A DNA stretch of 38,161 nucleotides from Candidatus Paceibacter sp. (GTDB taxonomy: Bacteria > Patescibacteriota > Patescibacteriia > Magasanikbacterales > UBA922). Shown here in pieces: positions 1-38,161 of the stretch (positions within the stretch are counted from its first letter, which is position 1; every line of letters begins with the position of its first letter). The position numbers and the translations under genes were made by a program. The notes under the pieces were generated by a model. The model worked only from the letters and a program-made list of their open reading frames with translations, did no database searches and was not told the DNA's origin. The DNA lies in NCBI GenBank assembly GCA_020725175.1, contig DYFM01000013.1, positions 1 to 38,161 of the forward strand, written 5' to 3'.

Positions 1-1337
1 AATACATATATTCAATTTCTACTTTTGTAGATAGCGCAATGCCCACTCATCCCACTTGGCTCTAATACATATATTCAATTTCTACTTTTGTAGATAGGCA
101 GGGCTCTACAAAAAAGATCTCTCTAATACATATATTCAATTTCTACTTTTGTAGATATAGCGAGCCAATCACAGCCCTTGAGACTCTAATACATATATTC
201 AATTTCTACTTTTGTAGATGCTAAGATAGTTTGTGAGTACCCTAGCTCTAATACATATATTCAATTTCTACTTTTGTAGATACGGGTATGCCGAACTCTT
301 GGAGTTTCTCTAATACATATATTCAATTTCTACTTTTGTAGATATGACAGTGGTCAGTACAATATCACTGCTCTAATACATATATTCAATTTCTACTTTT
401 GTAGATATGAATTGACTTGGTGAAATAAGATTCTCTAATACATATATTCAATTTCTACTTTTGTAGATTGTTTCTATCAATCAAGCACAGGAACTCTAAT
501 ACATATATTCAATTTCTACTTTTGTAGATTCTGAGTGCCTTGATCTGCTCGCAGCTCTAATACATATATTCAATTTCTACTTTTGTAGATGTGTGATCAC
601 GATACCAAGATCAGATCTCTAATACATATATTCAATTTCTACTTTTGTAGATCTTGACGCATGACGACGTAAATTTGAACTCTAATACATATATTCAATT
701 TCTACTTTTGTAGATTCAAGACATGGCACAAATGTCAAGTCACTCTAATACATATATTCAATTTCTACTTTTGTAGATAAGAATATGTTCAATCGTAATA
801 ACTGTCTCTAATACATATATTCAATTTCTACTTTTGTAGATAAATGACAATGTTATATTTATCATGAACTCTAATACATATATTCAATTTCTACTTTTGT
901 AGATTCTCTCGGCTGGACAGTTGGAAATTTCTCTAATACATATATTCAATTTCTACTTTTGTAGATTCTTCAACTGTCGTATTAATTTCCTTCTCTAATA
1001 CATATATTCAATTTCTACTTTTGTAGATGGATGAGAGAGCGCTATGATGTGATACTCTAATACATATATTCAATTTCTACTTTTGTAGATAAATCTCGCA
1101 ATGCCCCTCTCTTCAGCTCTAATACATATATTCAATTTCTACTTTTGTAGATTAGTAGGCTTCTTGAATTGGTCGCCACTCTAATACATATATTCAATTT
1201 CTACTTTTGTAGATGTTGGGGTGTTGATAGGTGTGAGGGTCTCTAATACATATATTCAACTTCTACTTTTGTAGATAGCCATACGATCGCGCCGACGGGG
1301 GCTCTAATACATATATTCAATTTCTACTTTTGTAGAA
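1..1337 (+). CRISPR. Type V-A (Cas12a-type) CRISPR array, 22 repeats (first truncated by the window edge) and 21 spacers of 25-27 nt
   Basis: 36-nt repeat CTCTAATACATATATTCAATTTCTACTTTTGTAGAT. Its 3' end AATTTCTACTTTTGTAGAT has the Cas12a crRNA handle (TCTAC-TTTT-GTAGA stem-loop). Repeats start at 1(partial), 60, 121, 184, 246, 308, 371, 433, 494, 555, 617, 680, 743, 806, 869, 931, 993, 1055, 1117, 1179, 1241, 1302. The last two repeats are degenerate (T>C at the CAATTT position; final T>A), so the right end is the leader-distal end. Confidence 0.98.
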
Positions 1338-1521
1338 AGGAAGGACATCCTGTTTATAATGCATCTTGATCCCCCCCCACAGCCCCCACCCTCACCCCCC
1401 ACCCCCACCCGAGGCGGGTAAACAAGGCGGGTAAACAAGGCGGACATGTGCGGCGGGGACATTCATTACTTGACAAAACTACAATTTTCATATATAATTC
1501 TGTAGGTAAGACTACAATTTT

Positions 1522-2652
1522 ATGAAAATAAAAAGAGATTTACAATTAAAAATAGAAAAATGGTTGTTTAAAGGTAAAATTTTGATTGTTTACGGTGCAA
1601 GACAGGTGGGAAAGACAACGCTTGCCAAGACATTACTATTAGAACATGGAAATATAGCTGATTACTATAATTGCGAGATTATTCAGGTGCGGCAGGCACT
1701 GGAAAAAGAAGACCCAATTTCTCTCAAAAAATTTTTAGGTGATGCTAAACTTATCGTTTTGGATGAGGCACAAAAAGTGCCAAATATTGGTCGGACTCTA
1801 AAGTTGTTGATTGATACGTATCCGGATATGCAAATTATTGCCACCGGATCCTCCAGTTTTGATTTGTCAAACCAAGTCAACGAACCTTTGACCGGTCGGG
1901 CTATTGAGTTTTCGCTATATCCATTTTCGCTTCGAGAATTGTCTCAATGTTACCGTCCTTATGAACTTGATGCTCAGTTACCCTTCTATCTACGGTTCGG
2001 ACTTTATCCGGACATCGCTCAGAGCGGTGAAACTGACGCAGAAACTTTGCTGACAAACATCAGTAACCAATATTTATATAAAGATGTACTTGAATTTGAA
2101 CATCTGAAGCGATCGGATCTGTTGGTACAACTCCTGCAGCTACTGGCGTTGCAAATAGGTCAGGAAGTTTCCATTCATGAGTTGGCAGTGTCTTTGCAAT
2201 GTGCTCGGGATACTGTGCTACGTTATCTGGATCTCTTAGAAAAATCATTTGTCATTTTTCACTTGCGGGCATTTAGCCGAAATCCACGGAAAGAAATCAG
2301 TAAAAAGCGAAAAATATATTTTTATGACGTCGGTATTAGAAATAGTTTGATTAGCCGCTATACACAACTGCCACTACGAGATGATGTGGGCGTGTTGTGG
2401 GAAAATTTTTGTATCAGTGAACGAAGGAAGTTCCTACAAATAACCGACCAACACCCGCAACAATATTTTTGGCGTTCTTTAACGCAAAAAGAAGTGGACT
2501 ATGTAGAGGAATATAATAATATACTCCGCGGGTATGAGTTTAAGTGGAAAAAAAATAATGTGAATCCGCCAAAAGATTTTCTTACATACCCTAATAGTAG
2601 TGTGACAGTAATCAATCATGATAACTATACTGATTTTTTTGGTTGTGGATAA
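1522..2652 (+). CDS. AAA_14/DUF4143-type ATP-binding protein
   Basis: Walker A GARQVGKTT, Walker B LIVLDEAQ, ATGSSSFDL motif, and a C-terminal nuclease-like DUF4143 region (EVDYVEEYNNILRGYEFKW). Confidence 0.85.
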   Translation: MKIKRDLQLKIEKWLFKGKILIVYGARQVGKTTLAKTLLLEHGNIADYYNCEIIQVRQALEKEDPISLKKFLGDAKLIVLDEAQKVPNIGRTLKLLIDTYPDMQIIATGSSSFDLSNQVNEPLTGRAIEFSLYPFSLRELSQCYRPYELDAQLPFYLRFGLYPDIAQSGETDAETLLTNISNQYLYKDVLEFEHLKRSDLLVQLLQLLALQIGQEVSIHELAVSLQCARDTVLRYLDLLEKSFVIFHLRAFSRNPRKEISKKRKIYFYDVGIRNSLISRYTQLPLRDDVGVLWENFCISERRKFLQITDQHPQQYFWRSLTQKEVDYVEEYNNILRGYEFKWKKNNVNPPKDFLTYPNSSVTVINHDNYTDFFGCG

Positions 2653-2727
2653 CATTCCCCGAAAAACATGCTATACTGTATTTACATGAATCATTACCTC
2701 AGTTAAAGAGAAAAAACAGGCCACCTC

Positions 2728-2751
2728 AGGAGTTTTGGGGTGATTTTGTGT
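2728..2751 (+). terminator. Candidate intrinsic terminator after the ATPase gene
   Basis: CACCTC-loop-GGGGTG hairpin followed by ATTTTGTGT. Confidence 0.45.
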
Positions 2752-2755
2752 CTTC

Positions 2756-2784
2756 TTGACAAGTGAGGAAAAATCATATATAGT
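2756..2784 (+). promoter_or_regulatory. Sigma70-type promoter
   Basis: TTGACA - 17 nt - TATAGT. Confidence 0.75.
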
Positions 2785-3121
2785 ATTGCGGCATTGAATT
2801 GTTTTGTGGCGACGCATAGGTAACGTTGCCATAGAACGGTTCTCTGACACTCCCAACCGTACACGCAGGACCTCTTCGGTAACGCGGATTGATGCGGATT
2901 ATACGCGAAATGACGCTGAACATAGCGGAATAACGTGAATAATTGCAATCACCGTTACTCAGAGGCACCTTCCGTCACTGTGTCTGAACCGGCTGCTTCT
3001 TCTGACGTGTGCTCGTGGATTATTCGTTTACTCGAAGCCCACATGCACATGAAAAACTTACAAACTAGCGAAAAATAACACCCAAAAGTGATACTGAGGG
3101 TGATTTTGTGTATAAAATTTA

Positions 3122-3202
3122 GTTTATTTGTTTATTAGTTTAAAAGTTTATTTGTGTAGAAAATTGCACTACATAAACAAGTAAACTAATAAACAAATAA
3201 AC
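3122..3202. repeat. Perfect 21-bp inverted repeat directly upstream of rpoB
   Basis: GTTTATTTGTTTATTAGTTTA (3122-3142) and TAAACTAATAAACAAATAAAC (3182-3202). Confidence 0.9.
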
Positions 3203-3224
3203 CCTTTAACTAATCAACGCTCCT

Positions 3225-6200
3225 ATGCCAACGTTCAAACGTCAGCCGACGAAAGAGCAAGAACGAAAGTTCTTCACCGACCTCAAGAGCGCGATCCCAA
3301 ATCCGGATCTGATTGAGGTACAAAAAGATTCCTACGCGTGGTTTTTCCGCGAGGGAGTAAAAGAATTGTTTGAGGAAATTTCTCCAATAACCGACTTTAC
3401 CGGTCGAGATTTGGAATTGTATTTTGAAGACTATTATATTGATGAACCGAAATTTGACGAGGTAACTTGTCGTGAAAAAAATATTACCTTTGAGGCGCCA
3501 CTTCGAGTAAAAGTACGACTCGTGAATAAGCGAACACAAAAAGAAATGACGCAGGAAATTTATTTGGGCGATATTCCGGTCATGACTCCACGAGGTACCT
3601 TTATGATCAATGGTATTGAACGTGTGGTAGTTTCTCAGCTCATCCGCAGTGCCGGAGCATTCTTTACGGCTGACGCTGTCCGAGGACGTCGCTATTATGG
3701 TGCTAAAATAATCCCAAATCGAGGGGCGTGGATAGAGGTGGAAACTGATCAAAACAACGTGCTTTGGATTAAGGTTGATCGCAAACGTAAGGTGGCAGCT
3801 ACCGCATTGCTTCGTGCATTTGGAATGAGTGACAATGAAACAATCATGAAAGCGTTTGCTGATGTAAATACGCATCCGAATATTGATTTTGTCGAGGCAA
3901 CGTTGAAAAAAGATGTTTCGACCACAGAAGAAGAAGGTTTGGTAGAAGTGTATAAGCGTATTCGCCCGGGAGACCTCGCGACAGCGGACAATGCCAAAGG
4001 CTTGATTCATGCCATGTTCTTCAACTTCGATCGATATGATTTGGGGCGTGTTGGTGTATACAAGTTTCATACCAAGTTTGCACTTGGTCTCAAGAACGAA
4101 GATTTTGATTCAAAGGAACAACGAGTTTTGTCGCTTGATAAATTGTTACTCGTGTTAAAAGAAGTGGTACGATTGAATGTCACCCAAGAAGAGCCGGATG
4201 ATATTGATCATTTGGGTAATCGTCGTATTCGCGCGGTTGGGGAACTTGTGCAAAACCGCTTCCGTATTGGTTTGGCTCGCATGGAACGTATTATCAAGGA
4301 TCGTATGAGTACGTATGAGCTAGACAGTTTGCAACCAAACAAACTGATCAACGCGCGGCCGGTCATTGGATCTGTTCGAGAGTTTTTCATGAGTTCACAG
4401 TTGTCGCAGTTCATGGATCAGATCAACCCATTGGCTGAACTCGAACACAAACGCCGGGTGAGTGCGCTTGGTCCGGGAGGTCTTGCTCGAGATCGTGCCG
4501 GTTTTGAAGTGCGAGATGTACATACCACTCACTATGGCCGTATTTGTCCGATTGCGACTCCGGAAGGACCAAATATCGGTCTCGTTGGACACTTGTCAAG
4601 TTATGCGAAGATGAATTCTTTTGGATTTGTGGAGACACCGTACCGACGTGTTATTAATCAAGTACCAAATGAAGCCCGGTTTACTGAAGGGGAAATTGCG
4701 CGGGAAGATATTGATGGCGTAGTAAAAGCTGGTGAGACGATTACTAAAGAGATAGCAAGTAAGCTCGAAAAAAATAAAGAGCTGAAAACGGTGTTGGTAA
4801 AAGCACGAGTAACCAATGAAGTGGTTCACTTGAATTCATTTGAAGAAGAACGAACCATTACTGCCGCGGCAACCACGACGATTGATAAAAACGGATACTT
4901 TGTTGATGAACGTGTGCCGGCTCGGTACCATGGTGAACCATCGACTATTGAAGTAGATAAAATTGAATACTTGGATGTAGCGTCCAATCAAATTTTGAGT
5001 ATCGCGACCAGTTTGATTCCATTTTTGGAACATGATGACGCGACTCGTGCGCTCATGGGAACAAACATGCAACGTCAAGCTGTGCCATGTATTACTCCGG
5101 ACGCGCCATTGGTTGGTACCGGCGTTGAGCGAGTAGCCGCGGAGAATAGTGGCTACGTTGCGTTGGCGGAAGAAGATGGTGAGGTCACGGCAGTTGATTC
5201 AGATCATGTAGAAATTACCGGAAAAAAAGGTACGGTCTATACATATCAATTGAATAAGTTTATCCGATCAAACGCTTCGAGTTGTATCAACCAACGTCCA
5301 CTCGTTACCTTGGGGCAAAAAGTCAAAAAAGGTGATCCGCTTTGTGATGGTCCTTCCACTGCCGGTGGAGAACTGGCTCTTGGGCAAAACGTCTTGGTGG
5401 CATATATGGTGTGGGATGGATACAATTATGAAGACGCGATTATTATTTCTGAACGGTTGGTGCAAAAAGATCGCTACACTTCCATTCATATCGAAGACTA
5501 TGTTACCGACATTCGTGAAACCAAGCTGGGACCGGAAGTGGTGACCAGTGATATCCCAAACGTGAGTGAAGAAAAGTTGAAGAATTTGGATTCAGAAGGA
5601 ATTGTGCGAGTAGGAGCGGAAGTGCATTCCGGTGATATCTTGGTAGGAAAGATTACGCCAAAAGGTGAAACTGAGTTAACGCCGGAAGAGAGATTGCTGC
5701 GCGCGATCTTTGGTGAAAAAGCACGTGATGTGCGTGATTCATCACTGTATCTCGAACACGGTGAACACGGAAAAGTCATCAACGTGCGCGTGTTTTCCAC
5801 GGAAGAAGGTAGTAAGCTTCAGCCGGGAGTGAATAAGCAAGTTCAAGTGACCATTGCTGACATGCGCAAGATTCAAGTCGGTGACAAGATGGCGGGACGT
5901 CACGGGAACAAGGGTGTTATCTCCCGCGTAGTACCGGTAGAAGACATGCCGTTTTTGGAAGATGGAACTCCGGTTGATATTATTTTGTCTCCACTCGGTG
6001 TCGTGTCTCGTATGAACTTGGGACAGCTTCTTGAAACGCACTTGGGTCTAGCTGCCAACGCACTTGGCTATCGAGCTGCTACTCCAACCTTGAATGGTAT
6101 TACCGAAGAGCAAATTAAGGCGGAACTGGAAAAAGCCGGCTTCCCAACGGATGGACAAATGCAGCTCTTTGACGGTCGAACCGGTGAACCATTTGATAAC

Positions 6201-6635
6201 AAGACAACAGTCGGTTACAACTACATGCTCAAGTTGAACCATATGGTGGAAGATAAAATTCATCAACGATCGATTGGTCCATACAGTTTGATTACCCAGC
6301 AACCGCTGGGAGGTAAAGCACAGTTTGGTGGACAGCGGTTTGGAGAAATGGAAGTGTGGGCACTGGAAGCCTATGGTGCGGCACATACCTTGCAAGAAAT
6401 TTTGACAATTAAATCCGACGACGTCCCAGGTCGGTCAAAAGCTTATGAAGCAATTATCAAGGGACAGCCAATTACTCGCGTGAATTTGCCGGAGTCGTTT
6501 AATGTCTTGGTGAAAGAATTGAAGGGACTTTGTCTCGATGTGCAACTGCTCAAAGAACAAAACGGTGAATTGGTCGAAGCGGGTGAGGAAACAGAAGAAG
6601 AACGTGATGTTGAGACTGTTGAAGTAGGGAAATAA
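3225..6635 (+). CDS. rpoB: DNA-directed RNA polymerase subunit beta
   Basis: 1136 aa ORF with RpoB motifs (ATPEGPNIGLVGHLSSYAKMN, GDKMAGRHGNKGVIS, GGKAQFGGQRFGEMEVWALEAYGA). Confidence 0.98.
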   Translation: MPTFKRQPTKEQERKFFTDLKSAIPNPDLIEVQKDSYAWFFREGVKELFEEISPITDFTGRDLELYFEDYYIDEPKFDEVTCREKNITFEAPLRVKVRLVNKRTQKEMTQEIYLGDIPVMTPRGTFMINGIERVVVSQLIRSAGAFFTADAVRGRRYYGAKIIPNRGAWIEVETDQNNVLWIKVDRKRKVAATALLRAFGMSDNETIMKAFADVNTHPNIDFVEATLKKDVSTTEEEGLVEVYKRIRPGDLATADNAKGLIHAMFFNFDRYDLGRVGVYKFHTKFALGLKNEDFDSKEQRVLSLDKLLLVLKEVVRLNVTQEEPDDIDHLGNRRIRAVGELVQNRFRIGLARMERIIKDRMSTYELDSLQPNKLINARPVIGSVREFFMSSQLSQFMDQINPLAELEHKRRVSALGPGGLARDRAGFEVRDVHTTHYGRICPIATPEGPNIGLVGHLSSYAKMNSFGFVETPYRRVINQVPNEARFTEGEIAREDIDGVVKAGETITKEIASKLEKNKELKTVLVKARVTNEVVHLNSFEEERTITAAATTTIDKNGYFVDERVPARYHGEPSTIEVDKIEYLDVASNQILSIATSLIPFLEHDDATRALMGTNMQRQAVPCITPDAPLVGTGVERVAAENSGYVALAEEDGEVTAVDSDHVEITGKKGTVYTYQLNKFIRSNASSCINQRPLVTLGQKVKKGDPLCDGPSTAGGELALGQNVLVAYMVWDGYNYEDAIIISERLVQKDRYTSIHIEDYVTDIRETKLGPEVVTSDIPNVSEEKLKNLDSEGIVRVGAEVHSGDILVGKITPKGETELTPEERLLRAIFGEKARDVRDSSLYLEHGEHGKVINVRVFSTEEGSKLQPGVNKQVQVTIADMRKIQVGDKMAGRHGNKGVISRVVPVEDMPFLEDGTPVDIILSPLGVVSRMNLGQLLETHLGLAANALGYRAATPTLNGITEEQIKAELEKAGFPTDGQMQLFDGRTGEPFDNKTTVGYNYMLKLNHMVEDKIHQRSIGPYSLITQQPLGGKAQFGGQRFGEMEVWALEAYGAAHTLQEILTIKSDDVPGRSKAYEAIIKGQPITRVNLPESFNVLVKELKGLCLDVQLLKEQNGELVEAGEETEEERDVETVEVGK

Positions 6636-6654
6636 AGAAACAACGAAAAAGGAA

Positions 6655-6770
6655 ACATCGAAATCTCTCCTCCTTATCGAGGAGGGGTTGGGGCAGGTAT
6701 AGTGAGTTTCAATCATCCCCCTAATTCTCTTCCCTTAAAAGAGAAGACGGAATGTCCCCTATCAACTCAA
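6655..6770. repeat. CCTC/GAGG palindromic intergenic repeat region (also seen near 11740-11900)
   Basis: atctctcctccttatcgaggaggggttggggcaggt and ttctcttcccttaaaagagaag in the rpoB-rpoC gap. Confidence 0.5.
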
Positions 6771-6800
6771 CAAAACTTTAGACTTTAACCTTTAGACTTT

Positions 6801-6830
6801 CCCGCCCGAGGCGGGTCCGCCTTGGGCGGA
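6801..6830. repeat. 30-nt double-hairpin element, copy 1
   Basis: CCCGCC-CGA-GGCGGG followed by TCCGCC-TTG-GGCGGA; opposite orientation to the copies at 25045 and 25118. Confidence 0.85.
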
Positions 6831-6848
6831 AGACTTTAACCTTAAACT

Positions 6849-9800
6849 ATGTCCCGAGATACACTTCATTCAATGGACTTCAACGCGCTTCTTCTCAAGG
6901 TAGCGTCACCAGAAGTCATCAAAGAATGGTCGTTTGGTGAAGTAAATAAACCCGAAACGATCAACTATCGAACCCAAAAACCGGAAAAAGGCGGGTTGTT
7001 TGCCGAAGAAATTTTTGGACCGACTAAAGATTGGGAATGTTACTGTGGCAAGTATAAAAAAATTCGTTACAAGGGAATCGTTTGTGATAAGTGTGGTGTG
7101 GAAGTTACACACTCCTTGGTTCGTCGTGACCGGATGGGGCACATCTCTCTGTCTTCTCCGGTAACCCATATTTGGTTTTTGCGATCAATTCCTTCCAAAA
7201 TCGGTTTGATTCTTGACTTATCGATTCAGGCACTGGAAAAAGTGATTTACTTTGCTTCTTTCATTATTACCTCTATCGATGAGGCAGGGGTGAAAGAAAC
7301 GCATGACGCGTTGAAAAAAGAATTTAAATCAAAAACAAAACAGATTGAACATGAGTTTGATCAAAAAGTGAAACAAGCCAATGACTCGAAAGCGGGAAGT
7401 GAGGCGTTGGAACAACTGGCGAAAGAACGTGATCGAAAGCTGCAAGCTTTGCAAGAAGAATTTGATGGCGCGGAACGAGATTTGAAAGATATTCGCATGT
7501 TGTCAATTGTTTCAGAAAATCGATATCAAGAATTGTCTTTGCGCTACGGTCACTTGTTTGACGCGGAAATTGGTGCGGGAGCAGTTCGAAAACTGCTTGA
7601 GTCATTGGATCTGGAAGAAACCGCGAAACGACTAGATAAAGAAATTGAAACCGCCAAGGGTGCAAAACGTGAACGATTGGTACGTCGCGTAAAACTTTTG
7701 AAAAATTTACACCACAATCATATTCGTCCAGAATGGATGGTACTCACTACTATTCCGGTTATTCCACCGGATCTTCGACCAATGGTCGCGCTTGATGGGG
7801 GCCGATTTGCCACCAGTGATTTGAATGATTTGTACCGTCGCGTGATCAACCGCAACAATCGTTTGAAACGCTTGCTTGAGCTCAATGCGCCGGAAGTCAT
7901 TTGTCGAAATGAAAAACGCATGTTACAAGAAGCAGTCGATGCGCTGATTGACAACAACGCGCGTGCCAGTAAGACCGTTACCGCTTCTACCGGTCAAAAA
8001 CGACAGCTCCGATCATTGGCAGATATTTTGAAAGGAAAACAAGGTCGTTTCCGCCAGAATTTGCTTGGAAAACGAGTGGATTACTCCGGTCGTTCGGTTA
8101 TTGTGGTTGGACCAAAATTAAACATTGATGAGTGTGGGTTGCCAAAACGCATGGCACTTGAGCTTTTCAAACCGTTTGTGATGGCAGAAATTATTAAACG
8201 AGAGTTGGCACACAATGTTCGTAGCGCTTCTCGTTTTATCGAAACCAACGCTCCGGAAGTATGGGATATTTTGGAAGATTTGACGACCAAAACCCGTGTT
8301 TTGTTGAACCGGGCACCGACACTCCACCGTCTTGGTATTCAAGCGTTTCGTCCTCGACTTGTGGAAGGAAAAGCGATTCGGTTGCACCCGCTCGTGTGTC
8401 CGGCGTTCAATGCAGACTTTGATGGAGATCAGATGGCGGTACACTTACCTTTGACGGAAGAAGCTAAGTGGGAAGCGGACAATTTGATGGCTGCAGAAAA
8501 AAATATCTTGAAGCCAGCGACCGGTTCTCCGGTAACTACGCCACAGCAAGATATCGCGCTTGGTTGTTATTACCTCACGAAGTATAATGAGAATGATGTT
8601 GAAGAAAGTAAAAAATATTTTTCCAATATTACGGAAGCATCATTTGCGTATAAAGCACGGAAAATTACACTTAAAGAGCGAATTGTGGTGCGATTTGAAG
8701 ACATGTCTCGTTTTCCGGAAGGAACCAGTCCGCTCGTTGAAACATCGATTGGAAGAATTTTCTTCAATGAGATTTTGCCAAACAAACTGGCATTCTACAA
8801 TGAAACGATTACAAAAAAGCACTTGAGTGCCATCATTCAGCTGTTGCTTGAATACTATGGACAAGAGGAGACCGCGCGCGTTCTTGATCGATTGAAAGCA
8901 CTTGGATTTAAATATGTTACCAAATCGGGATATTCGCTCGGTATGGATGACTTTGGTCATATTGAACAAAAGAAAGCCTTGCTTGAAGAAGGTGACGTGC
9001 GCATTCAGCAGGTAGAAGAACAGTTCCAAGAAGGGTTGCTCACTGACTCCGAACGACACAGTAAAGTGCTCGAAATTTGGACGGAAGTGAAAGACCGAGT
9101 GGTTTCTCATAACAAAGAAGCATTGGACAAAGACAAATCGGTGTTTGCGATGATTGACTCGGGAGCGCGTGGTTCATGGGGCCAGCTAGGTCAGGTTATT
9201 GGTATGAAAGGGTTGGTAGCTTCACCAAGTGGAGAAATTATTGAATTACCGGTCAAAGGAAACTTTAAGGAAGGATTTGAAGTGCTTGAATTCTTCATCT
9301 CAAGTCATGGTACCCGAAAAGGGTTGTCTGATACTGCGCTTCGTACCGCGAACGCCGGATACTTGACGCGACGTCTCGTGGATGTGGCGCAAGATGTTGT
9401 TGTCACCCAAGAAAACTGTGGTGATACGGTTGGTGAAGTGTTTACCAAAGAACAGTCGGAACAAATGGGTCAGCAACTTTCTGATCGTGTGGTCGGACGT
9501 TTTGTTCTCGAAGATGTGGTGGCGGATGGTGAGGTACTGGTACGTGCCGGAGAAGTCATTACCGAAGAGATCGCTCGTCAGATTGCAAAACGCGGAGTAA
9601 CCTCTGTGCATGTACGAAGTGTATTGCAGTGTTTGTTGCCAAAAGCGGTGTGTGTCCAATGTTATGGGTATGATTTGGCACATAATAAAACGGTCAAAAA
9701 AGGTGTGGCGGTAGGTATAATGGCTGCGCAATCTATTGGTGAGCCAGGTACCCAGCTTACCATGAGAACCTTCCATCTTGGTGGTGTCGCCGGTGGTGGG

Positions 9801-10730
9801 GATATTACTCAAGGGTTGCCTCGGGTAGAAGAACTGTTTGAAGCGCGCACCCCAAAACGAAAAGCTGTATTGTCGGAAGTTGCCGGAACGATTGAAATTG
9901 AAGACGCGGACGGCAAAGTGATCACCAACAGTCTTGGTCGACGTATTTTTGAAGGCCGTCGTGGACAAAAAATTATCAAAGTTCACTTTGAGGGATTGGA
10001 TGAGGAGAAAGTTAAGGTAAAACGAGTTGATGAGGTACGTGTCACCGACGGACAAAAAGTAAAGAAAGACGACGTTCTCTTGGTTCGTGGTGGGTCCGGT
10101 GAAGAAGTGAAGGCAGAGTATACCGGAAATGTGCGTGTTCAAGGATCAGAAATTATCTTGAGTTACGAAGGAAAGCATGCTAAGGAATACATTATTCCGC
10201 TTGGGTACAAACTGTTTGTGAAAGACGGTGAGACAGTGGAAAAAGGGCAGCAGTTGACCGAGGGTGCGGTAGACCTCCATGAACTCTTTGCGCTCAAGGG
10301 TCGAGACGCGGTACAACGCTATATTCTCCAGGAAATTCAGGATATTTATGCGTCGCAAGGTCAGCGTTTAAACGATAAACATGTGGAGATTATCATCAAA
10401 CAGATGTTTAGTCGTATTTACGTCGAAGATCCGGGCGATACTGAACTACTACCAGGTGAAGTGGTAGAACGAGCACAGTTGGTTCACGCCAATACTGAAG
10501 CAAAGAAAGATGGTCGAAAAGAAGCGGTCGGACGAGAACTCTTCCTTGGTATTAGTAAAGTTTCGTTGTCGACACAGAGCTTCCTTTCTGCTGCGTCGTT
10601 CCAGGAAACCTCAAAGGTTCTGATCAACGCGGCTATCTCCGGTCGAGTGGATCCACTCGAGGGGCTCAAAGAAAACGTTATTATCGGACGATTGATTCCA
10701 GCTGGAACCGGATTTCAGGATAAGGAGTAA
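6849..10730 (+). CDS. rpoC: DNA-directed RNA polymerase subunit beta'
   Basis: 1293 aa ORF with the catalytic motif [15 protein letters not shown], Zn-finger [20 protein letters not shown], and [18 protein letters not shown]. Confidence 0.98.
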   Translation: [1293 protein letters not shown]

Positions 10731-10819
10731 TATTGTTTACACCTGAAACGATGCTCAATATACGTTTGGATTGTTTGGGCAATGATACTATTATCAATGT
10801 CAGTTGACACAGAAACTTC

Positions 10820-10855
10820 CTCAGAAATGGGGGAGTTTTTGTTTTCCTGTTTTTT
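10820..10855 (+). terminator. Candidate intrinsic terminator downstream of rpoC
   Basis: AACTTCC...GGGAGTT hairpin followed by TTTTGTTTTCC. Confidence 0.55.
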
Positions 10856-11008
10856 CAAAGACGAATATTACATATAGTTGAACATCCAGCCTTTTTTTGT
10901 TACTCTATGGATACTATGTCAGCCTGGAAACATCCACCACCATTCGAAGGTCATTTAGTTGATAGGTGAGTATTTACTATCTTTTTGTCTAATTCTCTAG
11001 TTATTTTT

Positions 11009-11737
11009 ATGAGTGGACATTCCAAATGGCACAATATTCAAGCCAAAAAAGGCAAGGCCGATAAAGCACGAAGTAATGCTTTTACAAAACTGGCACGGTT
11101 GATTACTGTGGCGGCCCAACAAGGAGGAGGTGATCCGGAGATGAATTTTTCATTGCGTTTGGCAATAGACAAAGCAAAAGCGGTCAACATGCCAAAAGAT
11201 AACATTGAGCGCGCCATAAAACGTGGAACCGGAGAATCAAAAGAAGGCGGGCAATTTGAGGAAGTACTGTATGAAGGGTTTGCCCCGGGAGGTGTTGCGA
11301 TGCTGATTGAAGCGGTCACAGATAACAAAAATCGAACTGTATCGGAAGTGAAGCACATTGCTGCAAAAAACGGCGGCTCCATAGGTGCTCCGGGTAGTGT
11401 ACAGTGGCAGTTTGAGCACCGTGGAGTGATTCGTTTTTCAGATGAAAAAAAACAGATGATTGAAAAATGGGAAGATGTACAGTTGTTACTTATGGATGCG
11501 GGTGCGCTTGATATTTTTGAAGATGATGGCGTGAAAATTGTTTCTCATATAGAATCTTTGCAAGCTCTTGGAAAGGTGCTGCGAGAGAATAACATTGAAC
11601 CGGATGAGTCGGGGTTGGAATGGGTAGCAAAGGAACCGCTCAGTGTTGACGAAGAAACTATGCAAAAGATTGAAGTGTTATATGATGCTCTCAGTGATTT
11701 TGATGATGTGCGAGAGGTGTATTTGAATATGTTGTGA
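11009..11737 (+). CDS. YebC/PmpR family transcriptional/translational regulator
   Basis: MSGHSKWHNIQAKKGKADKARSNAFTKLARLI is the canonical YebC N-terminus, so 11009 is preferred to the ORF-track start at 10985. Confidence 0.95.
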   Translation: MSGHSKWHNIQAKKGKADKARSNAFTKLARLITVAAQQGGGDPEMNFSLRLAIDKAKAVNMPKDNIERAIKRGTGESKEGGQFEEVLYEGFAPGGVAMLIEAVTDNKNRTVSEVKHIAAKNGGSIGAPGSVQWQFEHRGVIRFSDEKKQMIEKWEDVQLLLMDAGALDIFEDDGVKIVSHIESLQALGKVLRENNIEPDESGLEWVAKEPLSVDEETMQKIEVLYDALSDFDDVREVYLNML

Positions 11738-11739
11738 AC

Positions 11740-11900
11740 CTAACATCTCATCCTCTCGCCCCTTTTCCTTAGGAGGAGAAGGGGGAGTGGATACTAGTGG
11801 TAGTTTACTCTGCCTCCATCCCAGGAGGATAAGTGCTGCGGGGAAATTCATTCAATCGATTCAACCCCCTCTCCTTTTGGAGAGAGTAAGGGTGAGATGC
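11740..11900. repeat. Palindromic intergenic repeats (CCTCTCC/GGAGAGG family plus one GTGCTGCGGGG-ATTCATT copy)
   Basis: ccccttttccttaggaggagaaggggg; aggaggataagtgctgcggggaaattcatt; ccccctctccttttggagagagtaagggtgagatg. Confidence 0.55.
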
Positions 11901-11915
11901 TAAAAATACCTTCTT

Positions 11916-12425
11916 ATGAGGCAGACAAAACATCGCATCATTGGAATTGACCCCGGCTATGGTCGAATTGGCGTTGGTATTATCGAAGGAAACGGACAAG
12001 AATGGAAGCCGCTGTACTTTTGTTGTATTGAAACATACGCGAAGATGAATTTTGTTGATCGATTGGACGAAGTGCATGTCGCGTTAAAAAAAATTATTGC
12101 TACGTTCAAGCCCACTCACGCGGCCGTGGAACAATTATTCTTTTACAAAAATGTAAAAACCGCAATTGATGTCGGTCAAGCAAGAGGGGTGATACTGTTG
12201 ACCTTGCGACAGATGAAATTGCCAATTGATGAATTTACTCCACTTCAGGTAAAACAAACGATTACTGGTTACGGGAAAGCAGAAAAAAGTCAGGTGCAAA
12301 AAATGGTGAGTGTATTATTGGGACTTCATAAGAAAAAGATACAAGACGACGCGGCCGATGCACTCGGTGTCGCGCTGACTGCTGGGTATCAATTGGAGTA
12401 CAACAAAAGGATCACAAAGAGATAG
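11916..12425 (+). CDS. ruvC: Crossover junction endodeoxyribonuclease RuvC
   Basis: IIGIDPGYGRIGVGII, AAVEQLFFYKNVKTAIDVGQARGVILL, and C-terminal DDAADALGVALT. Confidence 0.95.
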   Translation: MRQTKHRIIGIDPGYGRIGVGIIEGNGQEWKPLYFCCIETYAKMNFVDRLDEVHVALKKIIATFKPTHAAVEQLFFYKNVKTAIDVGQARGVILLTLRQMKLPIDEFTPLQVKQTITGYGKAEKSQVQKMVSVLLGLHKKKIQDDAADALGVALTAGYQLEYNKRITKR

Positions 12426-12663
12426 TTGTGGATAAAAAAGGTGTTCAGAGGTTTATTTTTGTGGTTATTTTCGGTATACTTATATCAGAATTTTTATTAT
12501 TACTTTAACATGCAGTGTTTTGAGGGGACAATTGATGTTTAAAGTGTTTTTAAAGTGTTTTTTGTACACTTTTTTATTTATCTGATCTTTCTACTGCGCT
12601 CTCTTATTCAAGAGTCGGTCGGTGCATAGGGGATAGGTCAGATCATTAACCTCATTATTTCAT

Positions 12664-15600
12664 ATGGCAGAATCAATCAAACAACATATGGTACGCCAGC
12701 GAGTCATGTATTTGTTCTTTATGCTTGTAGGAACAATTGCGCTCGGGCTGTATCTTTCTTTATTTCAACCGTTTCAAACGCAGGCGGCAGTGAGCAGTGT
12801 TGGTGTTACTGATAATGACACTGCTAACTATGGAATCACCGGCGCCGATATTTCACTCCAAGCGACAGTATCCGGAGAAACTCCGGCCGGTTTTCAGGCG
12901 CTTGGCGTATTTATTGCTCCTAGCTCATCGGTAATTACCGCTGAAAACTACAATTCTACCGGCTGTGAAGGCGCGCCATGTAAAAGTCTCAAGATGTATC
13001 CCGCGTATCAGTCAATCAATGAAACTCTTCCTTCAGCTATTTCCTTTAATAGTGGAGGGAACGCATTTGTTTCCGGGACGCAGTATGTGGCGTGGATTAT
13101 GACCGTGGCTAATGTGGTTGAGTTGGTTTCTTCCTCACCATTTACCTTTAGTCCTGATCTTGATGTGCCGGACAACCAAGCGCCCTTTGTGATGCACATG
13201 AACGCCGTGAAGACTGTGGAGAATACAACGGCGTATCTTTATGCCAATATTTTTGATGATCAGACCACCTTTGCTCAGTTTGCGGATACCGGTGATGGTC
13301 GAAATGAATATGTGCGTGCGGTAGTGTGGGACGAAAGTGATGGAGTGGGAAGCGCTACTACAGTTACTGGAACCCCTTTTGCAAACGCTTTTTTTGAATT
13401 TGGTATCTCTTCTAGTATTGTTGGAGCGGCGGGAAATAGTGTCAATTACTATCTTGTAGCCACCGATCATGCCGGTAATACACGGTATTTTTGTAATTCT
13501 TCAAGCGCAGCCAGTGCGGGCGATTGTCAGGCGGCTCCGTTTAAAATAGTGGTAGTTGCAGCCGGAGCACGAACGATTTCCGGTGTGGTAAAGGATATGG
13601 ATGTTAATCAGGCCTACGGGAATGGAGCGGCGGTTTTTATCGGTGGTTTTGGTCATCGAGCGGTTACTACTACAGCCAATACCGGAGAGTATCAGTTTAG
13701 CAGTATTCCGGACAATAGTCAGGTGGAAATTTTTGCCTCTGCCCAAAACTATTGCCCCAATAGTCGCTTTGAAAGTGTTTCTACAGCTAATCTAACAGAC
13801 ATTGACATTTCAATTAAGCTTGGACTTTGTGGTGGTGGAGGAGAGGGTGGTTCAGGTGATGCTCCGTTTGTGACATTCTCTGGTCCTCAGGATAATTCGT
13901 CGTTTATTCCAATTACAGAGCGAATTCGAGTGGGAGTAAGTCAGCCGATGCAAGCCAGTTCGATAGATGGTTCTGGAACCGGAAACGTGTACCTTACCCC
14001 AGATGACGGAGCAACCAAAATTGCCGGTACAGTTAAGTACTGTGCCAATCAGGCATCAAGTGGTTGTGATTGGATTCCATCTCAGGACCAGCAAGTGATT
14101 ACCTTTACTCCGAGCAGTAATCTCTCGACGAGTACGAAGTATACACTTGTCATCAAAGAAAATGTTCTGGCTGAAAACGGAAAATCCATCTCAGGTAATC
14201 GTCCCGGGGGAGGACATACTCTTACTTTCACTACCCAAGGCGATACGGTAAACTTTGGTGATGGTGGTCCTACCTTTGGTGATGGTGGGCAGTACATGCC
14301 TCCGTTTGTGCGTTCCATGCAGCCGGCTCCGGGGCAAAAGGCAGCCCTGGATACGAATATTTTACTTGAGTTCAATGAGCCGTTGAACTCGGGCACGCTG
14401 ACAAATGCAATTACACTGTACAATATCACCGATAATCAATCAGTCAGTGCTGTGGTGACACTTGATAATAATGAAAAACGGTATGTCACAATCAATCCGG
14501 ATGACAATTTAACTACCGGGAAAGAGTATGAAGTGCGGGTACTTGGTGCGGTTGCCAATGTCAGTGGTGTTACGATGCGTCGACCGGAAGAAACCGCTCA
14601 GGTTGCGTTTAGTTCTTCTTTCAAAGCAGATAGTTCTGTTTCAGGCGCTTCGCCGACCATTTCTCCAAAATATAGTAACAATGCTACCGGCGTACCGGTC
14701 AATACGATTTTTGAATTTGGATTTAATAAGCCGATGGATGTTACAACGATCAATAGTGCCAATATTAGTTTAAAACGAGGATCAACCGCCGTATCTTTGG
14801 AATCGCATTTTGATCCGGCATCCAACTTGTTGTCAGTCATGCCGATCAATGTACTCTTGCCAAATACCGTATATACCATCACTTTGAGTACCTCAGTAAA
14901 AACGCTTACCGGGGCCGCTATATCTGAAACTACCTTCACGTATACTACCGGAGACGCAGATACACAGGTGCCTACAGTTCTTGAAACTAGATGTGATGAC
15001 TTTACTTGTCGAGTAGCCTTTAATGAACGCATGAATACTAAAGCATCGACTGATATTACCGGATTTACGAAAAGTGTTTTAAACCACGAAAACTTTATTT
15101 TGTCTCATGGGATGAGTCAAGATGTGGTGCAAAGTTCGGCCTTCTTTGAATATGATCCGAAAGCCAATGCGGTACTTATTCGAAATCTGCAACTAACACC
15201 AGGAGAAACCTTTTCCATGACCGTAACTTCTACGGCCGCTGACGTGTCGGACAACAGCTTAGGATCTTCTCTTACTCTCAATGGTACGGTAGAGTCCAGT
15301 TCGCAAACATTTGGTTTTGGAGATGATGGAGGAATGTTTGGTCCTCCAAAACCGGCTTTCTTTGGTGACGGAGGGCAAGTTGGTGGGGGAGAATTTAAAC
15401 CAGAAGGCTTTGGTGGTTTTACCGGTGAGCAATTTGCTATGGGGCAAGCGGATATGGCTTTTCCATTCAACCCGACTGCCGGACAAGATAGTAATGTGTT
15501 TCAAGTTCGCTTTAATCCGGGGGTTGCGGTAGCAAATGCTAATGTCATCCGATTGACCTTCCCCAACGGAACCGATACTTCCGGAGCCATGAGTGATACC

Positions 15601-18600
15601 TATTCTCCGTTTATAAACGATCTTAATGGACTTGGTACTGCAAATGGTACAGTTACGATTGCAAGTGTCGATGCGTCAGTGGCAAGACAGGTAGATATTA
15701 CGTTGGGAGTGAGTGGTACGACCACCAGTACCGATACGTACACGATTGATTTACGTCGCATCATCAATCCGTCTATCCCTAAAGACCTTTCCACCGGTGG
15801 ATACACAGTTGGATTGAAACTATTGCAATCCGGTACAGCTGTCGCGAGTAAGACAAGTGTTCCTTACTTCATTAAGTCAGCCGGAAGCAATTCCATTACC
15901 GTACGTGTCTATGCGGGTAGTGTAGATTCACCGGATAACGTATCCGGAAGTCTTTTTCTGTACGGTGGTGGGCCGTCTGGACCAATGGACAAACTTCTTA
16001 CTCTTTCTGCCGGTGCGGTGGCACAGGTAAATGGATCAAATGCGACGAGTGTTCAATATACCAACTTGTCTGATGGCTGTTATTTTGTGGGGACAGAGCC
16101 GTATATTCGCTTGGGAAGTACCGATTATTATGGACAAAAAACTTTTGAGCCAATTTGTGTCTCCGGATCGCAATCAGCAACAAAAAATATCATTCTTACG
16201 TCATCTGATAGTACGGATACCATAGATGTGACAGTAAAAATTCAGGGCGTAAATTTCAATGGACGAGATATTGATGTGTTTGCCGGTGGGCCGGGAAATT
16301 TTGTGGTAAAAACGCTCTCTGCGGTTGGGGATACCTCTGTTACACCTACCAGTACTGTTCTCAAATTACCAAGTAATGGAAACTGGTTTATTGGTGTAGG
16401 TCCGGCTATGGAAAAAAGTGCGTCTAGTCAAACCGCAAAACCAAAAGCTTTGGCTGGTGTTCCACCGGCACCGGTCAACATGCTGGTGAGCAATCTTGGG
16501 CAAGTAGGGGAAGATATTACTACCGGGTTTGGGCAGCTTCCGCAAGGCGTGAGTTTTGATGGCGCGACCAACGCACTTACTTTTACCTTTACTTCGGCAA
16601 ACGTTAGTGTGAGTGGAAGTGTCAAAGATAATAGTGGAAACGCTATTCAAAACGCCGAAGTGATGCTGCATCGAAATGGTTTTGGTCAACCGGTATTTAC
16701 TCAGTCAGACTCAAATGGAAATTTCACCTTGAACGTGGCGCAAACCGGAAATTATGAAATTGGTGCATACAAAGAAGGGTTTCCATCCGTGAACAAACAA
16801 ATTGAAATTCGTCAAAGCGGGGAGTCTACCGCCGTATACATGAATGGTCAACAAATTACCGGTCAAAATCCATTGGTACTCAAAATGAAAAAGGCTGACT
16901 ATTATATTGCCGGAAAAGTATTGGACGCGAATAATAATGCCATTCAATACGCGCCGGTCTTTGCGGTGGATGCCAATGGAAATACTACGTTTGGCCAATC
17001 CGGTTCTGATGGTAGTTACACGATCTTTGTTGCTAATGGTACCTATAGTTTGCGCTCGGAATTGCCACCAGACAAATCTGATGCTTGCGGTACCTTGAGT
17101 CTTACGGGTGTAACCGTGAGTGGAGCCAATAAAACCAATCAAAATATAACCCCGACCGCTTCATCTTGTGTCACTTTGAGTGGTTCGGTAAGTGTGGGTG
17201 GAAATGGATTATCGAATGTTCCGTTGTTTATTGAAGAGTGGAACACAGACTCAAACGCGCCGGTTGCCGGCGGAGTAAAACGCCCGGCTTCAACCGATAG
17301 CTCAGGAGCGTATTCTGCGAAAGTTGTGGATGGAAAAACCTATCGAGTTGGAACCTGGCATCCGGATTATGGTGAGCTTGGTGCTACTGTTGTGGTAAGT
17401 GGAAATACCACCGGCAATGTCACCGTAGCATCGCTCAGTACAGTAACAGTAAGTTTTACCGGAAGTGATGATCTTTCGAGCATGAATGCCTTTTTGGAAA
17501 TAAAGAAAGGTGATGACACGACCAAACGAATCGGAAAACAACTAAGCAATTTGAGTAGCAATTCAACCGTGAGTGTACCAGGAAATGGCACCTACAATTA
17601 TTTTGTCGATGTCTTTGGGGTAATGAAAGCAACCGGTACGGTATCGGTGGCGGATGGTACGGGTACCATTACCGTGGATCTTGGTAACTCGAGTTTGGTT
17701 ACAGTTACCGGAACAATTAAGGACGCTAGTAATACTGCTTTGGCCGGTGCCTTGGTCACCTTTACCAACGATGATACGGGTGTGGTGCAGACCGCACTTA
17801 CCAATAGTAGTGGTGAATATTCCGTCAGTATAAAGGCGGGGGATTATAAAGTAGGCTCTTCGCTCAACGGGTATGTGGCGGGAGACGCGGCTACCAGTAC
17901 TTCATTTAGTGCGGATACTTCAGCCTTTGATTTTGCTTCCGGTGAAGATCGTGAGCCATTGACGGTTGCCAATCGAGTTATATCTGGAACCATAAAAGAT
18001 TATGGAAATGCCACCACCAGTGAAGGGTATGTTTGGGCAACAAACGCCACAACCGGCGTAGTGGTAAAAACGGCGCTTGATTCTGATGGAACTTACGAAT
18101 TACCGGTAACGGATGGAAGTTGGGTGGTGGGCGCGGCAGCTCCACTCAATGACGTGACTACGTCTTCTCAAGCGGTAGTAGTGAGTGGAAGTAATGCCAC
18201 CCAAAATATTACCCTGACAGAGCCGGCAAATGTGGCCAACAAAATGACCACATCGACTAGCGGAATCGTAGCCGGAAATACCGGAGGAAGTGTCAATGAT
18301 AGTGAAGGGAGTGGTATCAAGGTGACTGCTGGTGCAGGAGTCTTGCAAACCGGATCAGGAAATGTCACTCTCAATTTAGAACGAAGTTATACTGCGCCTG
18401 ACTCCGAACAATTCACTCCACTTGCCAACGCAACCTTTGATATTACTGCTACCGGGAATTCTACGATTAAAAATTTGAATGGAAATGTGGAAATTCAAAT
18501 TTCTTATGATGATATTGTTTCCGATTTACCGGCCAATGTAAATGAATCAGATTTGAAACTGATGTACTACTCACCGGAAACAGGAGACTACATCCCGGTA

Positions 18601-20343
18601 GAAGGCGGGTTTACTGTTGACCCTGCAAATAATACCATTAGCGGGCAGGTGGATCACTTTACCGAGTTTGTGGTGGCGTATGTTCCTTCGGCAAGTGTGG
18701 CGGGAAACAATGGTGGTGGAGACGGCGGAAATAATGGTGGAAACAACGGCGGTGGGGGCGGAGGCGGCGGAGGTAGTTCAAGTATCACACCGCCTACTGT
18801 GCCAAGTGTACCGCCGACGACTGAAGCGATTACTATTGATCAAGTTTATGAAGTGAACTCTTCAACTCCAGTACAGTTTGGAAGTGTCGTACATACGATT
18901 ACCGTAGTGGCCGCAACTGACGCGGAAGCGACAATAGTGATAGCATCTACACCGGTAACAACTACTTTACAAAAAGGTGAGACCAAGGAGGTAGATACGA
19001 ACGCAGATGGGTATGCAAGTTTACAGGTGACATATTACGGTCTTGATGAATCTGGAAAAGCAAAATTGAACATTATTACGATTGCAGACGAAGGAGAACG
19101 TGCGGGTCCGCTCACCATCAATGATGGGCAGTATGGAACAGTGACTACCTCTGTCACCTTGTTTATGAAAGCAACCGGTGCAACCCACATGATGATTTCT
19201 CACTCGCCGAAATTTACCGGTGCAAAGTATGTGCCGTACACCGCCACCACTACCTGGACATTGACCTCAGGAGATGGTGAAAAAACAGTGTATGTGCGGT
19301 TTAAGTCAGCTTCCGGTGGAACTGTTGATGTTAAAGATACAATTCAGTTGTATGGGCAGGGATTTGATCAAAAACCGATTGAAACACCGACGAGCACTAA
19401 AGATCAAGTGGAAACACCTGAGAAAGCGACTGTTAGTTGTCCACTGACCATTGGAAAAGCATATAAATCGGCAAATTCACCGGCTGTCTTCTATGTTACC
19501 GCGCCGTTTGGTGGTGGTGACACCTGTACCAAACGTCCATTTAGTCGTTCTGCTGTGTTCTTTACCTACTTCTCTTCATGGAGCCAAGTTCAGGTGGTTT
19601 CGAAAGATGTTCTTCAGAGTATTAAAACAGACGGACTTGGTTTTATGCCATGGGGACCAAAGTTTAATCCACAATATGGCGCGCTTATTAAGTCTGTTCA
19701 TGATCCAAAAGTATATTTACTGATTAACGGAGAAAAACGCTGGATTGAATCGGAAGAAGCCTTCCAACATATTGGATATTCTTGGGATTGGGTTGAGGAT
19801 GTGGATCAAGCACTCTTACAATCTTACCCAACCGGCTCTACAATTACGAGTGAATCTGGTTTACCTAGTGGTCTTCTCATTAAGTATAGCGGTTCACCAA
19901 AAGTATACTTACTCAGTGATGACTCGCTCGTAATTGGAAAACAAGTCAAACGTCACATTGTATCAGAATCTGTCTTTTTGGGACTTGGATATCGGTGGGA
20001 TCGAATTGTGACAGTGCCAACTTCAGTGGAGTTTGCGGATGGGAGCGTTCTTTCTAGCGGTCTGGGAGTAAAAAAGACCGAGAATTCTTCCGGTACACAA
20101 ACACCTGCTCCGGTGAGTTCGTACATCTTTACTCAGTACTTAAGTGCCGGAATGACCGGTGAAGAGGTAAAACAGTTGCAGCTGGTACTCAAGGCACAAG
20201 GGTTTTTAAGTTCGGGAGTGAATCCAACCGGTTACTATGGTCCGGCAACCACGGAAGCGGTCAAAAAATTTCAAGCTGCCAAAGGAATTCAACCGTTGGG
20301 AGTTGTAGGGCCGAGCACCAGAGCAGTCCTGAATACTCTCTAG
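12664..20343 (+). CDS. Giant (2559 aa) secreted surface protein with SbsA/Big-like and carboxypeptidase-regulatory-like domains and a C-terminal peptidoglycan-binding domain
   Basis: N-terminal signal/TM segment; Big_5-like segments (FVTFSGPQDNSSFIPITERIRVGVSQPM; FNKPMDVTTINSANISL); CarboxypepD_reg-like segments (SGSVKDNSGNAIQNAEVMLHRNG); Gly/Asn linker; C-terminal PG_binding_1-like segment (LSAGMTGEEVKQLQLVLKAQGF...GYYGPATTEAVKKFQAAKGI). Confidence 0.85.
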   Translation: MAESIKQHMVRQRVMYLFFMLVGTIALGLYLSLFQPFQTQAAVSSVGVTDNDTANYGITGADISLQATVSGETPAGFQALGVFIAPSSSVITAENYNSTGCEGAPCKSLKMYPAYQSINETLPSAISFNSGGNAFVSGTQYVAWIMTVANVVELVSSSPFTFSPDLDVPDNQAPFVMHMNAVKTVENTTAYLYANIFDDQTTFAQFADTGDGRNEYVRAVVWDESDGVGSATTVTGTPFANAFFEFGISSSIVGAAGNSVNYYLVATDHAGNTRYFCNSSSAASAGDCQAAPFKIVVVAAGARTISGVVKDMDVNQAYGNGAAVFIGGFGHRAVTTTANTGEYQFSSIPDNSQVEIFASAQNYCPNSRFESVSTANLTDIDISIKLGLCGGGGEGGSGDAPFVTFSGPQDNSSFIPITERIRVGVSQPMQASSIDGSGTGNVYLTPDDGATKIAGTVKYCANQASSGCDWIPSQDQQVITFTPSSNLSTSTKYTLVIKENVLAENGKSISGNRPGGGHTLTFTTQGDTVNFGDGGPTFGDGGQYMPPFVRSMQPAPGQKAALDTNILLEFNEPLNSGTLTNAITLYNITDNQSVSAVVTLDNNEKRYVTINPDDNLTTGKEYEVRVLGAVANVSGVTMRRPEETAQVAFSSSFKADSSVSGASPTISPKYSNNATGVPVNTIFEFGFNKPMDVTTINSANISLKRGSTAVSLESHFDPASNLLSVMPINVLLPNTVYTITLSTSVKTLTGAAISETTFTYTTGDADTQVPTVLETRCDDFTCRVAFNERMNTKASTDITGFTKSVLNHENFILSHGMSQDVVQSSAFFEYDPKANAVLIRNLQLTPGETFSMTVTSTAADVSDNSLGSSLTLNGTVESSSQTFGFGDDGGMFGPPKPAFFGDGGQVGGGEFKPEGFGGFTGEQFAMGQADMAFPFNPTAGQDSNVFQVRFNPGVAVANANVIRLTFPNGTDTSGAMSDTYSPFINDLNGLGTANGTVTIASVDASVARQVDITLGVSGTTTSTDTYTIDLRRIINPSIPKDLSTGGYTVGLKLLQSGTAVASKTSVPYFIKSAGSNSITVRVYAGSVDSPDNVSGSLFLYGGGPSGPMDKLLTLSAGAVAQVNGSNATSVQYTNLSDGCYFVGTEPYIRLGSTDYYGQKTFEPICVSGSQSATKNIILTSSDSTDTIDVTVKIQGVNFNGRDIDVFAGGPGNFVVKTLSAVGDTSVTPTSTVLKLPSNGNWFIGVGPAMEKSASSQTAKPKALAGVPPAPVNMLVSNLGQVGEDITTGFGQLPQGVSFDGATNALTFTFTSANVSVSGSVKDNSGNAIQNAEVMLHRNGFGQPVFTQSDSNGNFTLNVAQTGNYEIGAYKEGFPSVNKQIEIRQSGESTAVYMNGQQITGQNPLVLKMKKADYYIAGKVLDANNNAIQYAPVFAVDANGNTTFGQSGSDGSYTIFVANGTYSLRSELPPDKSDACGTLSLTGVTVSGANKTNQNITPTASSCVTLSGSVSVGGNGLSNVPLFIEEWNTDSNAPVAGGVKRPASTDSSGAYSAKVVDGKTYRVGTWHPDYGELGATVVVSGNTTGNVTVASLSTVTVSFTGSDDLSSMNAFLEIKKGDDTTKRIGKQLSNLSSNSTVSVPGNGTYNYFVDVFGVMKATGTVSVADGTGTITVDLGNSSLVTVTGTIKDASNTALAGALVTFTNDDTGVVQTALTNSSGEYSVSIKAGDYKVGSSLNGYVAGDAATSTSFSADTSAFDFASGEDREPLTVANRVISGTIKDYGNATTSEGYVWATNATTGVVVKTALDSDGTYELPVTDGSWVVGAAAPLNDVTTSSQAVVVSGSNATQNITLTEPANVANKMTTSTSGIVAGNTGGSVNDSEGSGIKVTAGAGVLQTGSGNVTLNLERSYTAPDSEQFTPLANATFDITATGNSTIKNLNGNVEIQISYDDIVSDLPANVNESDLKLMYYSPETGDYIPVEGGFTVDPANNTISGQVDHFTEFVVAYVPSASVAGNNGGGDGGNNGGNNGGGGGGGGGSSSITPPTVPSVPPTTEAITIDQVYEVNSSTPVQFGSVVHTITVVAATDAEATIVIASTPVTTTLQKGETKEVDTNADGYASLQVTYYGLDESGKAKLNIITIADEGERAGPLTINDGQYGTVTTSVTLFMKATGATHMMISHSPKFTGAKYVPYTATTTWTLTSGDGEKTVYVRFKSASGGTVDVKDTIQLYGQGFDQKPIETPTSTKDQVETPEKATVSCPLTIGKAYKSANSPAVFYVTAPFGGGDTCTKRPFSRSAVFFTYFSSWSQVQVVSKDVLQSIKTDGLGFMPWGPKFNPQYGALIKSVHDPKVYLLINGEKRWIESEEAFQHIGYSWDWVEDVDQALLQSYPTGSTITSESGLPSGLLIKYSGSPKVYLLSDDSLVIGKQVKRHIVSESVFLGLGYRWDRIVTVPTSVEFADGSVLSSGLGVKKTENSSGTQTPAPVSSYIFTQYLSAGMTGEEVKQLQLVLKAQGFLSSGVNPTGYYGPATTEAVKKFQAAKGIQPLGVVGPSTRAVLNTL

Positions 20344-20354
20344 TACATAAACAA

Positions 20355-20386
20355 AAAACGACTCGCAAGCACTTGCGAGTCGTTTT
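20355..20386. terminator. Strong intrinsic terminator hairpin after the giant surface protein
   Basis: AAAACGACTCGCAAG-CA-CTTGCGAGTCGTTTT, 15-bp perfect stem. Confidence 0.9.
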
Positions 20387-20390
20387 AAAT

Positions 20391-20532
20391 CCGCCCACAG
20401 CCCCAGGCGTGCACAGCAAGGCGGACGAGGGTTTTATTCCCTCCCGATTTGATCGGGAAAAACTACCTATAGCGATACCCCGTCAGCTTCCACCCCAGGC
20501 GGACACGTGCTGCGGGGATATTCATTTTGAAA
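20391..20532. repeat. Composite palindromic intergenic repeat
   Basis: CCGCCCACAGCCCCAGGCG...GGCGGA; TCCCGAT-TTG-ATCGGGA; CCCCAGGCGGACACGTGCTGCGGGGATATTCATT. Related blocks occur near 1368-1468 and 11820-11860. Confidence 0.65.
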
Positions 20533-20739
20533 AAATTTCATGTAGTTTTATAGCCGTGTGTAATATCATTACCCCATTTTGTTCTAACCCCTTTTCAAAC
20601 TATAACCCATTACTCTCAACTTTCATTCTCAATTCTAAATTCTCAATTCTAAATTCTTAATTCTAAATTCTTAATTCTGATTGTTAAAAATCTTATTCAC
20701 AATTTCAATCTTAATCTTAATCTTTATCTTATTCTTATT

Positions 20740-21306
20740 TTAAACATGACACCGTAAGCACCACCGTTTTGCCAATTGAGTCTGCCACCAATCAAAACTA
20801 TTTAGTAAGACAGCAAGGCCGGCTATCCCAAGAAGCGCAACGACTATTTGTTGTTCAAAACTCGGGAAGTTGAGTTTCGTTGGTACGAGAGTCGTGATCC
20901 ATTGTATGAGGGTAAACCATAGAACCAAAGTAATACCAAGAATAATTGTCCAGTGCACCAGAAAAAAACTCCATGATAACAACCCTCGCAACATTTTTTC
21001 ATCCCAACGTTTTAGCCTGTTTTGGAGCTTTTTGCTTACCACGAGATGTTTACTGTACCGAAGGAGTAGACTGAAAAAAAGAAACAAACCTCCAAGTACC
21101 GCCAATGGAATAAATAGATCTACAAGAAATGAAGTGACAGTTGGATATTCTTGTTGGATCAGTTTTACTACCGGCGTTTTTTGCAACGTAACTCGTTCAG
21201 AAAGCGTCACGCTAGTATACAAAAAAAGACCGCCAAATCCACGGGCAAACCAACGAGTGGTCCAGTGGCTTTTGGTGTGGATTGTGCAGGCGGAAATGGT
21301 TGGCAT
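20740..21306 (-). CDS. Predicted multi-pass membrane protein of unknown function
   Basis: 188 aa ORF with hydrophobic segments FLVDLFIPLAVLGGLFLFFSLLL, FFLVHWTIILGITLVLWFTLIQWI and IVVALLGIAGLAVLL. Start codon uncertain. Confidence 0.6.
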   Translation of the reverse strand: MPTISACTIHTKSHWTTRWFARGFGGLFLYTSVTLSERVTLQKTPVVKLIQQEYPTVTSFLVDLFIPLAVLGGLFLFFSLLLRYSKHLVVSKKLQNRLKRWDEKMLRGLLSWSFFLVHWTIILGITLVLWFTLIQWITTLVPTKLNFPSFEQQIVVALLGIAGLAVLLNSFDWWQTQLAKRWCLRCHV

Positions 21307-21415
21307 ATTATTGGGGCAGAATAAATAGAATAGGCCTGTACGCAGAGTATATAATGTTTTGGTAGACCTATTTTGCCTACTAGCTTACTCTACATATTTT
21401 TCTTTCCATTAGTAT

Positions 21416-21450
21416 AAACAAAAAACCACCTCGGATCAAGCCAAGGTGGT
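21416..21450 (-). terminator. Intrinsic terminator for the 983-aa surface protein gene
   Basis: On the minus strand: ACCACCT-loop-AGGTGGT followed by a T tract. Confidence 0.75.
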
Positions 21451-21506
21451 ATTGTGGTTATTGTTCTAGTGCTCCAGTGTTTTGGTACAAAATGGATTGT
21501 ACAGTC

Positions 21507-24458
21507 TTACGCAATATACTTGCGATATTTGTTTGCCAAGATTCCCGTCCATACTGCCGCGACAGCAACACTACTGCTAAAGAGCCAGCGAAGCCAGTCT
21601 GGAATTTCCTCGTCTGCTTCTTCGGTTTGCGCGATCGTGACTGTTTCACTTTGTTCAGTATTTGGACTGGTGGTTGGAATGACTTCCTCTTCTTCAGTAT
21701 TGGTGTCCACCGCTTCGTTTGTTGGAGTAGTGATTGGTGGTACAAAAACTGGAGTTGTTGGGGTAATCACTGGAGTTACCGGAGTGGTTGGGGGGGTAGG
21801 AGGAACCGTTGGTGGGGTAGTGGTAGGTGCTCCGGTAGAAGGGGTAGTGGTTGGGCTACCAGGGTCTTCATCGGTTGGCAGGCTCACTACCGTTACTTCA
21901 GTTGAAGTGGTTGCCTTGGCTTGGTTTGAATCTTGTACCGTGAGGGTGATGGTATATACGCCGGATGTTGTATAAGTGTGGGTGTATACGCCGTCCCAAG
22001 TAGAAAGTTCGGTACTAGTACCATCGCCAAAGTTCCATGAGAAAAAGATAGTGTTGTTGTCTGGATCAAAACTCTGGGTTCCGTCTACGGTCAGTGTTTC
22101 GCCGGTGACGATTGGGTTCAATTCCAGTGGTTTAATGATTGCTACTGGTGGGTGATTGATAATAGGTGCTCCGCCGCCACCGCCACCATTATTTCCTCCG
22201 GCATCTCCACCTTCGTTATTTCCTCCGTTGTTGCCACCATTCCCTTCATTGTTGCCATTGTTACCTCCGTTATTGCCGCCATTTTCTTCTTCAGAATCAG
22301 TAGTGGCGGTGACTACAAAGGTATCGGAAGTATGAAGAATAGTGCCTGTTTGTGTATCTACCATCGCAATCTGATAGGTTCCGCTAGTAAAATTCTCGAG
22401 AGAAGTCGTATAGGCTCCATTTTCTCCGGTAGGGGTAAAGGGTGCGTCTTCAGCCACTATTACTTCTTCAGCACCTATTTCCAATGTATACAAGCGGAAA
22501 GAAGCGTGTGCTGGAAGGTCTGCTATTATAGTTTCGCCATTTTCTCCAGTTTGAATAGTGGTCGAGAAAGAAAGTGATTCTTCTGAAGTGTAACTTTCTT
22601 TCAATCCAGTAGTACTTCCTGCTCCTATTGTTAGCGTGGTTGATGAAAGTTCTGTTTCATTGTATAGAAGCGTGAAGAGGTGTTGACCGAGTGTTGTAGA
22701 AGGTGAGATGGTGAGTGTGTAGTTTCCGGGTGTTGCCATATTTTTGGAAAACACTTCAGTCGACAGATCTGTGCCTGTTGGATCAGTGGTCTCTACAGCC
22801 GATTGTATTGGATGTGAATTGATAAGTTCACCATTTGCGGTGTATTGAAACGCGGTAGTCAATATCACGTTTAGTGTCTGGCTGATTGGTCGTAATACGA
22901 TATTATCGGTAACTGTATCGGTGATAGTTCCGGAGATTACAGTGTTGTCGATCGTAAATGTTTCTTGGATATTGGTATCGCTTGCTTCTGTTGGGTACAC
23001 GAAGATACGATAGGAAGTACCATATGTGTAAAAGGCATCATTGTCTGGAATGAAGATACTATAGATTCCAGTTTGCTCATCTAATTCATATGATACAGTA
23101 CGCTCTTCATCAATAGTATTGTCACCATTTTTATCTACACCAATAATAACTGTTGTTACTGCTGGTGCCGGTGTAGATGGTTCTTCTACACCATTTATGA
23201 TGTCGTAAAAGAAAAAGGTTAAATTGTCTCCTAGTTGTACCGTATCATCTACACTGAGCGCATACAAAAATGGTTCCGGAGCTTCTTCGACGGTAAAAAG
23301 AACATATTCAGTTGAGGAGTTATTTTCGTTTGGCAATAGTGTGAGATACGTGCTCGTATCATTCCAGGTGGGGTGAATCTTTATCCCGTATGTGCCGGTA
23401 GAAAAACTTGGTTCACTGACAGTAAATTGGTATGTTCCGTTGGTATCAAGTGGTTGAACTTCCGCGATGGTAGGCTCTGTTCCGATAACGTTATCAACGA
23501 CCGGATAGATAGAAATTTTTGCGCTATCGAGAGTCAGGTTGGTCACTGTGTTTTCGTCACTTCCGTATGCAGTGACAAACGTGACGGTATCGCCAATATT
23601 GATTGTTCCTTCGTCTGAAAAAGAGATTTGACCTACTGTTGGGTTAATTACTGTATAGGTAAGTGTTTGGTCTGGGACTTTCGTTTCTCCTTCGTCCGTT
23701 ACAGTGTACAGGTCTACCGTATATGTTCCCACTTCATTGGCAGCAATAATAAATGTTCCATCTTCATTCATGATGATGTCTGTTCCTACTGTGAGTTTAG
23801 TTTCTCCTTGGTAGAGGGCTATGTCACTGGCAGTATCAGTAGAAAATGATCTGGTTGTTTCATCGCTGTACGTGATGGTGATAGCTGTAGTCATGTATGC
23901 CCCTGGAGAGACGGTATATGATGTGGGTGAAGTGAATTCGGCTGTTGTAGCAACTACCACTTCTTCGGTTACTTCCTCAGACACGGTAAACTGGTTAAGG
24001 CGATACCCGCCAGTTTCTGTCAGTGAATACATCACGTAGTATGTACCGGTAGCTAGTTCAGCTGGAAGTTGGTATGAATAAATACCCTCAGCTGATGCGG
24101 TTATTTCTCCCGGACCAAGATACGCTACGTTTGTTGATCCTAATGTTTCGGATGCGTCATAGGAGTTATCTCCATCAGTATCTTTATTAATACTTATAAA
24201 GTTAAACTCAGGTTGTGGGGTGAGTGGTTGACAGCCATCTACCTCGGTATTATCGTTGTAAAATGTTAATGTTTCACCAGGATATAAATCAATGTCTTCA
24301 ATAATCAATGAAGTTTGTTGTCCGTTGAAATCAGTTACCGGACAGCTTTCGGGTGCTGCGTGAACTACAATAGCTGTTTGTTGAAACCCAAATAACGCCA
24401 GTAACACTACGATTGCAACTTTTTTCCCCCCTTGTGTAAACCGTTTCGAGATGGTCAT
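21507..24458 (-). CDS. Secreted/anchored surface protein with PKD domain, Gly/Asn linker, Pro/Thr-rich stalk and C-terminal TM anchor
   Basis: Signal peptide KKVAIVVLLALFGFQQTAIVVHAA; PKD segment HPPVAIIKPLELNPIVTGETLTVDGTQSFDPDNNTIFFSWNFGDGTS...TYTTSGVYTITLTVQDSNQAKA; TM WLFSSSVAVAAVWTGILA followed by KYRKY. Confidence 0.85.
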   Translation of the reverse strand: MTISKRFTQGGKKVAIVVLLALFGFQQTAIVVHAAPESCPVTDFNGQQTSLIIEDIDLYPGETLTFYNDNTEVDGCQPLTPQPEFNFISINKDTDGDNSYDASETLGSTNVAYLGPGEITASAEGIYSYQLPAELATGTYYVMYSLTETGGYRLNQFTVSEEVTEEVVVATTAEFTSPTSYTVSPGAYMTTAITITYSDETTRSFSTDTASDIALYQGETKLTVGTDIIMNEDGTFIIAANEVGTYTVDLYTVTDEGETKVPDQTLTYTVINPTVGQISFSDEGTINIGDTVTFVTAYGSDENTVTNLTLDSAKISIYPVVDNVIGTEPTIAEVQPLDTNGTYQFTVSEPSFSTGTYGIKIHPTWNDTSTYLTLLPNENNSSTEYVLFTVEEAPEPFLYALSVDDTVQLGDNLTFFFYDIINGVEEPSTPAPAVTTVIIGVDKNGDNTIDEERTVSYELDEQTGIYSIFIPDNDAFYTYGTSYRIFVYPTEASDTNIQETFTIDNTVISGTITDTVTDNIVLRPISQTLNVILTTAFQYTANGELINSHPIQSAVETTDPTGTDLSTEVFSKNMATPGNYTLTISPSTTLGQHLFTLLYNETELSSTTLTIGAGSTTGLKESYTSEESLSFSTTIQTGENGETIIADLPAHASFRLYTLEIGAEEVIVAEDAPFTPTGENGAYTTSLENFTSGTYQIAMVDTQTGTILHTSDTFVVTATTDSEEENGGNNGGNNGNNEGNGGNNGGNNEGGDAGGNNGGGGGGAPIINHPPVAIIKPLELNPIVTGETLTVDGTQSFDPDNNTIFFSWNFGDGTSTELSTWDGVYTHTYTTSGVYTITLTVQDSNQAKATTSTEVTVVSLPTDEDPGSPTTTPSTGAPTTTPPTVPPTPPTTPVTPVITPTTPVFVPPITTPTNEAVDTNTEEEEVIPTTSPNTEQSETVTIAQTEEADEEIPDWLRWLFSSSVAVAAVWTGILANKYRKYIA

Positions 24459-24498
24459 ATGGTGTAGAATAGAAGCTAATGAATAGATGTATCAAGGG

Positions 24499-24597
24499 TT
24501 ATCGAAGTAAAAGTAGTATTCCTGACACGATCGCAACAATAATTGCCACGGTCCAAATACCGACATGGTGTTTTTCTTGTTTGATAAAGTGCTTCAT
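24499..24597 (-). CDS. Possible 32-aa single-TM peptide upstream of the PKD surface protein
   Basis: Read by eye on the minus strand: MKHFIKQEKHHVGIWTVAIIVAIVSGILLLLR*; basic N-terminus then one TM helix; 40 nt before the surface protein start. Below the ORF-track length cutoff. Confidence 0.5.
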   Translation of the reverse strand: MKHFIKQEKHHVGIWTVAIIVAIVSGILLLLR

Positions 24598-24933
24598 ATA
24601 GAATTGATAATTTTCCTAAAAGAGGAATTTGAAGTTGTGAATAAAACAGCTAAGTATATCATTTTTTACTTTATTTGTCAATTGTTTGGCTGCTATAGAA
24701 AACGACGTAAAAGCAAAAATGTGACTGTAGGTATAGCTGGGATAAATGACTTTATTGTGTAGAGTATTGTATACAAATTTTGTTCTCCTATAAAAAACAA
24801 AACATTCATGATGAGATGAATGTGACAGGCGACGGGGTAATTCCAGTACTGAAAGAACAATTTCCAAATGTTTTCTAAAGCATATACGTTGTATCATGAA
24901 ATAAAATGTTCGTCAAATATCTAAAAAAGCAGG

Positions 24934-24962
24934 TTGACAGAAGTCTTTTTTTGCTCTACACT
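24934..24962 (+). promoter_or_regulatory. Sigma70-type promoter upstream of the tRNA-Arg region
   Basis: TTGACA - 17 nt - TACACT. Confidence 0.75.
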
Positions 24963-25044
24963 ATCAACATATTTTTTCATTTTCCAATGATTTTTTAGAA
25001 ATTAGAGATTAGAAATTAGAAATTTTCAACACGACCCTGTAGTT

Positions 25045-25074
25045 TCCGCCCAAGGCGGACCAGCCTCGGGCTGG
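25045..25074. repeat. 30-nt double-hairpin element, copy 2 (within the D-arm region of the tRNA-Arg copy)
   Basis: TCCGCC-CAA-GGCGGA + CCAGCC-TCG-GGCTGG. Confidence 0.9.
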
Positions 25075-25117
25075 CAATGGATAGAACAAGAGCCTTCTAA
25101 GCTCTGGATCTAGGTTC

Positions 25118-25147
25118 CCCGCCCAAGGCGGGTCCGCCTCGGGCGGA
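25118..25147. repeat. 30-nt double-hairpin element, copy 3 (within the T-loop region of the tRNA-Arg copy)
   Basis: CCCGCC-CAA-GGCGGG + TCCGCC-TCG-GGCGGA. Confidence 0.9.
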
Positions 25148-25176
25148 GATTCCCAATAAACAACAAAATAACCCAC

Positions 25177-25247
25177 GTTCCCGTAGTTCAATGGATAGAA
25201 CAAGAGCCTTCTAAGCTCTGGATCTAGGTTCGATTCCTAGCGGGAAC
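25177..25247 (+). tRNA. tRNA-Arg (anticodon UCU)
   Basis: Acceptor GTTCCCG/CGGGAAC, anticodon arm AGAGC-CTTCTAA-GCTCT, T-arm CTAGGTTCGATTCCTAG. No CCA encoded. Confidence 0.95.
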
Positions 25248-25378
25248 ACAATAGCACAACCCCAAACAGGTTGTTTTTTGTATGATTATTTTCAAACACG
25301 AGCGGTTGTTCTCCTGCTGGTGTGTACAAAAATAGCATACAAAATATCTTATTTTAGCAAAAAACTCACCAATCACTC

Positions 25379-25407
25379 TTGACACGATTTCGTCTATCTG
25401 ATATAGT
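25379..25407 (+). promoter_or_regulatory. Sigma70-type promoter for rpsO
   Basis: TTGACA - 17 nt - TATAGT; leader of about 185 nt before the start codon. Confidence 0.75.
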
Positions 25408-25595
25408 ATCGCCGTTACAAATTATTCATTTTCCTTTACAATCTTTTCTTTTTAGCTCATACTAAAAAGAGGGTAAAGGCAGACCCCGGTTGGTCCTTTG
25501 GCATTCCTTTTGCCTGTCAGCGATGATACATTCATCGGTCCGGTCATTTGACTGGACAATAGGACAATCATGCTACACCGAGGCCTGTAATACTA

Positions 25596-25964
25596 TTGGC
25601 ATGTATGCTCGCAAAAGATAAAAAGCAGCAAATAATCAAAAAGTATCAAACCCATAAGGGTGATACCGGTTCTACGCAAGTACAAGTCGCGATTTTGAGC
25701 GCTGAAATCGATGAACTCGCAGATCACCTGAAAGCGCACCATAAAGATCATTCCTCACGCCGAGGACTTCTCAGAAAAGTAGGGGAACGACGACGATTAC
25801 TTCGTTATCTCCGTAAAGAAGACGCACTCGCGTATGAAAAGCTCGTCAAGAGTCTCAAGTTGAAGCAAGCACGTAAGTTGGTAAAAACAACTGCGTCTAC
25901 TGCTCCAGCCGAAGATTTTGATGACGATAACGTCGATATCGATGAAGGAAACACGGAAGAATAA
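25596..25964 (+). CDS. rpsO: 30S ribosomal protein S15
   Basis: IIKKYQTHKGDTGSTQVQVAILSAEIDELADHLKAHHKDHSSRRGLLRKVGERRRLLRYLRK. Start may be the second Met (25605). Confidence 0.96.
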   Translation: MACMLAKDKKQQIIKKYQTHKGDTGSTQVQVAILSAEIDELADHLKAHHKDHSSRRGLLRKVGERRRLLRYLRKEDALAYEKLVKSLKLKQARKLVKTTASTAPAEDFDDDNVDIDEGNTEE

Positions 25965-26496
25965 AATACATCCTTTGAAACACCCCGAGCAACGAGTCGG
26001 GGTGTTTATTGATGTGCAAAACATGTACTATTCGGCCAAAAATCTTTTTGGCATGAAAGTAAACTTTGGTAACATTGTCAAAGAGGCGGTTGGGGCGAGA
26101 AAACTTATTCGGGCGATTGCGTATGTGGTGCGAACCGAATCAAAAGATGAGCAGCCGTTTTTTGAAGCGCTCTACAACTTGGGAATTGAAACGCGTGAAA
26201 AAGATTTGCAAGTGTTTAATACCGGTATGAAAAAAGCTGATTGGGACGTAGGTCTGACGGTCGACGCAATTCGTCTCGCGCCAAGTCTCGACGCTATTGT
26301 GATTGTCTCTGGTGATGGTGACTATTTGCCATTGGTTGAATACTTACAAAAAAGTTCCGGCAAACAAGTGGAAATTGTTGCTTTTGGAGAAACTACTTCA
26401 AGTCGGTTGGTAGAAGAAGCGGATGATTTTGTGGATTTGAGTTTGGAAAAAGAAAAATTTTTAATACAAGATCCGCGATTCAAACGAAAATTGTAA
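25918..26496 (+). CDS. NYN domain (LabA/DUF88-like) protein
   Basis: VGVFIDVQNMYYSAKN, DWDVGLTVDAIRLAPSLDAIVIVSGDGDYLPLVEYLQ. Overlaps the rpsO 3' end; true start uncertain. Confidence 0.85.
   Translation: MMTITSISMKETRKNKIHPLKHPEQRVGVFIDVQNMYYSAKNLFGMKVNFGNIVKEAVGARKLIRAIAYVVRTESKDEQPFFEALYNLGIETREKDLQVFNTGMKKADWDVGLTVDAIRLAPSLDAIVIVSGDGDYLPLVEYLQKSSGKQVEIVAFGETTSSRLVEEADDFVDLSLEKEKFLIQDPRFKRKL
25978..26007 (+). terminator. Terminator-like hairpin after rpsO, located inside the NYN reading frame
   Basis: AAACACCCCGA-gcaacgag-TCGGGGTGTTT, 11-bp perfect stem. Confidence 0.6.
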
Positions 26497-26505
26497 AATA
26501 AAATC

Positions 26506-26665
26506 CCAAGATACCTGCCTGCCGGCAAGGCACGGCAAGAAACAAGAGACAAACAAATCCCAAATATCAAACTTCAATTTCCAAGTTTATGTATTGAAGA
26601 TTTATTACTGAGATTTGTTTGGAAATTGTATCTTGCCGTGCCTTGCCGGCAGGCAGGTATCTTGG
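26506..26665. repeat. 160-bp foldback element with 35-bp perfect inverted repeats
   Basis: CCAAGATACCTGCCTGCCGGCAAGGCACGGCAAGA (26506-26540) and its exact reverse complement (26631-26665); inner CAAACAAATC/GATTTGTTTG also pair. Confidence 0.92.
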
Positions 26666-26782
26666 AAGTTAATTTATCGGTTGGTCAAGAAGAATCTAGG
26701 TCTCTCGCGCGATGAATATGACAAGCAATCCACCGTGAACGCAGATCTATCTCATCTTGATCAGCCCACAAGTATTATATCT

Positions 26783-29035
26783 ATGTTGGATATCAAACAA
26801 TGGTCCACCGAGTGGGGTGGTCGTACCTTGACCGTGGAGACTGGTCGGTTTGCGTTGCAAGCCAATGCCTCTTGTACGGTTCGCTATGGTGACACTGTCA
26901 TGATGGCGACTGTCGTACGTAGTAATAATGTTCGAGCTGGAATTGATTATTTTCCGCTCATGGTTGATTTTGAAGAAAAATTGTACGCGGCCGGAAAAAT
27001 CAAAGGCTCTCGCTTTATGAAGCGAGAAGGTCGTCCGAGTGACGAGGCAATTTTGACCGCACGACTCATTGATCGGGCGATTCGTCCTCTATTTGATGAT
27101 CGGGTACGAAATGATGTACAGGTTATTATTACCGCACTTTCAGTAGATGGTGAAAACGAAGCCGGATTTATTGGTTTGGTAGCCGCCAGTACCGCTTTAG
27201 CAATTTCCGAGATTCCTTGGAGCGGACCTATCGGAGCGGCTCGCATTGGACGTGGTACCGATGGGCAGTTTGTATTGAATATGACCGATTCGGAATATGA
27301 AACACATCCTGAGCTTGATATGATTGTGGCCGGTACTCCAGAAAAACTGGTTATGGTAGAAGCCGGAGCAAGTGATGTGGCGGATGAAGTATTATTTGAA
27401 GGAATGAAATGGGGATGTGAACAACTTCAGCCGGTTATTGAACTGATTACGAAGATTCAAACTGAAGTTGGAAAACCAAAAGAACTGGTGATAACTGATG
27501 AGGTGGTGGAAAAAGCACCGGAACAACACGCCAAAGAAGCGGTTGAGAAATTTGTTTCAGACAATGCTGAATCCATGATATTTAATTCACCAAAAGTATC
27601 TAAGGCGGAGCGGGTTGCCATGACTGAACAGATGAAGGAGGCGGCCAAAGAAATGCTCGTTGCTGCCGGATATGATGACACAGTGATCAGTGCAGCAGTA
27701 GCGCCCATGAAAGAGTTGGTAGCAATAGAAATTAGTAAGCGTATTTTAACGCATGAACAACGACTTGACGGTCGATCATTGAAAGATATTCGTGAACTGA
27801 CTTCCGAAGTTGATCTACTGCCTCGAGTACACGGTTCTGCTATGTTTATGCGGGGGGATACGCAAGTACTTTCGGTTGTTACACTGGGAGCGCCGGGTGA
27901 CGTCCAGACTCTTGATACCATGGAAGAAGAAGGAACCAAGCGGTACATGCATCACTATAACGACGCACCATATACGTACGGAGAAGCCGGACCGCTTCGT
28001 GGTCCTGGTCGACGCGCAATTGGGCACGGAGCGTTGGCAGAGCGCGCGCTTGAACCAGTATTGCCGGCACAAGAAGCATTTCCGTACGCAATTCGGGTGG
28101 TGTCTGAAGTACTTGGATCAAATGGTTCGAGTTCAATGGCTTCGACCTGTGGTTCAACCTTGTCTCTCATGGCAGCCGGAGTAAACCTCAAAAAACCGGT
28201 CGCCGGTATTGCCATGGGTTTGGCGTCTGACATGAAACATGGTCAATGGAAGGTGTTGACAGATCTTCAAGATGTAGAAGACGGTCCGGGCGGAATGGAT
28301 TTTAAAATTGCCGGTACACGTGATGGTGTAACGGCAGTTCAAATGGATACCAAGACGGAAGGATTGACATGGGATATCGTCGAGCAGACGATTAAACAGG
28401 CTAAAGATGCTCGATTGTTTATTTTGGACAGTATGGCGAAAACCATTGCCGAGCCAAGAGCGGAATTGTCACCATACGCACCTCGTATTGAAACGGTGGT
28501 GATCAATCCGGAGAAAATAGGTGATGTTATTGGTCCGGGAGGAAAGACGATTAAGAAGATTATTGAAGAGACCGGTGTTGATATTGATATTGAACAAGAT
28601 GGACGTGTTCTTATCACCTCTATTGATGCTGAGGCAATGCAAAAAGCAAAAGACATGGTTCTTGCTCTTACCAAAGAAGTGGAACCGGGCGAAACGTACG
28701 AAGGAAAAGTGGTGCGTCTCGAAGACTTTGGAGCGTTTGTCCAACTTCTTCCAAACAAAGATGGTTTGGTGCATGTAAGTGAAATTGCTTGGACGCGTGT
28801 CAATAAACCAAGTGATGTGCTGAAACTTGGTGATACCGTGAAAGTTTTAGTTAAAGAAATTGATCAGCTTGGACGAGTAAATCTTACTATCAAAGGACTT
28901 CTTCCAAAACCGGAAGGGTATGTGGAACCGGAACCACGACAAGGTGGATTTGGTGGACCTCGCCGACCAGGTGGAAATCGTCCGGGTGGAAATGGCGGAT
29001 TTCGAAAGCCGTTTGGTGGGAGACGGGATAGTTAG
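26783..29035 (+). CDS. pnp: Polyribonucleotide nucleotidyltransferase (PNPase)
   Basis: MLDIKQWSTEWGGRTLTVETGRFALQANASCTVRYGDTVMMATVV start; KH (INPEKIGDVIGPGGKTIKKIIEETG) and S1 (GETYEGKVVRLEDFGAFVQLLPNKDGLVHVSEI) domains. The ORF-track start at 26615 lies inside the inverted repeat and is rejected. Confidence 0.97.
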   Translation: MLDIKQWSTEWGGRTLTVETGRFALQANASCTVRYGDTVMMATVVRSNNVRAGIDYFPLMVDFEEKLYAAGKIKGSRFMKREGRPSDEAILTARLIDRAIRPLFDDRVRNDVQVIITALSVDGENEAGFIGLVAASTALAISEIPWSGPIGAARIGRGTDGQFVLNMTDSEYETHPELDMIVAGTPEKLVMVEAGASDVADEVLFEGMKWGCEQLQPVIELITKIQTEVGKPKELVITDEVVEKAPEQHAKEAVEKFVSDNAESMIFNSPKVSKAERVAMTEQMKEAAKEMLVAAGYDDTVISAAVAPMKELVAIEISKRILTHEQRLDGRSLKDIRELTSEVDLLPRVHGSAMFMRGDTQVLSVVTLGAPGDVQTLDTMEEEGTKRYMHHYNDAPYTYGEAGPLRGPGRRAIGHGALAERALEPVLPAQEAFPYAIRVVSEVLGSNGSSSMASTCGSTLSLMAAGVNLKKPVAGIAMGLASDMKHGQWKVLTDLQDVEDGPGGMDFKIAGTRDGVTAVQMDTKTEGLTWDIVEQTIKQAKDARLFILDSMAKTIAEPRAELSPYAPRIETVVINPEKIGDVIGPGGKTIKKIIEETGVDIDIEQDGRVLITSIDAEAMQKAKDMVLALTKEVEPGETYEGKVVRLEDFGAFVQLLPNKDGLVHVSEIAWTRVNKPSDVLKLGDTVKVLVKEIDQLGRVNLTIKGLLPKPEGYVEPEPRQGGFGGPRRPGGNRPGGNGGFRKPFGGRRDS

Positions 29036-29182
29036 TGGAAATATTGAAGCAGTCAATTAGGAAATAACGAAATAACAGTATTATATTTCCTTTTGCAAAA
29101 GTACGGAATAACACACGATCCACAGGAAGTGTGTTATTTTATATCTTGCTTTTTTCTAACATTATGCTACACTATTCCTCAT

Positions 29183-29264
29183 GCCGCGGTGGCGAAATTG
29201 GTAGACGCACTTGCCTTAGGAGCAAGCGCCGAAAGGTATGAGAGTTCGAGTCTCTCCCGCGGCA
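29183..29264 (+). tRNA. tRNA-Leu (anticodon UAG)
   Basis: GCCGCGG acceptor, long variable arm, anticodon arm CTTGC-CTTAGGA-GCAAG, T-arm GAGAGTTCGAGTCTCTC. Confidence 0.94.
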
Positions 29265-29267
29265 CTC

Positions 29268-29342
29268 CTCCTACGCTCTTACTTCATAGAGCTTCGGAGG
29301 ATCGCTTTCTATTACGCTCTTACTTCGTAGAGCTTCGGAGGA
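29268..29342. repeat. Two tandem copies of a hairpin repeat immediately after tRNA-Leu
   Basis: CTCCTACGCTCTTACTTCATAGAGCTTCGGAGGA and TATTACGCTCTTACTTCGTAGAGCTTCGGAGGA. Confidence 0.8.
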
Positions 29343-29374
29343 CTGCACTGTGATGGATTATTTTTTTGTAAAAC

Positions 29375-29412
29375 ACGGAGAGACGCCAGGCCTGGCGTCT
29401 CTCCGTTTTTTT
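29375..29412. terminator. 32-nt perfect palindrome plus T tract
   Basis: ACGGAGAGACGCCAGGCCTGGCGTCTCTCCGTTTTTTTT; its 24-nt core recurs at 32932-32955. Confidence 0.8.
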
Positions 29413-29476
29413 TGGGATTTTATTTGCAGTGCGGCTGATTTCCCTGTAGAATAAACTGGAAATTAATTATTATGGT

Positions 29477-29824
29477 ATGTCCACTCTCACTCTCAAACAA
29501 AACCCAACCCTAAAAGATTATCAACAGTACATTCGAGATATGATCGTCGAGCGAGGGTTTGATAATGAAACTATTCCACAGATATTTATGTTGTTTCTCG
29601 AAGAATGTGGTGAGCTTGCCAAAGCGGTCCGAAAAACCGAGGATATAAAGTTTGATAAAACGTCGAAAGAGTATAATATCGCACACGAAGCGGCTGATGT
29701 GTTTATGTATCTTCTCGATATTTGCAATCATTTTGATATTGATCTTGAACAAGCCTTTCGGGAGAAGGAGGAGGTGAATAAGAAAAGGGTTTGGAGTTCG
29801 AAACAAGTAACAAGTAACAAGTAA
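29477..29824 (+). CDS. MazG-like nucleotide pyrophosphohydrolase
   Basis: QIFMLFLEECGELAKAVRK and HEAADVFMYLLDICNHFDIDLEQAFREKEEVNKKR. Confidence 0.85.
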   Translation: MSTLTLKQNPTLKDYQQYIRDMIVERGFDNETIPQIFMLFLEECGELAKAVRKTEDIKFDKTSKEYNIAHEAADVFMYLLDICNHFDIDLEQAFREKEEVNKKRVWSSKQVTSNK

Positions 29825-29860
29825 CAAGTAACAAGTAACAAGTAACAAGTAACAAGTAAC
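29804..29860. repeat. Heptanucleotide tandem repeat (AACAAGT)n spanning the MazG stop codon
   Basis: About eight near-perfect units of aacaagt/aagtaac. Confidence 0.95.
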
Positions 29861-29929
29861 GTAGCTTCTTCTAGGTAAAAAAATGTTATCTGTTATTTGC
29901 TATCTGTTATCTGAACATCAGTAGAAAAT

Positions 29930-30412
29930 ATGAATAATGTATTGGAGAAACTAAGAGAAGCTCATGTTGAATTCCAGTTGTTCGAACATCCGGCTGTCTT
30001 TACTGTAGAAGAAGCTGATCAACATTGGGGAGATATCCCGGGTGGAAAAAGTAAAAATTTGTTTCTTCGCAATCGAAAAGGTGATACACATTATTTGGTT
30101 GTAGTAGAGAGTAATAAGCGAGTAGATGTGAAACAGTTGGCAGAACGTTTGCAGGTGACCGGGGGATTATCGTTTGCTTCACCGGAACGTATGATGAAGT
30201 GTTTGGGACTTACTCCAGGATCTGTATCACTATTAGGATTATTGAATGACATAGAGCGAAAAGTGCGAGTGGTTGTTGATGAAGATTTGCTTGAGTATGA
30301 TTACTTATCCTGTCATCCGAATGTGAATACCGCAACGGTGGTATTGAAAAGAGAGGATTTGTTGGGATTTATTGAAGGGTTGGGGTATGAAGTGCGGGTG
30401 ATAAAATTTTGA
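29930..30412 (+). CDS. YbaK/ProX-like aminoacyl-tRNA deacylase
   Basis: FEHPAVFTVEEADQHWGDIPGGKSKNLFLRNRKGDTHYLVVV, LSFASPERMMKCLGLTPGSVSLLGLLND. Confidence 0.88.
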   Translation: MNNVLEKLREAHVEFQLFEHPAVFTVEEADQHWGDIPGGKSKNLFLRNRKGDTHYLVVVESNKRVDVKQLAERLQVTGGLSFASPERMMKCLGLTPGSVSLLGLLNDIERKVRVVVDEDLLEYDYLSCHPNVNTATVVLKREDLLGFIEGLGYEVRVIKF

Positions 30413-30507
30413 TTTTTTTTCAGATAACAAATAACAAACAGCAGATAACAGAACGAGTTTATATTAACATATGCTATTTACTATCGGCTATCTGTACACA
30501 TGTCATT

Positions 30508-31077
30508 ATGCACACCGAATACGAAGCCTCATTCCTCAATATCAACAAGGAAGTACTACGCCAGAAACTTCGTGAAGTTGGCGCTCGTTTGGTGTATCCA
30601 GAATACATGATGAAGCGAGTGGTGTTCGATCCGCCAATTGATATTCCCGGTGGTTGGATGAGGGTAAGACAGGAGGCAGAATCGATTACTATGAGTTTGA
30701 AGATTGTTGATGGTACAAATATTGATAATCAAAAAGAAGTAATGCTAGAAATTACTGATTTTGAACAGGGTGTTTTATTTCTGGAGTCGATTGGGGCAAA
30801 ACGAAAAGCTTATCTAGAGACATTGCGGGAATTGTCGGTATTTGATGACCTTCAGGTTGACGTATGTATTGACACTTGGCCTGGACTTGCGCCGTTTGTG
30901 GAAATTGAGGGTACCAGTGAAGAAGTGGTAAAAGTGGTAGTCGAAAAATTAGGCTTTGACTACTCTCAGGCTATCTTCGGTGGAGTGGATGTAAAATACC
31001 AGATTGAGCTGGGTATTCCTACCAAAGTGGTAAATGCAATGCCTTTGATTACCTTTGATAAACCGCCCCAGGTATGA
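30508..31077 (+). CDS. CYTH domain protein (class IV adenylate cyclase/thiamine triphosphatase-like)
   Basis: MHTEYEASFLNINKEVLRQKLREVGARLVYPE; VCIDTWPGLAPFVEIEGTSEEVV. Confidence 0.85.
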   Translation: MHTEYEASFLNINKEVLRQKLREVGARLVYPEYMMKRVVFDPPIDIPGGWMRVRQEAESITMSLKIVDGTNIDNQKEVMLEITDFEQGVLFLESIGAKRKAYLETLRELSVFDDLQVDVCIDTWPGLAPFVEIEGTSEEVVKVVVEKLGFDYSQAIFGGVDVKYQIELGIPTKVVNAMPLITFDKPPQV

Positions 31078-31343
31078 CAATTGACCGCTTCTTTTCCGCT
31101 TCTATAGATCACTATATTTCCGTGATAGATCTCCATGAAACTGATTCTGTGCATGAAGCACTGGATCTGCTGGAAAGACAATTATTTCGTTTGGTACAAG
31201 AAGAAAAATTATATTGTCGGGTTGTGCATGGTATCGGTGAGGGTATGTTGGCGGAGGCTGTGCATCGGGCTTTGAAAAGTCATCCGTTGGTGACGAGTTG
31301 GCGGGAAGAACCGGATGGTGGAAGTTGCCTTGTACTATTGTAG
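31074..31343 (+). CDS. Smr-domain protein
   Basis: VIDLHETDSVHEALDLLERQL...CRVVHGIGEGMLAEAVHRALKSHPLVTSWREEPDGGSCLVLL; ATGA overlap with the CYTH gene. Confidence 0.8.
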   Translation: MTIDRFFSASIDHYISVIDLHETDSVHEALDLLERQLFRLVQEEKLYCRVVHGIGEGMLAEAVHRALKSHPLVTSWREEPDGGSCLVLL

Positions 31344-31396
31344 CGTAAAGATTATTGATTTTGTATTAATTTTGTGAGAATTAAAAATAGATAAAC

Positions 31397-31427
31397 AAAA
31401 AATCATTCACACAGTGAATGATTTTTT
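31397..31427. terminator. Bidirectional intrinsic terminator
   Basis: AAAAAATCATTCAC-ACA-GTGAATGATTTTTT. Confidence 0.9.
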
Positions 31428-31522
31428 GTGAAAGAGAAATACAATGAATATTTTATTTCTCATGTCGAGCCCTCCTTGTTTTTCTCCTTGTTGTTGATTG
31501 CTTTGCGGGCCCGACTTTTGTT

Positions 31523-32332
31523 CTACAACAACTGCCTGAGGACCTTGACGGCATCCTCGCGGATGCTGCCGTCGCGTCCTACTAGGCAGTGGGGGGTGCC
31601 CTTGGGTAGGTGGAGGATGATCTTGTTCGGATCACCTCCTGCCCGCTTGATCGCCTTCTCGATCTTATCGCGCGGGATGAGCGGGTCATCCGGCGCGAGC
31701 ACAATCCGGTATGATGGGCACTTCTGCACCATCTCGCGGAAATATCTCATCCCGCTGTACCAGACTAGCAGACCCAAGAAGGCGAGGCCGCTGTCCGCCA
31801 CCTGGTACTTCTCGATGTGACCCTCGATGAAGTACCGGCGGTCCGAGTTCAGGAAGGCCGCACCGACGGTCTTCCACCCGAGCCGCATCCCCTTCCAAGG
31901 GAAGAGGAGGGAGACAACGAATTGTGGGACGGCCGTCCATGCGTTCTTCCAAAACGAGCTGTAGAATGTCATCCCCAGCCACTGAGGTGTGACTGTTTCA
32001 TGGCTCATCGGTACCACTCTCTTTCTTTCCTCATCGTTCAGGTGGTACCAGACATACCACATAGCGATGTTTCCGATCGAGTGCGCGTGAATTTGGAAGT
32101 TGGAGTCTGGGTACTCGATCAGAAGTTCCCTCACTTTTCTCAATGAGCACTGGTTCGTGTACCAGATGGGGAGCCATCCTACGAACCAGGCTAGCCACCA
32201 CGGCAGCAGCATGTTTCCGGGGCGGTCCACAATGTGCACCAGCTCTTCCTCCTCTGGAAGGAGGGGTTCAAATCCCGGTACTGCATTGTACGAAAATCCG
32301 GGAAAAAGAATCGTGTGAAGATCGCTCTGCAT
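31523..32332 (-). CDS. Alpha/beta-hydrolase-like protein (GC-rich gene)
   Basis: Motif FQIHAHSIGNIAMW resembles an alpha/beta-hydrolase nucleophile elbow; MQSDLHTILFPGF start preferred (ORF-track start is 32383). Confidence 0.6.
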   Translation of the reverse strand: MQSDLHTILFPGFSYNAVPGFEPLLPEEEELVHIVDRPGNMLLPWWLAWFVGWLPIWYTNQCSLRKVRELLIEYPDSNFQIHAHSIGNIAMWYVWYHLNDEERKRVVPMSHETVTPQWLGMTFYSSFWKNAWTAVPQFVVSLLFPWKGMRLGWKTVGAAFLNSDRRYFIEGHIEKYQVADSGLAFLGLLVWYSGMRYFREMVQKCPSYRIVLAPDDPLIPRDKIEKAIKRAGGDPNKIILHLPKGTPHCLVGRDGSIREDAVKVLRQLL

Positions 32333-32503
32333 TTTGTTTTTTTCTCCTATTGTTACGGGTTGCAAAGCATCATAAAATATCATAATATACAGAAAAAGTC
32401 AAGCGGCGGGGGGTAACCGTTTTCATTAATCAAAAAAGACAACAGATCAGCGTATAACTTGCTAACTTGCCAACTTGCTAACCTGCTAACTTGTAAACTC
32501 ACT

Positions 32504-32923
32504 ATGAACTATTGGCTCCTCAAAACCGAACCCTCTACTTATTCTTGGGATGATCTTGTTCGAGATACCAAAGAAAAAGGTGGTGAAGAATGGTCGGGTG
32601 TGCGCAATTACGAAGCGCGCAATAACATGCGGAAAATGAAAAAAGGTGATCAGGTATTTATTTATCATTCAGTCGATGAAAAGTGTATTGTTGGGATTGG
32701 GAAAATTGTAAAAGAAGCTCATTCGGATTCAACCGATCCTACTGGTGTTTGGGATTGTGTAGATGTGGCTGCTGTGCATCCATTGAAACAGCGGGTAACA
32801 CTCGGTGAAATAAAACATCTCCCTGGCTGTGAGGAGATGGTGCTTTTGAAAAAAGGGAGACTTTCGGTGCAGCCGGTGACGGAGGGGGAGTGGGAGGTGA
32901 TTGTGAATGTTGATGTGCAATAA
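32504..32923 (+). CDS. EVE domain-containing protein
   Basis: MNYWLLKTEPSTYSWDDLVRD...WSGVRNYEARNNMRKMKKGDQVFIYHS is the EVE/thymocyte nuclear protein 1-type signature. Confidence 0.93.
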   Translation: MNYWLLKTEPSTYSWDDLVRDTKEKGGEEWSGVRNYEARNNMRKMKKGDQVFIYHSVDEKCIVGIGKIVKEAHSDSTDPTGVWDCVDVAAVHPLKQRVTLGEIKHLPGCEEMVLLKKGRLSVQPVTEGEWEVIVNVDVQ

Positions 32924-32931
32924 AAAATTGT

Positions 32932-32955
32932 AGAGACGCCAGGCCTGGCGTCTCT
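32932..32955. terminator. 24-nt perfect palindrome between convergent genes
   Basis: AGAGACGCCAGGCCTGGCGTCTCT, identical to the core at 29379-29402. Confidence 0.8.
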
Positions 32956-32964
32956 GTGTATTTA

Positions 32965-33435
32965 TCAATAATGATACATCTTCCCCTTCAAAATCGTCAC
33001 CGCTCGATACAGTTGCTCCAATAAAATTGTTCGCACCATTTGGTGAGGAAAGGTAAATTGTGAAAGTGATAGTTGATGATGAGCCTTTTCGAGAATAGAA
33101 GTATGTAAACCGAGCGGTCCGCCAATAATGAAGGTGATTGTCTGTCCTTGTTCCGATTGTTTTTCGAGGAAGTTTGCAAACATCGGAGACGTATATTCTT
33201 TGCCATATTCATGAAGGGCAATGACGACACTATTGTCCGGAATCTGTGACAATATTTTTTTTGCTTCGAGCTCTTTTATTTTATCTCGATCATCGGATTC
33301 ACGAAACGATTCTTCCTTGAGCTCAGTAAATGTTATTTTGACGTATGGTTTGAGACGTTTCAAATATTCTGTTTCCGCATCGGCCCAGTAAGATTCTTTG
33401 AGTTTACCAACGGTAATGAGGTGGAGATTGAACAT
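32965..33435 (-). CDS. rlmH: Ribosomal RNA large subunit methyltransferase H
   Basis: MFNLHLITVGKLKESYWADAETEYLKRLKPY...TITFIIGGPLGLHTSILEKAHHQLSLSQFTFPHQMVRTILLEQLYRAVTILKGKMYHY. Internal start preferred. Confidence 0.94.
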   Translation of the reverse strand: MFNLHLITVGKLKESYWADAETEYLKRLKPYVKITFTELKEESFRESDDRDKIKELEAKKILSQIPDNSVVIALHEYGKEYTSPMFANFLEKQSEQGQTITFIIGGPLGLHTSILEKAHHQLSLSQFTFPHQMVRTILLEQLYRAVTILKGKMYHY

Positions 33436-33595
33436 AAAAGTAAGAAGATAATAAAGCATGAAAACAAATAAGCAACTGATTGGATTGGCGGGTTGATAAG
33501 TCGTTGTGTTGCAAAGTGAAGGATTTAGCAATATAGCAATGCAACAATATGATAATTAAACAGGAAATAACTATTCTAACCGACGCACGTATATC

Positions 33596-34405
33596 CTATC
33601 TAACCTCCATCAATCTTTTTTCCTTCACATGTTTCAAATTCGCAATCAAAATAAAACTAATAATCACTAGAAGCGACCAAGAACTGATTTTGTGAAATGA
33701 TACCAGTGTCCAGGTGGTAAGCTGATCTGGATATTTCCAGGCACCGAGATAGGTGGAAATATTTTCAGCAATCCAGATGAAAAAAGCAATAAGTACAAAT
33801 GATACTACGAGCGGCAGGTGGTATTCTTTTTTGGAAACAGTGAAGTAGACGAGTGTATTTCCAAACAATAGAACAACCAAGAAGGCAAGAATCCAACGAA
33901 CGTCGGGAAGAAAGTGATGAGTAAAAAAATTGAGATAAATAGCAAGTGACAGGATGGCGCTTAGTTTGTAAGAAGGGACATGCACTAGTCTTAGTTTCAT
34001 GATACGCCAGGATTGGCTGATGTAGCTCCCGACTGCTGCATACATAAATCCGCTATAGAGCGGTACGCCAAACAATTTCAGATATCCAAATTCTGGATAA
34101 CTCCAAGAACCAATTGCTGGATGGGTTTTGAATACTTCAAGTAGAAAGCCGAGAACGTGAAATAAAAAAATTGTTTTTACTTCATCGATGGTTTCAATTT
34201 TGGTAATAACCAAAATACCTTGTAGTGTGAGTGCACTCAAAAACAAAAAATCATATCGGGGTAAAGGGCCAAGCGGAAGTTGGTGTGACAAAAAAAGGAG
34301 TATGAAAAATAGGCCGGCAAAGACACAGGCGCGAGCTTGTTTGAGTGTAAAGACGGCGAGTTCTTTGGTGTAGAAAATGAGTGGCTGTTTCCTAGTTTCC
34401 GGCAT
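33596..34405 (-). CDS. DUF817-like multi-pass membrane protein
   Basis: Multiple TM segments; HVLGFLLEVFKTHPAIGSWSYPEFGYLKLFGVPLYSGFMYAAVGSYI and FIWIAENISTYLGAWKYPDQ. Confidence 0.75.
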   Translation of the reverse strand: MPETRKQPLIFYTKELAVFTLKQARACVFAGLFFILLFLSHQLPLGPLPRYDFLFLSALTLQGILVITKIETIDEVKTIFLFHVLGFLLEVFKTHPAIGSWSYPEFGYLKLFGVPLYSGFMYAAVGSYISQSWRIMKLRLVHVPSYKLSAILSLAIYLNFFTHHFLPDVRWILAFLVVLLFGNTLVYFTVSKKEYHLPLVVSFVLIAFFIWIAENISTYLGAWKYPDQLTTWTLVSFHKISSWSLLVIISFILIANLKHVKEKRLMEVR

Positions 34406-34437
34406 ACCTGTGAATGATATTATGACTTATGCACCAT

Positions 34438-34562
34438 GTTATCCTGAGCCAAAGCGAAGGATCTGTCAGTAGTTTCGTTCATGTGATTTGCAATGTACAG
34501 TATAGACATATTTCATAGTGACACTGTCAGATCTTTCGTTGCTTCCGCTCTTCATGATGACA
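34438..34562. repeat. Degenerate inverted pair of a TCCTGAGC..GCGAAGGATCTGTCAG repeat
   Basis: gttatcctgagccaaagcgaaggatctgtcag (34438-34469) versus ctgtcagatctttcgttgcttccgctcttcatgatga (34524-34560). Confidence 0.75.
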
Positions 34563-34715
34563 GCTAGGTAAGTCCTAGATATGATGTTAATTTAATATCA
34601 ATATCATAGCGAAAAAACGATGTTCTGGCTAGTGAGTACAGCTTTTGTTCAAGCCAAAAACTGGTATGTAGAAGAGTTATCCACATCTTGTAAAGGAAAT
34701 AAGGGATAAGGTCTC

Positions 34716-34744
34716 TTGACAAACTTTTTTTTGTGGTATACACT
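34716..34744 (+). promoter_or_regulatory. Sigma70-type promoter upstream of a structured RNA unit
   Basis: TTGACA - 17 nt - TACACT. Confidence 0.75.
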
Positions 34745-34749
34745 GTGGA

Positions 34750-34970
34750 GGCATTAAAAATTTAGATCATATACATCCCGCCATTCGGGCCACGTCCTAG
34801 CTACGCTTCGGACCTCTGGGAAACGGATTTCGAACATCAGATTCATAGATGTCGAAAACCGAAGAAGTTTCTTCTTACTACACTGCCATGTTGTATCAAT
34901 TACTTCACAGAGAGTTCTAAGCCGGTAAAAGACCAGTGCCCTGTTCTGACCGCTTAGAGGCGGTTTTTTT
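34750..34970 (+). ncRNA. Candidate ~220-nt structured non-coding RNA
   Basis: Starts where the promoter places the TSS. Potential closing stem GGCATT (34750-34755)/AGTGCC (34935-34940); internal hairpins TTTCGAaCATC..GATGTCGAAA and AAGAAG-TTT-CTTCTT; ends in ACCGC-TTAGAG-GCGGT plus T7. No ORF. Confidence 0.5.
34949..34970 (+). terminator. Intrinsic terminator upstream of 23S
   Basis: ACCGC-TTAGAG-GCGGT followed by TTTTTT. Confidence 0.7.
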
Positions 34971-35147
34971 GAAACGTAGATTAATACAAATCGAGACAAA
35001 TTATACAGAGAGGAATTAACCGAACGAATCATTATAATATTTTGTAATGACCCGTGCGGATGATTCTGACCGATCTTGACAATTCAAACCATGTAAAAAA
35101 TAGAGGTATAAGCATATTCAAAGAATACAAAGCACAATTATGTGTTT

Positions 35148-37763
<2,616 letters not shown>

Positions 37764-38096
37764 TAATATATCGGGGTGCACGCAAAGTGATTTGCTTTCT
37801 AGTTTTTTCGTTTATACAAAAAATAGTAAGATAGGATAAATAAAAATCGGCTTATAACGGTGAACCCGTAGTAGTTTGCAGCAAACTACCGGCAATACCG
37901 TGGGAAGTTTCCCGACATAGTTGGGATAACCCCGTAACGACTGACCCGAAAGGGGAGACTCTCTGAGTTTATCGAAGAGGGTAATACGCCGACTCTTGTC
38001 ACAAAACACTGAGATTATGCTCGTTATTTTAACGAGCTACCATCCAGGACAAGATGAAGATATAGTCTGCCCCATACGAAAGTATGGAACCATGTA
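37764..38096 (+). other. Group I-like self-splicing intron in 23S rRNA (site after U2500), no ORF
   Basis: Interrupts GGCACCT^CGATGTCGGCTC. P1: exon GCACCU pairs with IGS GGGUGC (37774-37779) with a U.G pair at the splice site. P7/S element AAGATATAGTC at 38057-38067. P9-like CCATAC-GAAA-GTATGG at 38072-38087. The 3' boundary is uncertain by 2 nt (G38094 or A38096). Confidence 0.88.

Positions 38097-38161
<65 letters not shown>

Follow-up and report, generated by a model that had tools for sequence, protein, structure and literature searches.

A tRNA-Arg copy interrupted by two double hairpins

The locus described here lies in the window, by which we mean the whole stretch of Candidatus Paceibacter sp. 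DNA that was analysed (38,161 nucleotides), and consists of a broken copy of a tRNA-Arg gene followed by an intact gene of the same kind. The broken copy carries two copies, E1 and E2, of a 30-nt element that we refer to as E, and one more copy of E lies elsewhere in the window. The features, with ^ marking insertion points here and throughout, are:

6801..6830, minus strand: third E copy of the window, between the RNA polymerase genes at 3225-6635 and 6849-10730; site CTTT^AGAC
25033..25044, plus strand: 5' piece of the split tRNA-Arg copy (tRNA positions 1-12), GACCCTGTAGTT against GTTCCCGTAGTT in the intact gene; acceptor 5' strand decayed
25045..25074, plus strand: E1, a 30-nt double hairpin between tRNA positions 12/13 (D arm), with two 6-bp stems and 3-nt loops; junction unambiguous
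25075..25117, plus strand: core of the split copy, tRNA positions 13-55, anticodon UCU; 43/43 identity to the intact gene
25118..25147, plus strand: E2, a 30-nt double hairpin of the E1 family, between tRNA positions 55/56 (T loop, GTTC^GATT)
25148..25153, plus strand: final 6 nt of the split copy, GATTCC (tRNA positions 56-61); end of homology
25177..25249, plus strand: intact tRNA-Arg(UCU), 23 nt downstream of the split copy (ARAGORN; Rfam RF00005, 71.6 bits)

Both E1 (TCCGCCCAAGGCGGA followed by CCAGCCTCGGGCTGG) and E2 (CCCGCCCAAGGCGGG followed by TCCGCCTCGGGCGGA) are built from two adjoining 15-nt hairpins, each with a 6-bp stem and a 3-nt loop. Removing them in silico restores GTAGTT^CAATGG and GGTTC^GATTCC, with the E1 junction falling within the D stem and the E2 junction within the T loop. 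The six bases that follow each element agree with the intact gene, and agreement of these 12 bases at a fixed offset has a chance probability of ~6e-8. Comparison of the junctions with the intact tRNA-Arg revealed no target duplication at either element, and the junctions cannot be slid, as the end bases of E1 and E2 differ from the adjoining target bases. The first-pass annotation, made from sequence alone, had described a tRNA-Arg copy split twice by 30-nt double hairpins without target duplication or deletion, and this description held to the base; only the 1-2 nt ambiguity that it had allowed at the insertion points did not. Its statements that the 43-nt core is identical to the intact gene (25075-25117 against 25189-25231, 100%) and that the acceptor ends have decayed around this unchanged core held as well, the 5' end reading GACCCTG in place of GTTCCCG and the 3' side diverging past GATTCC.

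The split copy is no longer recognized as a tRNA, with no tRNA match reported across it in an Rfam scan. E1 and E2 are predicted to pair with one another, forming a long rod that encloses the anticodon arm (−68.9 kcal/mol) and in which the cloverleaf is abolished. Matches to the first hairpin (CCGCCCAAGGCGG, at most two mismatches) number seven in the window against 0.29 expected, a count that none of 100 shuffles reached. The third E copy sits in a short AT-rich repeat.

Conservation of the double hairpin

The paired structure of E is conserved beyond the window. Across 20 copies, taken mostly from the nuclease cassettes described below, 98.3% of the stem cells are paired; compensatory double changes occur in six of the 12 pairs and one-sided changes in none, and the resulting covariation score was reached by 0 of 500 shuffles and by no slid control. 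With two adjoining hairpins conserved and a clean insertion into a gene without target duplication, E meets the structural criteria for a double-hairpin element.

E recurs in redundant tRNA copies

A pattern search found E at 25 places in the 1.24-Mb source genome, against none for the reversed pattern, and reading of the flanks showed that ten of these 25 break into sequence of tRNA origin: two in Arg(UCU), both in the window, two in Gln and one each in Arg(GCG), Thr(UGU), Thr(CGU), Pro, Val/Ile and Asn. More diverged copies of E are found in Glu and Arg(GCG) copies of the same genome. Near every E-split copy in the source genome, within ~350 nt, lies an intact tRNA of the matching kind. Altogether at least 13 E copies break redundant tRNA copies in this genome, at the same few positions and in both orientations, and many more do so in its relatives. 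When each intact tRNA was compared by blast with its own neighborhood, the breakpoints of partial copies clustered at 12/13 or 22-25, at 33-37 and at 55/56. An automatic test for tRNA sequence spanning the junction was positive at 18 of 76 E sites from the source genome and relatives; within the same stretches it was positive at only 12 of 3000 positions drawn at random and at 7 of 1301 TTYRA positions. Six additional tRNA-interrupting sites are clear by eye. The unbiased count remains the ten in 25, since the 76-site set includes stretches picked around tRNAs, and flank reading was limited to targeted stretches around tRNAs and E places rather than covering whole genomes.

The first-pass annotation had inferred that a small repeat inserts into DNA and had done so twice in one gene; this is supported, and it generalizes to the source genome and its relatives. 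In G031, which belongs to another genus of the same family, a tandem tRNA-Arg(UCU) copy is split by E at 12/13, and tRNA-Arg copies in G018 and G054 carry E in the same way. Of a third genus, G012 has a tRNA-Asp copy into which E has inserted at the same two points as in the window, 12/13 and 55/56; this copy is followed, after a 6-nt piece of the T loop, by an 85-aa GIY-YIG ORF and an intact tRNA-Asp. By analogy, the arrangement in the window would be that of G012 without the ORF. Empty sites are also common, as tRNA-Arg(UCU) lacks a partial copy in ~26 of 30 loci examined. When the named genomes were scanned for E seated between GTTC and GA, 20 contigs were returned, from Patescibacteria and Omnitrophota, about half of which are copies of tRNA 3' ends, mostly adjoining an intact tRNA. 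This T-loop E pattern had no match in the viral collection IMG/VR, and a viral origin of E is not supported.

The sites share a target consensus, TTY^RAA, which persists when tRNA sites are excluded. At the non-tRNA sites the left TY and the right RA are negatively associated (p = 0.009); because the two halves are seldom found together, the target appears to be one-sided, with E seated either way round, and a symmetric target was rejected. A weight matrix was built from 51 non-tRNA E sites and used to rank the real insertion point among 60 positions. The real point ranks first in most T-loop cases, that of E2 included, and anticodon-loop points also rank high. The D-arm point at 12/13 is not predicted (ranks 8-35 of 60), yet it recurs in ~13 loci. 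The target motif alone was therefore rejected as the source of the tRNA enrichment, given both the unpredicted D-arm site and the finding that only 0.5% of TTYRA-matched controls lie in tRNA copies. Gene conversion of a single E between tRNAs is unlikely, as the copies of E at one tRNA position differ in sequence and orientation.

Some other E copies also deserve mention. At four loci (L122, L128, L126 and L107) E lies within protein genes and is apparently read through in frame, its 30 nt amounting to ten codons; in G021 and G052, which belong to different families, E occupies the matching position of what is apparently one gene. In a tRNA-Ser remnant (L271, G052:C5) the second hairpin of an E has a further E within its loop.

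E is linked to one clade of small GIY-YIG nuclease genes

The picture of a single repeat landing in a tRNA copy is incomplete, as the split copy is one instance of a recurring arrangement that includes a GIY-YIG nuclease gene. Of the six GIY-YIG (PF01541) matches in the source genome, five have tRNA copies immediately on both sides: one each at Lys, Thr and Ile, and a tandem pair at Trp. Relatives show the same arrangement with a broken copy that carries E. Proteins linked to E make up a single group, ~55-72% identical regardless of the tRNA concerned, and the products of GIY-YIG genes whose remnants carry other palindromes are ~45% identical to them. Searches with the protein only identified nine members of this clade in 59 relatives and a further ten in a class-wide sample of 286 genomes. 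All 19 sit between a 5' tRNA remnant and the intact cognate tRNA, which begins no more than ~30 nt past the ORF in 18 of them, G196 having an extra remnant first. E is present in the remnant of 17 members; G020 has a variant double hairpin, and in G162 none was recognized. Thirteen of the members were found independently of E; 11 of these carry it and one has the variant. Neither E nor its like was seen at any of four more distant GIY-YIG genes examined. The short tail of tRNA sequence that follows E2 in the window has counterparts (~5-9 nt) in most of the cassettes. The tRNAs concerned are mostly tRNA-Ser, followed by Asp, Thr and Gln.

Genomes that contain the clade are also more likely to contain E. 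Copies of E outside the cassette occur in all eight relatives with the clade and in 15 of the 51 without it (p = 2e-4), and across the class E is present in 12 of 14 genomes with the clade compared with 110 of 272 without (p = 0.0013, the cassette's own E being counted); neither value is corrected for kinship.

The clade ORFs encode only 82-99 aa, so that the proteins scarcely exceed the GIY-YIG domain itself (PF01541 match of a cassette ORF, 1.9e-15). The catalytic residues Y3, Y5, Y16, G18, R26 and E62 (Y, YxG, R, E) are invariant, and among solved structures those closest in sequence belong to UPF0213 proteins and to an SLX1 homologue. Overlaps of ORF and tRNA, and tandem units, are found at cassettes of the source genome and relatives.

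Individual cassettes show further details. At L094 (G000:C21) a broken tRNA-Trp and an identical GIY-YIG ORF are repeated in tandem units with one intact tRNA-Trp at the end. A tRNA-Lys/GIY-YIG cassette is common to two genera (L069, G000:C18:279-686, and L184, G020:C21), and the hairpin TCCGTYARCYRACGGA in its broken tRNA-Lys copy shows a compensatory change; in G000 the ORF of this cassette runs into the remnant, with its stop codon within the palindrome.

A proposed origin of the split copy

Clean insertion, its recurrence, conservation of the hairpins and the linkage of E to one GIY-YIG clade are shown by the data above. What they suggest for the window, by analogy to G012, is that the split copy is a relic or non-autonomous version of a tRNA-seated GIY-YIG/double-hairpin cassette, a reading that we hold to be somewhat more likely than not. 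A full cassette would run from a 5' tRNA remnant carrying E, through a GIY-YIG ORF of 82-99 aa (in the UPF0213/SLX1-like size class), to an intact tRNA of the same kind a few bases on. The nuclease would most likely cut tRNA genes, like the tRNA-linked phage enzyme SegB, and repair would then duplicate the tRNA, leaving one intact copy for the cell and one redundant copy. The double hairpin would enter the redundant copy at arm and loop positions (12-15, 34/35 and 55/56), at or near the cuts, and its insertion would both disable that copy and remove the cut site. E would also move without the ORF, to TTY^RAA-like sites elsewhere. DNA cleavage by the clade is inferred, as are the role of the nuclease as the maker of the breaks and the entry or capture of E at them. 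For the window itself, the ORF may have been lost or may never have been there.

A comparison with the preferred motif of SegB, RAWTSGAAC (PMC13096335), bears on this reading. Its reverse complement, GTTCSAWTY, is, by our inference, the tRNA T-loop sequence, and the favorite point of E in tRNAs is GTTC^GAWT. E sites outside tRNAs match GTTCSAWTY at the junction well above their own flanks, at 5.6 of nine positions compared with 3.8, a value reached by 0 of 20000 permutations; two of three control motifs were also somewhat above chance, so base composition contributes. The overlaps of ORF and tRNA and the tandem units resemble, again by analogy, the amplification ascribed to SegB.

Several points count against the relic reading. 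The link between the window and a nuclease rests on analogy, as the window contains no GIY-YIG ORF; the D-arm 12/13 site is not explained by the target motif of E; and because E occurs in many genomes without the clade (110 of 272 class-wide), another mobilizer or a loss has to be invoked. In addition, tRNA copies harbor palindromes unrelated to E, some of them at the T-loop point that E uses, which leaves room for capture or selection of palindromes in place of movement by a single enzyme. A bolder version of the proposal, which we regard as no more than possible, makes E a cis-acting mobile unit, with the small GIY-YIG nuclease both cutting tRNA loops and mobilizing the double hairpin. If it were true, such hairpin repeats, which are common in Patescibacteria and have similar insertions into tRNA copies in Omnitrophota contigs, would be the non-autonomous offspring of tRNA-seated GIY-YIG elements, and their mobilization would use neither a Y1 nor a DDE transposase.

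Alternative explanations

The rival that deserves most attention, and that remains possible, treats E as a REPIN-like non-autonomous hairpin repeat that an HUH (Y1) transposase or an unknown enzyme mobilizes in single-stranded form, so that tRNA copies, linked to GIY-YIG genes or not, are merely tolerant landing sites whose T and anticodon loops suit a TTY target. A one-sided target is expected if an element inserts on the 3' side of a short motif and duplicates no target sequence, the T-loop and anticodon-loop sites score high in a matrix derived from non-tRNA sites, and the source genome has four PF01797 matches. Against this, a Y1 transposase is present in 11 of 23 genomes with E and in 9 of 36 without, which is no clear link, and the Y1 genes that were checked bear other terminal palindromes, not E; a Y1 (RAYT) enzyme as the obvious mobilizer was set aside on these grounds. 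The REPIN-like reading also leaves unexplained why E is near-constant in one GIY-YIG clade and why the 12/13 site is used repeatedly. A different explanation, which we consider unlikely, is that the hairpins were not placed by a specific enzyme and are kept by selection: any palindrome that breaks a spare tRNA would be favored, either by removing a nuclease target or by preventing the remnant from folding or being processed as a tRNA within the ORF transcript, and E would be just the commonest palindrome available. Several unrelated palindromes do lie in tRNA remnants, including those beside other GIY-YIG clades (Trp, Lys, Ile, Tyr, Thr), and the rod predicted for E1 and E2 would abolish the cloverleaf. 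However, E has also inserted into protein-coding genes and between genes, and there too at a defined target motif, which implies mobility of its own.

It is very unlikely that the split copy is functional, with the two blocks removed from the RNA in the manner of introns or simply tolerated. The unaltered core (positions 13-55) and intact anticodon arm are in its favor, but the acceptor strands have decayed, an intact copy lies 23 nt away and most other split copies are truncated. An Rfam scan gave no RF00028 (group I intron) match at 25000-25176, and a group I intron at the split copy was rejected on this basis. The first-pass annotation had left room for a chance mosaic or an assembly artefact, and the genome is indeed a draft of 33 contigs; this doubt is now all but excluded, being strongly opposed by the identical junctions that recur in other genomes and by the 12 flanking bases at fixed offsets.

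Relation to known systems

The closest parallel is with the free-standing GIY-YIG homing endonucleases of T-even phages. SegB of phage T6 is a tRNA-linked GIY-YIG endonuclease that cleaves within tRNA genes, and it drives tandem amplification of the tRNA together with its own gene, through recombination of the 3' end of that gene with the 5' end of the tRNA (PMC13096335). Like these enzymes, the nuclease gene of the cassette adjoins tRNA genes (the window itself excepted), tandem units of tRNA and nuclease gene occur, and the motif is of the T-loop type. On the SegB side, breaks have been mapped inside tRNA genes, and there is microhomology between the 5' end of the tRNA and the 3' end of the nuclease gene (PMC13096335). 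Measured against this class, the clade has the GIY-YIG motif and residues and is flanked by tRNA sequence in 19 of 19 members; cutting of an uninterrupted tRNA gene and spread by repair are inferred, their only support being the likeness of E sites to the SegB motif. Unlike SegB, the clade is found in bacterial (Patescibacteria-type) genomes, its ORFs are only 82-99 aa long, and the broken upstream tRNA remnant contains a conserved double hairpin, the T-loop E pattern being absent from the viral collection.

REPINs are doublets of REP sequences thought to be moved by Y1 transposases termed RAYTs (PMC3116915, PMC3733652). E resembles them in being short, non-autonomous, built of paired palindromes and dispersed in bacterial genomes, and differs in its absence from the Y1 gene ends checked, in the lack of a clear Y1 correlation and in its ties to a GIY-YIG clade and to tRNA copies. 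The mitochondrial double-hairpin elements of fungi and algae are likewise two adjacent GC-rich hairpins that insert into genes; unlike E they are organellar, and to our knowledge they have no dedicated nuclease partner in a tRNA cassette. Rickettsia palindromic elements and the very small mobile repeats of cyanobacteria are small palindromic repeats that lie in genes, including as in-frame insertions in proteins, and they differ from E in size, host and sequence, the last without direct comparison. The rRNA genes of CPR bacteria contain group I introns and other insertions, some with GIY-YIG genes (PMC11270868), which provides a similar host and mobile insertions in RNA genes, although E is no intron; the main text of that paper does not mention tRNA, palindromes or hairpins. 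We found no paper on the E family or its origin, and nothing that combines GIY-YIG, a tRNA gene and Patescibacteria, in the open-access PMC literature searched, and the combination of E with a tiny GIY-YIG gene in one cassette is likely to be undescribed.

Palindromic repeats are abundant in Patescibacteria-type genomes, and one family of them, E, is now tied to a specific nuclease clade and to highly conserved genes of the cell. The cassette suggests a way in which such hairpins may move, one that can be put to the test, and the intact tRNA left behind would be a built-in means of host survival. Parasitism of tRNA genes of the SegB type may extend from phages to bacterial chromosomes, and many of the broken tRNA copies of Patescibacteria-type genomes may be explained by the cassette.

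Other palindromes and neighboring features

A 20-mer palindrome unrelated to E, CCTGCCTGCCGGCAGGCAGG, is frequent in redundant tRNA copies (L016, L185, L218, L220, L250, L257, L260), and in Arg and His copies it occupies a T-loop point identical to that of E. TCCCGAT..ATCGGGA and other unrelated palindromes likewise occur in tRNA copies. At L070:1080-1480 and L072 (G000:C14:36300-36540), an intact tRNA-Val(GAC) and an intact tRNA-Glu(CUC) are each flanked by the inverted repeats TCCCGAT.../...ATCGGGA and lie within an older split tRNA of their own kind, as if a whole tRNA had inserted into a tRNA.

Group I introns were detected at two other places. At L087:6577-6854 (G000:C4:12576-12853) a tRNA gene is broken by one (RF00028, 76.2 bits), and upstream of it lie two tandem broken copies with TCCCGAC..GTCGGGA palindromes; in the window, 37799-38088 is a group I intron in a 23S rRNA gene (RF00028, 50.7 bits, barely above threshold). 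The window also contains two very large ORFs, at 12664-20343 (plus strand, 2559 aa) and 21507-24458 (minus strand, 983 aa), which are rich in repeats and linkers and resemble surface proteins.
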